DNA from: an uncultured Chloroflexota bacterium | GTDB taxonomy: Bacteria; Chloroflexota; Dehalococcoidia; Lucifugimonadales; CAJXCD01 | Assembly (NCBI GenBank): GCA_913051545.1 | Contig: CAJXCD010000002.1 | Span: forward strand, 62,001 to 126,000 | Reading direction: 5' to 3' | Length of the DNA stretch: 64,000 nt | Notes under the pieces: model-generated | The model's input: the letters and a program-made list of their open reading frames with translations, nothing else | Database searches by the model: none | What the model was told of the DNA's origin: nothing | Position numbers and translations under genes: made by a program | In this document: positions 1 through 64,000 of the stretch, one piece after another | Layout: each line of letters starts with the position of its first letter | How positions within the stretch are numbered: the stretch's first letter is position 1

Positions 1-413
1 CCACCTGATTTTACTGCTCTGGTTAGAGGTCCGTCTATCCATTCGGTACTATCTCCTTGCAATAGGTAACGTCCAACTAGATCACTAGCCGTGAGATCTT
101 CGTGGCAGGCAATAGTTACTAGAGGTAGATTTTGCCCACTGTTTTTGGACGATTTATTACGTGATAAAGAAGACTTTTGTGAGGAGTGTTTTTTAACTTT
201 AGTGAGAGGTTTACCCAGCTTGTAAGACATGTATTCGACGAATCTTGTTTTACCCACGCCGGTAGGACCCTTAAAAAGGATAGGTATTTTTTGCTCATAT
301 GCTGCTTGAAAAAGCTCTACTTCATCCCCTATAGGTAAATAAAATGGTTCTTCAGAGAGAAAGTATTCTTCTACGATGTAACTTTGGTACAGTGTTTGAG
401 TTGTTGTGTTCAT
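1..413 (-). CDS. CbbQ/NirQ/NorQ (MoxR-type) AAA ATPase, partial, C-terminus runs off the window
   Basis: Manual minus-strand translation MNTTTQTLYQSYIVEEYFLSEEPFYLPIGDEVELFQAAYEQKIPILFKGPTGVGKTRFVEYMSYKLGKPL...LVTIACHEDLTASDLVGRYLL; Walker A GPTGVGKT; not in the ORF track because truncated. Confidence 0.85.
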   Translation of the reverse strand, partial: MNTTTQTLYQSYIVEEYFLSEEPFYLPIGDEVELFQAAYEQKIPILFKGPTGVGKTRFVEYMSYKLGKPLTKVKKHSSQKSSLSRNKSSKNSGQNLPLVTIACHEDLTASDLVGRYLLQGDSTEWIDGPLTRAVKSG

Positions 414-1045
414 TAAACATCTTCTCGTTTATTTTTAAGTGCAATATGTTGATTCCATATCTGTGAAACGGTGTGTTCTAAGTCATTTAGATTCCCACTA
501 TTGTCTATTATTACGTCAGCATACTTTTTTCGTTCGCTTTGACTGGTCTGTGCTCTAATTGTTTCGTTTATCATCTCCATAGATATATTGTTCCGCTTTC
601 TTAGTCTTTCCACAACCATTTCCGGAGGTGAGTCTGTTACCCAAATCTCATTTATGAGCGATGTCCAGGCTTCGTCTCGTATAATCGCTTCCACTAGCAA
701 AGGAATCTCTATGACTAAAACTTCAGTTCCTCCTTTGGAATGCTGTTGTATTAGGTTTGTAATTAGCTTCTGTACTTCCGGGTGGACTAATGAATTTAGT
801 TTATTCAGAGCTAATCCGTCACTAAACACAATCTCTCGAAGTTTAGAACGGTCAATATCTCCGTTCGATCTAAGTATTTGATGTCCAAATTCGGATACTA
901 TTTTGCTCCATGTTTGAGTCCCGTATATGTATGTCTGGTGGGCAAGTTCATCTGCATAGACCAACGGAGCCCCAAATCCCGAGAGGATTTTTGAGACTTC
1001 AGTTTTTCCGGTACCTATTCCACCCGTCAGTCCGATTACGAGCAT
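413..1045 (-). CDS. coaE: Dephospho-CoA kinase
   Basis: MLVIGLTGGIGTGKTEVSKIL N-terminus, P-loop, YADELAHQ motif; TAATG overlap with downstream AAA ATPase gene. Confidence 0.95.
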   Translation of the reverse strand: MLVIGLTGGIGTGKTEVSKILSGFGAPLVYADELAHQTYIYGTQTWSKIVSEFGHQILRSNGDIDRSKLREIVFSDGLALNKLNSLVHPEVQKLITNLIQQHSKGGTEVLVIEIPLLVEAIIRDEAWTSLINEIWVTDSPPEMVVERLRKRNNISMEMINETIRAQTSQSERKKYADVIIDNSGNLNDLEHTVSQIWNQHIALKNKREDV

Positions 1046-1227
1046 TCAGACCACTTAAATACAGATTCACGCTATTTTAGCATAAGATCATTCTCAAGTT
1101 GTAAGATATCATTACAGGGTTATTTTTCTTACACCCTCGTGCGAATTAACCTGATTTTAGAGTGTTGGTAGTTATTGGGTACACCCTCTGGGTTATAATA
1201 CCGGGGAAAGATTTGGAGGCCAAAGAT

Positions 1228-2601
1228 ATGGCGGCCGAGTTCCGAAAATTACCCAGCGTAGATAGTATCCTGTCGGATGAGAGGATAAAGGATCTTAGTG
1301 ATAAATACTCTCGCCTAGTAGTAGTTTCGGTTGTTAGAACTCAACTCGATTATGCAAGGAAATTATTAAAGGAGGGTGGTCACTTACTTGAAGTCGAAGA
1401 GCTTGTGACATCAGTTTTAGATAGTGTAAATCAACATTGGTTTCCATCACCTATCCAAGTTATTAATGCTACCGGCGTTATTTTACATACCAATCTTGGG
1501 CGCGCTCCTTTGTCTATTGAGGCGTTGGATTCCATCCGTCAGTCAAGTATGGGTTACAGTGACTTGGAATTCGATACCGGTACCGGACGTAGAGGTTCAC
1601 GACACTCCTACGCAGCAAGAATTTTGTCCCATCTAACTGGTTCCGAGTCCGCTATCGTAGTAAACAACAATGCATCTGCAATTATGTTAGGACTAGTAGC
1701 TATAGCATCTGGGTCAGAAGTTATTGTCTCTCGCGGGGAGTCTCTTGAAATAGGTGGTGGGTTCCGCATTCCGGACGTTTTAAAACAAAGTGGTGCTACT
1801 CTGATAGAGGTTGGAACTACAAACCGCACTTACGTTAACGATTATGAGGATGCCGTATCTGATCGCACTGGGGCGATTTTGTCTGTGCACTCCAGTAACT
1901 TTAAAGTTACTGGATTCACGCATTCACCATCTCTATTAGAATTGGTAAACCTTGGTCGTAAACATAACATTCCCGTTCTTCATGACCTGGGAAGTGGTTC
2001 ATTGATTGACACTTCGTTATTCGGCTTAGCTCATGAGCCAATGCCTCAGGAGAGTATTGCCGCGGGAGCGTCACTATCCTTCTTTTCCGGGGACAAGTTA
2101 CTAGGTGGTCCACAAGCGGGAATTATAGTAGGGGGTGAAGAGTATGTGTCGAAAGTTGCTAATCATCCTATAGCTAGAGCTGTTAGGATAGACAAACTTA
2201 GTTTATCAGCCCTTACTGCCACGCTCCTTGCGTATTTGAGAGACGATGTTATCTCAGTAGTTCCTGTGTGGGCAATGATTTCTGAAAAAGTTGATGCAAT
2301 TGGTGATAGGGCAAGAAATTGGAATCGGATCTTGGGAAATAAATATGAGGTTGTTGAAGGTTATTCAACTGTAGGAGGAGGGAGTCTGCCTGATCAACAG
2401 CTTCCTACTTGGTTGCTATCCATAGACCCAAGTCCTGACGGGTCAGATTCTTTAAGTGCCGCTTTGAGGAATGCTTATAAACCTGTTATATCTAGAATTG
2501 AAAACGATCGAATATTGCTAGACCCTCGTACAGTTTTGCATGACCAAGATGACGATCTGCTAGATGTAATAAAATCGGTGTTGCTAAGAACACAGTCCTA
2601 A
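1228..2601 (+). CDS. selA: L-seryl-tRNA(Sec) selenium transferase
   Basis: VINATGVILHTNLGRAPLS, VNNNASA, SGDKLLGGPQAG (PLP lysine). Start moved from 1162 to ATG 1228 (MAAEFRKLPSVD). Confidence 0.95.
   Translation: MAAEFRKLPSVDSILSDERIKDLSDKYSRLVVVSVVRTQLDYARKLLKEGGHLLEVEELVTSVLDSVNQHWFPSPIQVINATGVILHTNLGRAPLSIEALDSIRQSSMGYSDLEFDTGTGRRGSRHSYAARILSHLTGSESAIVVNNNASAIMLGLVAIASGSEVIVSRGESLEIGGGFRIPDVLKQSGATLIEVGTTNRTYVNDYEDAVSDRTGAILSVHSSNFKVTGFTHSPSLLELVNLGRKHNIPVLHDLGSGSLIDTSLFGLAHEPMPQESIAAGASLSFFSGDKLLGGPQAGIIVGGEEYVSKVANHPIARAVRIDKLSLSALTATLLAYLRDDVISVVPVWAMISEKVDAIGDRARNWNRILGNKYEVVEGYSTVGGGSLPDQQLPTWLLSIDPSPDGSDSLSAALRNAYKPVISRIENDRILLDPRTVLHDQDDDLLDVIKSVLLRTQS
1891..1914. repeat. 24-bp perfect palindrome inside selA
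   Basis: TCCAGTAACTTT|AAAGTTACTGGA read directly. Confidence 0.9.
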
Positions 2602-2652
2602 ATGTTCAGAGGGGAATGGATAACCGGGATTTTCCCGTCGGGTTCATAAACG

Positions 2653-4011
2653 GTGTCAAGTGTGACGTTATTTGATTATCAAGCAGATATAAGTATGGGT
2701 AGTGACGGTCCTTTAGCATCCCGTATGAGGCCCACGTCATTTGATGAATTAATTGGTCAAGAGCATATTGTGGGGCCAGGTCGTGTGCTGAGGAAAAGCA
2801 TAGAGTCTGACAAACTTCCTTCAATGATTCTATGGGGCCCCCCCGGTACTGGCAAAACGACTTTGGCACATCTGATATCTAATATTACACGTAGCCATTA
2901 TGCTTCGATTAGTGCTGTTGGGTCAGGTGTTGCTGATTTGCGCAAGGTTGTCGAAGACGCAAAAGAAAGACTGGGCATGCATGGTAAACGTACTATTTTA
3001 TTTATTGATGAAATACATCGTTTTAATAAATCTCAGCAGGATGTAGTGTTGCCACATGTTGAGAGTGGGGTAGTTACTTTGATTGGTGCTACCACAGAGA
3101 ATCCATCATTTGAGGTTATATCACCTCTTCTTTCGAGGTCTCGAGTATACACTCTAAAATCCTTAACAGACCTTCAGATAGAGGAGATACTGCGGAGAGC
3201 ACTTACTGACGTCAAGCGAGGGGTAGGTTCGCTTTCTGCTAGATTAGATCCGGATGCACTAAGTACTATTGTTACACTTTCAGGGGGTGACGCAAGAGTT
3301 GCATTGAATTCTTTAGAATTAGCGGTTCACGCAACTGATATAACTAAAGAAGGTGTTCGGCATGTTACCTCAGAGGTTGTAGAAGATGCAATTCAGAGAC
3401 AATCACTTTTATATGATAAGGCAGGGGATAAGCATTACGACACTATATCGGCATACATCAAATCCGTAAGGGGATCGGATCCAGATGCTGCTATATATTG
3501 GCTGGCACGTATGATAGAGGCAGGTGAAGATCCAATTTTCATTTCACGCAGGTTGGTAATATTAGCTGCCGAAGACATAGGTTTAGCCGATCCGCAAGCG
3601 TTAACAATTGCAGTGGCAGCACAGCAAGCAGTTCATTTCATAGGTATGCCAGAGGGACGAATCCCATTAGCTGAGGCTACTATATACCTTGCTTCAGCTC
3701 CAAAAAGTAACTCAGCTTACAAAGCTGTAGATAAAGCTTTAGATGAAGTGAGACGTACGGGAAGTCAACCAGTGCCTATGCATTTGAGAAATGCAGTAAC
3801 CAGCCTGATGAAAGATTCTGGGTATGGAGCAGGATATAAATATGCACACAAATATAAAGATCATTTTACTCCGATGGAGAATTTGCCTGAAAAATTGAGA
3901 GGCTCTAAGTATTATGAACCGTCAAATTCCGGTTACGAGCGTTCAATATTGGACAGGTTGAAAAAGTGGTGGGGCAAAAGGCGGGAACAAAAAGCATCGG
4001 AAGATTCTTAA
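2653..4011 (+). CDS. rarA: Replication-associated recombination protein A (RarA/MgsA AAA ATPase)
   Basis: ASRMRPTSFDELIGQEHIVGPG, GPPGTGKTTLAHLI, FIDEIHRFNKSQQD. Confidence 0.95.
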   Translation: MSSVTLFDYQADISMGSDGPLASRMRPTSFDELIGQEHIVGPGRVLRKSIESDKLPSMILWGPPGTGKTTLAHLISNITRSHYASISAVGSGVADLRKVVEDAKERLGMHGKRTILFIDEIHRFNKSQQDVVLPHVESGVVTLIGATTENPSFEVISPLLSRSRVYTLKSLTDLQIEEILRRALTDVKRGVGSLSARLDPDALSTIVTLSGGDARVALNSLELAVHATDITKEGVRHVTSEVVEDAIQRQSLLYDKAGDKHYDTISAYIKSVRGSDPDAAIYWLARMIEAGEDPIFISRRLVILAAEDIGLADPQALTIAVAAQQAVHFIGMPEGRIPLAEATIYLASAPKSNSAYKAVDKALDEVRRTGSQPVPMHLRNAVTSLMKDSGYGAGYKYAHKYKDHFTPMENLPEKLRGSKYYEPSNSGYERSILDRLKKWWGKRREQKASEDS

Positions 4012-5237
4012 TTTTCTGAGTCATATATTAATTCATTGGATGTTGATCCCAATATATTCCGGCTTACTCCAATAAGGGACGTTAACATCAATATGCCAGA
4101 TCCTGCTATGGCTATTTGGACTCCAATCAAACCGCTAATAGTTCCCATGTAAAAACTTGATAATTTATTGATGCTCCATGCGAATGCCTGAAAGCTGCCT
4201 ACGCGTCCCCTCATATGGCCTGGCACGGAAGTTTGAATTAATGTTGCCATGCACATTTCCCCAACTGATCCGAAACAATAGGCGGCAAAAATTATTACTA
4301 GCGATAAAGTTAAGGATTCAGATATTGAAAGGGCGATGATTAATATACTGAATCCAGCAGATCCCACTATCGTAATGATTTCCTTCCATTTGATATCGCT
4401 GAAAATTGATATAACAAAACTACCTATGAAAAATCCTGCAAAGCTCGCAGATTGTAGATAACCCAGTCCTGACACACCTGAGTTAAGGATGTCTCTTGCC
4501 AATACCGGTAGCATAGAAACATGGGCCCATCCAAACGCTTCGGACGCCAGGGCTAAAATAATCAGGTTTCGAATCTTGTTTGTCGAAAAAATGTAGACGG
4601 CGCCCTGTTTAAATGTTTTATACGGTGATGTTAGATTCCTTGAGTTATTTTCCGTAGGTAGGCTGGGTATAGCAGTGATATTTAGTAAGAACATTACAGA
4701 AATAATTTCAACAGATATAATAAATATGTATGCCCAACCTATTCCAAATGAATTTACTATTAAAGCCATAATAAGTGGAGCTGAAATGCCGGCGATGCCC
4801 AAGCCTACAAAGTTAGCAGCGTTTGCTGATAAGACCCTCTTTTCTCCTACGATATCTACGACAAATGCCATATGCGCGGGTGCCCGCATGGCGTCGGATA
4901 TACCGAAAAGTAGGGAAGTTGCCAGTATTTGCCATAATTGTACGTCTCCCATAAAAATAGTTTGTGTTAGCAATATCAACGCTGCGGCTCGGAATATGCC
5001 AGAAAATACGATTATTGAACGTCTAGGCAGGAGGTCTGCAAGGACGCCACCTATGGCTACAGTTGATATCATTCCCACTCCGCCCATCCCCATGGTTGCC
5101 CCAACCCAGAATGGGGAATCAGTTATATCAAGAGTTAACCACCCCTGCACTGTAATAAATACGATGTCTCCTAATGATGCGAGTGTTATAGCAATCCATA
5201 GCAGTCTGAAACGGTAATTTTCGAATAGTAAAGTCAA
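4008..5237 (-). CDS. MFS transporter
   Basis: 12-TM-like hydrophobic profile, MFS_3-like sequence (FENYRFRLLWIAITLASLGD...LLPRRSIIVFSGIFRA). Confidence 0.85.
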   Translation of the reverse strand: MTLLFENYRFRLLWIAITLASLGDIVFITVQGWLTLDITDSPFWVGATMGMGGVGMISTVAIGGVLADLLPRRSIIVFSGIFRAAALILLTQTIFMGDVQLWQILATSLLFGISDAMRAPAHMAFVVDIVGEKRVLSANAANFVGLGIAGISAPLIMALIVNSFGIGWAYIFIISVEIISVMFLLNITAIPSLPTENNSRNLTSPYKTFKQGAVYIFSTNKIRNLIILALASEAFGWAHVSMLPVLARDILNSGVSGLGYLQSASFAGFFIGSFVISIFSDIKWKEIITIVGSAGFSILIIALSISESLTLSLVIIFAAYCFGSVGEMCMATLIQTSVPGHMRGRVGSFQAFAWSINKLSSFYMGTISGLIGVQIAIAGSGILMLTSLIGVSRNILGSTSNELIYDSEN

Positions 5238-5278
5238 ATTGAAATGCCTGAAGTTTTTCGATTAAAAGATATATATCA

Positions 5279-5306
5279 AATTGTATTATCTATTGATAAT
5301 ACAATT
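5279..5306. repeat. Perfect 12-bp inverted repeat with 4-nt loop (terminator or operator)
   Basis: AATTGTATTATC-TATT-GATAATACAATT in intergenic region between tdh stop and MFS start. Confidence 0.8.
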
Positions 5307-5389
5307 AATAGGAGACTGAAGTAAGATTTTCGAAGGGATATTGAGATTATATTAATTCAATGATGATTAAGAGATAAATCGATCTCTTC

Positions 5390-6457
5390 TTAGGGACCTG
5401 AATCGATAGATTGATGTGCGGTTGGTCTGAGTAATATTTTCGCTGCGTTTCCTTCTTTCAGCATATTTATAGCGTCTTCGATTTGTTCTAGGCTCATCGA
5501 GGCGCTTATGAGAGGTTGAAGGTCGACGGCTCTAGTTTCCAGTAAATTCCTAGTCATATACCATGTTTCAAAGATGCGACGACCATATTTGCCAACGATG
5601 TTAAGGTTTTTAAATATTATATCGTTGGATATATCGATTTCGATTGGAGAAGTTGGGATGCCGAAAAGAGTCACATGGCCCCCATTCTTAGCGCTTCCCA
5701 GTGCTGTTTTGACCGCATTTTGTGCGCCTGTCATTTCAAACACAATGTCTAATCCAAGGTTGTCGGTCATCTCTGATACCCACTGAGTGGTGTCCATAGT
5801 GTTAGTTTTTGGGTTGAAAACGTTATCGGCACCCATTTCTTTAGCAAGCGTAAGTCGGTATTGGTTTATATCAGATGCCAGGATCCTAGCCGCGCCAGAC
5901 GCTTTAGTTATTCCGATCGTGAACAAACCTACTGGTCCACAGCCTAATACCAATATATTCTTCCCCGTGAGGTCTATCTCTGAAGTAGCGAAAACAGCGT
6001 TTCCGAATGGTTCCTGAAGAGCAGCAATTTCTGGCGCCAGTTTTATGCGGTCGTTTTGCCAGATTACTTTTTCCGGTACAGAAATATAGTCTGCAAATGC
6101 TCCGTCACGGTCTACGCCTAAAACATCAGTATTTGGGCATAGATGTGCTTGATTAGTTCTGCATTGGTGGCAGGTGCCACAAGTCACGTGGCTTTCAGCT
6201 GATACGTAGTCTCCTATTGAAACATTTGTGACAGATTTTCCTGTTTCTACCACAGTGCCCGCAAACTCATGACCGATAGTCAGTGGTGGGTTTAGACGTT
6301 CCGAACTCCATTCATCCCAGTCCCAGATATGTAAGTCTGTTCCACATATGCTAGCAGCTTCAACTGCTATTAGAACTTCATTGTCATTTATATTAGGTAT
6401 GGGAACGTCTTCGACTTTAAGACCTTTTTCTTTTCCTGTTTTTCGTACAGCTAACAT
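5390..6457 (-). CDS. tdh: L-threonine 3-dehydrogenase-like zinc alcohol dehydrogenase
   Basis: SICGTDLHIWDWDEWS, GHEFAGTVVETG, CGTCHQCRTNQAHLCPN. Confidence 0.85.
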   Translation of the reverse strand: MLAVRKTGKEKGLKVEDVPIPNINDNEVLIAVEAASICGTDLHIWDWDEWSSERLNPPLTIGHEFAGTVVETGKSVTNVSIGDYVSAESHVTCGTCHQCRTNQAHLCPNTDVLGVDRDGAFADYISVPEKVIWQNDRIKLAPEIAALQEPFGNAVFATSEIDLTGKNILVLGCGPVGLFTIGITKASGAARILASDINQYRLTLAKEMGADNVFNPKTNTMDTTQWVSEMTDNLGLDIVFEMTGAQNAVKTALGSAKNGGHVTLFGIPTSPIEIDISNDIIFKNLNIVGKYGRRIFETWYMTRNLLETRAVDLQPLISASMSLEQIEDAINMLKEGNAAKILLRPTAHQSIDSGP

Positions 6458-6500
6458 ATATAAATCTGATCATCTCACATAAAATCTGGGGAACTTAATT

Positions 6501-7529
6501 TTAGCTAACCGCCTCAGATTTTATAACATCTATGGCGTAATCAACATCTTCTGAGGTTATTCCGTAGTGAGTGGTAAGACGCCAGGTCCCTCCTGGTCTT
6601 GCGTTGATCAGTACACCACGGTTATTGATTTGATTAATTAGGTCGTAAGGTGCTTCGGGAGGCTCTGCGAAGACGAGATTTGTTTTTACAGATTCGGGGT
6701 CGATAGAAAATCCAGGAATTGAATTAAGACCTTTTGCTAGTCTTTTGGCATTTGCATGGTCATCTGATAATCGTTCAATCATAGTGTTCAATGCGACTAT
6801 ACCTGCAGCTGCAATTATTCCCGCTTGCCTCATTCCCGCCCCCAAAGTTTTACGCCACTCCCTGGCCTTTGCAATGGTCGTCTTGTCCCCGCAAACTATC
6901 GATCCGACAGGGGCGCTTAGACCTTTAGATAGGCAAAATGTTACTGTGTCGGCATCTTTAACCAATTCTGAAGCGGGCGTTTCCAGACAAACAGCCGCAT
7001 TAAATAATCTAGCTCCATCAACATGAACTCGTAAACCATTAGATTTAGCAATCTTACTTAGGTCACTCATGTAACTAGGTGTAATTGGTATACCGCCACA
7101 GGCATTTTGAGTATTTTCTATGGCGACCATAGCGGTAGGGGACCAGTGTATGTTTCCAAATCGTACTGCGTTTTCGACTTGGTTAAGATCAAGGGTTCCA
7201 ATATTGGTATTTGGAATGGGATGAAATGCGACTCCGCCTAGAGTAGAAGCGCCTCCTCCTTCAGCATTATAAATATGTGTTTGCTCGCCTAAGATAATTT
7301 CTTGTCCACGTTCACACTGGGCTAATATGGAAACGAAATTACCCATCGTTCCACTGGTAACCAGTAGTCCAGCCTCCTTGCCTAGCATTTCAGATGCCAT
7401 GTTTTCTAGGGCATTAACTGTAGGATCCTCACCATATACGTCATCACCCAATTCTGCAGTTGCTATGGCTTGTCTCATTTCCTCAGAGGGCTGCGTGACT
7501 GTGTCGCTACGTAGATCCACTATTCGCAT
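6501..7529 (-). CDS. ltaE: Low-specificity L-threonine aldolase
   Basis: VDLRSDTVTQPSEEMRQAIATAELGDDVYGEDPTVNALE; HVDGARLFNAAV; CLSKGLSAPVGS. Confidence 0.93.
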   Translation of the reverse strand: MRIVDLRSDTVTQPSEEMRQAIATAELGDDVYGEDPTVNALENMASEMLGKEAGLLVTSGTMGNFVSILAQCERGQEIILGEQTHIYNAEGGGASTLGGVAFHPIPNTNIGTLDLNQVENAVRFGNIHWSPTAMVAIENTQNACGGIPITPSYMSDLSKIAKSNGLRVHVDGARLFNAAVCLETPASELVKDADTVTFCLSKGLSAPVGSIVCGDKTTIAKAREWRKTLGAGMRQAGIIAAAGIVALNTMIERLSDDHANAKRLAKGLNSIPGFSIDPESVKTNLVFAEPPEAPYDLINQINNRGVLINARPGGTWRLTTHYGITSEDVDYAIDVIKSEAVS

Positions 7530-7660
7530 TATTGACCGCCTTTATTATTGCCTAGTCATTGTCTAATTTTAGCAACAAGGCTTGTTAAATTCTATGGTGG
7601 TTTGTAAATAGCATGACTGTCGTGTAAATTTAGGACATCCATATAGTTTAAGGAATATTG

Positions 7661-9067
7661 ATGTCTACTAACGATAAAGTAAGAATAGAAAAAGATTCTA
7701 TGGGAAAGCTTGAGGTTCCTTCAGGCTCGTATTACGGAGCTCAAACTCAAAGGGCAGCCTTGAATTTCCAGATAAGTAGTTTGAGATTTCCTAGATCATT
7801 TATTCGTGCAATAGGTGCTATAAAACTTTGTGCGTCACAGGTAAATTTGGATCTGGGTCTTCTAGATAGCAAGTTGTCAATTGCGATTATGGGTGCATCT
7901 CAGGAAGTGATGGACGGAGATCATGACTCCCAGTTCGTTTTAGACATATTTCAAACCGGTTCAGGCACTTCTACAAATATGAATGCCAACGAAGTCATAG
8001 CTAATCTGGCAATAGAAAAATTGGGAGGTGTTGTAGGCTCCAGAGAACCTGTACATCCCAATGACCATGTGAATATGGGACAGTCTTCTAATGATGTCAT
8101 TCCAACTGCTATACATATCGCGGCTTTGGATTCGATAAAAAATCGGTTAATTCCAGCTCTTACGTCTCTGAATTCGCAACTTAAAGAAAAATCAGATGAG
8201 TTTATGCCGGTTGTCAAAACTGGGCGAACTCATTTACAAGATGCTACTCCGGTAAGGCTTGGACAGGAATTTTTAGGTTATGTAGGTCAAATTGAGCGCT
8301 CTATATCACGAATTGAAATAGCTTGCGGTGAACTTTCTGAAGTTGCGCTAGGGGGAACCGCTGTAGGCACAGGTGTAAACACTCACGTAAATTTTTCTAC
8401 TATGGTGTGTGAGAAACTATCTGAAATCCTTAAACTTGATATTAATCAGACATCCAATCATTTTCAGGCTCAAAGCAGTCTTGATTCAATCGTTTTGGTA
8501 AGTGGATCTTTGAAAACAATTGCGGTTAGTTTAATGAAAATATCTAATGACATCAGATGGCTTGGGTCTGGCCCCAGGGCTGGCATTGGTGAAATAGATG
8601 TGCCAGCTGTTCAGCCTGGGAGTTCTATTATGCCAGGAAAAGTTAACCCGGTAATTCCGGAGTCGGTATGTCAGGTAGCAGCTCAGGTGATTGGAAATGA
8701 TACGACTATAACTATTGCAGGTCAGTCCGGAAACTTTGAAATTAATGTAATGATGCCTGTGGCCGCTCACAATTTATTGGAATCGATAGATATCATGGCT
8801 TCAGCTTCACAGAATTTGGCTGGAAAATGTATTGCTGGTCTGGAGGCGACAACTAAGGGTCCAGAGATGGTTGAAAAAGGCCTTGCCATAGTTACTACCC
8901 TGGTACCGCATATAGGATATGATGCATCGGCGTTGATTGCTAAGGAAGCTGGGGAAACAGGGGAGTCTGTTCGTGAGGTTGCGATACGCAGAACGGATCT
9001 ATCTGAGCAGGAATTAGATTCTATTCTAGATCCCGCTTCAATGACACAGCCGTTGACTAATGAATGA
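7661..9067 (+). CDS. fumC: Fumarate hydratase class II
   Basis: GSSIMPGKVNPVIPE signature, GSGTSTNMNANEVIAN; ATG at 7661. Confidence 0.95.
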   Translation: MSTNDKVRIEKDSMGKLEVPSGSYYGAQTQRAALNFQISSLRFPRSFIRAIGAIKLCASQVNLDLGLLDSKLSIAIMGASQEVMDGDHDSQFVLDIFQTGSGTSTNMNANEVIANLAIEKLGGVVGSREPVHPNDHVNMGQSSNDVIPTAIHIAALDSIKNRLIPALTSLNSQLKEKSDEFMPVVKTGRTHLQDATPVRLGQEFLGYVGQIERSISRIEIACGELSEVALGGTAVGTGVNTHVNFSTMVCEKLSEILKLDINQTSNHFQAQSSLDSIVLVSGSLKTIAVSLMKISNDIRWLGSGPRAGIGEIDVPAVQPGSSIMPGKVNPVIPESVCQVAAQVIGNDTTITIAGQSGNFEINVMMPVAAHNLLESIDIMASASQNLAGKCIAGLEATTKGPEMVEKGLAIVTTLVPHIGYDASALIAKEAGETGESVREVAIRRTDLSEQELDSILDPASMTQPLTNE

Positions 9068-9148
9068 CGTTAGTCACGTAACCAAATAACGCTCCTCCAG
9101 TCAGTTTTCTGATCACCTATTTACCTCCGGTATTCCCATTAATTACCC

Positions 9149-10033
9149 GTGCGTAATTTATGCCGTTTACAGGAGTCTCCCCCTGCTGTATTTAGTCAGG
9201 GGGCAGTGAATGTGCTCGTGAAAGCCGGATTCCCAATATCCAAAAAGATTAAGGACTGTAACCCGTTAGCTAAGGAATTATTCATAGCTTTACCTGATGA
9301 GGATACAGGTAAGTACAAATTTAATGACAATTTTCTGGGTTTAGAGAATACCCCTGAAGTACTTAATTTTTTCCGTAATTTTGTTACAAAAGAAGGTAGG
9401 AATAATTACTTGCCCTTTGGTTGGCTAAACTCCTTGCGGAACAATAACTTTGCAGGAGATTCACAAACTATTGCAGATCTTAGAGACTGTGCTTGGGATA
9501 GATCATTGAACCAAAATATGCCGGATAGTGTATTTAGAACCGATGACATGGAAATATTTATAAATAAGGTTATCGAAGGGGATATAAAGGCGATAGATGA
9601 TTTCTTCATTTTAAAGCCATATGATAGAAAAAAGGCTGGCAATTTGTGTGCTTCGATTGATGAGATGATTTTTATAGTTAATAAATTGCAGCCGCGGCGG
9701 TCTTTAAGTCTGTCAGATCTGTTTACCGAAGGAGATTTAGTTATAGAGGTTATTAAATTGTTTAGTAAACAGGAACAGCCAGGTCAACCTATGGGTATAT
9801 TTGGGGGAAATGCAGGAGTATCTTACGATTCTAGGAGTACTACTTATTATGATGAGCAGAATCCTCCTGAAGTTCCTATGTTCAAAGATGAACCTGTATT
9901 TTTATTAGAGGAGCTTTTGTCAAAGTTGGATTATCGGTCGAGCGAAAATCTTTATTTTGGCGATGAGTTAGAACAAGACTGGGAGCGAGGGCTTAATTTA
10001 AGGAGCTTAAATAATGATGATACGTCAACCTGA
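9149..10033 (+). CDS. Degenerate sigma-70-like protein, N-terminal portion (weak region 1.2/2.1-2.2 resemblance)
   Basis: FINKVIEGDIKAIDDFFI and SLSLSDLFTEGDLVIEVIKLF resemble sigma-70 ..I..GD..A...LI and LSL.DLIQEGN.GLI.AVEKF; ends in TGA in frame with the next ORF. Confidence 0.45.
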   Translation: MRNLCRLQESPPAVFSQGAVNVLVKAGFPISKKIKDCNPLAKELFIALPDEDTGKYKFNDNFLGLENTPEVLNFFRNFVTKEGRNNYLPFGWLNSLRNNNFAGDSQTIADLRDCAWDRSLNQNMPDSVFRTDDMEIFINKVIEGDIKAIDDFFILKPYDRKKAGNLCASIDEMIFIVNKLQPRRSLSLSDLFTEGDLVIEVIKLFSKQEQPGQPMGIFGGNAGVSYDSRSTTYYDEQNPPEVPMFKDEPVFLLEELLSKLDYRSSENLYFGDELEQDWERGLNLRSLNNDDTST

Positions 10034-10045
10034 CCGGAGCCAAAA

Positions 10046-10387
10046 TTGATTCCTGCAAGAACTCTTGGTGAATACAAGCTGTTGTTTGATATATTCAGAT
10101 CTTCGGACCAGAAAAGCTTCGTAACACCGTCAGGGTACTCCAGTTTGTGCAGTACCCTGACGAAAGTGTTTGATGATACTTTGAATGAAAATGAAAATGA
10201 AAAGAAGGTTTTACGTTTTAAATATGGATTGGGTAATGTCAGTCCCAATTCAAGTACTATTGGTGTAGCACGTAAGATGAGTATTAGTCAAAAGGCTGTC
10301 TCGGAGATATTAGACACTGCTATCCGGAAGCTGAGGGCTCCATCTAATACAAAGGTACTTAACGAATTTCTTAGTCCCCTGCAGTAA
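10046..10387 (+). CDS. Sigma-70 region 4-like protein (C-terminal portion of the same locus)
   Basis: EKKVLRFKYGLGNVSPNSSTIGVARKMSISQKAVSEILDTAIRKLRAPSNTKVLNEFL resembles RpoD region 4 (..EVLRLRFGLDDG...LEEVG..[24 protein letters not shown]...L..FL). Confidence 0.7.
   Translation: MIPARTLGEYKLLFDIFRSSDQKSFVTPSGYSSLCSTLTKVFDDTLNENENEKKVLRFKYGLGNVSPNSSTIGVARKMSISQKAVSEILDTAIRKLRAPSNTKVLNEFLSPLQ
10128..10162. repeat. Perfect 12-bp inverted repeat, 11-nt loop, inside sigma region 4-like ORF
   Basis: CGTCAGGGTACT-ccagtttgtgc-AGTACCCTGACG. Confidence 0.9.
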
Positions 10388-10436
10388 GATATGTTTTCAA
10401 TATCAAAAAACATGTATTGCTCATTTTGAGGTGGGA

Positions 10437-11669
10437 TTAGAAGGAATTTCGCTTCACTAAATTTTCCTCCTCTTGTCTTGATTTAATTCGACCATCCAGA
10501 CGTTCCTCGAGCAACTGTTTCAGTAATATTCCTATTTTTGGTCCTTCGGGTATTCCCATAGCTACAAGGTCTTTCCCGTTAAGAGTTGGATGTGCTTGTT
10601 GGAGCTCGTCTAGATATAAATTTAAGTTGTTTTGAATATTTTCGACCTCTGTCATAGCACGAAACCCTTTAATGACAGGCACCTGTATGTCGCGTAGTAA
10701 AAAATAAATTTCACTTCGACGTATGTTTTCTGAACTCAGTTTTTGTGAGTGCTTATGTATGTGTTGAATATCGTATGCTATTTTTCTCCACTGTCCTTCT
10801 ATGGATAACCGCTCTACGATAGATTGAAGAAGCGAAGTTGGGACTGGGTATAGCAGTGCACTCAATATTTCCTGTTCATCTATCTTTTTCGAGCAGAGTA
10901 ATACATCAATTTTATTTAGATATGAAATTGATGTATTGAGGCCTGGGTGGATAGCTTTCAGGATACCACGATGTTGGCAGTCCTTTAGGATTTGGATTAC
11001 TGTGGGTTCAATAAGTATCATGCGTAATTCGTTTCTTAATCTGTCACCGCTTAGTGTATCAAGATAGCCAAGTTGGCTTTGTACTAGTTCATCTGTATCA
11101 GGGGATAGGTTAAAATTGAGTCTTGTCGCATATCTAATGGCCCGCAATATTCTTGTGGAATCATCAATAAAGCTGTCTTTGTGTAGTACGCGTACTAATT
11201 CATTCTCAAGATCCTGTCTCCCATTGAATGGGTCAAGCAATTCCCCCATGGTGTTAACGTTGATAGAAATTGCAATTGCGTTTATGGAGAAATCCCGCCT
11301 ATTGAGGTCTTCCTCAAGGGATCCTTGTGAAACTGTTGGCAGTGCCCCCGGCTTGGAGTACGTTTCAGTTCGAGCTACAGCAATATCCACATCCTGGCAG
11401 CCAATGTTGAATTTAAAAGTGCCGAACTGTGATTCTGTTAGTATTTTCCCGTCTACTATTTCAGTTAAATCTTTTAGAAACTCATCCGGAGATCCGTCAA
11501 TAACTATGTCTAGATCTTTGGGAGTTTTCCTTAGCAGTATGTCACGAACTGCCCCTCCTACTAAGAACACGTAGGCATTGCTCGAATCAGCTGCGGCAGA
11601 CGTTAGTTCGAGTATCTCCTTTTGTGCCGCTGTTAGGCACTGGTACATTTGTGCGGCTATATCAGACAC
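10437..11669 (-). CDS. cca: CCA tRNA nucleotidyltransferase / poly(A) polymerase family
   Basis: VFLVGGAVRDILLRKTPKDLDIVIDG; NRRDFSINAIA. Confidence 0.9.
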   Translation of the reverse strand: MSDIAAQMYQCLTAAQKEILELTSAAADSSNAYVFLVGGAVRDILLRKTPKDLDIVIDGSPDEFLKDLTEIVDGKILTESQFGTFKFNIGCQDVDIAVARTETYSKPGALPTVSQGSLEEDLNRRDFSINAIAISINVNTMGELLDPFNGRQDLENELVRVLHKDSFIDDSTRILRAIRYATRLNFNLSPDTDELVQSQLGYLDTLSGDRLRNELRMILIEPTVIQILKDCQHRGILKAIHPGLNTSISYLNKIDVLLCSKKIDEQEILSALLYPVPTSLLQSIVERLSIEGQWRKIAYDIQHIHKHSQKLSSENIRRSEIYFLLRDIQVPVIKGFRAMTEVENIQNNLNLYLDELQQAHPTLNGKDLVAMGIPEGPKIGILLKQLLEERLDGRIKSRQEEENLVKRNSF

Positions 11670-11699
11670 TCTTGTTCTACCAGTCCTATATTAGATTGT

Positions 11700-12458
11700 T
11701 TATTTTACTGACTGACTGACGGCTTCTAAATATGATTTGGCACCCTGCTCCAGCCACCGGTTTGGAGAGTTTGTTATGAATCGGACACCTTTATTTATAA
11801 ACTCTTTTACGTTACCACTTTCGGTAACTGCTCCGGGAACTTTTCCAGCAGACACTATTTTTGCGAATGATTCATCTCTGACTTTAAGAAGCTCTGGGTT
11901 TGTCAATTGAGTAGGTATCCCCATAGATTGAGCTAGGTCACCTACGGCTACTAAATATACATCTACATTGTCTACTCTAAGCATTTCATCCAAGTTATCA
12001 ATAGCAATTACATCTTCTATAAGTACTCCTACTAGAACTTCTTCATTGGATTTCTCGAAGTAGTCATCTACTCCATTGGCCTGTCTACCTTTGAAGACTC
12101 CCCTGTTTCCTTCTGGAAAAAATTTAGCGGCGTTTACAACAGCTGCCGCCTCTTCTGCTGTATTGCAGTGAGGCATTAATATAGCCTGTACACCTTGGTC
12201 AAGAGTTCTATATATTAGCCCTTCTTCATTTGCGTGTACTCTTGCAACGGAAGTCATTCCCCAGAGGTCTGCAGCTCTAGTCTGATCACGAATATCTGTG
12301 AAACTTAGTCCTCCATGTTCTGCTTCAATCCATACTCCATCGAACCCGAGTGGACCTAGGAAGTCGATCAGGTCAGCACTTAGTTCACCTTGGATTATTG
12401 TGGCAACTCCACCATCGGCCAATTTTCGTTTCACTCGGTTAGGTCGCATATTAGTCAA
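11700..12458 (-). CDS. HpcH/HpaI aldolase/citrate lyase family protein
   Basis: FDGVWIEAEHGGLSFTDIRDQTRAADLWGMTSVARVHANEEGLIYRTLDQGVQAILMPHC. Confidence 0.9.
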   Translation of the reverse strand: MTNMRPNRVKRKLADGGVATIIQGELSADLIDFLGPLGFDGVWIEAEHGGLSFTDIRDQTRAADLWGMTSVARVHANEEGLIYRTLDQGVQAILMPHCNTAEEAAAVVNAAKFFPEGNRGVFKGRQANGVDDYFEKSNEEVLVGVLIEDVIAIDNLDEMLRVDNVDVYLVAVGDLAQSMGIPTQLTNPELLKVRDESFAKIVSAGKVPGAVTESGNVKEFINKGVRFITNSPNRWLEQGAKSYLEAVSQSVK

Positions 12459-12569
12459 AGTTAAGCTCCTGAATATAAAGAATTAGTACTCACGGAATCA
12501 TATACTACAGCCTTATTAACTAGCTGAATTATATGTCTGGCAAATAGACCCGTCAACTTAATATTTGCC

Positions 12570-12590
12570 TATAATATGTCTGTTAGACAT
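12570..12590 (+). promoter_or_regulatory. Putative -10 (TATAAT) followed by 6-bp inverted repeat
   Basis: TATAAT at 12570-12575 then ATGTCT-gtt-AGACAT at 12576-12590 upstream of the NUDIX gene. Confidence 0.4.
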
Positions 12591-12643
12591 TTAGTTTTGA
12601 CGTACATATGATTAATTTTGTATTTAATAGTAGAATCCATACC

Positions 12644-13141
12644 ATGAATATAGAGATCAACTATTGCCCGCGCTGTGGTAATAAACTGGTTAACAAGGGT
12701 GCTTCTGTACGATCTAGACCATCGTGTACAGATTGTGGGTATGTGGTGTATCTAGATCCGAAGCTTGCTACGGTGGTACTGATTTCGGTAGGTGACGAAT
12801 TGGTTTTAGTCCGGCGAGCAATAGAGCCGCAAATAGGACGCTGGAGTTATCCTGGAGGATATGTAGATCGTGGAGAAACAGTAGAGGCAGCAGCCGTACG
12901 TGAGGTGAAAGAAGAAACGACTTTGGATGTTAGCCTCACTGGATTTATAGGTCTTTACTCAAGTTCTAATAGGCCGGTTGTTATAGCAGCATATTCTGCT
13001 GAGGTGATAGGTGGCACTCCATCCGCAGGAGAAGAAGTTCAGGAGATCTCTTTATTTAGACCATCAGATTTACCGGAAATGCCTTTCCCGCATGACGATC
13101 AAATTTTAGCGGATTGGTATTTACTAACAGATGATGGCTAG
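12644..13141 (+). CDS. NUDIX hydrolase with N-terminal zinc ribbon
   Basis: NYCPRCGNKL...CTDCGYVVYLDPK; Nudix box GGYVDRGETVEAAAVREVKEET. Confidence 0.92.
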   Translation: MNIEINYCPRCGNKLVNKGASVRSRPSCTDCGYVVYLDPKLATVVLISVGDELVLVRRAIEPQIGRWSYPGGYVDRGETVEAAAVREVKEETTLDVSLTGFIGLYSSSNRPVVIAAYSAEVIGGTPSAGEEVQEISLFRPSDLPEMPFPHDDQILADWYLLTDDG

Positions 13142-13590
13142 GTGTCTATCTGGTTTACGGATCTAACGGTAATATCAATAGGAATAGTTTTTTCCAATAT
13201 CCTGTGTATACGGCACCGGCTTGCTATGTAATTCATCCTGTCCAACTGTTCTGAATTAAGGTCAGAGGTTATCTCAATGTCCATTTGGATTCGATCATAA
13301 AAACCTTTATTGACTTCCTCTGAATCGCCAGAGGGCCCTTGATAAAATTGATCATGAGTGCATTTGATAACGAGTGAATATATGTCCCAGATTTTTCTCC
13401 TCGCGTACAGGAGGAGTGTCATCGATGTTCAGGTGCTTAAGGAAGCTAAAAGGACTTCAAATGGACTGGGTCCTTTGCTGCCTCCTGAGGTCTTGAATTC
13501 ATCTGTGACAAAGGTGTGATGTGGAGTTTCCGCGATGTGTTGCATGTCCCGCATATTTCGCACAGTAACTGTGTGTGATTCCGTCTTCAT
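13138..13590 (-). CDS. OsmC-family protein with in-frame TGA (predicted selenocysteine, residue 54) at the reactive Cys position
   Basis: Manual translation MKTESHTVTVRNMRDMQHIAETPHHTFVTDEFKTSGGSKGPSPFEVLLASLST-[TGA]-TSMTLLLYARRKIWD...YIASRCRIHRILEKTIPIDI; the ORF track lists only 13138..13422; SD-like GAGGGG upstream of ATG at 13590. Confidence 0.85.
13397..13416 (-). promoter_or_regulatory. Candidate bacterial SECIS hairpin downstream of TGA (13429..13431)
   Basis: TGA-ACATCGATGACA-CTCCTC-CTGTACGC-GAGGAG; 6-bp GC-rich stem, GU in apical loop, loop G 21 nt after the TGA. Confidence 0.7.
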
Positions 13591-13598
13591 AAAACCCC

Positions 13599-14846
13599 TC
13601 ATATATTTCTTGTTATTTTGTCTTTTTTCACGAGATCATATTTTAGTCGTTGTAGAGCCAATATCGCTATTATAGCTATCAAACTAATACTACTAAATCC
13701 AATTACCCATTTGTATGATTCCTGAGAAATATCTAGTATAGTCCCGAAGGTTATTGGACCCAAAACGGCTCCCAAGAGTCCCAATGAAGCTTGTACTGCC
13801 ATAGCTGAACCTATCTTCTCCTTAGGTGTTGAGTCTAGTATGCCACTGGTGTATATGGCAGAATCTGCTGCTGTTGACCAACCATAGACTATTAAAATTA
13901 CACCTATCAAAGGCCACGGGAAACCTCCCGCCCAACCAATTAGCAATGAGCATATACCACTAATAGCGAATATTCTTATTGCTGATGTTAGACGACCCCA
14001 TTTGTCTGATATCGCACCTCCCATTACTGGTCCCAGAGCTCCTAGAGTCAGTGCTATACCTGCAACAGTGGAGCCGATAGCTTCCCCATTTTCAATCCCC
14101 TGGTTAATTAAAATACTTCCAAGCAATATCGGTAGTCCCATTCTAACGCTATATAATTGGAAGGCATGTAAGGAATACCCGAATATAAAATACTTAACTT
14201 GGCGGATTTTTAGTACGGAAAGATCGAGTTTGCCCGGCGTTTCTGTGTGGGGTTTGACAGGTGAGTGTGATCGTATAAGTATGTATAACACAGGTAAGCC
14301 AATAATAGATATAAGAGATAGTAAGAGATATGCTTGTCTCCATTCTAATGTGGTTAAGAGTGCTCCGGTTAAAGCCATAGATATGCTGTGGGCGCCATAC
14401 TGAGCAGTTACAAATATACCTGTCGATATTCCTGTGTATTGAGGATCAAATCGTTCCGATATGATCCTTACACCAGGCATGTACATCCCAACTAAACCAA
14501 CCCCGCATATTCCTCTGAGTACGATGGCAATTATCATATTTTCCGTAATTATTGGGAATAAGATATGAGTTATTATCGAAAGAATTGCTGATCCAAAAAA
14601 AACGGGTTTTGGTCCTACACGATCGGTTAATGGAATTATGAACAGTGCAGATATAAGATATCCAGCTAGATACGCAGAATAAACTACTCCTGCTTGGAAG
14701 TTATTTAAACTCCATTCGTCTTGAATATATCGTAAGGCGGCTACATAGCTGGATATTGGAAGTAAAAGCATAAAAAAAGAAAGCGATAATAGTATTAACC
14801 ATAAAATGTCTTTGCGTGCCACTTTATTTACGCCGTTCATTATCAT
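13599..14846 (-). CDS. MFS transporter
   Basis: Multi-TM; ISSYVAALRYIQDEWSLNNFQAGVVYSAYLAGYLISALFIIPLTDRVGPKPVFF. Confidence 0.88.
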   Translation of the reverse strand: MIMNGVNKVARKDILWLILLSLSFFMLLLPISSYVAALRYIQDEWSLNNFQAGVVYSAYLAGYLISALFIIPLTDRVGPKPVFFGSAILSIITHILFPIITENMIIAIVLRGICGVGLVGMYMPGVRIISERFDPQYTGISTGIFVTAQYGAHSISMALTGALLTTLEWRQAYLLLSLISIIGLPVLYILIRSHSPVKPHTETPGKLDLSVLKIRQVKYFIFGYSLHAFQLYSVRMGLPILLGSILINQGIENGEAIGSTVAGIALTLGALGPVMGGAISDKWGRLTSAIRIFAISGICSLLIGWAGGFPWPLIGVILIVYGWSTAADSAIYTSGILDSTPKEKIGSAMAVQASLGLLGAVLGPITFGTILDISQESYKWVIGFSSISLIAIIAILALQRLKYDLVKKDKITRNI

Positions 14847-14953
14847 AATATTTCTTGTGTTCTAACTGATTCAGACAATTCGGTAACGAATTAAATAATC
14901 ATTTGTGTATAACTGGAATCGTCACAACTTGAGAATTGCTTACAATTAGTCCT

Positions 14954-15643
14954 TTAGTCCTCAGCCTCTCTTATTGTTGAAAGTAGCAGCTTGGATTCTA
15001 GAATTAGTTTTGGGTCTTCAGAAAGTGTAAATACCTGTTCTAGGTCTAGTTTAGACCCTACTGCATCTCCATTTAGTGCGCGTATTTGTGCACGCTCGAA
15101 AAAATATCTTGGTACATCAGACTTTATAGTGATCAATTCGGACATATCATTTTCAGCCGATTCGAAGTCATCCATGTAAAGGTACGTTGAAGCTCTGTTG
15201 TAGATGGCATCACTGAATTCTGGGTCAATCTGGATGGCTTTAGTAAAATTCAGTAATGCCATTGTTGTATCGCCTACATCATAATAGATTATGCCGCGGT
15301 AGTTGTATGCTGTAGTTAAATCTGGATTGATTGACAGCGCCTGTGACAGATATTTCATAGCTGAATTATCTTTGCCTCGCAGGTGATCGATAAATCCAAG
15401 TTCGGCGTACGCCTCTGCTAATTCAGGATTCAGCGAAATTGCTTTTAAATATGCATCTTCGGCTTTTGATATACCCCCAACTTCTTGAAAATCAAGACCT
15501 TGTTGATACGATTCCATTGCTTGTTCGAGGTGTGAATTGGGTTTCCCAATACAGCCAACCACTATAAGTAGTAGCATGGCTTTAACCAACGTTATTTTCA
15601 ACATTTTACCTGGGTTTTGATCAACTAATTTTATGTTAGCCAT
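14954..15643 (-). CDS. TPR-repeat lipoprotein
   Basis: Lipobox-like LLIVVGC; repeats AEAYAELGFIDHLRGKDNSAMKYLSQALSINPDL / TAYNYRGIIYYDVGDTTMALLNFTKAIQIDPEF. Confidence 0.85.
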   Translation of the reverse strand: MANIKLVDQNPGKMLKITLVKAMLLLIVVGCIGKPNSHLEQAMESYQQGLDFQEVGGISKAEDAYLKAISLNPELAEAYAELGFIDHLRGKDNSAMKYLSQALSINPDLTTAYNYRGIIYYDVGDTTMALLNFTKAIQIDPEFSDAIYNRASTYLYMDDFESAENDMSELITIKSDVPRYFFERAQIRALNGDAVGSKLDLEQVFTLSEDPKLILESKLLLSTIREAED

Positions 15644-15711
15644 ATAAAATATGATGGCTTTCAGATTTTATTACGGTTTTAGGATTAACGTACATTTTTC
15701 CAGAAACGTGA

Positions 15712-16650
15712 TTAATGCTTTTGACTGGCTGCGAAAATCTCAGCAATTTCCAAAGTCGAATATCTGAATTTAATCCCCAAGTCTCGTCTTGCTTTTTCCG
15801 TATTGACTATCCAAGGGTATCTTATCAAGTTTAGTCCTGACGAGGGTGAACGAGATTGTATCCTTAGCTTCCATGTTAATTCAGTTAGGGGGTAAAGGAT
15901 TGCTGCTGGCATTGAGATTTTCCATCGTCCAAGTATTGAGGCCATTTGGTTCCATGTGATAGAGTCTCTACCGGCTAAATTATAGATGCCATGATGGTCT
16001 GAAAGTAAACATTTTGAAATTGAAGTAGTGATATCATCCTCGTGAATAAGCTGCATTTGGGGATTGTATCCGGTAATCCCCACAAGTATTTTTTGGGATA
16101 ATGATTTTGATATAAAGTTGTCTGCATTAGGACCTAGTACAGGACAGCTTCTAAGAATTGTTGAAGTAACACTCTTGTATTTTTTTGAAAAGTCTTGGAA
16201 AATATTTTCTGATTGAATCTTATGTTCTGCGTAGATGTGTCCCTTTATCGGACGTGATATGTCTGACTCGCTGATATTATATGGGTTGTCAGGATGTGCA
16301 CCGTACACGGTGGTGCTGCTTAGATACACCAGTTTTTTTACAACAGACGAATCGCATGCATTAACTATATTTTGAGATCCACCAACATTTATTTTATATG
16401 CTTTACTATCATCTCTCCCGTGATGTATCTGATATGCCATATGGACTACTGAATCAACATTGTTTCTAGTGAGTAGATCTCCTAGCGGTAAGGAAATGTC
16501 GTGGCGGTGGAAATGTATCTTTGGTTCTAGAGTCTTTTTGGGCAGATTTTTGTCAATAGCTATAATGCGGTCTACATCAGACAGTTCGGTTAAGATTTGC
16601 ATTAGTCTTGTCCCAAGGTATCCAGAAGCACCAGTGACAGCCACAATCAT
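15712..16650 (-). CDS. NAD-dependent epimerase/dehydratase (extended SDR)
   Basis: VAVTGASGYLGTRL, STTVYG...YAEHK. Confidence 0.9.
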   Translation of the reverse strand: MIVAVTGASGYLGTRLMQILTELSDVDRIIAIDKNLPKKTLEPKIHFHRHDISLPLGDLLTRNNVDSVVHMAYQIHHGRDDSKAYKINVGGSQNIVNACDSSVVKKLVYLSSTTVYGAHPDNPYNISESDISRPIKGHIYAEHKIQSENIFQDFSKKYKSVTSTILRSCPVLGPNADNFISKSLSQKILVGITGYNPQMQLIHEDDITTSISKCLLSDHHGIYNLAGRDSITWNQMASILGRWKISMPAAILYPLTELTWKLRIQSRSPSSGLNLIRYPWIVNTEKARRDLGIKFRYSTLEIAEIFAASQKH

Positions 16651-16721
16651 AATGAGTTACGATTTTTCTTCAGGTTCATTTTTGGTAATGATCATTTAGT
16701 GGTTGGTGTTATCGGATGTTG

Positions 16722-17570
16722 CTACGTTTTAGTTCCGGTAACTCGATTTATGTGTTCCGCTGGAGATTCTTCAGCCCTTTGTAGTGTGCGAGGTGATAAT
16801 GTTAGGCTATCGAACACTTCCGGCTTTGACCGCACAAATCCCTCGGCATACGCTGTCCCTGCAGTCCATCCGGCTGCACCGCAGGAGATTTCTATCCGTT
16901 TCCGTGCATATGCTTCATTATGCCCTTGGCTTTTGAATAGTGTTTCTGCTTCTACTCTCTGTTCGTACCAATCACTAATGTCTACTAGAATATCCCAATC
17001 TCCACGGTCGAAATATACTCCAGGATAAAAGGTAGCAGCTATTTTATGAGGGCGAATTTGTGACCCGTGCTCTGGGTTTGAAGAGTGAAGTTGTGCACGT
17101 TCGACTGCGTATGCTGTTTCAGTGTGGGAATTATTTACATATGGCTGTATTAAGCCATGAGGTCCACTACCATTTATATAGGGTGATTGAGTTATTAATA
17201 TGTGAGGTCTAACCTCCGATATTATTTCCGAAAGTTCATTTATTATTCCAGGATTTTCGTCAACCCTGAATGGTTCCCCGCCATCTAGTATTCTTACGTC
17301 GTTTATGCCAAACAACAAGGCTGCTTGCCTAAGCTCATCAGCCTTCTGCTCTGCATATTTTTCAGGAGGTTCATTAATTATATTTGGGTCTTGTTCTGAT
17401 TTTGGCTTAAGTAGTTCAGTAGCTAATTTCTCGTTGTGGGCCTTTTTGCCTCCGGTTACCACTACAAGTGTAACGTCGTCTCCTTTATCGGTGTGGATTC
17501 CAAGAGTGCCAGCGCTGTGTGTGAAATCATGAGGATGTGCTTTTACAACCAATATCTGTAAGTTCGTCAT
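16722..17570 (-). CDS. PIG-L/LmbE-like deacetylase family protein
   Basis: ILVVKAHPHDFTHSAGTLGIH; start reset to MTNLQ; paralog of 63144..63980. Confidence 0.85.
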   Translation of the reverse strand: MTNLQILVVKAHPHDFTHSAGTLGIHTDKGDDVTLVVVTGGKKAHNEKLATELLKPKSEQDPNIINEPPEKYAEQKADELRQAALLFGINDVRILDGGEPFRVDENPGIINELSEIISEVRPHILITQSPYINGSGPHGLIQPYVNNSHTETAYAVERAQLHSSNPEHGSQIRPHKIAATFYPGVYFDRGDWDILVDISDWYEQRVEAETLFKSQGHNEAYARKRIEISCGAAGWTAGTAYAEGFVRSKPEVFDSLTLSPRTLQRAEESPAEHINRVTGTKT

Positions 17571-17580
17571 CAATATCTCC

Positions 17581-17958
17581 TTAATCCAACTGATTAGATA
17601 GATTGTCGGTAAAGTCAAATTTCAGTGTCCCCAAACCGGGAACTTCAAAACTCATAACAATTGTATGGGATCCTGGTTCCAGACTAAAATTATGTGATCG
17701 TATGGTTATATCTCTATTTATTGCCAGGGTAAATGTGTTTTCCTGATCTACTTCAGCAAACGAAACCTCACGTGCATCTAGAATGAAGAAGGTAGATAAT
17801 AAAGGTATCGTATTTCCATCCAGTATCAGGGGATACATTTTGTATGCGTACCCGGATCCTAAGCTGTTTCTTAATTTGAATTCAAATCCGTCTCCATATT
17901 TGCTCAAGCTATTTTTGACGTATAGTCGTTTAAGTATGAAGCTTGGTATAGAAATCAT
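17581..17958 (-). CDS. C-glycoside deglycosidase beta-subunit-like (CGDB/DUF6379-type) small protein
   Basis: SLSKYGDGFEFKLRNSLGSGYAYKMYPLILDGNTIPLLSTFFILD...GSHTIVMSFEVPGLGTLKFDFTD; family recognised from memory. Confidence 0.5.
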   Translation of the reverse strand: MISIPSFILKRLYVKNSLSKYGDGFEFKLRNSLGSGYAYKMYPLILDGNTIPLLSTFFILDAREVSFAEVDQENTFTLAINRDITIRSHNFSLEPGSHTIVMSFEVPGLGTLKFDFTDNLSNQLD

Positions 17959-17973
17959 TTAACTGGTACCAGT

Positions 17974-18672
17974 TTATCCTTCACTATATATTTCCCGCTG
18001 ATTCATCATCTCGAAAATGGCCTCTTCTGCCGCTACTGATTCTTTTGGTATTCCGTTAATTTTTCCAAGCATTTTTGAATACACAAATATTTTTGTTAAG
18101 CGTTCGGTAAAGACCGAAATCTCTAGAGCTTGTTCCAAATCTGTACCTACTCCAACCGCCCCATGGTTTCGAAGAAGGGCTGCATTTCGGTTTCCTAGAG
18201 ATGTACAGATATTGTCAGCCAGATCTTGACTTCCAGGGAAGCCGTAGTCAGCCACATATATAGGTCCTCCTATAGTTACTACCATTTCGTCGACTATGGC
18301 TGGTATTTTATCTCCAGTGATAGAAGCTACTGTTGAGAATAAGGAGTGTGTGTGTATAACAGCCCCAACGTCTATTCGAGATTTATAGATTGCCACGTGC
18401 ATTAGTGATTCTGATGAAGGTATACACTGGCCTTCTACAGGATTCATGTCAAAGTCAACGACGGGTATTTGTTCTGCGGTAAGGCACGATAGAGATTGTC
18501 GAGATGGGGTTATAGCCATCAGATTTGTTTTCCCATTGTCATTTATACGCAGACTTACATTCCCAGACTTTCCTGATACCAACCCCGAGTGGTGTACAGA
18601 ACGGGCAGTGTTAGCAACTGATTCACGTTCCTTTATCCAATTGACCTTTGACTTATTATTATCTTCTCCCAT
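17974..18672 (-). CDS. Class II aldolase/adducin family (L-fuculose-phosphate aldolase-like)
   Basis: GLVSGKSGNVSLRI, IPSSESLMHVAIY, HTHSLFST, LLRNHGAVGVG. Confidence 0.9.
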   Translation of the reverse strand: MGEDNNKSKVNWIKERESVANTARSVHHSGLVSGKSGNVSLRINDNGKTNLMAITPSRQSLSCLTAEQIPVVDFDMNPVEGQCIPSSESLMHVAIYKSRIDVGAVIHTHSLFSTVASITGDKIPAIVDEMVVTIGGPIYVADYGFPGSQDLADNICTSLGNRNAALLRNHGAVGVGTDLEQALEISVFTERLTKIFVYSKMLGKINGIPKESVAAEEAIFEMMNQREIYSEG

Positions 18673-18704
18673 ATGACACACCTTTATACAGCAAATGGAA
18701 TATA

Positions 18705-19631
18705 CTAATTGACTACAGTCCAACCCCATGATTTCACTAATTTTCTAAGTTCATCCATTTCGTTTTCTGACATCGGATCTGATGGTGGTCTAGGATCTCC
18801 TATTGGGTATCCCAAAATTTTTGAAAGTCCTTTATGAACTGTACTCTGGCCACCTGTACGTTGGCTGACTTTTGTTTCCATTTCTACTATATCGTCATAT
18901 ACAGAATGGTAAAGTATCTCAGCTTCATCAAATTTCCCAGCTTTAAGCAGTCCCCACACCTTCATGTCATGTTTCGGGTTAGAATCTAGAATTGTTTGCA
19001 CGTAACCATGTCCCCCATTCTTAAAGCAGCGTACTGGGTTAGTACTATTATCGATGACATTAAAGCTGTCTTTAAACTTCAACATATCATCGTAATTAGG
19101 GTCCCCTGGCCATTTAACAGCAATGATATTTTCTATGTCGCTCATCTTGACTATGGTGTCCGCATCAATTTTTCCCCAGGTCATCCACCTAGTGTTATAG
19201 ATCATAATCCCTAGATCTATCTTGTTACTAACTTCATAATAATATTCGTATATATCTTGCTGAGTAGGTGAGTTAAAAACAGGAGGAGATATCTGAAGTC
19301 CTATTGCACCGAGGTCTGAAGCTCGTTTGGCATCTGCAATAGTTCTTTTTGTGTCTTTATGATGGATCCCTAGTAGTACGGGTGCTTTGCCTTGTGTTGC
19401 CTGAACGGCAGTTCCTAATAAAGCAGCCCATTCTGATTCATCTAGCATGGGGCCCTCGCCCAGGCCTGCTGCTATTTTTATTACCCCATTTTCATTCGAT
19501 ACTCCTCCGTCTATCATGCGTTGGATCATGGCATTTAGGGCGCCTAGATCGATCTCATATTTTTTGTCAAAAGGAGTTGGTACAGCTCCGAATGGGCCTA
19601 CAAACAACTTCTTTAATTTATTTCTATTCAT
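18705..19631 (-). CDS. Dihydrodipicolinate synthase (DapA)-family aldolase
   Basis: GPFGAVPTPFDKKYEIDLGALNAMIQRMIDGGV; Schiff-base lysine IIAVKWPG; IYNTRW. Confidence 0.88.
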   Translation of the reverse strand: MNRNKLKKLFVGPFGAVPTPFDKKYEIDLGALNAMIQRMIDGGVSNENGVIKIAAGLGEGPMLDESEWAALLGTAVQATQGKAPVLLGIHHKDTKRTIADAKRASDLGAIGLQISPPVFNSPTQQDIYEYYYEVSNKIDLGIMIYNTRWMTWGKIDADTIVKMSDIENIIAVKWPGDPNYDDMLKFKDSFNVIDNSTNPVRCFKNGGHGYVQTILDSNPKHDMKVWGLLKAGKFDEAEILYHSVYDDIVEMETKVSQRTGGQSTVHKGLSKILGYPIGDPRPPSDPMSENEMDELRKLVKSWGWTVVN

Positions 19632-19659
19632 ATTAACTCCACTGTATTTAATATAGTTT

Positions 19660-21165
19660 CTAAATTTCTATTTCACATATTTTATCGGAAGATTTCATCC
19701 AGTGAAAATAGTGCTCTTCATATTCCTGCGATTCAGACTTGTCAGGTTCTAATATCTTCATGTTATCACTAAGCAGTAAAGAGGTATTATTCAATGATGG
19801 TTTTCGGTTAATAGCGTTTAATACACATAGATAGGCTCCTAGTGAACTAACGTTGGGATTTGAAGATATTTTGACAGGTCTTCCTAAAACATTAACAATA
19901 ATTTCAGTCAATAAATTTGATGTCGTCATTCCCCCACCTATAGATACTTGTGGTGTTTGGAATCCTGAAACTCTCTGCAATTGTTCTAAGTTAGCTCGAA
20001 TTGCGTATGCGATGGACTCTAACGCTGACCTAACTATGTGTCCTCTTTCAGTGCCTCCAAAAGAAACTGGAGTTGGAAATAATATTCCTCCACTTTTAAA
20101 TCCTAAATTACTCACATTCATTTCAGGCTTACCGAAGAACGTCATAGTTCCTTCAGATCCCACTGGAATATCTGATGCAAGCATATCCATTTCCTCAAAA
20201 GATTCATTGTGTGATGCCAGTATCGTTTGAGACAGCCATTTGTAGGAATTGCCGGTATCTGTTGCACTGCTTTCGGCCACCCATGTATCTGGAGTTAAGA
20301 AACAACCTGCCCAAGTGCTTTGAGATTCGGATAATTTTGGTGTGTGAGTTATCATTTGGATCGGTGCACTCCATCCTGCGATTATACCCACCTCTTTCTC
20401 ATTAACAGTCGACATTCCTAGTAATCCGCACTGAGTGTCTGCACCTGAAACTACTACCGGTGTTCCAACAGGAATTCCAGTAGTAGCTGATACCAATTTC
20501 TGAACGATACCAACCGATGTTCCAGCACGTATTAAAGTAACGTTTGTGTTATCAACAAGAGGTGTGCCATCAAGCTTTATTGCGTTCCAGTCTTGATTAT
20601 GAATGTCTAGTAGCCCAGCTCCACTTGCCAGTGAATATTCACTGATGAGTTCTCCAGATAATCGATATATTATCCAATCGGCGAGACAAAGTGTATTAAC
20701 TGGATTACTGAACGAATCAGGACGATTTTTATGCATCCATCTTAGTTTGGCAGGTGCGAATAGCATAGAAGGGGTGTGTCCAGTGATTTTATAGATTTGT
20801 TCCCCTATAGTTTCGTCTATTTCTGCCCCTTCAAATACTGCTCTGCAATCGTGATTAGGTCCTGAATATATTTCACTGTTATTACTGTCTAGAAAAACTA
20901 TCCCCTGTCTCTGACTTGTAGCGGTGACGGCAATAATTTTCCCTTTAGATGATGCTATACGATTAGATGTTTTATATAACAGTTCACAAATGATTACCCA
21001 TACTTTTTTTGTATCGAATTCTTTTGCATAGGTTGGTGAGTCAGCCGAATTTAGATATGGCCAAGCTGCCTGATTTTGGAAAGATATGTTCCCGTTTTGG
21101 TCTATTGCTGAACAACGTATTGCACTTGTACCAGCATCTATCACTAATACGTATTCGTTATACAT
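19660..21165 (-). CDS. FGGY-family carbohydrate kinase
   Basis: VLVIDAGTSAIRCSAIDQNG; VVSGADTQCGLLGM; GGGMTTSNLLTEIIVNVLGRPV. Confidence 0.92.
   Translation of the reverse strand: MYNEYVLVIDAGTSAIRCSAIDQNGNISFQNQAAWPYLNSADSPTYAKEFDTKKVWVIICELLYKTSNRIASSKGKIIAVTATSQRQGIVFLDSNNSEIYSGPNHDCRAVFEGAEIDETIGEQIYKITGHTPSMLFAPAKLRWMHKNRPDSFSNPVNTLCLADWIIYRLSGELISEYSLASGAGLLDIHNQDWNAIKLDGTPLVDNTNVTLIRAGTSVGIVQKLVSATTGIPVGTPVVVSGADTQCGLLGMSTVNEKEVGIIAGWSAPIQMITHTPKLSESQSTWAGCFLTPDTWVAESSATDTGNSYKWLSQTILASHNESFEEMDMLASDIPVGSEGTMTFFGKPEMNVSNLGFKSGGILFPTPVSFGGTERGHIVRSALESIAYAIRANLEQLQRVSGFQTPQVSIGGGMTTSNLLTEIIVNVLGRPVKISSNPNVSSLGAYLCVLNAINRKPSLNNTSLLLSDNMKILEPDKSESQEYEEHYFHWMKSSDKICEIEI
20629..20644. repeat. 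16-bp perfect palindrome in FGGY kinase gene
   Basis: CAGTGAAT|ATTCACTG. Confidence 0.85.
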
Positions 21166-22162
21166 TGGAGCCCCAGATTTCCTGGTTCACTAAATTCTTG
21201 GGCTTATGCCCTCGAATAAATCTAAATATATCGCTTGTCATCATATTAGAATGACGTTCAATAGTTTCTTGAGTGGCTCCTCCCACGTGTGGTGTTAATA
21301 TGACATTATTGAGTGATAATAGTGGACTGGTCGGTTCTACAGGATGCGTTTCAAATACATCTAACGCTGCACCAGCCAAGGCACCTCGTTTCAAGGCAGT
21401 TATCAGGGCATTTTCGGACACTATTTCAGAGTTGGAAATGTTAATCAGGTATGACGAATCCTTCATGATCCTCAATCTGTGTGAGTCGAACATACCTCTC
21501 GTTTCACTTGTCAATGGCGCCGTAATAGTTACAAAATCTGATATTTGAAGGAGACATTCTAAAGATTTCGATTTAATATCTTTGGGAATTTCTGAGGTAT
21601 ATGGGTCATATACCAGGCATTTCATTCCTAAACCTTGTGCTACTGAGGACAATCGCGTGCCTATGGCTCCAAACCCAATTATTCCGACTGTACGGTTTGC
21701 TAGTTCAATCCCTTGCATTGTTATGTACGGTTCTACAGGGTTTTCCCACTTTTTCTTAATAATATACTGGTGTAAATATGGGATTTTCCTTGCTAGTGAA
21801 AGCATTAATCCTATGGCATGTTCAGCGACCGCTTGGTCATTCCGGCTAGGTGTATTTACTACTATCACTCCGTTCTTTGTTGCTGAATCTATATCTATAT
21901 GATCTGTAGAACCTCTACATACTCCTAAAAACTGTAAATTAGGAGTACCCTCAAACACCTCTTGAAATACAAAGTCAGATTCAATTACAAGTATATTTAT
22001 GCTCTCTTGTACTAGTCTTTCAGATAATTTATTTGGGTCCCATAAAATCCTCGTTTCAGCCCAGCTTTCATAAGTCACATCTATGGCCGTTTCTAAATCA
22101 CGCAATTTACAGTCGCTGAATGGCGATAGAATTAGAACATGATGTGATTTAGTTTCCCCCAT
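21158..22162 (-). CDS. D-isomer-specific 2-hydroxyacid dehydrogenase
   Basis: NTPSRNDQAVAEHAIGLMLSLARKIP; TVGIIGFGAIGTRLSSVAQGLGM; LTPHVGGATQETIERHS. Confidence 0.93.
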   Translation of the reverse strand: MGETKSHHVLILSPFSDCKLRDLETAIDVTYESWAETRILWDPNKLSERLVQESINILVIESDFVFQEVFEGTPNLQFLGVCRGSTDHIDIDSATKNGVIVVNTPSRNDQAVAEHAIGLMLSLARKIPYLHQYIIKKKWENPVEPYITMQGIELANRTVGIIGFGAIGTRLSSVAQGLGMKCLVYDPYTSEIPKDIKSKSLECLLQISDFVTITAPLTSETRGMFDSHRLRIMKDSSYLINISNSEIVSENALITALKRGALAGAALDVFETHPVEPTSPLLSLNNVILTPHVGGATQETIERHSNMMTSDIFRFIRGHKPKNLVNQEIWGSNV

Positions 22163-22165
22163 AAT

Positions 22166-22408
22166 TTATAAGTAACACTCAATAAGTAATACGGAATTGT
22201 TCATAAGTACTCTCATTTCACCTTCTACTATAATAGAAGGCCGAAGGTATTCCCTCCTTAAATCATACGGGAAATTTTCGATAGCATATCTCAACATAGT
22301 TCTTGCTATTTGTACAGCATACTTATCTAGGAAAGTTATTTCTACGTCCAGATTTTTCTTGCCAACTTTACGAAGCATCCATCCTACAGCTTTATATATT
22401 TTATCCAC
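22166..22408 (-). pseudogene. C-terminal remnant of an AlkD-like DNA alkylation repair gene
   Basis: VDKIYKAVGWMLRKVGKKNLDVEITFLDKYAVQIARTMLRYAIENFPYDLRREYL matches the AlkD C-terminal pattern (KAxGWxLRExGK...RTxLRYAIExxP); in-frame TAA just upstream, no N-terminal domain. Confidence 0.65.
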
Positions 22409-22557
22409 AGGATATTTTTAATTATCAGTATTCTAATAATAGATGTTGAATATATGCTATTAAGTTGTACTTCAATATAGTTCTTTCTATAATGACGCCT
22501 GATGCAATAAAATTATTCTAGATATTGATTAATATCATTATCGGGTAGGGAATCGTA

Positions 22558-23403
22558 ATGAAAACTACTAACCCGCTGAGTGCTGAGCAGATGTCATTCT
22601 TTGACACCTTTGGTTTTTTGTCATTTCCTAATCTACTTTCAGACCGGGTAGATCGTATCATTGAAGAATTTGAAGCGATATGGGCAGCAAATGGAGGTGG
22701 ACATAACGGTAAGCTTCACGACGGAGAAAAGCGCTCATCTATATTGCCATTCCCGGACAGGAGTGAGTATCTCAGTAGCCTACTAGATGATCCGCGTATA
22801 CATGATATTGCTTCTAGTATTTGTGGAGAAGACTTTAATTACTATGGGGGAGACGGGAATTTTTATTCGGGGGATACTAATTGGCACTCTGACGGATATG
22901 CCACTAGACCAGTTATTAGTATAAAAATTGCTTTTTATTTGGACAAACTCACTAGTACCACTGGTGCGCTGAGAGTTATTCCAGGGAGTCACAAAATTGG
23001 AGATAAATTCGGACTTTCTTTGGAAGAATACGTCAAGGATACTGAAACTACCTTGGGTATGGACCCAAGCGAAGTGCCTTCACAGGTATTAGAAATTACT
23101 CCCGGTGATATAGTTGTTTTCAATCATAGTATTAAGCATGCGTCCTTTGGAGGATCTTCTAGAAGACGAATGTTTACGATGAATTTTTCTGAACGGTATC
23201 CAGATGACAAGATTGATGATTTGAGAGAGCAGTTAGGTAGTGAATCGAGGTTTTGGATAGATCGAATACATGGAGAAGAGATGATTCGCACTGCATCCCC
23301 GGAACGCTGGGTCCATCTCGAACAGGTTCGTGCTAATGATACTCATTTAGCTGAATTGACTATGAAAAAAAAGAAGACAATGGAGGAACCATCTAGGGGA
23401 TAA
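22558..23403 (+). CDS. Phytanoyl-CoA dioxygenase (PhyH) family
   Basis: TNWHSDGYATRPVISIKIAFYLDKLTSTTGALRVIPGSH; distal His in VFNHSIKHASFGG. Confidence 0.9.
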   Translation: MKTTNPLSAEQMSFFDTFGFLSFPNLLSDRVDRIIEEFEAIWAANGGGHNGKLHDGEKRSSILPFPDRSEYLSSLLDDPRIHDIASSICGEDFNYYGGDGNFYSGDTNWHSDGYATRPVISIKIAFYLDKLTSTTGALRVIPGSHKIGDKFGLSLEEYVKDTETTLGMDPSEVPSQVLEITPGDIVVFNHSIKHASFGGSSRRRMFTMNFSERYPDDKIDDLREQLGSESRFWIDRIHGEEMIRTASPERWVHLEQVRANDTHLAELTMKKKKTMEEPSRG

Positions 23404-23412
23404 ATGATACTA

Positions 23413-24162
23413 TTATTGAGCTGTCATACCTCCGTCAATTAATAGATCTGAACCGGTGATAAATGACGACTCGTCCGAAGCTAGAAACAGTGCTCCATAT
23501 GCTACATCTTCCGCTGTACCGATCCGCCCAGCTGGTATTCTTTTAATTGAAGCTGCTCTGCCTTGAGGGGTACCAATATTTTCAGCGATCATTTCTGTAT
23601 CAATAGAACCAGGACTAATTGAGTTAACTCTGATGCCTTCACTCGCGTGCTGTATTGCAGCATGTTTAGTTAATATTCTCACCGCTGCTTTTGAAGCTCC
23701 GTAAGCTCCTCCCCTGCTGCTACCTACTATACCGGTTGTGGAACAGATATTTATTATGGATCCACCGTTAGCTTTGCGCATAGCAGGAATTACATATTTA
23801 GTTCCCAGAAATGCTCCCCTAGCATTCGTACTTATAACGTCATCCCATTCTTCCATGGATGTATTTTCGATAGTTGTAGTTCGGTATATGCTTGCATTAT
23901 TGACAAGTACATTTAGTGCCTTGAATTTATCTAAGGTGTGTTGGATAGCTAGTACCCAGTCTTTTTCGGAGGACACATCTAGTTTCACAAACGTTGCCTT
24001 ACCACCTCCAGAGGAGATATCTTGAGCCACCTTTTCTCCAAGAGTGGATAATACGTCTGCAACTACTACAGTAGCTCCTTCTGCAGAAAATAATTTAGCT
24101 TCGCATTCCCCTTGGCCTCGTGCGGCTCCCGTTATCAGGGCAACTTTCCCATTGAGTCTCAT
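23413..24162 (-). CDS. Short-chain dehydrogenase/reductase (classical SDR)
   Basis: VALITGAARGQG, LVNNASIY, GAYGASKAA, VNSISPGSIDTEM. Confidence 0.95.
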   Translation of the reverse strand: MRLNGKVALITGAARGQGECEAKLFSAEGATVVVADVLSTLGEKVAQDISSGGGKATFVKLDVSSEKDWVLAIQHTLDKFKALNVLVNNASIYRTTTIENTSMEEWDDVISTNARGAFLGTKYVIPAMRKANGGSIINICSTTGIVGSSRGGAYGASKAAVRILTKHAAIQHASEGIRVNSISPGSIDTEMIAENIGTPQGRAASIKRIPAGRIGTAEDVAYGALFLASDESSFITGSDLLIDGGMTAQ

Positions 24163-24322
24163 TTTCCACCATGTGTTTATGAATGATTGTAAATATTTAG
24201 ATATTCTTAGGGCAGTGGATATTTAGAATAGACGTGATTGTAGCATTTTATTTAACTCGCCGGGTACATGTGCAATATAAGCGTCAAAATGTGACGTCCT
24301 TAATTTTTGGATAACCATAACC

Positions 24323-24360
24323 TTGACAGGAACATACGTTCTGTTCTAAACTGTTCTAAA
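24323..24360 (+). promoter_or_regulatory. Putative promoter (TTGACA) overlapped by LexA-like box GAAC-N4-GTTC and tandem CTGTTCTAAA repeats
   Basis: TTGACA 24323-24328; GAACATACGTTC 24330-24341; CTGTTCTAAA at 24341-24350 and 24351-24360. Confidence 0.55.
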
Positions 24361-24395
24361 ATAAGCTATAAATAATATTCAATGGAGATGAAGAG

Positions 24396-24662
24396 ATGGA
24401 AGTACTAGATATTCCTAAAGTCGCGGCACAAGTCAAAATGGAAGGGATGCCTCCTATTCCTAAGCCTATATCGGTTTCTCCAAAAGATCTTCGTCGCGGT
24501 CAATCTGTAAGATATATTGGTCATCTTTCTGGCGGTCCTCGGTATGGTTCTAATGGAGTTGTAAGGGATACTCTCATGCGAGGGGCGTTAGTCGATCTAG
24601 GTTTATCCGGGAGGTGGAGGATTCCGTTTCATTTTCTTGTTCCTGTCACTAGGGTTGCCTAA
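24396..24662 (+). CDS. Small conserved-looking protein upstream of ftsZ (SH3/KOW-like beta-rich)
   Basis: ISVSPKDLRRGQSVRYIGHLSGGPRYGSNGVVRDTLMRGALVDLGLSGRWRIPFHFLVPV; SD-like GGAGATGAAGAG before ATG. Confidence 0.7.
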   Translation: MEVLDIPKVAAQVKMEGMPPIPKPISVSPKDLRRGQSVRYIGHLSGGPRYGSNGVVRDTLMRGALVDLGLSGRWRIPFHFLVPVTRVA

Positions 24663-24703
24663 CTTTCTATATATTCCTTTCAATTATTCTGTTGTAGGAG
24701 CGT

Positions 24704-25795
24704 ATGGTAATGAATCAGTTAACTAAAAATAGGGTAAGAATAACAGTAGTTGGGGTTGGAGGAGGAGGAGGAAATACACTTTCTCGTATCGTTGATTGTG
24801 GCAATGATGATATGGATTTACTGGCACTTAACACAGACCTGCAGGCATTAAATATGGTTCATGGTGCACAAACATTTGCAATTGGTCCGGAAACTACTAA
24901 TGGTATGGGCTCTGGTGGTGAGGCTGACGTAGGGAGGAAAGCAGTTAGAGAGAGCCAGGAAAAAGTGTCAGGAATTCTAGAAGGATCAGATGTGGTGTTC
25001 ATTACAGCTGGTATGGGGGGAGGTACCGGTACTGGCGGGGCACCAGTCGTTGCAGACATCGCCCGTAAGCAGGGTGCCCTTACCGTCGCGGTTGTGACAA
25101 CTCCTTTTTCGTTTGAAGGTCATTTGAGAACTGAAGTTGCCTCTAAAGGACTTCGTCAACTTGAGTCTAAAGTGGACACAATGATATGTGTAGACAATGA
25201 CCGGTTACTTTCGAATATAGATAGCAGTTCAAATTTGGATGATGCTTTCCAACTTGCGGATGATGTTCTGCGTCAAGGGGTCGAAGGTATTTCTAAAATT
25301 GTTACAGGTATCGGCGTGATTAATGTAGATTTTGCTGATGTTAAGACTATTATGTCTAACGGGGGAAGATCATTTATGGCTATAGGGACAGGGAAAGGAA
25401 ATTCTGCAGCAATAGATTCTGTTCAAGACGCGCTCGAAAATCCTATGTTTGATGCCCCAATAAAAGGGGCATCAGGAATATTGCTAAATATAAAAGGTGG
25501 AAAGAACCTCAAGATAAATGAAGTAGAAGCTATTACACAAATGATAAGCGATGCTAGTGGCTCAGATCCTCAGGTTATGTTTGGGCTTACAAAGGATAAC
25601 AGCAGACAGTGGAGGAAAAAAGTCGAAGTTACAGTTGTGGCAACTGGAGTTCAAGGGGTAAACGAATTGAATTCCGAAGCATCGAATGTTGGTCAGAAAG
25701 TTTTCTGTCCAGTCCCCAAACCTATGCCTAATTTTTCTAATAATCGAATACCTGCTTCATCTTTGTTGGGATCCCATTTTCACAAAGGATCTTAG
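24704..25795 (+). CDS. ftsZ: Cell division protein FtsZ
   Basis: VVGVGGGGGNTLSRI, GMGGGTGTGGAPVVADIAR, VTTPFSFEG, NVDFADVKTIM. Confidence 0.95.
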   Translation: MVMNQLTKNRVRITVVGVGGGGGNTLSRIVDCGNDDMDLLALNTDLQALNMVHGAQTFAIGPETTNGMGSGGEADVGRKAVRESQEKVSGILEGSDVVFITAGMGGGTGTGGAPVVADIARKQGALTVAVVTTPFSFEGHLRTEVASKGLRQLESKVDTMICVDNDRLLSNIDSSSNLDDAFQLADDVLRQGVEGISKIVTGIGVINVDFADVKTIMSNGGRSFMAIGTGKGNSAAIDSVQDALENPMFDAPIKGASGILLNIKGGKNLKINEVEAITQMISDASGSDPQVMFGLTKDNSRQWRKKVEVTVVATGVQGVNELNSEASNVGQKVFCPVPKPMPNFSNNRIPASSLLGSHFHKGS

Positions 25796-25808
25796 GGAAT
25801 TTACTAAA

Positions 25809-26672
25809 TTATTGTTGACTACTGAAATATTCTTGAATCTCCTCTACCATTTCGTCGGGTGTAGGAATATTCCCATCTTCAGGCCTAGAATCGTCATATC
25901 TTTTTTCTAATTGCCTAACATAAGCCATCATGTTAGGCTGTTTCAGCATCGCCTTGGTTATTCTGTCTTGGTAAGTCTCTACAAGTTTTCCTAATTCACC
26001 ATGCGGTATGTCAATATCAATGAAAGTTTTTAGCTTATCTAGTAATGCACATGTTACTTTAGGATTAATTCCTGTAGTGATATAGTGGGGGCTATGTCCC
26101 CATATACTAATAAAGTCGATATTATTATTTTGGCATGTTTCCATTATCGCTGATTGGATACCCGTAGGACCTTTGTATCCTGAATTAGGTATTCCAAGCC
26201 ATGTCATTCGATTGGTCAGTTCGTTTGTACTGGCACGGCCTGTTACTATCGGATCTCTAGTATGTGGTGTTTCGTCCAGTAATGCTCCTAGATGTATAAC
26301 TGTATTTATCTTGCACGATTCTATAATGTTCATTATTTCTTGCGAATATGTTTTCCACATCAAATTAGGTTCTGTTCCTTTGAACAAGATGATCCCTTCG
26401 TCCCCTTCAAGTGGGAGGAAATAGTAGAATTCATTTGTTGGCCATTTTATATATCTTTCACCACTTTTATTGGTGAGGGTTAAGGGGCGTACTTTTGTAA
26501 AGTCGTAAAAAGGTTCTGGATTCACATCCGCGAATTTTTTTGCAGGTAGTGTTTCAACAAGGTGACTGACGGCCAGCGTTGCTGATTCGATTGCGTCAGG
26601 CCATCCGCTGAAGGCGAGGATCATGGTCGAAAATGTTCCTCTAGGAATCTCATTTATACGGAGTTTTTCCAT
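25809..26672 (-). CDS. PAC2-family (proteasome assembly chaperone-like) protein
   Basis: AFSGWPDAIESATLAVSHLVETL; VIHLGALLDETPHTR; IWGHSPHYITT. Confidence 0.85.
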   Translation of the reverse strand: MEKLRINEIPRGTFSTMILAFSGWPDAIESATLAVSHLVETLPAKKFADVNPEPFYDFTKVRPLTLTNKSGERYIKWPTNEFYYFLPLEGDEGIILFKGTEPNLMWKTYSQEIMNIIESCKINTVIHLGALLDETPHTRDPIVTGRASTNELTNRMTWLGIPNSGYKGPTGIQSAIMETCQNNNIDFISIWGHSPHYITTGINPKVTCALLDKLKTFIDIDIPHGELGKLVETYQDRITKAMLKQPNMMAYVRQLEKRYDDSRPEDGNIPTPDEMVEEIQEYFSSQQ

Positions 26673-26946
26673 TAATTTAGTCCTGTTATATCAATTTTGC
26701 ATTATTAGCAATATATGCGTTCGTGGATCATTTTCGATATATAGATTGACAGATTGTCAAACTCTGATCGAGGTTTGAAGTCATTCTGGACACGGAAAAG
26801 AGAAGTTGCAGAACCCTTTGTGCCGAAATCTAAAACGGCTCAGAATTCACCTGATCTATAACATAGATTGTTTCATAATATTCGATCGGTTTCAAGATAG
26901 CGATTATCGCAGTCTTTTAAGGATAATTAATGTGATTTTGCTGTTA

Positions 26947-28302
26947 TTATTCGACCAAGAGATCGTATGCTAGTGCCACCATTGTTTTGGCACCTGTAAC
27001 GATACTACGAATTCCTTCTGATTCATCTGTCCCATGGTAATTAACGAGACTAGGATCATCATCAGGATGGAATCCATGAAATCCATAAGTATCGACTCCT
27101 AGTTCTCGAGTGAATCTAGAGTCTGTGAATCCTGTTGCTAGTCCTGGGACCCATTGTATGTCATTTCGACCCAGCGTTATGGCAGTAGCGTTCTTAATTT
27201 TATTTACAAATCCTGATTCAAATGGAGATGAATTCGGCACAGCCATATAGTCGATCTGAAAATCTATTCCAGGGATATCTCCGATTACGTTTGATAGTTC
27301 GCTTCTGACGTAATCTTCATCTTGATGGGGCAGTGTTCTGACATCGCAAGTTAATCTGATTGATTCAGGAACGCTGTTTGACTTGATTCCTCCTTTAACT
27401 ATCGTAGGAGTTAGAGTCATTCTAGATAGAGCTCTTAAGACAGATGCTAATTCGATGTCCTTTCGTTCTGTTTCAGCTATTATTTCGTCTATGTTTCCGC
27501 CGGTAGGTTTATCTTCTATAGCAAATGTTGACAGGTGTTGGAAAAGGTCGGGTGATACATCCCGTTCTGCTTCATAGTTTTCTATTCGCTCAATGACTTT
27601 GCTAAGAGAGTATGATGCGTTCTCTCCTTTCCAAGGTGTGGATGCGTGAGCGCTAGAGCCTTTTATGTCTATTTCAATCTGCAGTCTTCCTTTTTCACCT
27701 ACTCCTAGCATATAAGCTAGGCCATTTGTGGAACTTACCTGGGTCCCTCCACCTTCATTTATAGCATAAGGCGCATAGATCTTTTCCGGATATGTTTTAG
27801 CTAACCACTCGAATCCATATCGGCCACCGTGTTCTTCGTCTGCTCCCGAAGCTAATATAAGACCATTTTTTAAAGCAGGTATGTTACGTTTGAGAGTACG
27901 CATGGCCATCATTTGAGCCGCGAGCAGTCCCTTACAGTCTGCTGCACCCCGGCCATATATTCTGCCATTAGAAATTGTTGCACTGAATGGTGGAAATCTC
28001 CATTTACTTTCTTCTTCGACTGGAACTACGTCTGTGTGAGACATGAACATTAGTCCTGCCTCACCCGAGGTGCCTTCTATCCTAGCTATAATATTTCCAC
28101 GTCCAGGCGTCTTTTCAAGTATTTCGGAATTTATACCGTATCGAGATAACCATTCACTTATGAATTCACATACTTTAGTTTCGTTACCTGTTGGCATGAC
28201 ACCGGTATTTATGGATGGTATTCGCACCAGTGCCTGTTCTAATTCAATTAGTTCATTTTTTGATTCGTCTATTTGTTCAAGAAGTTGTAAGATATCTGAC
28301 AA
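26947..28302 (-). CDS. M20-family metallopeptidase
   Basis: LMFMSHTDVVPVEEESKWRFPPFSATISNGRIYGRGAADCKG; ASGADEEHGG. Confidence 0.92.
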   Translation of the reverse strand: MSDILQLLEQIDESKNELIELEQALVRIPSINTGVMPTGNETKVCEFISEWLSRYGINSEILEKTPGRGNIIARIEGTSGEAGLMFMSHTDVVPVEEESKWRFPPFSATISNGRIYGRGAADCKGLLAAQMMAMRTLKRNIPALKNGLILASGADEEHGGRYGFEWLAKTYPEKIYAPYAINEGGGTQVSSTNGLAYMLGVGEKGRLQIEIDIKGSSAHASTPWKGENASYSLSKVIERIENYEAERDVSPDLFQHLSTFAIEDKPTGGNIDEIIAETERKDIELASVLRALSRMTLTPTIVKGGIKSNSVPESIRLTCDVRTLPHQDEDYVRSELSNVIGDIPGIDFQIDYMAVPNSSPFESGFVNKIKNATAITLGRNDIQWVPGLATGFTDSRFTRELGVDTYGFHGFHPDDDPSLVNYHGTDESEGIRSIVTGAKTMVALAYDLLVE

Positions 28303-28314
28303 GAAAATCTCCTG

Positions 28315-29160
28315 CTATATTTCTGATTTGTTTCCACTGAGTTTAGACGCTAAATTCCCGTAGAAGGCAGAATTATCTCCATGTCTTAGAAACAAGGTTG
28401 AGTGGGGGCTGCGAGATATATATACGATTGAATCCACATCGAGGATGTTAGAAGTTATATCTACACTGATAGTTGATTGTAATTTATCTTGGACTCTAAG
28501 ATTAATCACGTCACTCCCACTTATAATGAGACTTTTGCTGAAGCTTATGTGTGCTGCTAGGGGTTGAACTAATATCGTGTTTGATTCTGGGTAAATAACT
28601 GGTCCTCCCGCTGCTAATGCGTAACTAGTACTTCCAGTGCCAGTTGAAATAATAATTCCGTCAGCTCTGTAAGTGGCGACATGTGTGTCATTAATTTGCG
28701 TATTTATATCAAGCAGTTTTGATGTAGATGCTCTGTTTATTACTACATCATTTAGAGCATGCATAGTTGTTGATTGTGCTTCTTGTTGCTTTTTGAATGT
28801 AGCTTGTAGCATCATTCTCTTTTCGATCCTGGGACTCCCATCTAGATAAGATAACAATCTGTCTTGAGCTTCTGGGACGCTTAATTCTGTCATGAAGCCG
28901 ATCCGTCCCATGTTGATTCCCAGAATAGCTATGTTGTTGGGCGATGCAATTCTAGCCACGCGTAAAATCGTTCCATCTCCACCGATAGTGACGATGATTG
29001 AAGCAGATTCAATGTGTTCCGAATTTGCGTTGAGAGTTTCTACGGGAGATATCCAGCAAGTATAGTACCGCCTAGCACTATCCATTAGGGTGTTTGCAAG
29101 TTGGATAGCATCAGGAAGGGTAGAATTATATACGAAGCCTATCGAATTCTTATAGGTCAT
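28315..29160 (-). CDS. nadK: NAD kinase
   Basis: IVTIGGDGTILRVAR; GINMGRIGFMTEL; ISTGTGSTSYALAAGGPVIYP. Confidence 0.93.
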   Translation of the reverse strand: MTYKNSIGFVYNSTLPDAIQLANTLMDSARRYYTCWISPVETLNANSEHIESASIIVTIGGDGTILRVARIASPNNIAILGINMGRIGFMTELSVPEAQDRLLSYLDGSPRIEKRMMLQATFKKQQEAQSTTMHALNDVVINRASTSKLLDINTQINDTHVATYRADGIIISTGTGSTSYALAAGGPVIYPESNTILVQPLAAHISFSKSLIISGSDVINLRVQDKLQSTISVDITSNILDVDSIVYISRSPHSTLFLRHGDNSAFYGNLASKLSGNKSEI

Positions 29161-29219
29161 GACGGCAAGGAGTCTAACATTGGGTTATTGTAGGTGTCAA
29201 CGAGGGTGCACTTAGTTGT

Positions 29220-30713
29220 TTAAGATAAGGTAGCAGCAGCTGATTGAGCAATTTTTATTAATGGTGTTGGATATATGCCGAATAACATTACCATGAAAGT
29301 GCTGACTGTTATGGCTAAACGAGTGCGGATAGATGCCGTTATAGGTTCCTCTGTGTCACTGGATGATAAATACATCACTTTTATGACTCGTAGATAGTAG
29401 TATGCGGATAGAACACTATTAAGCACTCCGATCACGGCTAACCAAGCAAGACCTGAATCCACTGCAGCTCCAAAGATATAGAGTTTTACCATGAATCCAA
29501 CGGTTGGAGGTATTCCTATCAAAGATACCAGGGCCAATGCGAGCACTCCACCCGTAAGTGGGAATTTTCTTCCAATACCAGCAAAACTAGATATTTTGTT
29601 GTCACCGACTGAGTTTGATATTATTATCACTGATCCAAATGCAGCGAGATTTGTCAGTCCATAACCACCCAAGTAGAACAATATTCCACTAATGCCTTGA
29701 TGAGGACCTTGTGTGATTGTATTTGTGGATAAAGAAGCTAAACCAACTAATAAATAACCAGCATGGGCTACTGCACTATAAGCTAGCATCCGCTTAATGT
29801 TTGATTGCGAGATAGCAAGTAGGTTTCCGATTGTCATGGATAAGGCTGCTAATATTGCAAATATCATAGTCCACTCTACTCTTAGGACATCATGCTGGAA
29901 TGCTTCGTGGAAAACTCGTAGGACTATTGCGAAACCAGCCGCCTTACTAGCGACTGATAGAAATGCAGTTATAGGTGTTGGAGAACCTTCGTATACGTCA
30001 GGGGCCCACATGTGGAATGGCACCACTGTTATCTTAAATCCAAATCCGGCGATTATAAGGGTAATACCCAAGAGTAGAGCATAGTTTCCAAATGGTTGCG
30101 TTCCTAATAACCCGCCCTGATTTATAGCCGATGCTATTTCAGATAAAACCGTTGTACCAGTAAATCCATAAACCAATACCATACCGTACAGAAGTATTGC
30201 TGAACTGACCCCACTCAGAACGAGGAATTTCAGGCCAGCCTCTGATGATTTATTACTGCGCAGGAAAGTCGCTAATGCTGCAATCGGAAGTGCAGAAAGT
30301 TCCAAAGCAATGTATATCGTAATCAGTTCTACTGTTGACGCCATTAACATCATTCCAGACGTTGATAATAGGATTAATACTATAAATTCAGTCTGAAAAT
30401 TTTGGAATTTCTTCGAGTAGTCCGTAGAAAGCAGTATTACAGTTTCAGCTGCCCCTAGAAGAATAAATTTTAGAAAAATACTAAATCCGTCGACTTTTAG
30501 GGAGTCTTTTAAGATCCCTTGATTTTGTACAATTCCATTTTCCATATCCATCCATAGTATGACACTTAATATGATTGGGATCACAAGGCCTATAGATGAA
30601 ATTGATTGTGCTATCGTATCCTTTTTGGTAATGAAGTTAATAGCTAAAATGATGAAACTTAGAACTATTACGCTCAGTTCCGGCGAAAGGATATATATAT
30701 CATGAAATGTCAT
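29220..30713 (-). CDS. nuoN: NADH-quinone oxidoreductase subunit N
   Basis: Multi-TM Proton_antipo_M; FKITVVPFHMWAPDVYEGSPTPITAFLSVASKAAGFA. Confidence 0.95.
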   Translation of the reverse strand: MTFHDIYILSPELSVIVLSFIILAINFITKKDTIAQSISSIGLVIPIILSVILWMDMENGIVQNQGILKDSLKVDGFSIFLKFILLGAAETVILLSTDYSKKFQNFQTEFIVLILLSTSGMMLMASTVELITIYIALELSALPIAALATFLRSNKSSEAGLKFLVLSGVSSAILLYGMVLVYGFTGTTVLSEIASAINQGGLLGTQPFGNYALLLGITLIIAGFGFKITVVPFHMWAPDVYEGSPTPITAFLSVASKAAGFAIVLRVFHEAFQHDVLRVEWTMIFAILAALSMTIGNLLAISQSNIKRMLAYSAVAHAGYLLVGLASLSTNTITQGPHQGISGILFYLGGYGLTNLAAFGSVIIISNSVGDNKISSFAGIGRKFPLTGGVLALALVSLIGIPPTVGFMVKLYIFGAAVDSGLAWLAVIGVLNSVLSAYYYLRVIKVMYLSSSDTEEPITASIRTRLAITVSTFMVMLFGIYPTPLIKIAQSAAATLS

Positions 30714-30730
30714 TTATTAACCTTGACTTG

Positions 30731-32293
30731 CTAATTAAATATGAATGCCAGCAGATTATTTTGATTTGAACCTAGTTCTACTGACGCAGCGTTATCTGAT
30801 ATCCCCTGTATTATAGGGGATATCCCTAGTTGAAATACGTCACTTATAATTGAAGGGAACAATCCTATAACAAGTACACTAATAGCTAATATAGCTAGAG
30901 GTACGGCTTCTAAAGTAGATGCATCCCTAACATTATTGAATCTCTCGATAGACGGCCCAAAAAATGTTCGTTGTATCATCCAGAGGATATATCCCGCAGT
31001 TATCACTATACCAAATGCACTCAATAAGGTGCCTATGTTCCAGACGGGGAATGTTCCAAGAAACACCAATACTTCAGACACAAATCCACTTGTGCCAGGT
31101 AGTCCTAAGGATGCAAGGCCTGCTAGGATAAATCCCGATGCTAGAATTGGCATTCTAGTTGCGAGACCTCCAAGATCTGGAATATGTCTTGTATGAGCTT
31201 TCTCATACACTAGACCTACTAACAAAAACATCAGACCAGTAATTGTTCCATGAGTAAACATTTGCATCGCAGCACCAGTTAGCCCTACGGTGGCGTTTCC
31301 TGCTGCACCAGCTACAGATGATATCCCTACAAGTACATACCCCATGTGACTTATGCTACTAAAGGCTATCAGTCTCTTAAGATCCGTCTGGCGTAATGTG
31401 ACGATAGCACCATAAAGCACATTTATAACTCCTAGGGTAATAAGTATCCATGCTACTTCAGTGATAACGTTTGGGAACATGCTTACTGATACCCTAAGCA
31501 TGCCATATCCTCCCATTTTTAATAGCACACCGGCTAGCATAACGCTGACAGCTGTTGGTGCATCTGTATGCGCATCAGGGAGCCATGTATGAAAGGGCCA
31601 TACAGGTAATTTGACGGCAAACCCTACAAAAAGCAAAGTGAATATGAGCCCTGACGGGATAATCAGAGTCGCAGTTTGAATTTTGGAAGGCAATTCTGTC
31701 ATATCAAAAGTGTGTATTCCGGTGGAAAAATAAAGAGCTAATATTCCTATTAACATGAAGGCACTAGCTAGGAATGTAAATATAAGGAATTTCATGGCTG
31801 AGTATTCCTTACGTCCACTTCCCCATATAGATATCAGAAAGAACATTGGTATGAGTTCTAGTTCCCAGAGCAGAAAGAAAAGGATGAAGTCTAATGCAGT
31901 AAATACACCAACGACTGCAGTTTGTAGTACCAATAGCCAAACAAAATATTCTTTAACTCTTTGTTTTATTCCTAATGAAGCAAATATCGCAGAAATACCA
32001 AGTAGTCCAGATAGTAATACGAGAGGTGCACTAAGGCCATCAACAGCTAAGAAATAATTCACATTTAAAGAATCAAATGGAATCCATTCGGAAGTTTTAT
32101 CCACAAATTGGTATTGAGCACCTCCTTTTTCGTATCCGAAAAATATTACGGATGTAAGGACTAGTTCAATTACTCCAATTAACACAGCAAAGTATCTTAT
32201 GGATTTCGCACCATTAATAGCTAAAGCGATTATTATGGCTCCTACCAGAGGTAGGAATACTGTAATAGTCAATATGCCAGAAAAGTTTTCCAA
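30731..32293 (-). CDS. nuoM: NADH-quinone oxidoreductase subunit M
   Basis: VKLPVWPFHTWLPDAHTDAPTAVSVMLAGVLLKMGGYG; LWELELIPMFFLI. Confidence 0.95.
   Translation of the reverse strand: MENFSGILTITVFLPLVGAIIIALAINGAKSIRYFAVLIGVIELVLTSVIFFGYEKGGAQYQFVDKTSEWIPFDSLNVNYFLAVDGLSAPLVLLSGLLGISAIFASLGIKQRVKEYFVWLLVLQTAVVGVFTALDFILFFLLWELELIPMFFLISIWGSGRKEYSAMKFLIFTFLASAFMLIGILALYFSTGIHTFDMTELPSKIQTATLIIPSGLIFTLLFVGFAVKLPVWPFHTWLPDAHTDAPTAVSVMLAGVLLKMGGYGMLRVSVSMFPNVITEVAWILITLGVINVLYGAIVTLRQTDLKRLIAFSSISHMGYVLVGISSVAGAAGNATVGLTGAAMQMFTHGTITGLMFLLVGLVYEKAHTRHIPDLGGLATRMPILASGFILAGLASLGLPGTSGFVSEVLVFLGTFPVWNIGTLLSAFGIVITAGYILWMIQRTFFGPSIERFNNVRDASTLEAVPLAILAISVLVIGLFPSIISDVFQLGISPIIQGISDNAASVELGSNQNNLLAFIFN
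30798..30824. repeat. Perfect 10-bp inverted repeat near 3' end of nuoM
   Basis: GATATCCCCT-gtattat-AGGGGATATC. Confidence 0.85.
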
Positions 32294-32305
32294 ACGAACT
32301 CCCTA

Positions 32306-34267
32306 TTATTTGAACAGGATATATATAACTATAATTAATATCGTACCCAGAGATAGAATTAAACCATAACCTTGAGACTGCCCTGTTTGTATAGGAGCAA
32401 TTATTTTTCCGAGGTTTCGGCTAACTAATCCAATTTGGCGAACTATTCCATCTATAACCAATCGATCCGCCCAATCTATTGATTTAGCTATCGAGTTGTA
32501 TATAACTCGAGTTGTGATGAATGACTCATAAAATTCATCCAGGAAATATTTATTGATAAGTACCCTGTGTATAGGATTCGTAATCCTATACACACTATGT
32601 GAGATTAGTTTAGGTTGCCCATAAATCAGATAAGCTAAAAGTATACCTGCACCAGCTATTAAACTGGATAAAATAGCTACAACAAAATTGAATTTTATTG
32701 AATCAGCATGTAGGAAATGTGAGAGCCAGTGTTCTGGAATCACTACTAGGTTGACAGGTGGATTTACCAAGAATCCACCAATAATTGACATTAATCCTAA
32801 AACTAGAAGAGGTACCACCATTGCTTTTGGGGATTCTTGTAGATGAACATCAGGATTAATCAGATTTAGAGATGGGTCTGATTGCGCACCTCCTTTAAAA
32901 TCCCCTTCAAATGTCATAAATATAACTCTAAACATATAGAAGGCTGTCATAAATACAGCCAACAATGCAAATATGTAAACTATAGTAGATATGTTCATGC
33001 TGCTAGACCAGGCATGTGTTAATATTTCGTCCTTGCTCCAGAATCCAGCTAGAGGGAAAATTCCAGAAAGACTTAGTGCTCCGATTAGGAATGTCGAGTA
33101 TGTCCATGGCATAGATTTACGTAGTCCTCCCATGTACCTCATGTCAAACGTTCCTGTAGCATGGTTGACGCTTCCTGATCCTAAGAACAGTAATGCCTTG
33201 AAAAATGCGTGAGTGAAAAGATGAAATATTGCTGGTCCATAGGCACCTATTCCTAGAGCCAACATCATGTATCCTAATTGACTTATGGTCGAATAAGCCA
33301 AAACTCTCTTTATGTCGGTCATTACTAGTCCCATGGATGCCGCAAATAAGGCTGTAAAAACACCTGTTACAGCAACTGTTGTCATTGCTGCTTCCGAAGA
33401 ATGAAAAAGATCAAAGAATCTAGCTACTAAAAATACTCCAGCAGCGACCATAGTGGCGGCATGGATTAATGCACTGACAGGGGTTGGTCCTTCCATAGCA
33501 TCTGGTAGCCAGGTATGTAATGGGAATTGTCCAGATTTCCCGATAGCGCCAGCAAAAATGCCTATCGCTACCCAGGTCACCACTCCACTAGCTAAAATTC
33601 CAGTTTTAGCAGCAAGGTTAATATCGCTTATGTCTAACGAATTTAGACCGTTAGCTGCGAAAGTCTCTCCGTTTGAAAATAGGTAGAGTATTGCTAAAAG
33701 CAACCCAAAGTCGCCAAATCGGGTAATTATGAAAGCCTTTTTGGCGGCCGCTGCAGCAGAAGGTTTATGGTACCAAAATCCAATTAGCAGGTAAGAACTG
33801 AGTCCAACGAGTTCCCAGAAGGCGTAAAGCTGAACAACATTGCTTGCCATAATGAGACCTATCATTGAAGCAGTGAAGAGTGACATGTATGCAAAATAAC
33901 GCGAATAGCCTGAGTCGTTCTCCATGTAGGATGTTGAATAAATTTGGACCATCAAACTAACACTCGTGACTACAATTAGCATAATGGCAGTTAGTGAATC
34001 CGATATAATCCCGATACTAATTTCCAGAATACCTAACGAGATCCAACTTTGTGATTGGTAGCTATCTATGCTCACATCGTTATTTATTACGCTTATAAGA
34101 AACCAAATTGATAAGAATAGTGAGATACTTATAGACGCAATCGTCAAATGACTGGATACATTACGGAATTGATTAAAGAATGGACGTATTACTATAGATA
34201 TAACGGCGAACGATAGGAAGGGCGATAATAGTATAAGCCACACTACGTTTTCAGGTATCACGCACAT
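32306..34267 (-). CDS. nuoL: NADH-quinone oxidoreductase subunit L
   Basis: SGQFPLHTWLPDAMEGPTPVSALIHAATMVAAGVFLVAR. Confidence 0.95.
   Translation of the reverse strand: MCVIPENVVWLILLSPFLSFAVISIVIRPFFNQFRNVSSHLTIASISISLFLSIWFLISVINNDVSIDSYQSQSWISLGILEISIGIISDSLTAIMLIVVTSVSLMVQIYSTSYMENDSGYSRYFAYMSLFTASMIGLIMASNVVQLYAFWELVGLSSYLLIGFWYHKPSAAAAAKKAFIITRFGDFGLLLAILYLFSNGETFAANGLNSLDISDINLAAKTGILASGVVTWVAIGIFAGAIGKSGQFPLHTWLPDAMEGPTPVSALIHAATMVAAGVFLVARFFDLFHSSEAAMTTVAVTGVFTALFAASMGLVMTDIKRVLAYSTISQLGYMMLALGIGAYGPAIFHLFTHAFFKALLFLGSGSVNHATGTFDMRYMGGLRKSMPWTYSTFLIGALSLSGIFPLAGFWSKDEILTHAWSSSMNISTIVYIFALLAVFMTAFYMFRVIFMTFEGDFKGGAQSDPSLNLINPDVHLQESPKAMVVPLLVLGLMSIIGGFLVNPPVNLVVIPEHWLSHFLHADSIKFNFVVAILSSLIAGAGILLAYLIYGQPKLISHSVYRITNPIHRVLINKYFLDEFYESFITTRVIYNSIAKSIDWADRLVIDGIVRQIGLVSRNLGKIIAPIQTGQSQGYGLILSLGTILIIVIYILFK
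32566..32594. repeat. Perfect 13-bp inverted repeat with 3-nt loop inside nuoL
   Basis: TGTGTATAGGATT-CGT-AATCCTATACACA. Confidence 0.9.
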
Positions 34268-34295
34268 ACTCCATAATTTTTATGTGGATTTGGTT

Positions 34296-34490
34296 TCATA
34301 TTTTTCGAAGGATTTCATCAGCTACGTGTTCTCGACCTTTTGGTACCATTATTTTGAATACTACTCTTTCACCCCAAGACAATATATCTCCTTTAGGTAT
34401 TATCTTTGTGGGAAGGCCATCACCTTCTAGCACATCTTTCCACATTTCCGCCATCATAAGATTAGGGGCCTCTCGGTAATCTATCCACAT
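34296..34490 (-). CDS. DUF2007-like small protein between nuoK and nuoL
   Basis: MWIDYREAPNLMMAEMWKDVLEGDGLPTKIIPKGDILSWGERVVFKIMVPKGREHVADEILRKI resembles DUF2007 (xAPNxxEAExxKxxLExxGIPxxI...VxVPxExxxxAxEIL). Confidence 0.6.
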   Translation of the reverse strand: MWIDYREAPNLMMAEMWKDVLEGDGLPTKIIPKGDILSWGERVVFKIMVPKGREHVADEILRKI

Positions 34491-34499
34491 TTAATTCCC

Positions 34500-34838
34500 T
34501 CAGTGCCTCATTTGATTGACGTCTGTTATGAATACGGTTTCTCGACTACGATAAACTGTGATTATTATAGCTACACCAAGAGCTATTTCTGCAGCAGCTA
34601 CAGTTACGATGAATAGTGAAAAAATTTGACCAGTTAATGCCGAACGAGTTACATCAGTGCCCTGGCTAATTAGTGAGGGATCCAAGTATCTAGAAAATGC
34701 TACAGCAGCAATGTTTACCGCATTTAACATAAGTTCTATACTCATTAGAACAGTTATAACATTTCTTTTTGAAATTGTCCCATACAACCCAATGGCGAAA
34801 ATAGCCGCACTAACTATAAGAAAATTTTCAAGATTCAT
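34500..34838 (-). CDS. nuoK: NADH-quinone oxidoreductase subunit K
   Basis: FAIGLYGTISKRNVITVLMSIELMLNAVNIAAVAFSRY. Confidence 0.95.
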   Translation of the reverse strand: MNLENFLIVSAAIFAIGLYGTISKRNVITVLMSIELMLNAVNIAAVAFSRYLDPSLISQGTDVTRSALTGQIFSLFIVTVAAAEIALGVAIIITVYRSRETVFITDVNQMRH

Positions 34839-34853
34839 ATTGTCGTAAGATTC

Positions 34854-35579
34854 CTATTTTTCTCTTATTAGAGTCAAAGCTCCTATCATAGCTGCGAGAA
34901 GTAATATAGAGACTAATTCGAACGCTAGTACGAAATCACGTAGTAATAATTCAGCTATGGAGGGGATGGTATCTGTAAATATCTTGTCTAACCCAGATTG
35001 GTCTCGATCAGAATCAAGTTTTTCATCTAACACATATGATGTATCATCTTGTACTTCACGATCCGCTGGAGATTCTGAGTCTGAGTGTTTAGGATCACAA
35101 AAGAACCAAAAGCAAACATGGAAGTAAGAAAATTTAGTGTAAACTTCTACGGAATCCTCTTGATACGTATCTGGCAGCGGATCTGGATGAGGTTGGATAT
35201 TCCAGTCTACTTGTACCATAACAAACGTAAACACCAGAAAGAAAATTAACCCAACTATTGAAGCAGGAATTTTTAGTCGGTTGGGAGGATTACCGTCTGA
35301 CACATCCCTTGTCATCAAAATCGCAAATATTATGAGTACAGAGATTGCTCCAACATATATCAGAATTTGAACTACTGCTAAAAACTCAGCCCTTAGTAGA
35401 ATAAACATACCAGCGATACCGATAAATGCTAAAACCAAGAATAATGCCGCGCGGAAAAGATCTCGAATTTGTACCACTGCGAATGAGGACACTATGACTG
35501 AAATTGATACTACCCAAAATGCTATGTTTGTGATAACAGATGATTCAATCGTTGAGCTTAAACTCATCTTTTCGCCCAC
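34854..35579 (-). CDS. nuoJ: NADH-quinone oxidoreductase subunit J with long hydrophilic insertion
   Basis: RDLFRAALFLVLAFIGIAGMFILLRAEFLAVVQILIYVGAISVLIIFAILMT; acidic insertion before last TM. Confidence 0.9.
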   Translation of the reverse strand: MGEKMSLSSTIESSVITNIAFWVVSISVIVSSFAVVQIRDLFRAALFLVLAFIGIAGMFILLRAEFLAVVQILIYVGAISVLIIFAILMTRDVSDGNPPNRLKIPASIVGLIFFLVFTFVMVQVDWNIQPHPDPLPDTYQEDSVEVYTKFSYFHVCFWFFCDPKHSDSESPADREVQDDTSYVLDEKLDSDRDQSGLDKIFTDTIPSIAELLLRDFVLAFELVSILLLAAMIGALTLIREK

Positions 35580-36235
35580 TTTGCAGCTTGATCATCTGAT
35601 GAGGGGCTTTCATGTCTCCCTGCTTCTGTCCAGTCTACATCTCTTCCAATTCCAGGGTCATAAGATTTTTCTTCTAATTGTGGTCTGAACCAAGTACTTG
35701 GCTTTTTACGTGACTTGCGAAGTCGGTCAATATCTATCACTAGTTCTTCTCGCTTGTAGGTTCCTTCCTCAAACCCACTGCCGAGGTGCAACGCATCGTA
35801 TGGACATGCTTCTACGCAAAGACCACAGAACATACATCTACCAATATCTATATCAAATACTTCTATACCGTATTTTTCTCCTTCAGGCATAGCGTTTCCA
35901 CTTGGTTCGGTTACTATGCGAATTATGCCCAGGGGACAGTATTTAGCGCAGCTAGCACATCCGGTGCAGCGTTGTTCATACCATGTAAATTCTTCCCCTC
36001 TGAAACGGGGGTGTTTTGGTTGCCTGTCTTCTACGGTTTCCAGCCCTATAATTGCACGGATAGACTTTCCAGGATTAGCAAGTACATACTTTAATGGGTT
36101 AATGTCAGCGTTTTGTGCGAGCCACAAAATTCCGACCTTCCTGTCTGGATATTGGTGTAACGTGAACATTCTGCTTGGAAGCAATAAATTTTTTAAGGTA
36201 ATTCTGAGTCCCCTGATTATTCCTGTTCCATACAT
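35564..36235 (-). CDS. nuoI: NADH-quinone oxidoreductase subunit I (2x[4Fe-4S])
   Basis: CTGCASCAKYCPLGI and CMFCGLCVEACPYDAL. Confidence 0.95.
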   Translation of the reverse strand: MYGTGIIRGLRITLKNLLLPSRMFTLHQYPDRKVGILWLAQNADINPLKYVLANPGKSIRAIIGLETVEDRQPKHPRFRGEEFTWYEQRCTGCASCAKYCPLGIIRIVTEPSGNAMPEGEKYGIEVFDIDIGRCMFCGLCVEACPYDALHLGSGFEEGTYKREELVIDIDRLRKSRKKPSTWFRPQLEEKSYDPGIGRDVDWTEAGRHESPSSDDQAAKWAKR

Positions 36236-36237
36236 GC

Positions 36238-37428
36238 TTATTCGGCCTCCGCGTACATGTTGGCAAGAGGTGATGGTACCGGTTTCTTTGGTTGTAATGA
36301 TGGTTGGCCAAGTACATTAGCTAATATATAGATAGCTATACCAGTCACAAGCCAATTGATTCCCGACATGATTAGGAGTGTAGATACTCCGATAGGTTCG
36401 ATCCCTCCACTTTGAAAAAATTGAATCTCTGCTGCTATCAGGAAGATATTAAGTAAAGCAAGTGGAAATAAACCTTTCCATGCGAATCCCATAATTTGGT
36501 CTACCCTGAGTCGTGGCCAAGTTGCACGAATCCATAGCAATAAAAATGTCGCAGCAAGTGCTTTTAGTATGAACCACACTTGCCCTGGTATTAAATCAGG
36601 TCCTCTGCTGCCTCCTAAGAAAACCACCGTTAATATAGCAGCAGTAACTAGTGGGGCCATAAATTCTGCTAGCTGAAATATCGCGAACTTAATTCCACTG
36701 AACTCTGTATGATAGCCTCCAGTTAGTTCAGATTCAGCTTCTATCATATCGAATGGTGCTCTGCTCATCTCTGCTGATGCGGCTATTATGAATACTAGGA
36801 AACCTAGTGGTTGTACGATTAGGAACGGCAGTGTTTGACTCGCTACAATGCCTGACAAGGATAATGATCCTGCCAAGAGTACTGCCCCCGCTAGGGCTAA
36901 CGCCATGGGCACTTCATAGCTCACAAGCATAGCTACTCCACGCATGGCGCCAAGCATGGCGTACTTGTTCCGGGAGCCCCAGCCACCCATAAATATCCCA
37001 AAGGTATTCATGCCGGTCACTCCCATTATGAAAAGGACACCCACATTGAGATCACCAAGAAAACTGTTGGTACCGAATGGGATGATGGCAAAAACCAGAA
37101 ATGCTGGGACCAGTAATGCTATAGGCGCTAACGTAGAGACAATACGATCAGCTGAATTGGGAGAAATATCTTCTTTTGTTATCAGCTTTATAATATCTGC
37201 AAGTGGTTGAAGGAGCCCGAATGGACCCCAGCGATTTGGGCCAAGGCGAGATTGAAATCTACCTAGTACCCTGCGTTCAAACCAAGTGTATAGAGCAGCT
37301 ACTCCAACGAGTGCATTTATTACAACCAGAGCTAGAAATATACCTGATATAGAGAACGCGATCCATTCTAGACCATCAGGTAGAATTCCAGAGACAAAGG
37401 CATGAATATTTCGGAATCCCAATTCCAT
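36238..37428 (-). CDS. nuoH: NADH-quinone oxidoreductase subunit H
   Basis: YTWFERRVLGRFQSRLGPNRWGPFGLLQPLADIIKLITKED. Confidence 0.95.
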   Translation of the reverse strand: MELGFRNIHAFVSGILPDGLEWIAFSISGIFLALVVINALVGVAALYTWFERRVLGRFQSRLGPNRWGPFGLLQPLADIIKLITKEDISPNSADRIVSTLAPIALLVPAFLVFAIIPFGTNSFLGDLNVGVLFIMGVTGMNTFGIFMGGWGSRNKYAMLGAMRGVAMLVSYEVPMALALAGAVLLAGSLSLSGIVASQTLPFLIVQPLGFLVFIIAASAEMSRAPFDMIEAESELTGGYHTEFSGIKFAIFQLAEFMAPLVTAAILTVVFLGGSRGPDLIPGQVWFILKALAATFLLLWIRATWPRLRVDQIMGFAWKGLFPLALLNIFLIAAEIQFFQSGGIEPIGVSTLLIMSGINWLVTGIAIYILANVLGQPSLQPKKPVPSPLANMYAEAE

Positions 37429-38531
37429 TACCTATCCACCTCTCCCATGTTAACTGCTAGGCTTCCGAATATTACAATTAAGTCTGACATTTTCCCACCT
37501 ACAATCATGTCTCTAAGCATGGTGGTATTAATAAAAGAGGGCGAACGTATCTTACACCTATAAGGCGAAATTCCCCCATCACTGACTATGTAGAATCCTA
37601 GTTCTCCTCTTGGAGCTTCTACGCATCCGTAAGCATCGCCTTCTGGCGGTCTCATAAAAAAAGCACCATCAGTTTTAACTGTCCCATCTGGTATTTTATC
37701 TACGCATTGTTTTATTATTTTGACGCTTTCCCGCATCTCTTGCAGCCTAACTATATATCTGTCAAAACAATCCCCTGTTGCTCCAATAGGTATTTCGAAA
37801 TCCATCTCTGAATAGATTTCGTATGGATCTGCTTTTCTGAGATCCCATTGTACTCCGCTAGCCCGTAGTATTGGTCCAGATATTGATGCATCGATAGCAA
37901 CTTCAGGATCCAATACGCCTACGTCTCTCGTTCTAGACAAAACTATTTCGTTACGAGTTATAAGTTCTTCAAGTTCATCTATATATCCGGGCATATCTTC
38001 AAGAAAATCATTCAGGGCTGGCCAGAAATCTGATGGTGCGTCTTGGGTAAGTCCTCCTGGTCTCATGTAACTTACTGTTATTCGAGCCCCACAAAGCATT
38101 TCGAACAAGTCTAAAATACGTTCTCTTTCTCTAAAACAGTACATTAACATAGTTACAAATGTTCCTAGTTCTTGCAGGAAAAACCCCGTAAAAACTAGAT
38201 GAGAAGCTATTCTCTGCAACTCTACGGATATTACCCTCAGGTACATTGCTCGCTCAGGGACTTCGATCCCGCCTAGCTTTTCCAAAGCTGTTACATAACC
38301 CAGATTATTACTCATTGCCGATTCATAATCGAGTCTGTCAGTCAGAGTCACAATTTGAGTGTATGTCCGCTCCTCAGCGAGTTTTTCTGTACCTCTGTGA
38401 AGATAACCAAACACCGGTTCCAAATCTATAACCTCTTCGCCATCAAATGTAACTCGAAGCCTAAATACCCCATGAGTACTTGGATGTTGCGGTCCTAGGT
38501 TTATAGTTACTGGCTCTGTACGTATAGGCAT
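37428..38531 (-). CDS. nuoD: NADH-quinone oxidoreductase subunit D
   Basis: NLGPQHPSTHGVFRLRVTFDGE; GYLHRGTEKLAE; EAPRGELGFYIVSDG. Confidence 0.95.
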   Translation of the reverse strand: MPIRTEPVTINLGPQHPSTHGVFRLRVTFDGEEVIDLEPVFGYLHRGTEKLAEERTYTQIVTLTDRLDYESAMSNNLGYVTALEKLGGIEVPERAMYLRVISVELQRIASHLVFTGFFLQELGTFVTMLMYCFRERERILDLFEMLCGARITVSYMRPGGLTQDAPSDFWPALNDFLEDMPGYIDELEELITRNEIVLSRTRDVGVLDPEVAIDASISGPILRASGVQWDLRKADPYEIYSEMDFEIPIGATGDCFDRYIVRLQEMRESVKIIKQCVDKIPDGTVKTDGAFFMRPPEGDAYGCVEAPRGELGFYIVSDGGISPYRCKIRSPSFINTTMLRDMIVGGKMSDLIVIFGSLAVNMGEVDR

Positions 38532-38548
38532 TATTCTTAAGCTATAAA

Positions 38549-38992
38549 TTACCTCAGGAAATCTTTTCTAAGAGGATGTCCTTGGAATCCTTCCCACAGC
38601 ATAATTCTTTTCATGTTTGGATGTCCGTCAAACCGTATTCCCATTAAGTCCCAAATTTCTCTTTCTTGAAGGTTTGCTCCTCTCCACACATCTACGACGC
38701 TTGGAACGCAGGGGTCTTCTCGACCAGGGCATTTCGTTTTTACAACAGCGCTTAAGTTAAGACGCATGGACAGTAAGTGATAGATGATTTCAAAGTGATC
38801 TATGTAATCAACTGCACTTACGGACCTCAGGAAAGCAAAATTCAGGTTCGGGGTTTCCTTGAGGAACCTAGCTACTTTAGGTAAGTCATTCGATTGTATA
38901 TAACAACTTATGTCGGTGTATTCATCTACCGTATTAGGGAAGTTATCATTAATCTGTACAGCCAGTTCGCCACCTGTCAAAGCCCTGGTCAT
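38549..38992 (-). CDS. nuoC: NADH-quinone oxidoreductase subunit C
   Basis: ANLQEREIWDLMGIRFDGHPNMKRIMLWEGFQGHPLRKDF. Confidence 0.95.
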   Translation of the reverse strand: MTRALTGGELAVQINDNFPNTVDEYTDISCYIQSNDLPKVARFLKETPNLNFAFLRSVSAVDYIDHFEIIYHLLSMRLNLSAVVKTKCPGREDPCVPSVVDVWRGANLQEREIWDLMGIRFDGHPNMKRIMLWEGFQGHPLRKDFLR

Positions 38993-39606
38993 TATAAGTT
39001 AAACAATTTTCCTTTCATGGAGTACCGTTTGATTTTTTCTTGAAGCTGCATAATCCCGTAAAGGAGTGCATCAGGTCTTGGGGGACAACCAGGGACATAA
39101 ACGTCTACAGGTATTATATGGTTTACTCCAGGAACTACACTGTAGGATTCGAAATATGGCCCCCCACTTGTTGCACAGACACCCATCGATATTACCCATC
39201 TGGGTTCAGCCATCTGCTCGTATACTCGCTCGATTGCTGGTGCCATTTTCCATGTAACGGTTCCGGCAACAATCATCAGGTCTGCTTGTCTGGGGGATGC
39301 TCTAAATACTTCAGCCCCAAATCTTGCCAAATCGAATCTAGACATTGCACTTGCCATCATTTCAAATGCGCAACATGCTAATCCAAAAGACAATGGCCAT
39401 ATGGCTGATTTCCTGCCCCAGTTTACTAAGGCATCTATCGATGTGATAGCCAGATTATTCTTGAGATCATCTGGGACTTCTATAAATGGCTCTGACATTG
39501 GTTCAGTGCGGTTTGCTTTTAGACTGTTAACGTATTCACCCTCGGATTGGTCTAGGCTCCATGTAGTTGCATGTAGAGGAATTGTTCCAGGCTTTTCTAG
39601 TTCCAT
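38992..39606 (-). CDS. nuoB: NADH-quinone oxidoreductase subunit B
   Basis: [54 protein letters not shown]; start at MELEKPG overlapping nuoA stop. Confidence 0.95.
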
Positions 39607-39992
39607 TCTAGCGCTCCCTTCCGCCACGCGTATAACCATCCTAGTAAGAGGATTCCTATGAAAATCACCATTTCGAAAAATATAAAAGCGCCAAATTCCT
39701 TAGACAGTACACCAAAGCTTGCTGCCCAAGGGAACAAAAAAATCACTTCTACATCAAAAATCACAAAAATTAGAGCGAATGTATAAAAGCGGAAATTAAA
39801 CCGATTCCAGGTGCCACTAAGAGTTCCAAATCCACATTCGTAGATGCTTTGCTTTATCGCACTAGGCTTATTAGGCCGAATCCCTATCACTGATAGTACG
39901 TAAGAAACCACCATCATGCCGGTAGGAACGGCTACAGCGAAGGCGGTAAAAATAGCAATCAAGCCATACTGCCTGAAGTAATCGTCTAGCAA
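39597..39992 (-). CDS. nuoA: NADH-quinone oxidoreductase subunit A
   Basis: [40 protein letters not shown]. Confidence 0.95.
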
Positions 39993-40187
39993 TTAGCCTA
40001 GCCTCAAGTCCCTATTCATCAGGTGTCGAAACAATTTCAACGTTTCCTTCTGAGACAGGTATTTTTAGATATAACAAGCTTGGCGGAATATAGCATAAAG
40101 TGAAAAAATTCGCAAACTATGATTATGGTTGTTAATTGGTTAGATTACACATTGGCTTTTAAACCGAACTTGGATTATCTGAGTAAA

Positions 40188-40233
40188 TACATTCCAATAC
40201 TTCAATTAGTCTTGATTGACGTATTGGAATGTA
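40188..40233. repeat. Long inverted repeat: 13 bp perfect + 1 mismatch + 5 bp, 8-nt loop, in divergent intergenic region
   Basis: TACATTCCAATAC-t-TCAAT-tagtcttg-ATTGA-c-GTATTGGAATGTA. Confidence 0.9.
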
Positions 40234-40330
40234 CGATACTAGCACCAATTACGAGGTTATTTAGGCACTCTTCAGATATATGTGCTGATACCAGTGAATT
40301 TCCTCCGTGTAGTCATAGGTATATCCGTAA

Positions 40331-41392
40331 TTGAATTCTTCGTATAAAAAAAACCGTAGTGATAAAGTTCCAATCCCACATTCTCTCTTGAGATACAGGG
40401 AATTGCTAGACGATTCTTTGCGATTAAGTGTCCCGAATTGTGGAAACAGCGTTTATAAGTTATTAGAGTATGCCATGGGTTGGATAGACGAAGATGGCAG
40501 ACCCGTATCCAAGAGTAAAGGTAAAGCTTTAAGGCCGACTCTATGTTTACTATCCAGCGTTGCAAGTGGAGGTACTATACAGTCTGCTTTACCAGCAGCG
40601 GTGGCTCTTGAATTGATCCACAATTTTTCGCTTATCCACGATGACATTCAGGACAAGGATAAAATTCGTCACCATCGTAGGACCGTATGGGCTGTTTGGG
40701 GTAATTCCAAAGCTCTAGTTGCAGGAGATGTGCTGAAAATTATAGCAGACAGATCGCTTACCGATGTGAAAGATAAAGGGTTGAATTCCATCATTTCAAA
40801 CAGAATAAATGGTTTGCTTACTGAAGCGTATTTAGAAATGATAGAAGGACAGTACCTGGACCTTGATTATGAACGACGTACAGATGTGGGGATATCGAAT
40901 TATCTAGATATGGTTTCTAGGAAGACTGGTGCATTGATACGCAGTTCTATGAATATAGGTGCTTTACTTGGATCTGAAGATGATTCTGTGGCAGATACAT
41001 TCCGTAAATGTGGGAGTGCTGTAGGTTACTTATTTCAAGTACGCGATGATATTCTTGGTATTTGGGGACAGGAAACTTTAACAGGGAAGCCTGTTGGATC
41101 AGATATTCGTAGAAGGAAGAACACTTTTCCTGTTGTCTACACTATTTCAAAAATTGGTGGTTCAGATAAAAGGGAGTTACTTCATATATATCAAAAGGAT
41201 AATATCGATGACAATGATGTGCAGAGTGTTCTTGAAATAATGGATAAAGTAGATACTAGATCATATGCACAGGATTTCGCCCAAAGTTGCAGGGATGATG
41301 CTGTTAAGTTACTTTCATCTGTGAATTTGGTAACCAAGCCTCATAAAGACTTGGTAGACATATTCAACTTTTTGTTAGTTAGGGAGAACTAA
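40331..41392 (+). CDS. Polyprenyl synthetase (trans-isoprenyl diphosphate synthase)
   Basis: HNFSLIHDDIQDKDKIRHHRRTVW and FQVRDDILGIWG; GKALRPTLCLLS. Confidence 0.92.
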   Translation: MNSSYKKNRSDKVPIPHSLLRYRELLDDSLRLSVPNCGNSVYKLLEYAMGWIDEDGRPVSKSKGKALRPTLCLLSSVASGGTIQSALPAAVALELIHNFSLIHDDIQDKDKIRHHRRTVWAVWGNSKALVAGDVLKIIADRSLTDVKDKGLNSIISNRINGLLTEAYLEMIEGQYLDLDYERRTDVGISNYLDMVSRKTGALIRSSMNIGALLGSEDDSVADTFRKCGSAVGYLFQVRDDILGIWGQETLTGKPVGSDIRRRKNTFPVVYTISKIGGSDKRELLHIYQKDNIDDNDVQSVLEIMDKVDTRSYAQDFAQSCRDDAVKLLSSVNLVTKPHKDLVDIFNFLLVREN

Positions 41393-41509
41393 ACACTTTC
41401 ATTTTTCACCATTGTGAAATTTATCTAATCCATTTTTTATTCAATTAAGGTATAATTTTATCGGTTTTACACAACATTGTGCAGATGTATCTGCGGGAGG
41501 ATGGATTAG

Positions 41510-41980
41510 ATGGAATTGTCGATTGAAACATTTAAGACGCATGTTTCTACTTTATTGATTGAAACTAATACTATGCCTGAGTTCGTGAATATTACTCAGG
41601 AAGTCGTGGAAGCTGTTGAGGAATCGGGAATTCAGAATGGTACTGTTACCGTATTTTCTAGACACACTACAGCAGGTATTACAATTCAAGAAGATGAACC
41701 GCTTCTTCTGAATGATATGTCGAGTATGCTTGACAGATTGGTTCCGCGAACAATCCGATATGGTCACAACGATTTCAGCATTCGGACTGTTCACATGGAG
41801 GAGGATGAATGTCCTAATGGCCATTCTCATTGTCAGCATCTTATAGTTGGCAACAGTGAGACTATTCCAATTATTGGTGCCAAGTTAGCCTTGGGAAAAT
41901 GGCAGAATATTTTTTTGGTTGAGTTAGACGAAGCAAAAATCATACCCCGCGAAGTCTTACTGCAATCAATGGGGATTTAG
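41510..41980 (+). CDS. YjbQ/UPF0047 family protein
   Basis: FSRHTTAGITIQEDEPLLLNDM; HCQHLIVGNSETIPI. Confidence 0.92.
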   Translation: MELSIETFKTHVSTLLIETNTMPEFVNITQEVVEAVEESGIQNGTVTVFSRHTTAGITIQEDEPLLLNDMSSMLDRLVPRTIRYGHNDFSIRTVHMEEDECPNGHSHCQHLIVGNSETIPIIGAKLALGKWQNIFLVELDEAKIIPREVLLQSMGI

Positions 41981-41988
41981 CATTAAAT

Positions 41989-42876
41989 ATGTCGCTCCAC
42001 CCTTTTGAACAAACAGGAGTGACATTGGATCAGGCTTATGACCTCTGCGAAAAGTTAACCAATACTCATTACGAGAATTTTTCTATAGCTTCCTGGTTTC
42101 TTCCGAGGGCAAAACGCCGGTACCTATATTCAATATACGCATTTTGCAGGCATGTGGATGATATAGGTGACGTCTATAAAGGCGACAGGTTAATAGAGCT
42201 TGATATATGGCAAAATGATTTTTTGAAATGCTATGGTGGAGAACCGACTCATCCATACTTAATTGCACTTCAAGATACTATAAGTAAGTTTGGTATTCCT
42301 GAGGATCCTTTCCTGAAACTTATAGAAGCCAACAGGATGGACCAAAAGGAAAATAGATATGTTAGCTATGCTGATTTAGAAGACTATTGCCTGCATTCTG
42401 CGGAGCCTGTAGGGCAACTTGTGTTGTATGTTTTTGGCTATCAAGATCACGAGCGACAGGCACTTTCAGATTACACTTGTAGAGCTTTGCAACTGACTAA
42501 TTTTTGGCAAGATGTGAGCAGGGATCTATCCAATGGAAGGATATATATACCCCTCGAAGACATGAAGCAATTTGGATATTCAGAGAAAGATCTGAAAGAT
42601 CGTATAGCGGATCGTAGATTTCGTGATTTGATGCGTTTTCAGGTTGGCCGGGCACGTCACCTTTTCAGAATGGGTACACCCTTAGTTGATATGGTTCACG
42701 ATGATTTTAAACTCGATTTAATCTTGTTCACTAGAGGAGGATTAAAGATATTAGATGCGATTGAGGATTTGGACTATGATGTTCTCAATAATAGGCCAGT
42801 AATTTCTACATTTAAGAAGGTTAGTCTTATGTTGGGAACATTTATAAAACTTAGAATACTTGGAAGATTCGTATAA
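41989..42876 (+). CDS. hpnC: Squalene synthase-like HpnC (phytoene/squalene synthase family)
   Basis: YAFCRHVDDIGD; LTNFWQDVSRDLSNGRIYIP; ASWFLPRAKRRYLYSIYAFCR. Confidence 0.88.
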   Translation: MSLHPFEQTGVTLDQAYDLCEKLTNTHYENFSIASWFLPRAKRRYLYSIYAFCRHVDDIGDVYKGDRLIELDIWQNDFLKCYGGEPTHPYLIALQDTISKFGIPEDPFLKLIEANRMDQKENRYVSYADLEDYCLHSAEPVGQLVLYVFGYQDHERQALSDYTCRALQLTNFWQDVSRDLSNGRIYIPLEDMKQFGYSEKDLKDRIADRRFRDLMRFQVGRARHLFRMGTPLVDMVHDDFKLDLILFTRGGLKILDAIEDLDYDVLNNRPVISTFKKVSLMLGTFIKLRILGRFV

Positions 42877-42916
42877 TTTGATTTGATGGTTAAATCTATA
42901 TCTCTAAGGACTAGAA

Positions 42917-43792
42917 TTGTTTAAGGAACTTGATTGGGCTTATTCGGAGTGTAGCAGGATTACGAAGTCCAGGGCACGTAACTTTTACTATGCATTTCTG
43001 ACCTTGCCAGTTGATCAACGAAAGGCTATTTATACTGCTTATGCGTTTTGTAGGTTGTGTGATGATATAGCTGATGGAAACGAATCTCTCAGTGAAAAGC
43101 GATTTCAGTTAAATTCAGTACGTGAAAAGCTTCGAGACATGGAACACGTTGACACAGATTCTTTCATATTTAAGGCTTTGAATGATACACGTATAAAATT
43201 TGGTATACCAGTGCACTATTTTGAGACAATTATTGATGGGGTTGAATCAGATCTTGTGCCGAATCGTTACAATACTTTTGATGACCTCAGGAGTTACTGT
43301 TACAAAGTAGCATCTGTTGTAGGTCTTATAAGTATAGAAATATTTGGATACGATGATGCGTCTGCTAAAGCGTATGCAATTGATTTGGGAATTGCTATGC
43401 AGCTCACAAACATTTTGCGTGATATACGAGAAGACTCGCAGCTGGGACGTATATACATTCCTGCGGAAGAGATAGAAATGTTCAATTATTCTGAATCACA
43501 ATTGACTGGTAGAGTTATTAATGACTCTTTCCGAGATTTGATGGCATATCAGGTTGATAGAGCAAGAATGCATTTTGTTTCCTCAAGGCCTTTGATAGAT
43601 TTGCTACCTCCTCGATCCAGAGCATGCCCAATGGTTTTGGCGGGAGTTTATGCTAGATTATTGGTTAGAATGGAGTCTGTTGGATATGATGTTTTTAGTA
43701 ATCGAATAAGTCTCGGTACTACTGAGAAATTCTTTTTGATGGTAAAACTATGGTTTGCGAGTCTAATCCCGATAGAAAAAATACAAGGATAG
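42917..43792 (+). CDS. hpnD: Presqualene diphosphate synthase HpnD
   Basis: SRARNFYYAFLTLPVDQRKAIYTAYAFCRLCDDIAD; LTNILRDIREDSQLGRIYIPAEE. Confidence 0.88.
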   Translation: MFKELDWAYSECSRITKSRARNFYYAFLTLPVDQRKAIYTAYAFCRLCDDIADGNESLSEKRFQLNSVREKLRDMEHVDTDSFIFKALNDTRIKFGIPVHYFETIIDGVESDLVPNRYNTFDDLRSYCYKVASVVGLISIEIFGYDDASAKAYAIDLGIAMQLTNILRDIREDSQLGRIYIPAEEIEMFNYSESQLTGRVINDSFRDLMAYQVDRARMHFVSSRPLIDLLPPRSRACPMVLAGVYARLLVRMESVGYDVFSNRISLGTTEKFFLMVKLWFASLIPIEKIQG

Positions 43793-45117
43793 TGATCTTG
43801 GGCGGCGGACTAGCGGGTATGTCTGCTGCGTTATCACTTTTGGAAAAAGGTTTCGATGTAACTCTTGTTGAAAGACGACCATTTTTGGGAGGACGAGTAT
43901 TTTCTTTCCAAGACCCCGAGACTGGTTTAGAGGTTGATAATGGGCAACACGTATTTTTGGGATGCTGTAGCTATTACATCAGGTATCTTAAATTAATAGG
44001 ATCCTATGTCAATACACATATACAAGAAGGCATGAATATAGAGGTTGTTTCTGAATCTAAAAAGGGAGCACTCCGTAGTAGGCCTTTTTGGGGAAGGTTA
44101 CATTTATTACCTGCATTTATTAGGTATCCACACTTATCATTCACGGAAAAATTACTTGCTGCTTATTGCTTACTTAAAATCAGGTTTACTAATCGCAGTA
44201 AACAGCTAAGTCTGGATAACGAGTCTGCATATGATTGGTTTAGAAAAAATATGCAGTCTGAACGAATTATTAAAAACTTATGGAATGTCATCATCTTGCC
44301 GGCGCTTAATGACGGCGTTCGAAATGTTAGCGCGGATATGGCATTAATGGTTCTGCAAGACGGGATTCTAGGTACTCCAGCTGCATCGTCAGTGGGCTAT
44401 TCAAAAGTAGGTTTAACTACTTTGAATGGTGATCCGGCAGGTGCTCTAATTGAGGCGAATGGAGGAAAGATGAGGTTAGGTGTGGGGGTGAGGAATTTCA
44501 ATATGTGTAACGATCTTGTGAAAAGTGTAGTTTTAAGCGATGGTACTACTATTCAGGCTGATACTTATATAAGTGCACTCCCTCATCGTGTTTTAAGTAA
44601 ACTTATTTCTGTAGTTCCAAATATGGAGGAGATAGTTTCTAATCTGGAAACTTTGGAAGAATCTCCAATCATCGGGATTCATTTATGGTATGACAGACAG
44701 ATTATGGATGAGGATTTCTTGGCGTTCATAGATAGTCCAATCCAGTTCGTTTTCAACAAGAATAGTAACCAAGACACAACTGGATCATCTAATCAGTATA
44801 TATGTATTTCTCTCAGCGGTGCCTGGGAATACATTGACGTTCCCAAGGATGACCTAATTGAAAGATTCACTCGTGAAATGACTCGTCTTTTCCCTAGGGC
44901 GATGGAAGCTGTTGTTGTAAGGGCTTTGGTAGTTAAGGAACGAAGTGCAACTATCAGATGTATTCCGGGACACTATAAATTACGACCAGGTCAAGTGACA
45001 CCGGTACCAAATTTATTTTTGGCTGGGGATTGGACTGATACAGGCTGGCCTGCGACGATGGAGGGCGCGGTTCGTAGCGGCATTTTGGCAGCTGATCAAG
45101 TCATCAGTATCACGTGA
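43750..45117 (+). CDS. hpnE: Hydroxysqualene dehydroxylase HpnE (FAD amine oxidase family)
   Basis: IVILGGGLAGMSAALSLLEKGFDVTLVERRPFLGGRVFSF; LFLAGDWTDTGWPATMEGAVRSG. Confidence 0.9.
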   Translation: MVCESNPDRKNTRIVILGGGLAGMSAALSLLEKGFDVTLVERRPFLGGRVFSFQDPETGLEVDNGQHVFLGCCSYYIRYLKLIGSYVNTHIQEGMNIEVVSESKKGALRSRPFWGRLHLLPAFIRYPHLSFTEKLLAAYCLLKIRFTNRSKQLSLDNESAYDWFRKNMQSERIIKNLWNVIILPALNDGVRNVSADMALMVLQDGILGTPAASSVGYSKVGLTTLNGDPAGALIEANGGKMRLGVGVRNFNMCNDLVKSVVLSDGTTIQADTYISALPHRVLSKLISVVPNMEEIVSNLETLEESPIIGIHLWYDRQIMDEDFLAFIDSPIQFVFNKNSNQDTTGSSNQYICISLSGAWEYIDVPKDDLIERFTREMTRLFPRAMEAVVVRALVVKERSATIRCIPGHYKLRPGQVTPVPNLFLAGDWTDTGWPATMEGAVRSGILAADQVISIT

Positions 45118-45134
45118 TGCACAATAAATTTGTA

Positions 45135-46217
45135 CTAACGCAGATCATTTCCTGGTAAATTTGCTATTCTAGATCCATCTCTGTCCATAACATATATTGT
45201 ACTTATTCCATTTTTAGTTGAGTGGAACGCTATTTTCTGGTGTTTATAAGACCATGAGAGTGAATTTTTTTCTTCGCTTGAAAAAGTCAATCTTTTTTCT
45301 ATAGATTTATCGGTGTGTATTGAGTAGATTTCTCTGTGACCATTACGGTCTGATAAGAAGAATATCTGCGATCCATCAGATGGCCAGACAGGGAATATGT
45401 CACCTGCTGCATTGCTGGTTAAGCGAATAGGGGAAGATCCGTCACGATTCATGATATATATTTCCCAATTCCCGTCCCTTCCTGAAGCGAAAGTAATTCG
45501 TGATCCATCTGGTGACCAGGATGGGAAAATATCTGTCATGTCGTTATTGGTTAACCTTTTCAATTTCCCCAAATACATATCTAGGACGTAAATCTCCCAA
45601 TTGTTACCACCTTGATACAAGTGTAATAGGATTTCTTTACCATCCGGTGACCATGAATAAACTAACTTTGGGATCGAAATTAGCGTTGAAGATGGTTCCG
45701 TGGTTCCATTCACAACTGCTGTTAATCCCTTCGTTTTACGAGATAAGTCTGTTCCATCAGATTTCATCACATATAATTCTTCCGTACCATCTCTATCAGA
45801 TATAAAACTAATTTTTTTACCATCCGGTGACCACATCGGCATATAGTCCCACGCTAAGGTGTTAGTAAGTCTAGATAACTTCAGGTTATCTATTTCTAGT
45901 ACGTAAATTTCGTGGTTCCTATCTCGGTTGGATGTGAAAACAATACTGTCACCATAAGGAGACCAAGAAGGGTATGTATCAGAACCCTTGTTGCTCGTTA
46001 ATCGTGTAAGTTTCCCATCCGAGTATCTAACTGAGTATATTTCGTTATTCCCATCTCGGTTGGATGTAAATAAAATATAATCTCCATCCGGTGACCATAG
46101 GGGATCATAGTCTGATGTGAGTTTCTCAAGGCTAATGTCTGATGGTGGATTAGTCTGATCAGCGCATCCTGTTACAATTACAGTTGCTATCAATATAGTT
46201 ATTAAAACTTTAGACAT
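45135..46217 (-). CDS. TolB-like/PD40 beta-propeller lipoprotein
   Basis: Lipobox IVTGC; repeated W/F-SPDG-xxI-xF-xSxRDGxxEIY. Confidence 0.9.
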   Translation of the reverse strand: MSKVLITILIATVIVTGCADQTNPPSDISLEKLTSDYDPLWSPDGDYILFTSNRDGNNEIYSVRYSDGKLTRLTSNKGSDTYPSWSPYGDSIVFTSNRDRNHEIYVLEIDNLKLSRLTNTLAWDYMPMWSPDGKKISFISDRDGTEELYVMKSDGTDLSRKTKGLTAVVNGTTEPSSTLISIPKLVYSWSPDGKEILLHLYQGGNNWEIYVLDMYLGKLKRLTNNDMTDIFPSWSPDGSRITFASGRDGNWEIYIMNRDGSSPIRLTSNAAGDIFPVWPSDGSQIFFLSDRNGHREIYSIHTDKSIEKRLTFSSEEKNSLSWSYKHQKIAFHSTKNGISTIYVMDRDGSRIANLPGNDLR

Positions 46218-46308
46218 TTCTTACATACTTGTTTCTTTAATAATGAGTTGGTTGTAGATATAGTTTATTCAGGTGTGCTTTAGGATTTGATATCCAATGA
46301 GGGTTAAT

Positions 46309-46929
46309 TTATACTTGATCTCTCGATTTTGTAATCTTTGAACGTATAATCACCCATAATACTCCGGTAGCAATAACGATGGCTGTAAATATTATGGACA
46401 CCATTCCCAAATTTTCTGAGATAAATATTTCTATTGATTGTCCATAAATCATGATCATGAAGGCTATGAATATAAACCGAATTCCTCTCCCAATCAGTGA
46501 CACTAATATGAATAATCGGAGTTGAACGCCTAACATGCCGGCAGTAATAGCAAATAACTTATAGGGTAGAGGTGTTATTGCCGCTATTAATGTTGCCCAT
46601 ACACCATATTTTTGCAGCATGTTTGCTACTCTAGTAATCTTTCTTTCAGAGAAGAGTCGGTATAGAACAGGACGACCAATTAGTTTACCTATCCAATAGC
46701 CAACTATTGCACCAAGGATGGAAGATATTGTGGTAATAACCGCTAGGTACATAGCTATACCAGAGTTAGTAAGACTCATAATTATCAATAGTGGGTCAGG
46801 AGGGATTGGAGAAAATATCGCATCAGAGAAAGAGGTTAGTGCGAGTAGTAGTACTGCCCAGTCACTTTCAGCAAATCCAATTACCCAATTTTTAAGATCA
46901 TGCAAAGAATTTACTATCATTGGGTACAT
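46309..46929 (-). CDS. DedA/SNARE-associated (YqaA-like) membrane protein
   Basis: FSDAIFSPIPPDPLLIIMSLTNSGIAMYLAVITTISSILGAIVGYWIGKLIGRPV. Confidence 0.85.
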   Translation of the reverse strand: MYPMIVNSLHDLKNWVIGFAESDWAVLLLALTSFSDAIFSPIPPDPLLIIMSLTNSGIAMYLAVITTISSILGAIVGYWIGKLIGRPVLYRLFSERKITRVANMLQKYGVWATLIAAITPLPYKLFAITAGMLGVQLRLFILVSLIGRGIRFIFIAFMIMIYGQSIEIFISENLGMVSIIFTAIVIATGVLWVIIRSKITKSRDQV

Positions 46930-48048
46930 TTAAGAAGGATTTTGCACCTCGAGCGCGAGGTCAAAACTTTCATTTCCAATAGTAGCCGTTACCTTACTTT
47001 CAACATGGTCTTCTTCGTTACGTATATTTGAAGTCAGTAAGTCGCCTTCTTTGTTTTTTACTTCAATGAATTTTCCTTCGATTTTTATGCCGACTGGCGG
47101 TGACTTTTGATCTGATATGGCTCGAAGTGCAGCGTTCTGAATGCGGAGGAGATTATGGGCTTCTGGTAATGTTACACACTTGAACCCCAACGATTGGCCT
47201 GGAACTGTCTGTGCAAGACGTCCAAGATCAACACTTATAACAGTTGCAATTTTTGCATATCCCCCTGTTGTGCCTCTGTCAGATAGAAGTATAATTGGAT
47301 TTCCATCACCTGGTACTTGAATTGTACCCGGTGGGTTGCCATCTGAAATCACGTCGGCCTTTTCACTATGTTTTATCCGTGGACCTTTAAGTTTGTAGCC
47401 CATTCTGTCCGACTGTTCCGAGATTGTATAACGAGAGCTGAGGAGAGTTGTGATAGCGTCGGAGTCAAAGCGATCCTGTTGTGGCCCAGGAATTATTCGT
47501 ATAGTGTGACGTCCCCCATACACGGGACTTTTATAACCTGGAGGTAACTGTAGTCCTGTAAAGTCGTGATCTAGTGGCGCTGTAGATAATATATCTCCAG
47601 TTGATAAAGGTCTGCCGTTGAGTCCACCTATGGAAGTTTTTAGGTAGGTAGACCTGCTTCCCATTACTAAAGGAACCTCTATTCCACCTGAGATTGTTAG
47701 GTAACTCCGGAATCCGTCAACTCGTTTACCAAATTTAAGCTCATCACCTTTTTCAACTTTCACGGCTTTCCATCCAGATATAGATTTACCGTTTAAGGTG
47801 GGAGATATATCCGCACCGGTTATTGCTATGAAAGTGGGTGATAGAAACTTTAGGTGTGGCCCAACGAGTGTAATTTCTATACCTGCCAAGTGCTGCTTAT
47901 TTCCTACTAGCAGGTTGGCCGAACGCATGGCGAATTCGTCCATGGCTCCAGATACTGGTACCCCGTAACGCTGATATCCGTATCGACCCAAGTCTTGAAT
48001 TGTACTCAGCATTCCTGGCTGGATAACTTTTATGATATCAATATTCAT
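46930..48048 (-). CDS. pxpC: 5-oxoprolinase subunit PxpC (biotin-dependent carboxylase-like)
   Basis: GMLSTIQDLGRYGYQRYGVPVSGAMDEFAMRSANLLVGN; IRIIPGPQQDRF. Confidence 0.93.
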   Translation of the reverse strand: MNIDIIKVIQPGMLSTIQDLGRYGYQRYGVPVSGAMDEFAMRSANLLVGNKQHLAGIEITLVGPHLKFLSPTFIAITGADISPTLNGKSISGWKAVKVEKGDELKFGKRVDGFRSYLTISGGIEVPLVMGSRSTYLKTSIGGLNGRPLSTGDILSTAPLDHDFTGLQLPPGYKSPVYGGRHTIRIIPGPQQDRFDSDAITTLLSSRYTISEQSDRMGYKLKGPRIKHSEKADVISDGNPPGTIQVPGDGNPIILLSDRGTTGGYAKIATVISVDLGRLAQTVPGQSLGFKCVTLPEAHNLLRIQNAALRAISDQKSPPVGIKIEGKFIEVKNKEGDLLTSNIRNEEDHVESKVTATIGNESFDLALEVQNPS

Positions 48049-48059
48049 CTAAAGATTTA

Positions 48060-48788
48060 TCACCTGTGATTCTCTATATTTTCTCGAATTTTTTTGAAAT
48101 CATTTTCATTGTCTATTGGCACGAATTTTACGCTATCTCCTATTGAAACTAGAGTAGGCGGGTTGAGGGTTGAGTTAAACAGATTTAGGGGAGTTTTCCC
48201 GATAACATGCCACCCTCCTGGACTTTCCACAGGATAAATCCCGGTTTGTCCTTCCGCTATTGCTACTGATCCTTCAGGGATCGCATTTCTTGGAGTTTTA
48301 CGCCTTGGGATATGCAGTTTGCTATCTAAGGTCCCAAGGTAAGGAAATCCTGGAGTGAAACCGATCATATATGCTCTGTATAGTGTTTTGGAGTGAATGG
48401 ATATAATTTCTTTTTCTGAAAATTGTGTGCATTCCTCTATAAAATTCATATCAGGTCCGTATTCGCCCCCGTATAAGACTGGGATTTCTAAAATTTTACC
48501 GGTTGATTCCTTCACTGTACCTTGATGGGAAGCTGCTTTTTCTATCATTCTTGATAGATCTGACATCGAGATTTTTAGCGGGTTATATAGGATAAGTACT
48601 GAGGCGTAGGCAGGTACGATATCCAAAATACTTTCGGAGCGTTGATTATCAAGATTCTTTACAAGAGATAGTACGCGTTGGCTTGTTTGAGGGTCGATGC
48701 TGTTACCTAAGTAAACAGTGACTGCTCGATCTCCGGAAGGAACAATTTCAATATCTGGTTGGGAATCGTTTGGAGGGGTTGTTGTCAT
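48060..48788 (-). CDS. pxpB: 5-oxoprolinase subunit PxpB
   Basis: PSGDRAVTVYLGNSID; YMIGFTPGFPYLGTLDSKLHIPRRKTPR; VESPGGWHVIGKTPL. Confidence 0.93.
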   Translation of the reverse strand: MTTTPPNDSQPDIEIVPSGDRAVTVYLGNSIDPQTSQRVLSLVKNLDNQRSESILDIVPAYASVLILYNPLKISMSDLSRMIEKAASHQGTVKESTGKILEIPVLYGGEYGPDMNFIEECTQFSEKEIISIHSKTLYRAYMIGFTPGFPYLGTLDSKLHIPRRKTPRNAIPEGSVAIAEGQTGIYPVESPGGWHVIGKTPLNLFNSTLNPPTLVSIGDSVKFVPIDNENDFKKIRENIENHR

Positions 48789-48802
48789 GGAGTTATGCTC
48801 AA

Positions 48803-49567
48803 TTAAACTATTAGACTCAAGGGAGTTACATTGATCCCTTCAGAGTCAAGTTCTTCTCTAATTGCCTTGACCATCTTAGCAGCCCCAGGAGTGTCTCCGT
48901 GAACACAGAGGCTGTCTGTTTGGATATCAATCTCTTCACCACCTATAGATCTTACTTTTTGTTCCGTGATCATTTCAATGCTTCTATAGACCACATCATC
49001 TATATTGTGAATAACCGATCCAGGTATAGATCTGGACACTAAGCTTCCGTCAGGGTTTACTGATCTGTCTGCGAATGTTTCTTTAGCTATTCTTACCCCT
49101 ATTTGTTTAGCGATTTTAGCCCACTTAGACCCAGAGGGTACTATCAGAATCATGTCTGGATCTATATCTAAAATTGTCTGACATATCGAAGTCGCTAAAT
49201 CCTTGTCGTGTACGGCTCGATTGTACATCGCTCCATGTGGTTTAACGTGCTGTAGTTTTTTAGATTTAGTAAATGCTTGAAGGGCACCAATTTGATACGT
49301 TAAGTCGTTTCTCACTTCATCCGGTGATACTGACATGTCTCTTCTTCCAAATCCTTCAATGTCAGGGTAGCTAGGATGTGCACCGATCCCTACTTGGTTC
49401 TGTTCAGCTAAGTCTACGGTTGCTCTCATCCATGACGGTCCTCCAGCATGGAATCCACAGGCTATATTTGCTGAAGATATATATTTCATAATTTCTTCAT
49501 CCAGACCCATTTTGTACACACCAAAGCTTTCACCCACGTCAGAATTCAAATCCACTTTAATGTCCAT
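48803..49567 (-). CDS. pxpA: 5-oxoprolinase subunit PxpA (LamB/YcsF family)
   Basis: VDLNSDVGESFGVYKMG; SSANIACGFHAGGPSWM; VKPHGAMYN; CVHGDTPGA. Confidence 0.95.
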   Translation of the reverse strand: MDIKVDLNSDVGESFGVYKMGLDEEIMKYISSANIACGFHAGGPSWMRATVDLAEQNQVGIGAHPSYPDIEGFGRRDMSVSPDEVRNDLTYQIGALQAFTKSKKLQHVKPHGAMYNRAVHDKDLATSICQTILDIDPDMILIVPSGSKWAKIAKQIGVRIAKETFADRSVNPDGSLVSRSIPGSVIHNIDDVVYRSIEMITEQKVRSIGGEEIDIQTDSLCVHGDTPGAAKMVKAIREELDSEGINVTPLSLIV

Positions 49568-49600
49568 TCAAATGATCCTTCCTGCGATTTGTTTGACCAT

Positions 49601-49626
49601 ATTATATGCCAGTACGTTGCGTACTG
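49601..49626 (-). promoter_or_regulatory. Putative pxpA promoter -10 (TATAAT on minus strand, 49601-49606) with adjoining 7-bp inverted repeat
   Basis: attata (plus) = TATAAT (minus); CAGTACG-ttg-CGTACTG at 49610-49626. Confidence 0.4.
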
Positions 49627-49816
49627 CTAAAAATCACCCAAATTATATTTAATGTCAATGAAATTAGTTAATCTAATAATTTTTAGAAAGTAACAATTTT
49701 AATGCAATGTATTTGTCTGGAGGGTTATTGCCTAGAGGGTTAGTGGTAATTTGTTGTACAATCTTTTGCATGCTCGTAATACATAGGATCGAGTATTGGG
49801 ATAAGGAGATTTACTA

Positions 49817-50041
49817 ATCGAAACAGGGCTAACACAAGATGGCATTAGGCTTACTATCGTTGGGATAAGTACGGCGTTTAGTTTACTTGTTTTCCTTACT
49901 ATAATAATTTCTATTCTTGGCAGGGTAGTAGCATTTTCTTCATCAAAGAAATTCGGTCGAAGTGGTGATTCAGATGAGTCGCGTAACAAGGCCATAGCAG
50001 CGGTGGCTGTCGTCACTGCTTTGAAAGTGCAAAAAAAGTGA
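49817..50041 (+). CDS. OadG-like sodium-pump decarboxylase gamma subunit, no canonical start codon
   Basis: Manual frame: IETGLTQDGIRLTIVGISTAFSLLVFLTIIISILGRVVAFSSSKKFGRSGDSDESRNKAIAAVAVVTALKVQKK*; AAGGAG upstream; absent from ORF track. Confidence 0.65.
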   Translation: METGLTQDGIRLTIVGISTAFSLLVFLTIIISILGRVVAFSSSKKFGRSGDSDESRNKAIAAVAVVTALKVQKK

Positions 50042-50104
50042 ATGGTTTCAATCAAATTTGTTTTTGTGCTATCTCTAAGATCTTAATTTTGGTGTTGTGA
50101 CTGA

Positions 50105-51256
50105 ATGGATTTTACAAATTTACTTAATTCTTCAGGTTTAGCAAATCTCGAATGGCAGCAAGCGGTTCTTATCGCTGTAGGCCTCGCGTTTGTGTATCTG
50201 GCTGTCACAAGAGGTCGTGAGCCTTATGTGTTGTTGCCTATCGGACTTGGGGTAGTCATAACCAATTTGCCAGAAACGGGGCTGACTCAATTCGATGTTG
50301 GAGAAGGCGGACAACAAGAGTCAGGTATTTTTGGGATAATCCTACACTATGGATTGTCTCATTGGGATCTCTTGCCGCCACTCATATTTTTAGGTATAGG
50401 AGCGATGACAGATTTCGGGCCAGTAATAGCTAATCCTAAAACACTTTTACTTGGAGCAGCAGCGCAAGTAGGTATATTTGTTGCTTTTTGGGGCGCTCTG
50501 GCAACGGGATTATTCAATCTTGGAGAGGCTGCTTCTATAGGCATCATAGGTGGAGCTGATGGTCCTACTACTATTTTCCTGTCATCTGTCTTGGCTCCAG
50601 AAATATTGGGTATAACAGCCGTAGTTGCCTACACTTATATGGCTAGTGTTGTGTTTATTCAACCGCCCTTGATGAAGCTTCTTACTAGTGAGAGAGAACG
50701 AACTATAGTAATGAAGCCTCTTAGAGAAGTTTCACGGACTGAAAAAATGTTGTTCCCGATTATAGCTATGATTCTCATTATACTTGTCGTTCCTCAGTCA
50801 GCTCCGCTTATATCGATGTTCATGATGGGGAATCTGTTTAGGCAGAGTGGTGTAGTGCCGCGGTTAGCAGATGCTGCATCTAACGAGTTATTAAATCTAG
50901 CAACTATTTTTCTAATGCTCACGGTGGGCACCCAATTGACAGCAGCTCGAGTATTTGACATTAATACTATCGTCATACTCATATTGGGTGTTGTTGCCTT
51001 CTCGTGTGGAACGGTAGGGGGGTTGCTGTTCGCAAAATTTATGAACCTGTTTTTAAAGGAAAAAATAAACCCCTTAATTGGTTCTGCCGGGGTATCAGCT
51101 GTGCCAATGGCAGCTAGGATTTCACACCAGATTGGTCAAGAGGCAGATCCAAGTAACTACTTACTGTCACATGCGATGGGACCCAACGTTGCCGGGGTTA
51201 TAGGTTCCGCTGTTGTCGCAGGTGTGTTCATATCGCTTGTTGAGGGAGTTGTTTAG
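50105..51256 (+). CDS. Sodium ion-translocating decarboxylase beta subunit (OadB/GcdB family)
   Basis: GAMTDFGPVIANPKTLLLGAAAQVGIF; SIGIIGGADGPTTIFLSS; GSAGVSAVPMAARISHQIGQEADPSNYLLSHAMGPNVAGVIGSAV. Confidence 0.95.
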   Translation: MDFTNLLNSSGLANLEWQQAVLIAVGLAFVYLAVTRGREPYVLLPIGLGVVITNLPETGLTQFDVGEGGQQESGIFGIILHYGLSHWDLLPPLIFLGIGAMTDFGPVIANPKTLLLGAAAQVGIFVAFWGALATGLFNLGEAASIGIIGGADGPTTIFLSSVLAPEILGITAVVAYTYMASVVFIQPPLMKLLTSERERTIVMKPLREVSRTEKMLFPIIAMILIILVVPQSAPLISMFMMGNLFRQSGVVPRLADAASNELLNLATIFLMLTVGTQLTAARVFDINTIVILILGVVAFSCGTVGGLLFAKFMNLFLKEKINPLIGSAGVSAVPMAARISHQIGQEADPSNYLLSHAMGPNVAGVIGSAVVAGVFISLVEGVV

Positions 51257-51257
51257 T

Positions 51258-51704
51258 ATGGGCGATAAGCTGCAGGTAAAAGTTGGCGAAAAATTGTATA
51301 CAGTAGAAGTTATAGATTTAGACTCTAGCCCAGCAAAGGTGATCGTGGATGGGGAACTGGTAGAAGTTGATTTAGATTTAGGATCTGTCGGTGTTGAAAA
51401 TACGTCTAGTGAAGTTTCAGTTCCTCCGATAACTGAATCTACTCCTGACATAGTTGATACACCAGGTTCCGATACAGGATCGAATTCAAGTGCTAAGGTA
51501 TTTTCCACTCCAATGCCTGGCGTAATTGTATCCATCGCTGTGAAAGTCGGGGATTTGGTAGTTACAGGGGATGAAGTTTGTGTACTAGAGGCGATGAAGA
51601 TGCAACAAACTTTACGTGCTGACTGGACCGGTAAAGTTACCGCTGTACATGTACAGGCTGGGAGCCAATTATTGGCAGGGGATCCGATAGCTGAGTTAGG
51701 ATAA
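51258..51704 (+). CDS. Biotin/lipoyl carrier protein (biotin carboxyl carrier domain)
   Basis: VFSTPMPGVIVSIAVKVGDLVVTGDEVCVLEAMKMQQTLRADWTGKV; ATG at 51258. Confidence 0.92.
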   Translation: MGDKLQVKVGEKLYTVEVIDLDSSPAKVIVDGELVEVDLDLGSVGVENTSSEVSVPPITESTPDIVDTPGSDTGSNSSAKVFSTPMPGVIVSIAVKVGDLVVTGDEVCVLEAMKMQQTLRADWTGKVTAVHVQAGSQLLAGDPIAELG

Positions 51705-51761
51705 TTTTAGTCCTCTAGTGCTCCATCGTAAGTAAACAATGAATTATTATGGAGGAATTCG

Positions 51762-52865
51762 ATGTCTAGTTCGGCTTCAAGTATAGGCAATTTAGGTCAA
51801 TCCATATGGTGTGACAGCATAAGTCGGGATATGATCCAGTCAGGTCATCTCAAGCGACTTATTGATTTTGGGGTTACAGGTTTGACTTCGAATCCAACAA
51901 TTTTTGAGAAGGCTATTGGCCAAAGTGATGACTATGATAAATCTATATATGAACTTGTGAATCAAGGGAAGAGTGTAGACGAAATTTATGAGGCATTAGT
52001 TGTTGAAGATATCAGATCTGTAGCAGATTTGCTTCGTCCAGTTTATGATCAGACAGAAGGTGTTGATGGGTATGTATCTCTCGAGGTTAATCCACATTTT
52101 GCGCATGATACAGAAAACACTATCAGTGAAGCCAGGAGACTCTTCTTAACTTTGGATCGTCCGAATGTAATGATGAAAGTACCTGCTACGAATGAAGGAA
52201 TGCCAGCTATTAGTCAATTAATCAGTGAAAATATTAACGTCAACGTGACATTGATATTTTCACTTAAAGCTTATTCAATTGTTCGCCAATCATACCTTTC
52301 TGGGCTAGAAGGTTTGGTGAAGTCTGGGGGAAATCCATCTACAGTAAGTTCAGTCGCCTCTTTTTTTGTGAGTCGTTTAGACACTGCTGTAGATACTCTG
52401 CTAAAGGGTTTGGGTGGAGATGAATTGAAACATCTGGGAGGTAGGGCTGCCGTAGCCAATGCAAAATTGGCATACAGGGATTTCGCCAAGGATTTTTATA
52501 GCGGTAAATTTCAGTTATTGAAAGAGAAGGGGTCGAAGGTCCAACGTCCGTTATGGGCGAGTACGAGTACGAAGAATCCTGAATACAGTGAATTACTCTA
52601 CGTTGAGTCATTGATTGGCAGGGATACGGTTAATACTATGCCAGTCGACACTTTGGCTACTTTTATGGACAAAGGTGTTGTAGAGGATACATTGGTGAAA
52701 AGTGTTGATGAGTCAGAGGAATTAATCCATTCTTTATCTGAAGTAGGTATTAGCATTGATAGAGTTACCAATCAATTGCTTGATCAGGGTGTACAATCTT
52801 TCTCAGATTCTTTTGATAAACTTATGTCTATTCTAGCCTCCAAGATTCAGAAAGTTTTGAATTAG
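51762..52865 (+). CDS. tal: Transaldolase
   Basis: SIWCDSISRDMIQSGHLKRLIDFGVTGLTSNPTIFEKAI; NVMMKVPATNEGMPAI; RPLWASTSTKNPEYSELLYVE. Confidence 0.94.
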   Translation: MSSSASSIGNLGQSIWCDSISRDMIQSGHLKRLIDFGVTGLTSNPTIFEKAIGQSDDYDKSIYELVNQGKSVDEIYEALVVEDIRSVADLLRPVYDQTEGVDGYVSLEVNPHFAHDTENTISEARRLFLTLDRPNVMMKVPATNEGMPAISQLISENINVNVTLIFSLKAYSIVRQSYLSGLEGLVKSGGNPSTVSSVASFFVSRLDTAVDTLLKGLGGDELKHLGGRAAVANAKLAYRDFAKDFYSGKFQLLKEKGSKVQRPLWASTSTKNPEYSELLYVESLIGRDTVNTMPVDTLATFMDKGVVEDTLVKSVDESEELIHSLSEVGISIDRVTNQLLDQGVQSFSDSFDKLMSILASKIQKVLN

Positions 52866-52919
52866 GGACACTATCCAGATTAACAAATTCAACATAATAA
52901 ACATATTTGGGGTAGCATT

Positions 52920-54512
52920 ATGAATAGGGCTGAGAAGGCCCTTGCAGATATAGACAATACTGATTTAATAAGACGTATTTGGTGTAAAGATCATACCGTA
53001 TGGAGTCCTGATGACAGTGAGATTTCTAGTTCATTAGGATGGTTGGATGTCGATTCTCAAATAGATGGATTAGTTCAGTATCTTAAAAAACTCGAGAGTT
53101 TTATCCAGTCTTCCGATGTTAGGCATGTAGTTCTATTGGGCATGGGTGGTAGTAGTTTGGGACCAAGGGTACTGAGAGACTTGTTGGGTACAAACCTAGG
53201 GTGTACTGATCTCATAGTTTTAGATTCCATACTCCCAGGCGTTGTTAAGTCTGTGACAGACGTAATAGATGTTTCAAAGACAATATTTATTGTTTCTTCT
53301 AAGTCTGGTGCCACGGCAGAAACGAATGCTTTATACAAGTATTTTAGATCTATTGTTGTAGATATACTCGGTGAAAAATCGTTAGGGCAAAGATTCTTTG
53401 CAATAACTAATAAAGATACAGAACTTGAAACAATTAGTAGAAGGGATCTTTTCCGAGACATATTCTTAGCACCTTCAGATGTGGGTGGCAGATATTCTGT
53501 TTTGACCTATTTTGGAATGGTTCCTGCCACGTTTATCGGAGTCGATGTGGCTGTGTTTTTAGGTCGTGCAGCTGTTATGCAAAGATCTTGTGGACCTGAA
53601 ATACCTCTTAGAGAAAATCCCGGTGCTGTCTTAGGCGCTCTACTAGGATCAATGGCGTTGGAAGGGCGTAACAAGTTAACTTTGGTTACATCTCGTTCAC
53701 TTGATAGTTTTGGTATGTGGGTGGAACAGTTAATATCTGAAAGTACTTGTAAGGACGGAAAGGGAATAGTACCTATTACAGGAGAGCCTTTCGTATCTGT
53801 TGATTGTTACGGCACGGATCGAGTTTTTGTTTACATCCGTTACGATGATGATGAAAATGATGAAAATGATTCAAAAATGGCTAAAATCGAAACATCTGGA
53901 CATCCGGTAATACGATTAAATTTGTCTGATGCCTATGATCTTGGGGCAGAGTTTTACAGGTGGCAATTTGCGACGTCTGTTATAGGAGCTTTATTAGGAA
54001 TCAATCCGTTTTCTCAACCTGATGTCGAATTATCAAAAGATAGGGCTAATGTAGCGCTCATACATAATTTCAAATATGGCATGCCTATTGATTTCAAATC
54101 GTCCCAATCTTTTAAAATGATTTTGAACAAATCGAGGCCAAACGATTATTTCGCCATAATGGTTTTTTGTGAAGTTACAGATAAGATCAAGATTTTGGTT
54201 CAAAAGTTAAGACAGCGGTTATTAGAAAAATATGGTTTACCTACAACAGTTGGATACGCACCTAGATTTTTACACTCTACAGGCCAGATGCATAAAGGAG
54301 GTCCGAATTCGGGTTTATTCCTGCAGTTAATTGCGGATAGATCCGAAGATATAGCTATTCCAGATGAGCCTTATACATTTGGGACTTTAACCGATTCACA
54401 GGCGATAGGAGATTTGGGTGCACTTTCAGATCTCGGTAGGAGAGTAGCAACTGTTCGTCTTGGTCTTGACCCAGAAAATCAGGTGCTTAAACTTATAAAA
54501 GACATTGGCTGA
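52920..54512 (+). CDS. pgi: Glucose-6-phosphate isomerase
   Basis: VVLLGMGGSSLGPRVL; FIVSSKSGATAETNALYKYF; GGRYSVLTYFGMVPA; GYAPRFLHSTGQMHKGGPNSGLFLQL. Confidence 0.92.
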   Translation: MNRAEKALADIDNTDLIRRIWCKDHTVWSPDDSEISSSLGWLDVDSQIDGLVQYLKKLESFIQSSDVRHVVLLGMGGSSLGPRVLRDLLGTNLGCTDLIVLDSILPGVVKSVTDVIDVSKTIFIVSSKSGATAETNALYKYFRSIVVDILGEKSLGQRFFAITNKDTELETISRRDLFRDIFLAPSDVGGRYSVLTYFGMVPATFIGVDVAVFLGRAAVMQRSCGPEIPLRENPGAVLGALLGSMALEGRNKLTLVTSRSLDSFGMWVEQLISESTCKDGKGIVPITGEPFVSVDCYGTDRVFVYIRYDDDENDENDSKMAKIETSGHPVIRLNLSDAYDLGAEFYRWQFATSVIGALLGINPFSQPDVELSKDRANVALIHNFKYGMPIDFKSSQSFKMILNKSRPNDYFAIMVFCEVTDKIKILVQKLRQRLLEKYGLPTTVGYAPRFLHSTGQMHKGGPNSGLFLQLIADRSEDIAIPDEPYTFGTLTDSQAIGDLGALSDLGRRVATVRLGLDPENQVLKLIKDIG

Positions 54513-54560
54513 CTAAAACATCGTTGCGACACATATTACATGGTTATTTGATTTATGTGT

Positions 54561-54589
54561 TTGACAGTATGTAGTGTCCTAACTATACT
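54561..54589 (+). promoter_or_regulatory. Sigma-70-type promoter, TTGACA-N17-TATACT
   Basis: TTGACA 54561-54566, 17-nt spacer, TATACT 54584-54589, upstream of cupredoxin lipoprotein genes. Confidence 0.7.
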
Positions 54590-54645
54590 GAGGTTCTCTC
54601 GCCCTAGTTGAATTTTACACTTGTCACGTAGAACTGAGGTGTCAT

Positions 54646-55110
54646 GTGCTATCACCGTATATGAAATCAATTCGTCTGTATTCTGTAGTATTCGCACTAG
54701 CCCTCACTTCTTTTGTTGTAGCTTGTGGTTCAAGTGGAGGAGAACCAACTGCAGAACCCGAGGCTTGGGAAGCACCTCTTGCTATGGCTGATTCTGGTTA
54801 TCAGGATGTCACTGATAGTATGAAGAGGGGAACGACTAATAGCGGCGATAAGAACGTTACTATAGATGGTTTAGCTCATAAAAATCTGGACATTTTAACT
54901 GGTACAGTAGTCAAGTGGGAAAACAAAGATGATGTTGCACACACAACAACTTCCGGGTCTTCTGGTGAACCAGACGGATCTTGGGATAGCGGTGATATAG
55001 GACCTGGGGCAGAGTACACATTCAAATTCGATGAAGTTGGAGTGTACGATTACTTTTGCAAAATACATTCTGAGATGACAGGTACTATAACTGTTAGGGC
55101 AATCGAATAG
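54646..55110 (+). CDS. Cupredoxin (plastocyanin-like) lipoprotein
   Basis: Lipobox VVACG; DDVAHTTTSG...GVYDYFCKIHSEMTGTITV (His-Cys-His-Met type 1 Cu ligands). Confidence 0.88.
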   Translation: MLSPYMKSIRLYSVVFALALTSFVVACGSSGGEPTAEPEAWEAPLAMADSGYQDVTDSMKRGTTNSGDKNVTIDGLAHKNLDILTGTVVKWENKDDVAHTTTSGSSGEPDGSWDSGDIGPGAEYTFKFDEVGVYDYFCKIHSEMTGTITVRAIE

Positions 55111-55150
55111 TTTTCAGGTACTTTTTCAGTGTGGTTAATAATTACACCAT

Positions 55151-55591
55151 ATGCATAGAAATATTCACATATTTATTGCTCTTGCTTTAGTTGGGTTCGC
55201 TTGTGGTGGCTCGGGTAGTGAAAAGTCGACCGTCGAGCCAGAAGCATGGGAGCCTAGTGAGGGTGTGCTTGCAGCTGAGTATGCCTCTGTTCCTTCCTAT
55301 GGTGTGGCTGGACAAAAAAAGGGTGGTGACAGGAGCGTATCCATAGATGTCTTAAATCACCAGGATTTGACAGTTTTAGTTGGTGCAGTAATAAATTGGG
55401 AAAATGAAGACACTGTTTCGCATACGGTGACATCTGGTATACCAGGTAACGATGACGGAGTTTTTGATTCTGGAGAAATTGCCTCAGGAGATAGCTTTGA
55501 GTTTAGCTTTTCAGAACCAGGCGAATACTCGTACTATTGTGATATTCACCCTGAGATGACGGCTACTATAACCGTTACATTAGCAGAATAA
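55151..55591 (+). CDS. Cupredoxin (plastocyanin-like) lipoprotein, tandem paralog
   Basis: GFACGGSG; DTVSHTVTSG...GEYSYYCDIHPEMTATITV. Confidence 0.88.
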   Translation: MHRNIHIFIALALVGFACGGSGSEKSTVEPEAWEPSEGVLAAEYASVPSYGVAGQKKGGDRSVSIDVLNHQDLTVLVGAVINWENEDTVSHTVTSGIPGNDDGVFDSGEIASGDSFEFSFSEPGEYSYYCDIHPEMTATITVTLAE

Positions 55592-55789
55592 TTTGTCTGG
55601 TTGTGTCTTGTCGAGCTCGTGGAATAAACCCTTGATGAAGATGTAAATCTTTAAATTGATCTGGTCTGTTAGATATGATACGAAGCATACTGTTTTTGGA
55701 TTAATGCCTAATATATATAAGGTTGTTTATACATAAAGCTATTGCACGAAAGTGCCTTTCTGACTATATAAAGGTATAAATATTATTCG

Positions 55790-56866
55790 GTGCTGAAAAT
55801 TTATAGGGAGAAGAATCTAGTGCCAAAAATACAAGCAACTGAATTGCACAAAATTGTTAGTGAATTGTTATCGGCCGCTGGTGCTGATGAAAGAAACTCG
55901 GATCGTGTAGCCGAAGCCTTGGTTTCGTCGAATTTGTGTGGCGTAGATACCCATGGTGTATTTCACGTTCCACGCTACATTAATGAGATTAAAGAAGGTA
56001 CCCTTATTCCAACAGCTTGGCCCGAGTTAGATACCGAAACTCCTACATCTGCACTGGTAAAGGGTAACTGGACCTTTGGTCATGTTGTTGCAAAATACAG
56101 TATGGAAATAGCTATCGAAAAGGCCTGTGGGCAGGGTATTTCAGTGGTTAGTTTTGTGAGGTCTAATCACATTGGAAGGTTAGGGGAATACGCCGAAATG
56201 GCTGCCGATGCAGGAATGATATCTCAGATATGGGCATCAGGTTATGGAGTTGGTATGCCTGCAGCTGTGCCTTTTGGAGGCAGGGAACCATTTTTGCATT
56301 CAAATCCTATTGCTATAGGTATTCCAGGTGGTGATGAGCCAGCTATGATTCTTGATTTCGCGACTACTAACATAGCTAATTCAAAGGTTAAAATCGCTCA
56401 GAATAGAGGACAGGAGGTTCCTCCAAATTCCCTAACTGATGAGGAAGGAAATCCAACAACAGATCCAAGTGGTTATCCAGATGTAGGAGGATTGATGCCT
56501 TTTGGCGCGCACAAAGGCTACTCAATTATGTTGGCAAATGAGTTTCTGGGAAGAGTATTGTCTGGTGCGGACGGTTTTGTTGAGGAAGGCAGGGGAGGGG
56601 CCGTTATGAGAAATCAAGGGGTGACGATGCTGGTTATGAAATCTGATCTATTTCAAGCAGTTAGTGAATTTGGAAAAAGTTCAGACACTTTACAGAGAGG
56701 AATTAGAGGAGTAGCCCCAAGAAAAGGATTCGAATCGGTAATGGTACCGGGGGATCTGGAAAATAAGGCGCGTTCAGTTAGAAGTATTGATGGAATTCCA
56801 TTACCTGAAGATCACTGGGACGCTCTAATCGATTTAGGTAATGAGCTAGGAGTTAATATCATATAA
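55790..56866 (+). CDS. Malate/L-lactate dehydrogenase family (Ldh_2) oxidoreductase
   Basis: CGVDTHGVFHVPRYINEIK; RSNHIGRLGEYAEMAADAGMI; MPFGAHKGYSIMLANEFLGRVLSGA. Confidence 0.92.
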   Translation: MLKIYREKNLVPKIQATELHKIVSELLSAAGADERNSDRVAEALVSSNLCGVDTHGVFHVPRYINEIKEGTLIPTAWPELDTETPTSALVKGNWTFGHVVAKYSMEIAIEKACGQGISVVSFVRSNHIGRLGEYAEMAADAGMISQIWASGYGVGMPAAVPFGGREPFLHSNPIAIGIPGGDEPAMILDFATTNIANSKVKIAQNRGQEVPPNSLTDEEGNPTTDPSGYPDVGGLMPFGAHKGYSIMLANEFLGRVLSGADGFVEEGRGGAVMRNQGVTMLVMKSDLFQAVSEFGKSSDTLQRGIRGVAPRKGFESVMVPGDLENKARSVRSIDGIPLPEDHWDALIDLGNELGVNII

Positions 56867-56953
56867 TTACCATTGAATAGGTGGTAGTTGTACAATTAAG
56901 TCATGGCTATGTTTCTATGTGTAAAGTAACATCTCATTTCAGGAGTAAATGTA

Positions 56954-57274
56954 ATGCCAAAGTATTTGATAAAAGCTTCCTACTCACAAGAGGGAGTTAA
57001 GGGACTTTTAAAAGACGGTGGAACTTCAAGGCAAAAAGCGATCGAAGGTTTAGCAGAAAGTCAGGGCGCCAAGATAGAGTCATTCTACTATGCGTTCGGT
57101 GAGGCAGATATATACTGCATTATCGATGTTCCGGATGAGGCTACAATGACGGCCATATCCCTGACCGTTGCTGCAAGTGGTGCGGTCAGTCTTAGCACGA
57201 CGGTTCTTATTGACCCAGAAACTATAGATGCTGCTACGGAGAAGACGGTTAGTTACATTCCACCCGGTCGGTAA
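56954..57274 (+). CDS. GYD-domain protein
   Basis: PKYLIKASYSQEGVKGLLKDGGTSRQKAIEGLAESQGAKIESFYYAFGEADIYCIIDVPDEATMTAISLTVAASGAV. Confidence 0.92.
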   Translation: MPKYLIKASYSQEGVKGLLKDGGTSRQKAIEGLAESQGAKIESFYYAFGEADIYCIIDVPDEATMTAISLTVAASGAVSLSTTVLIDPETIDAATEKTVSYIPPGR

Positions 57275-57311
57275 ACAGGTATTTTTAAATAGTAGTCCTG
57301 TACAGATGTTC

Positions 57312-57386
57312 GCCAACGTAGCTCAGAGGCAGAGCAGCTGTTTCGTAAACAGCAGGCCGTGGGTTCGATTCCCACCGTTGGCTCCA
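57312..57386 (+). tRNA. tRNA-Thr (anticodon CGT), CCA encoded
   Basis: Acceptor GCCAACG/CGTTGGC, D-arm GCTC-AGAGGCA-GAGC, anticodon arm GCTGT-TTCGTAA-ACAGC, T-arm GTGGG-TTCGATT-CCCAC. Confidence 0.95.
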
Positions 57387-57392
57387 TCCTCA

Positions 57393-58145
57393 CTATAAGA
57401 TTATGTATTGGTGATACAGTTTTTCTTCATCTACTTCGACTATTCGAATGCCAGATGGGTCTTCGCCAATAGGAAATGTGATTGGTCCGGAAGTGATTAG
57501 TTCCGTATTTTTGTAAGAGATTACGTTGTTGGCGTGCCAGTGCCCTGTAAAAACTGCTTTCACATCGAACTTGGAAATTAAGTTTAGGATTAATGATCTT
57601 TGACTTATCGGTAAGACCATATGGCCGTCGTCCTCATTTGGGTCAGTTCCAAACAGTGGATGATGCATAAATACAAATTGATACTTCGAGTTGAATTTCT
57701 TGCCAACTTGCAATTGGTTTTCCAGAAATTGTGTTTGTATCACGTTTTCACCTGGGACTTTAGACCAGTCAGACAGTACGCAACTATTCAGCATTATGAA
57801 ATGACAATCTTTATGGAAAAAGCTGTAATAATCTGCGCCAAACCTCTCCCTGTATCGCTCTATATCTATTTTTTCGGGAGTGTTGGTTAAATCTGAATTT
57901 CCAGGAGTAAAATAGTAAGGACAATTTAGCGTGGCATACAACTCTTTAATAATATCAACGTGTTTTTGTTCTAGCCTGTCTTGAACTAAATCTCCAGTGG
58001 TTATAACAAAATCCGGCTTAATTTCGTTGGTTATTGAGATAGCTTTTGATAAGTTCTCAATTTCATATTCTACCCCTTCGGTTTCAGGGTGTCGGGATGC
58101 ATAAAATCCTAATTGTGGATCTGAGATCTGAACAAATTTAAACAT
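57393..58145 (-). CDS. Calcineurin-like metallophosphoesterase
   Basis: FVQISDPQLGF, ITTGDLVQD, TPGNSD, FMHHPLFG, FTGHWHANN. Confidence 0.92.
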   Translation of the reverse strand: MFKFVQISDPQLGFYASRHPETEGVEYEIENLSKAISITNEIKPDFVITTGDLVQDRLEQKHVDIIKELYATLNCPYYFTPGNSDLTNTPEKIDIERYRERFGADYYSFFHKDCHFIMLNSCVLSDWSKVPGENVIQTQFLENQLQVGKKFNSKYQFVFMHHPLFGTDPNEDDGHMVLPISQRSLILNLISKFDVKAVFTGHWHANNVISYKNTELITSGPITFPIGEDPSGIRIVEVDEEKLYHQYIIL

Positions 58146-58170
58146 GCTATTTCTCCGCTCAGTAACGGTG

Positions 58171-58764
58171 TTAGATATTTTCGTCTTGATGAGAATGCTG
58201 ACGAAGCATAATTGCTGTTACAAATACCCATATCATTGTACAGACAAATATTATGCGCTGTATTAGTCCCATATAGTGGGGCCAAGTCTCTAATTGAAAT
58301 GGAATTACAAGTGTAATTGCCAGAAGTGTTAATAACAAAGACAGTCGTCTCCACATACGCCATCTTTCGTTATGTCTGAATATCCATATACAACACATTA
58401 TCAGTACGATTATCGTTGAGAAGCTTAGTCTTGCAATAAAGCCATGAAATTCGTCCTTTGTGAAATTTCCTAATATGATTGTGTAGTCCCCATCCTCAAA
58501 AATAGCAGCGAGTATACCTGTCAAACTGTAAATTAAAACAAGTGTCCAAAGTAGAATACCCTGCCATATTAACTTGGTACTAGAATATAGAAGTGGGCCC
58601 AGAGGTAATATAAGAAAGGCATATCCAATAACTGCTAGTTGGAATACCCATGGGTGTGACACATCTGGTCCAGACAGCCTACTCATTGTATCCGATAAAG
58701 AATTGTATTCTGAAGCCATTAGAGTAGATGCTATTGATACAGCGATGAAAAAGAGGGGGCGCAC
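58171..58764 (-). CDS. DUF998-like membrane protein
   Basis: EYNSLSDTMSRLSGPDVSHPWVFQLAVIGYAFLILPLGPLLY; multiple TMs. Confidence 0.7.
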   Translation of the reverse strand: MRPLFFIAVSIASTLMASEYNSLSDTMSRLSGPDVSHPWVFQLAVIGYAFLILPLGPLLYSSTKLIWQGILLWTLVLIYSLTGILAAIFEDGDYTIILGNFTKDEFHGFIARLSFSTIIVLIMCCIWIFRHNERWRMWRRLSLLLTLLAITLVIPFQLETWPHYMGLIQRIIFVCTMIWVFVTAIMLRQHSHQDENI

Positions 58765-58941
58765 ATATCACTAGAATTGCCATATATGAACTATTCATCA
58801 ATTTTCTCATACCGTAAGTATATCGATGTGAGTCAAGGAAACAAGTTGAGATTAACGGAGATATATTGATACGTTAGAAAGTATTGAAGTCTGCATAAAG
58901 TAGGATCATGTTGGACTCAGATTAGCATAAAAGACACGATT

Positions 58942-59451
58942 TCAATCGAAAATCTGACCAAATCTTTCAGAGTGAGCTATTTCTGAGAGGGATTTTCGCC
59001 TCTTAATTCCCTTGGTGCGGATTTGAGTTGGATATCCAAATGGCACTACGGCAATAACATCTAAATCTTCAGGAATGCTGAGGTGAGCTGCTACTTCTGT
59101 CATACCTACCCAACCGGTCCAGTTTGATCCCACGCCCTCCGACCAGGCTGTTAGCACCATGGACTGGATTGCCCTACTGGCATCTGATACTCCAAAAGGG
59201 GAAGAGCGTTCTACAGCTACAACGACAGCGAACGCTGCCTGTGCGTTGTAAGGACCAGAAGAGACAATCTTGCCAAGATCTTTAAGGGTTTCTCGGTTCT
59301 GTACGACAATAAACTGCCACGGTTGACGGTTCATACTACTCGCGGTTAGTCGTGCAGATTCTACGATTCTATGGACGATTTCGTCGGATACAGGGTCTTC
59401 TCGAAATTCTCGCACTGCGAGTACAGTGCTAACTGCATCATATACTTCCAT
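58942..59451 (-). CDS. Nitroreductase family protein
   Basis: VREFREDPVSDEIVHRIVESARLTASSMNRQPWQFIVV; GVGSNWTGWV. Confidence 0.92.
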   Translation of the reverse strand: MEVYDAVSTVLAVREFREDPVSDEIVHRIVESARLTASSMNRQPWQFIVVQNRETLKDLGKIVSSGPYNAQAAFAVVVAVERSSPFGVSDASRAIQSMVLTAWSEGVGSNWTGWVGMTEVAAHLSIPEDLDVIAVVPFGYPTQIRTKGIKRRKSLSEIAHSERFGQIFD

Positions 59452-59506
59452 TACTTACCCCCCCCTGGTTTTTTCAAAAATAAGGTAGTAAGCACTATCT
59501 CAGAAT

Positions 59507-60331
59507 TCAATCCCAACGATTGGGACTAATTCCTGGTGCAACTTTTGCCATATTTGGTGGCCTACTACCATTGTGGAAATCCCCGTATTTAGTGTTAGGG
59601 TCGCCAAATAATTCTCTGACTTTCTTAGGAAGTTTTGAAAGTTCGTCAGGATCCCACGGTTCAACATGCTCTGTGGGGGCACACCATCCAGGGCGATACA
59701 TGTATGCAATCATCTCTCGTATTTTATCGCTTTTGTTTGGATAGTTACCATGAAAAACCTTATTAGTAATTATGATTGCTGATCCTGCTTTAGGCATAAC
59801 CATTACCTCATCTGGGTGTTCGAGGTATCTTTTGTATGGATTACCATCAGTGTGCAAGCTTAAATTTGACCTTGGTAAAACCCTGAAAGGCGAAATTTCA
59901 GGCGTTGTATCTATAAGGTAAAAAAGTACCCTAACAGCGCTATGTGGTGAAAGTTCGTTTCCAATGTCAGTGTGCAGTACCATACCTGGGTGTCCCGGTT
60001 GGGTTCTTGCATACGATCCAGACATGCATATAATGTCTTCTCCTAATAAAGATTTCAGTAAGCTTATTATGGTCGGATGTGCTGCTATTTCCGCAACATC
60101 TCCTCCCTGGAACATTATATTTGATAAGCCTCTCTGATTTTCTGAGTATGGTGAACTTTGAGTAGGTAGGTTTGAAACCTGTTTTTTTATATTTGATACC
60201 TGGGTTTTAGACAGTACGTCTGGGATTAGTACGTATCCTTCGACTTCTATCTGACGAATACGTTCTCCTTGGCTAAGCTTGGACCAATCTCGATTCTCGA
60301 TGCGCGGTACTACGGTGGGAAGTTCAAGCAT
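59507..60331 (-). CDS. Phytanoyl-CoA dioxygenase (PhyH) family
   Basis: MVLHTDIGNELSPHSAVRVLFYLIDTTPEISPFRVLPRSN; NKVFHGNYPNKSDKIREMIAYMY. Confidence 0.88.
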   Translation of the reverse strand: MLELPTVVPRIENRDWSKLSQGERIRQIEVEGYVLIPDVLSKTQVSNIKKQVSNLPTQSSPYSENQRGLSNIMFQGGDVAEIAAHPTIISLLKSLLGEDIICMSGSYARTQPGHPGMVLHTDIGNELSPHSAVRVLFYLIDTTPEISPFRVLPRSNLSLHTDGNPYKRYLEHPDEVMVMPKAGSAIIITNKVFHGNYPNKSDKIREMIAYMYRPGWCAPTEHVEPWDPDELSKLPKKVRELFGDPNTKYGDFHNGSRPPNMAKVAPGISPNRWD

Positions 60332-60460
60332 TACATATGCCCTTTCTTTTCGCAGAATTCAGTGGCCAAAATTAGACACTTAAAGAAAACCCTAAGGCTG
60401 TTCTTTAGGCCATTACATCTCGTTGCCGATTGCTATGAAGTCTTTCTAAATTAGATGTTC

Positions 60461-63019
60461 TTATTGACTTAGACCTGCCAGATGAGCAGTCTGCTGAGAT
60501 ATTCTGGAATTGTGATCTGTCGCGAAACGGCTTATCCCATTGAATATAGATTCGGCATCCAAATGAGCCTCGGATATTACGTCAGCCTCTGAACCTCCAG
60601 TTAGCCAGTCATTATTCCAGTCGGATACAAGCGAATAATCATCGGTTAAAGGTCCCATACCCTGTAATGGCCAAAATCTCCTGGTCCCTGTGCTGACTAC
60701 CATTGAGTCGTAACGGGCTTCATCTGGATAAACCTTATTTTGATATTCTTTGGACTGTCTAAGGAACAGGTCTTCACTTATAACGGATAGGACTTTTACG
60801 TTAACGTTGTCTTTTTCTAACCTGGGTAGTACAGACAGTAAGTTAACCGTGGATGATGATCCTTGTACAATGACGTAGCCTTGTTTTGGCTTGGACTCAT
60901 CAAAATCTCGTAAGACATAGACTCCCTTGGCCGCGGCTTTAATGTCTTTATCAGCAAATTTATTCCTGTCAGCGACTGGGAAATCTGGCCGTGCTACTTC
61001 AATAACGATTATGCCAACCTTTGGGTCTCTGGCTGCTATTTCAGCTGCAGCAAAATATCCTGGGGCCACATCATTATAGTCCCAGAAGCTTAGTGTAATC
61101 GCCTGTCCTCGTGGGAAAAGTTTCCAGACCTGTGGCGCGAAAATACCGAAGTGAGTACGGGCATCAGCAGCTGTTTCAGGACCTGAGTGTCCAGCGAGTA
61201 TATTCAGTACTCCAACTTTAAACGGGCTATCCTGGTTTTGCTGGCTCCAGACACGAGCAGGTAAGTACATCAGCGGAGTAAATGCACCGTAACTACCGCT
61301 TAGCGCCCATACACCTACGTGTTGCTTAGGATCGAGGGAGGCAGATTGTCCAACCAGACCTACAGCGGTAGAAGCGTTTCCAGCTTCTTGAATAGCTGCC
61401 TTGAATCCAGTTCCAGCCGGATTTTTCACAGGATCGTAGTGGCCCCATATGGAGCCGCCCTCCACATTTATTGAATCAGCAAGGTCAGCCGCAACTGTGA
61501 CAAATCGGTTGTCTGTAACATAATTCATCCATTTGACAACTTCTGATATTGCCCGTCTACTTCCTTTGACAGAACCAGGTTCCTCGAATAACTTTATGGG
61601 GAAATCTTTTGTTTCGTTTGAAACTGGATTGACCGCGGTAACATTTTGTGTTTCTGTTGGCAGGTTTTTTACCTTTAACCGATCATCTTGGAATGGGTCA
61701 TTTGATCTGTCTATACGCAGGGGCATTTGGTCATCTACCGAGTCACCTATCTCTACCAGTTTTTCTGATAACCAGTCTCCTAGTCCATCTTTTTCCAGGA
61801 CTGACATTATGACATCGGTATTGTGTTTGAATTGTAATAATTTCTCGCGTGTATCTGTGACTTCTCCATCGGAAACACCTTCAAATTTGACACCAAAACG
61901 TTGTTCGAATGTTGCGGCTAGAGCCTGGAAGTATTCGGAATTCATCTTAAATCCGTAAGGATGACTCTTGTAACTGATTATCTGATCACCATAACCAGGC
62001 ATATGGCCGTTTTGTGCGTTTGGCCACCACCCTTTGATGGTATTGCCTATTACAATCATTGGCCTGTTGTCTTCAGGATCCCAGTCCTCCATTGTCTTTA
62101 AAGCGGCTACAACCTGATCATAGTTGTTACCATTTTCTATACTCAGTACGTTCCAGCCATAAGATGCCCATTGGTCTTGAATACTGTATCCGCCATATTG
62201 CGGAGGTATAACCCCTCCTATAAGTTCGTCGTCAATACCTGCATTGTTATATGACATCAGGATCCTAAGGCGTTTCCCGACTTGCTGCGCGACGGCAGAT
62301 GTTTTCATTTCCTGTGAGTGTCCGGAAGTTAATGCGAATTCTCCTTCAATTCCAAGTATTTTGAGTGAATCAGGTGCTCCTACTAAATCCCAGAAAGCAG
62401 CTTTCCCTGAGGCAGTAGCTATACCTATACCTGACGGTCCTCCGTTGACATCATTTGTCAGGTCTGTTGTTTCAGAGTGACCCGATAAAGCTCTTATCCC
62501 TCTGAGTTTTGCCTGGGCCATGGAAGGATGATTTTCAATGCCGTTTTCACTAAGCAAAGTTTTTAGTGCCCCAGCACCTCTTCGAAATCCCAGAACGTCT
62601 ATTGGTAGCATTGCTACGTTCGGATCAACGGCATACTTATTGTCACCTGTTTCAGCATGTTTCCTTGCTAGTGCTTCACCCATAATTATCCATAGTGCAT
62701 AAGTTACTGGTGCATTATGGCCACCCGCCAGCATGAACTTATCTGAGTAGGGGTGTTTAGGCCGTCTGTAATCAAACCTAAGTCCGCCGTGTTCGGGTCC
62801 AATAAGATGTGAAGTAACCGTGTAAGGTGTGTATGCGAGTGGTCCACCAAAATGACCAGTTTGGGCATAGTTACCCATAACAGATAGGGTCATTGCGGTC
62901 ATAAACCCTACATCTTCCAGTCGTGACTGATCGTAATCCGGAAGTGATATCGGGCTGGTTGATTTATTGCTCGTTAACGTTACACGACTTACTGAATCTG
63001 TAGATGTTCCATTTGACAT
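60461..63019 (-). CDS. Divergent transketolase-like thiamine diphosphate enzyme
   Basis: GHFGGPLAYTPYTVTSHLIG...SDKFMLAGGHNAPVTYAL; ILGIEGEFALTSGHSQEM...ILMSYNNAGIDD; RAWSQQNQDSP...HSGPETAADARTHFG-like C-terminal half. Confidence 0.8.
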   Translation of the reverse strand: MSNGTSTDSVSRVTLTSNKSTSPISLPDYDQSRLEDVGFMTAMTLSVMGNYAQTGHFGGPLAYTPYTVTSHLIGPEHGGLRFDYRRPKHPYSDKFMLAGGHNAPVTYALWIIMGEALARKHAETGDNKYAVDPNVAMLPIDVLGFRRGAGALKTLLSENGIENHPSMAQAKLRGIRALSGHSETTDLTNDVNGGPSGIGIATASGKAAFWDLVGAPDSLKILGIEGEFALTSGHSQEMKTSAVAQQVGKRLRILMSYNNAGIDDELIGGVIPPQYGGYSIQDQWASYGWNVLSIENGNNYDQVVAALKTMEDWDPEDNRPMIVIGNTIKGWWPNAQNGHMPGYGDQIISYKSHPYGFKMNSEYFQALAATFEQRFGVKFEGVSDGEVTDTREKLLQFKHNTDVIMSVLEKDGLGDWLSEKLVEIGDSVDDQMPLRIDRSNDPFQDDRLKVKNLPTETQNVTAVNPVSNETKDFPIKLFEEPGSVKGSRRAISEVVKWMNYVTDNRFVTVAADLADSINVEGGSIWGHYDPVKNPAGTGFKAAIQEAGNASTAVGLVGQSASLDPKQHVGVWALSGSYGAFTPLMYLPARVWSQQNQDSPFKVGVLNILAGHSGPETAADARTHFGIFAPQVWKLFPRGQAITLSFWDYNDVAPGYFAAAEIAARDPKVGIIVIEVARPDFPVADRNKFADKDIKAAAKGVYVLRDFDESKPKQGYVIVQGSSSTVNLLSVLPRLEKDNVNVKVLSVISEDLFLRQSKEYQNKVYPDEARYDSMVVSTGTRRFWPLQGMGPLTDDYSLVSDWNNDWLTGGSEADVISEAHLDAESIFNGISRFATDHNSRISQQTAHLAGLSQ

Positions 63020-63143
63020 GGTTTTATTTCATTGCCTCCATGTGTGAATAGTTAATTATTTATTGTTGTATACCCTGTTTATATCACAGCCAGCATATAA
63101 ATTGCATAAAATACTGGCATTCGCTGAGAATTCGATTTGTGAA

Positions 63144-63980
63144 TTATGACCCGCTGACGCGTTTCATACGATCTGCTTCACTTTCATTTGCTTGTTCAAG
63201 TAAAGATTCAGGTAAAGTAATTTTTGGTAACAAGAATGGTTTTTCCTGTACGAAACCTTCTGCGTATTCGGCCCCAGAGCCCCATGCTGCTGAGCCCAAC
63301 GTTACTCCAATACGTTTGCGTGACCATTCCGGGGTACTGCCTTGTGATAGGTAAGTCTCTTCTGCTTGAACTCGTTTTTCATAATAATCACTTACATCTA
63401 CAACAAAATCCCATTCATCCTTCTCAAAATATACCCCCGGGAAAAATGTTGCCGGTATTTTGTGGGTTGGACGGGTGTCTTCGTAACGTGGTATAGCTGC
63501 TAGTGTTCGAGCTTCGATTGATGCAAAACCGGTTTCACTGTGGTCGTCTCGTGCACCGAGCCGGTGCCCCCTGGGACCGGTTAAATATGGGCTCTGAGTT
63601 ATCATTATGTGTGGACGAATCTCCAGTATTATGTCCCTTAGTTCGTCAACAGCTTCCGGATTTTCTTCTATTGTAAATAGTTTGTCTTTGTACGATAGGA
63701 TACGTACATCTGTGATGCCAAATAATGCGCATGCATTGCGCATTTCATCTGCCTTTTGGTCAGCATATTCACGATTGATTTTTTCTATCAACTTTTCGTC
63801 TCTTTTGTCTACTGGTTTCGCCATTTCGTCCCTGAGAGCTATGTTATGGGTTGTAGCACCACCAGTCATTGAAACAACTGTTGCAGTATCTCCATCTGCT
63901 ACGTGGATTCCCAGAGTTCCGGCCATGTGGGTAAAATCATGTGGGTGTGCGTTTACACTAAGTATTTTTAAACCAGCCAT
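63144..63980 (-). CDS. PIG-L/LmbE-like deacetylase family protein
   Basis: ILSVNAHPHDFTHMAGTLGIH; close paralog of 16722..17570. Confidence 0.85.
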   Translation of the reverse strand: MAGLKILSVNAHPHDFTHMAGTLGIHVADGDTATVVSMTGGATTHNIALRDEMAKPVDKRDEKLIEKINREYADQKADEMRNACALFGITDVRILSYKDKLFTIEENPEAVDELRDIILEIRPHIMITQSPYLTGPRGHRLGARDDHSETGFASIEARTLAAIPRYEDTRPTHKIPATFFPGVYFEKDEWDFVVDVSDYYEKRVQAEETYLSQGSTPEWSRKRIGVTLGSAAWGSGAEYAEGFVQEKPFLLPKITLPESLLEQANESEADRMKRVSGS

Positions 63981-64000
63981 TTATGTTTCTCCTGAAATGT

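Follow-up and report, generated by a model that had tools for sequence, protein, structure and literature searches.

An OsmC-family gene with an in-frame TGA, probably read as selenocysteine, at the reactive-cysteine position

The DNA analysed here (the window) is a 64,000-nucleotide stretch of a contig from a bacterial draft genome. An OsmC-family gene, a candidate selenoprotein gene, lies at positions 13138..13590 (-), and its frame, read from 13590 to 13138, consists of an ATG-initiated run of 53 codons, a single TGA at codon 54 (13429..13431 (-)), 96 more codons, and a TAG stop. Apart from this TGA, the gene contains no stop or frameshift, and reading the TGA as selenocysteine (Sec) gives a protein of 150 residues with Sec at position 54 and Cys at position 126. 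A Shine-Dalgarno-like GAGGGG (13594..13600 (-)) stands just 5′ of the ATG and overlaps the TGA stop of an MFS transporter gene (13599..14846 (-)), which lies directly upstream on the same strand; this overlap suggests translational coupling of the two genes or an operon. Mechanical ORF calling lists only 13138..13422, which starts from an internal ATG (13422). The initial annotation had claimed that standard annotation truncates the gene and that the true frame has its own ATG at 13590 and its own Shine-Dalgarno sequence upstream of the listed ORF, and our reading of the frame confirmed both points.

Elsewhere in the window, a codon-usage scan for further read-through genes returned only implausible, largely antisense frames. 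A short ORF at 22166..22408 (-) matches the DNA alkylation repair profile PF08713 over its C-terminal 43 positions alone and looks like a gene remnant, and the product of a gene at 24704..25795 (+) matches FtsZ above the cut-off (TIGR00065, 335 bits).

The joined translation was compared with the OsmC profile PF02566, as the initial annotation had proposed. Residues 36 to 140 matched profile positions 1 to 99 of 100 with 51 bits, against a gathering score of 27.5 bits. In the alignment, residue 54, encoded by the TGA, falls in the column of the invariant OsmC-family Cys, exactly where the reactive Cys had been placed by the initial annotation, and Cys126 falls in the column of the second invariant Cys, which is retained as had been stated. 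The genome has no other PF02566 match, so the gene is not a damaged copy of another OsmC gene. An AlphaFold2 model of the read-through protein adopts the OsmC fold (pLDDT 83), with residue 54 within helix 43-66. When the model was used in a structure search, the top PDB matches were OsmC/Ohr proteins at a probability of 1.00, with TM-scores of only about 0.5 to 0.55.

The codon aligned with the TGA was then read in relatives. Of 117 genomes sampled from relatives (all those listed belonging to the same order), 28 had a match to the window protein. Within the branch of the window protein, the same-order sequences, window included, carry TGA in 17 of 23 cases and TGC in the remaining 6. A second sample of 400 genomes drawn across the phylum yielded genus g129, which lies outside the class and in which five copies carry TGA and one carries TGC. 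Cys is thus the only alternative to TGA at position 54 among the branch homologs read, and the expectation that Cys or Sec would align there is borne out in both the order and g129. The presence of TGA at the same codon in independent relatives is more than chance would give, and conservation of the codon does not reflect mere recent copying, since identity between the window protein and the relatives compared reaches about 44% at most. The best relatives from named genomes have Cys at position 54 in 80 of 80 cases, perhaps in part because the named-genome search ranks Cys forms higher. In one genus, one species (L162) has TGC in its OsmC gene and a changed hairpin arm while still possessing tRNA-Sec, as compared with L161 and L163 to L166.

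A hairpin predicted to act as a SECIS element, CTCCTC-CTGTACGC-GAGGAG (13397..13416 (-)), begins 12 nt 3′ of the TGA and carries UGUA in its loop. Bacterial SECIS elements are stem-loops shortly 3′ of the UGA whose small apical loop contains a G (PMC1088965); the apical loop of the window hairpin is CUGUACGC, with similar loops in relatives, and agrees with this description. The arms vary by subgroup (CUCCUC/GAGGAG or CGGC/GCCG), and the UGUA-type loop keeps its place. A search of the window with Rfam gave no SECIS-type match. The window hairpin has a z score of -3.3, and equally stable folds arose in 9 of 1,000 synonymous recodings that kept the protein. The mean z score was -2.0 in 17 TGA genes versus -1.0 in 6 Cys genes, although the two sets overlap: the hairpin signal is weak (-1 or above) in the relatives L030, L042, and L043, and two of the six Cys genes fall below -2. 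A direct comparison is offered by L025 (TGA) and L034 (TGC), which encode the identical peptide TSMTLLLYARRKGW: the hairpin folds in L025 only, where it is closed by the codons CGG AGG, which L034 does not use.

The initial annotation had named decay of the upstream portion as a sign against its reading. Selection was assessed in relatives, namely genus g129; the collection contains none close to the species of the window. For the five g129 Sec genes, dN/dS was 0.053/0.656 upstream of the TGA and 0.093/0.810 downstream (about 0.1). These data indicated purifying selection on both sides of the TGA rather than decay, so that in g129 both halves are translated and conserved. In the same genus, pS was 0.05 in the hairpin codons, and the 9-codon windows with the least synonymous divergence anywhere in the gene begin 2 to 6 codons past the TGA (median 0.41). 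This low synonymous divergence at the hairpin codons points to an extra constraint on the RNA where a bacterial SECIS belongs.

Genes for Sec synthesis and insertion are present in the host genome. An L-seryl-tRNA(Sec) selenium transferase gene, selA, is located at 1162..2601 (+) of the window (TIGR00474, 526.9 bits; cut-off, 267.9), 10.5 kb from the OsmC gene, in line with the distance of about 11 kb given initially. selB (619 aa) was found on contig C5, and selD on contig C3 (G000:C3:95668-96591; locus L017, 1474..2550 (+)), the latter with TGA for the established Sec residue of SelD (ANCAGUASKF). A second, different selD, which likewise has TGA in frame at this site, is located on C31 (G000:C31:5-814; locus L018), a 3.2-kb contig, and it may represent contamination or a paralog. 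Of the sel genes that the initial annotation wanted sought in the genome, selB and selD were thus present, but tRNA-Sec (selC) was not found in the draft assembly (31 contigs, 92.4% complete) by Rfam, by a model built from 20 relatives, or by a pattern search; the best Rfam matches were tRNA-Ser and tRNA-Leu. A convincing tRNA-Sec was identified in 19 of the 22 genomes with a TGA-type OsmC gene, the exceptions being the host, G046, and the 69%-complete G420. The Cys-type genomes G030 and G041 have no tRNA-Sec, which fits the Sec reading of the TGA-type genes. In the relative L057, tRNA-Sec adjoins tRNA-Thr(CGT), and none was found beside the tRNA-Thr of the window. Nor do the tRNA-Sec loci of relatives adjoin a conserved selA, selB, or OsmC gene, so synteny gives no pointer to a gap in the host draft. 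Since selA, selB, selD, and two Sec genes have been kept and about 8% of the draft is missing, an assembly gap is the likeliest cause of the absence.

The missing tRNA-Sec, together with the length of the window protein's branch in the OsmC tree (1.63), could fit a pseudogene, in which mutation of a Cys codon created a stop in a lineage no longer able to decode Sec. We regard this as very unlikely, because this TGA is shared by many separate genomes, the gene is free of other stops and frameshifts, the hairpin is kept in the window gene itself, and the genome retains selA, selB, and two selD genes, of which the C3 copy has a TGA at a known Sec site as well. Even less probable is a code in which UGA specifies an amino acid other than Sec, or a read-through that inserts Trp or Cys. 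The open frame itself would fit such a code, and a Cys-inserting tRNA would also give Cys54, but the TGAs of OsmC and SelD both lie at Cys/Sec positions in frames otherwise devoid of TGA, selA, selB, and selD are present, and UGA terminates the neighbouring MFS gene. The least credible explanation is that two products are made, with either a 53-residue peptide cut short at the TGA or the ORF of 94 residues starting from ATG 13422, which mechanical ORF calling reports, functioning alone, as that ORF lacks the OsmC domain start and the catalytic position, both halves are under purifying selection in g129, and the alignment with full-length Cys homologs is unbroken.

Thus, the UGA at residue 54 is, on the sequence evidence, very probably decoded as Sec, giving a full-length OsmC/YhfA-like redox protein. 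The conserved TGA, the hairpin, the selection pattern, and the presence of selA, selB, and selD all support this reading, which the initial annotation had put forward. Decoding would be carried out by SelB and tRNA-Sec, directed by the hairpin 12 nt downstream, and would place Sec54 in the central helix, at the site of the family's reactive Cys.

A 2005 report on the Sargasso Sea described OsmC-like selenoproteins with the motif UxxT (PMC1088965), and they have since been described again, always with this motif (PMC2398784, PMC9312934, and PMC13188914). These proteins (COG1765/PF02566, marine metagenomes, NCBIfam NF041052 OsmC_like_Se) belong to the same superfamily as the window protein, and the two share Sec at the reactive-Cys position, a downstream hairpin, and the second Cys. 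They differ in that the window protein carries U-T-S-M-T (UxxM) instead of UxxT, and its NF041052 score of 46.9 bits is about half the cut-off of 95, whereas the UxxT genes L045 and L046 score 144 to 152. The relatives L045, L046, L047, and L049 are of the known UxxT type (GIGFULLTxxKRYA), each with a TGA and its own downstream hairpin. The initial annotation was therefore right that OsmC selenoproteins are known, but those on record form the UxxT branch, to which the window protein does not belong. The openly licensed literature yielded no description of the UxxM branch.

In the OsmC tree, a starred branch (100/97) separates the UxxT group from the UxxM proteins, and among the latter, Sec and Cys proteins are intermixed, with at least five changes even if starred branches alone are taken into account; the tree was built from 139 columns, some of its branches are long (1.63 for the window protein), and gains and losses are indistinguishable in it. 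The closest named relatives in the UxxM branch include MAGs labelled Dehalococcoidia and Chloroflexi, and such proteins nest with a same-order genome in the tree, so the host probably belongs to the Chloroflexota. The UxxM Sec lineage, lying inside a widespread branch with the motif GPxPxELLLxxLgC(T)xMT, apparently had an origin separate from that of UxxT. Two Sec origins in OsmC are the simplest reading, albeit not a proven one; we consider it likely that the OsmC fold acquired Sec at one and the same site on two or more independent occasions and that UxxM proteins exchanged Sec and Cys several times among close relatives, even within a genus. If so, these proteins would form a natural series in which to ask what makes a bacterium retain Sec, and because Sec and Cys forms within one genus differ at the active residue and the hairpin, the cost and benefit of Sec become directly testable. 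Since standard annotation cuts such genes at the TGA and the curated Sec-OsmC model rejects UxxM genes, the branch has probably been under-counted.

The COG1765/YhfA-like OsmC proteins that contain Cys, some of them OsmC domains within longer proteins, belong to the same GPxPxELLLxxLgC(T)xMTLxxYARRK branch as the window protein (31 to 44% identity) and conserve both redox positions. They differ from it in having Cys for Sec, and most Cys members from the order have no such hairpin. The closest PDB sequence is 9wo1, of 400 residues. The UxxM branch appears nearer to the YhfA-type proteins, for which no activity is known according to PMC5962072.

With the Ohr/OsmC lipoyl-dependent hydroperoxide reductases, the window protein shares the fold and the two redox positions. 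By analogy with the Ohr/OsmC mechanism (PMC5962072), the selenol of Sec54 would attack a peroxide and become oxidised, Cys126 would resolve it through a selenenylsulfide, and a cellular reductant, either a lipoylated protein or thioredoxin, would reopen the bond. Such a thiol/selenol peroxidase role is a guess, because the catalytic Glu in the NPE motif of Ohr has no exact counterpart in the window protein. E45 lies one residue closer to Sec54 than the NPE Glu lies to the reactive Cys in Ohr/OsmC.

Follow-up and report, generated by a model that had tools for sequence, protein, structure and literature searches.

The hairpin that directly follows an in-frame TGA on the minus strand of the 64,000-nucleotide stretch of Chloroflexota DNA analyzed here (hereafter, the window) is very probably a bacterial SECIS element, through which UGA54 of an osmC gene would be read as selenocysteine (Sec). 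Judged at the level of sequence, the hairpin by itself is suggestive, and it is the comparison of its relatives that is decisive. The argument draws on the following features of the window:

1162–2601, plus strand: selA, selenocysteine synthase (TIGR00474, about 526.9 bits; cut-off 267.9)
13138–13590, minus strand: OsmC-family (PF02566) coding sequence of 150 amino acids, with the TGA taken as Sec, from the ATG at 13590 to the stop at 13138 (Pfam PF02566; homologues align across the TGA)
13213–13215, minus strand: TGC codon of Cys126, presumably the resolving partner of Sec54 (invariant column C126 in alignment A2)
13397–13402, minus strand: 3' arm GAGGAG of the putative SECIS element, nucleotides 27–32 after the UGA, inside the Ala-Arg-Arg codons GCG AGG AGA (fold, pair probabilities)
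13403–13410, minus strand: apical region CUGUACGC of the putative SECIS element, with UGUAC at 13409–13405, an optional closing pair C13410–G13404 and C13403 bulged
The same apical positions, 13410–13403, as DNA: loop CTGTACGC (read from the sequence)
13411–13416, minus strand: 5' arm CUCCUC of the putative SECIS element, nucleotides 13–18 after the UGA, Leu-Leu codons (fold, pair probabilities, comparison)
Between the TGA and the 5' arm, minus strand: spacer ACATCGATGACA, 12 nt (read from the sequence)
13429–13431, minus strand: TGA in frame (Sec54), where OsmC has its catalytic Cys codon (21 distinct genes carry TGA here, and the Cys homologues TGC/TGT)
13599–14846, minus strand: gene for an MFS-type transporter, next to osmC on its upstream side and 8 bases from the osmC ATG (list of open reading frames; NCBIfam MFS hits below cut-off)

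When read through the TGA, the window protein passes the gathering cut-off of the PF02566 profile (51 bits against 27.5; E = 2e-13), and an alignment-based structure model with a mean pLDDT of 85 places residue 54 within a long helix that spans residues 43–65. On the basis of OsmC/Ohr biochemistry, we take Cys126 to be the likely resolving partner of Sec54. The MFS-type transporter gene and osmC probably form an operon.

An earlier note on this DNA had described the hairpin on the minus strand after the OsmC TGA, and both its sequence and its coordinates proved exact. The 6-bp hairpin CUCCUC-CUGUACGC-GAGGAG, which is directly followed by AAAA, is the minimum free energy (MFE) fold of segments of 33, 51, and 62 nt, and all six stem pairs have probabilities of 0.91–1.0 when as much as 150 nt of upstream and 300 nt of downstream sequence is included; the hairpin is thus the local minimum that the note had expected from an RNAfold-type prediction. 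Its MFE is −9.0 kcal/mol. The note had also drawn a UGUAC apical loop with G in the second position, formed through one further C-G pair next to a bulged C. This loop is plausible, though other than the MFE fold: with the C19–G25 pair and the bulged C, the structure reaches −8.6 kcal/mol, 0.4 kcal/mol above the MFE, and has a probability of 0.33. At the Rfam gathering threshold, the hairpin had no match, and the sole hit was a tRNA-Thr.

According to a published description of bacterial SECIS elements (PMC13188914), these possess a stem of 4–16 bp, a loop of 3–9 nt, a distance of 16–37 nt from the UGA, an MFE of −7.5 or lower, and a G as the first or second nucleotide of the loop. Like this consensus and its type case, the E. 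coli formate dehydrogenase gene fdhF, the osmC hairpin lies directly 3' of an in-frame UGA and within the coding sequence; it has a stem of 6 bp and a loop of 8 nt (or 5 nt) that starts 19 or 20 nt after the UGA and contains GU, and its MFE passes the energy limit. The spacing rule on which the earlier note had relied, about 16–37 nt after the UGA, agrees with the published range, and the hairpin falls inside it. Unlike the consensus, the 8-nt loop of the MFE fold carries its G in the third position; since the G becomes second only in the UGUAC loop, a G in the first two positions depends on the C19–G25 pair over the bulged C. A further difference is that the register of the stem moves by up to one codon among the relatives of the window gene.

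The fold by itself is no proof of the element, because the single-sequence test of the 62-nt segment was null (z = −0.3 against shuffles); the 33-nt segment gave z = −2.9 (3/200 shuffles). Of the 2403 TGAs that the window contains, 29% are followed, within the bacterial SECIS range, by some hairpin of at least 6 bp (GU pairs allowed), but only 1.5% by a fold that reaches −9.0 kcal/mol in the corresponding 29 nt; taken singly, the hairpin is thus moderately unusual. A synonymous-codon control carried out on the window osmC gene alone yielded p = 0.024.

For the comparison of relatives, 98 genomes were searched (the window's own counted); a homologue was present in 26, and TGA stood at the Sec54 codon in 19 relatives. 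Counting distinct hairpin regions, wider searches brought the set to 21 Sec and 97 Cys genes, and alignment A3 was used for the pattern search, as alignment A2 was too diverse for this purpose. The earlier note had pointed to orthologues as the place where the hairpin could be checked: nearly all of the 21 genes with TGA at the catalytic Cys codon keep it, and the 97 Cys homologues are mostly devoid of it. The hairpin is thus conserved together with the UGA and lost in Cys homologues, as is asked of a bacterial SECIS element. All named Sec-OsmC records (L139, L140, L142–L144, and L164) stem from Chloroflexota, and the Cys form occurs in the other phyla sampled. A tree from which the hairpin codons were excluded has seven or more switches of the Sec/Cys label. 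Of three independent pairs on its well-supported branches, the hairpin tracks Sec in an average of 2.7 and shows the opposite pattern in 0.0, so few pairs that this test on the tree is without significance.

We then compared the stability of each hairpin with that of sequences in which the hairpin codons had been redrawn among synonyms according to each gene's own usage. The Sec genes had a mean z of −2.7 (18 of 21 below −1) compared to a mean of −0.3 for the Cys genes (Mann-Whitney p = 4e-8, with related genes treated as independent). When the coding sequences were scanned in three-codon steps, only the segment right after the TGA dipped in the Sec genes (−2.39; all others at least −1.02), and no segment stood out in the same scan of the Cys genes. 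At codons +10/+11, the Arg-Arg pair is spelled (C/A)GG AGR in 13/13 Sec genes versus 2/42 Cys genes (p = 7e-11, uncorrected for kinship). Because this codon-choice signal is separate from the alignment of Cys and TGA codons, the claim of the earlier note that the hairpin independently supports Sec decoding is a fair one.

Both arms of the stem are swapped jointly among the Sec genes. Besides CUCCUC/GAGGAG, we found the stem types UUCGGC/GCCGAA (Leu-Arg/Ala-Glu) and, in the subgroup with the motif UxxT, UGAAGCG/CGCUUCA; a variant, UCCUCC/GGAGGA, lies one codon further on the 3' side. The UUCGGC/GCCGAA and UGAAGCG/CGCUUCA stems carry a UGUAY or GGUAC loop closed by C19–G25, and contiguous stems close the UGUAY pentaloop in L040, L052, and L053 and its GGUAC form in L055–L057. 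C19 and G25 are both present in 14/21 Sec genes versus 18/97 Cys genes (kinship ignored). The dinucleotide G21U22 was found in the loop of 18/21 Sec genes but also in 76/97 Cys genes, where the Met/Leu-Tyr codons yield it as well, and it was dropped as evidence for a SECIS element. There are exceptions among the Sec genes: L036, L039, and L095 possess no loop G at position 21 (CTC, not CTG, precedes the Tyr codon), the hairpin of L095 is weak, and the stem of L052/L053 has a strength that synonymous shuffles also reach.

Since an OsmC-like selenoprotein with a SECIS element was published from the Sargasso Sea in 2005 (PMC1088965), the window element is of a known kind. An OsmC-like selenoprotein with the motif UxxT appears in the GOS list (PMC2398784), and reviews list one OsmC selenoprotein family (PMC9312934, PMC13188914). 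The Sargasso Sea protein (PMC1088965, PMC2398784; NCBIfam NF041052, OsmC_like_Se) shares with the window protein the OsmC family, Sec at the catalytic Cys position, and a SECIS element, putative in the window, right after the UGA. The motif around Sec differs (UTSMTLLLYARRK in the window versus ULLTNLKRYASMK), as do the hairpin arms. L055–L057, which come from the same order as the window genome, pass the NF041052 cut-off of 95 with 138–148 bits, and their hairpin, UGAAGCG-GUA-CGCUUCA, differs from that of the window; judging from motif and score, they would represent the published UxxT family. The window protein, with 46.9 bits, stays under this cut-off and belongs to a separate OsmC subgroup whose Cys forms are widespread. 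As it falls outside NF041052, Sec would be found in two or more subgroups of OsmC. In Dehalococcoidia and other phyla, OsmC proteins of the Cys form, e.g., the C-terminal domain of PDB 9wo1 (profile E = 6e-41), are members of the same protein subgroup; they differ from the window protein in having Cys in place of Sec, and their Arg/Leu codons mostly form no hairpin. In the literature collection searched, nothing on point turned up on OsmC selenoproteins of Chloroflexi or on selenocysteine in SAR202.

In addition to selA, the genome from which the window derives contains selB (339.2 bits) and two selD genes (380.9 and 351.2 bits) outside the window, all scoring over their cut-offs. Both selD genes (L089, G000:C3:95668-96591; L090, G000:C31:5-814) possess a UGA in the HCAGU motif that is followed by a hairpin, with the 5-nt loops CGUGA and GGUCG; this genome therefore has other Sec genes with GU loops. 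No tRNA-Sec was detected in the window's own assembly (92% complete, 31 contigs) by Rfam, by ARAGORN run on the hits, or by two patterns. The sole hit above the cut-off (L001, Rfam RF01852), which passed it narrowly with 47.3 bits, was rejected as a tRNA-Ser, and the remaining listed Rfam tRNA-Sec hits correspond to other tRNAs. A tRNA-Sec with the anticodon TCA was present in 22/25 relatives tested, including 18/19 of those with Sec-OsmC; another Sec-OsmC genome (L037/G046; 93% complete, 8% contamination) is likewise without a detectable tRNA-Sec. We take the gap in the window's genome as presumably missing sequence; a 92%-complete assembly cannot establish absence from the organism. In L066 and L080, which belong to different families, the tRNA-Sec gene directly adjoins a gene for a thioredoxin-like protein.

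The hairpin might be a mere by-product of the protein motif LLYxRRK (CTC CTC ... AGG AGG) and possess no RNA function. Such a view could build on the preservation of this motif in some Cys homologues and on the frequency with which hairpins of at least 6 bp follow TGAs in the window. However, most Cys homologues that encode these amino acids do so with different codons and form no hairpin, the Sec genes depart from synonymous shuffles only at the hairpin site, and the arms of L052/L053 and L055–L057, although derived from different amino acids, still pair (in L052/L053 with the shuffle-level stability mentioned above). We therefore consider a by-product to be very improbable.

Two other explanations gain from the lack of a detected tRNA-Sec in the window's assembly. 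That the UGA is a true stop, arose by mutation in a pseudogene, or reflects an error of sequencing, with the downstream reading frame 13138–13422 as a remnant, would also fit the ATG start that this 94-amino-acid frame has just after the TGA; it is nevertheless extremely improbable, given that 21 genes from many families have TGA at this codon, that the reading frame past it is unbroken and conserved as far as the C-terminus, including the invariant Cys126, and that genes for SelA, SelB, and two SelD proteins of the Sec type are present. Structures 3' of a stop codon can raise readthrough in general, and the hairpin might promote such ordinary readthrough by another tRNA (Trp, Cys, or suppressor) instead of the insertion of Sec. 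The position of the TGA at the catalytic Cys site, the finding of tRNA-Sec in nearly all tested relatives with Sec-OsmC together with an otherwise present Sec pathway, and the GU common to the osmC loops and the SelD hairpins of the window's genome leave this explanation a next to negligible probability.

From the hairpin, its co-conservation with the UGA, and the genes for SelA, SelB, and SelD, all of which are seen in the sequences, we infer how a SECIS element would operate here. SelB carrying Sec-tRNA-Sec would bind the hairpin in the osmC mRNA about 20 nt downstream of the UGA and hand selenocysteine to the ribosome, so that UGA54 would be decoded as Sec. In a thiol peroxidase of the OsmC/Ohr type, the resulting Sec54 would take the place of the catalytic Cys and may, together with the conserved Cys126, reduce hydroperoxides.

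We lean slightly toward the broader interpretation that the OsmC superfamily contains a second selenoprotein lineage, represented by the window OsmC protein and distinct from the catalogued UxxT family, and that Sec and Cys were interchanged several times within one Chloroflexota order; the SECIS element would have been built or lost each time through synonymous recoding of the Leu-Leu and Arg-Arg codons, with the position of the loop held while the arms changed. Our analysis supports a selenoprotein where routine annotation would end the protein at the TGA, and the contrast in synonymous codons between Sec and Cys genes detects SECIS elements without a structural template. Within a single order, the Sec and Cys forms are interleaved and provide a natural set for studying the gain and loss of SECIS elements inside a coding sequence.
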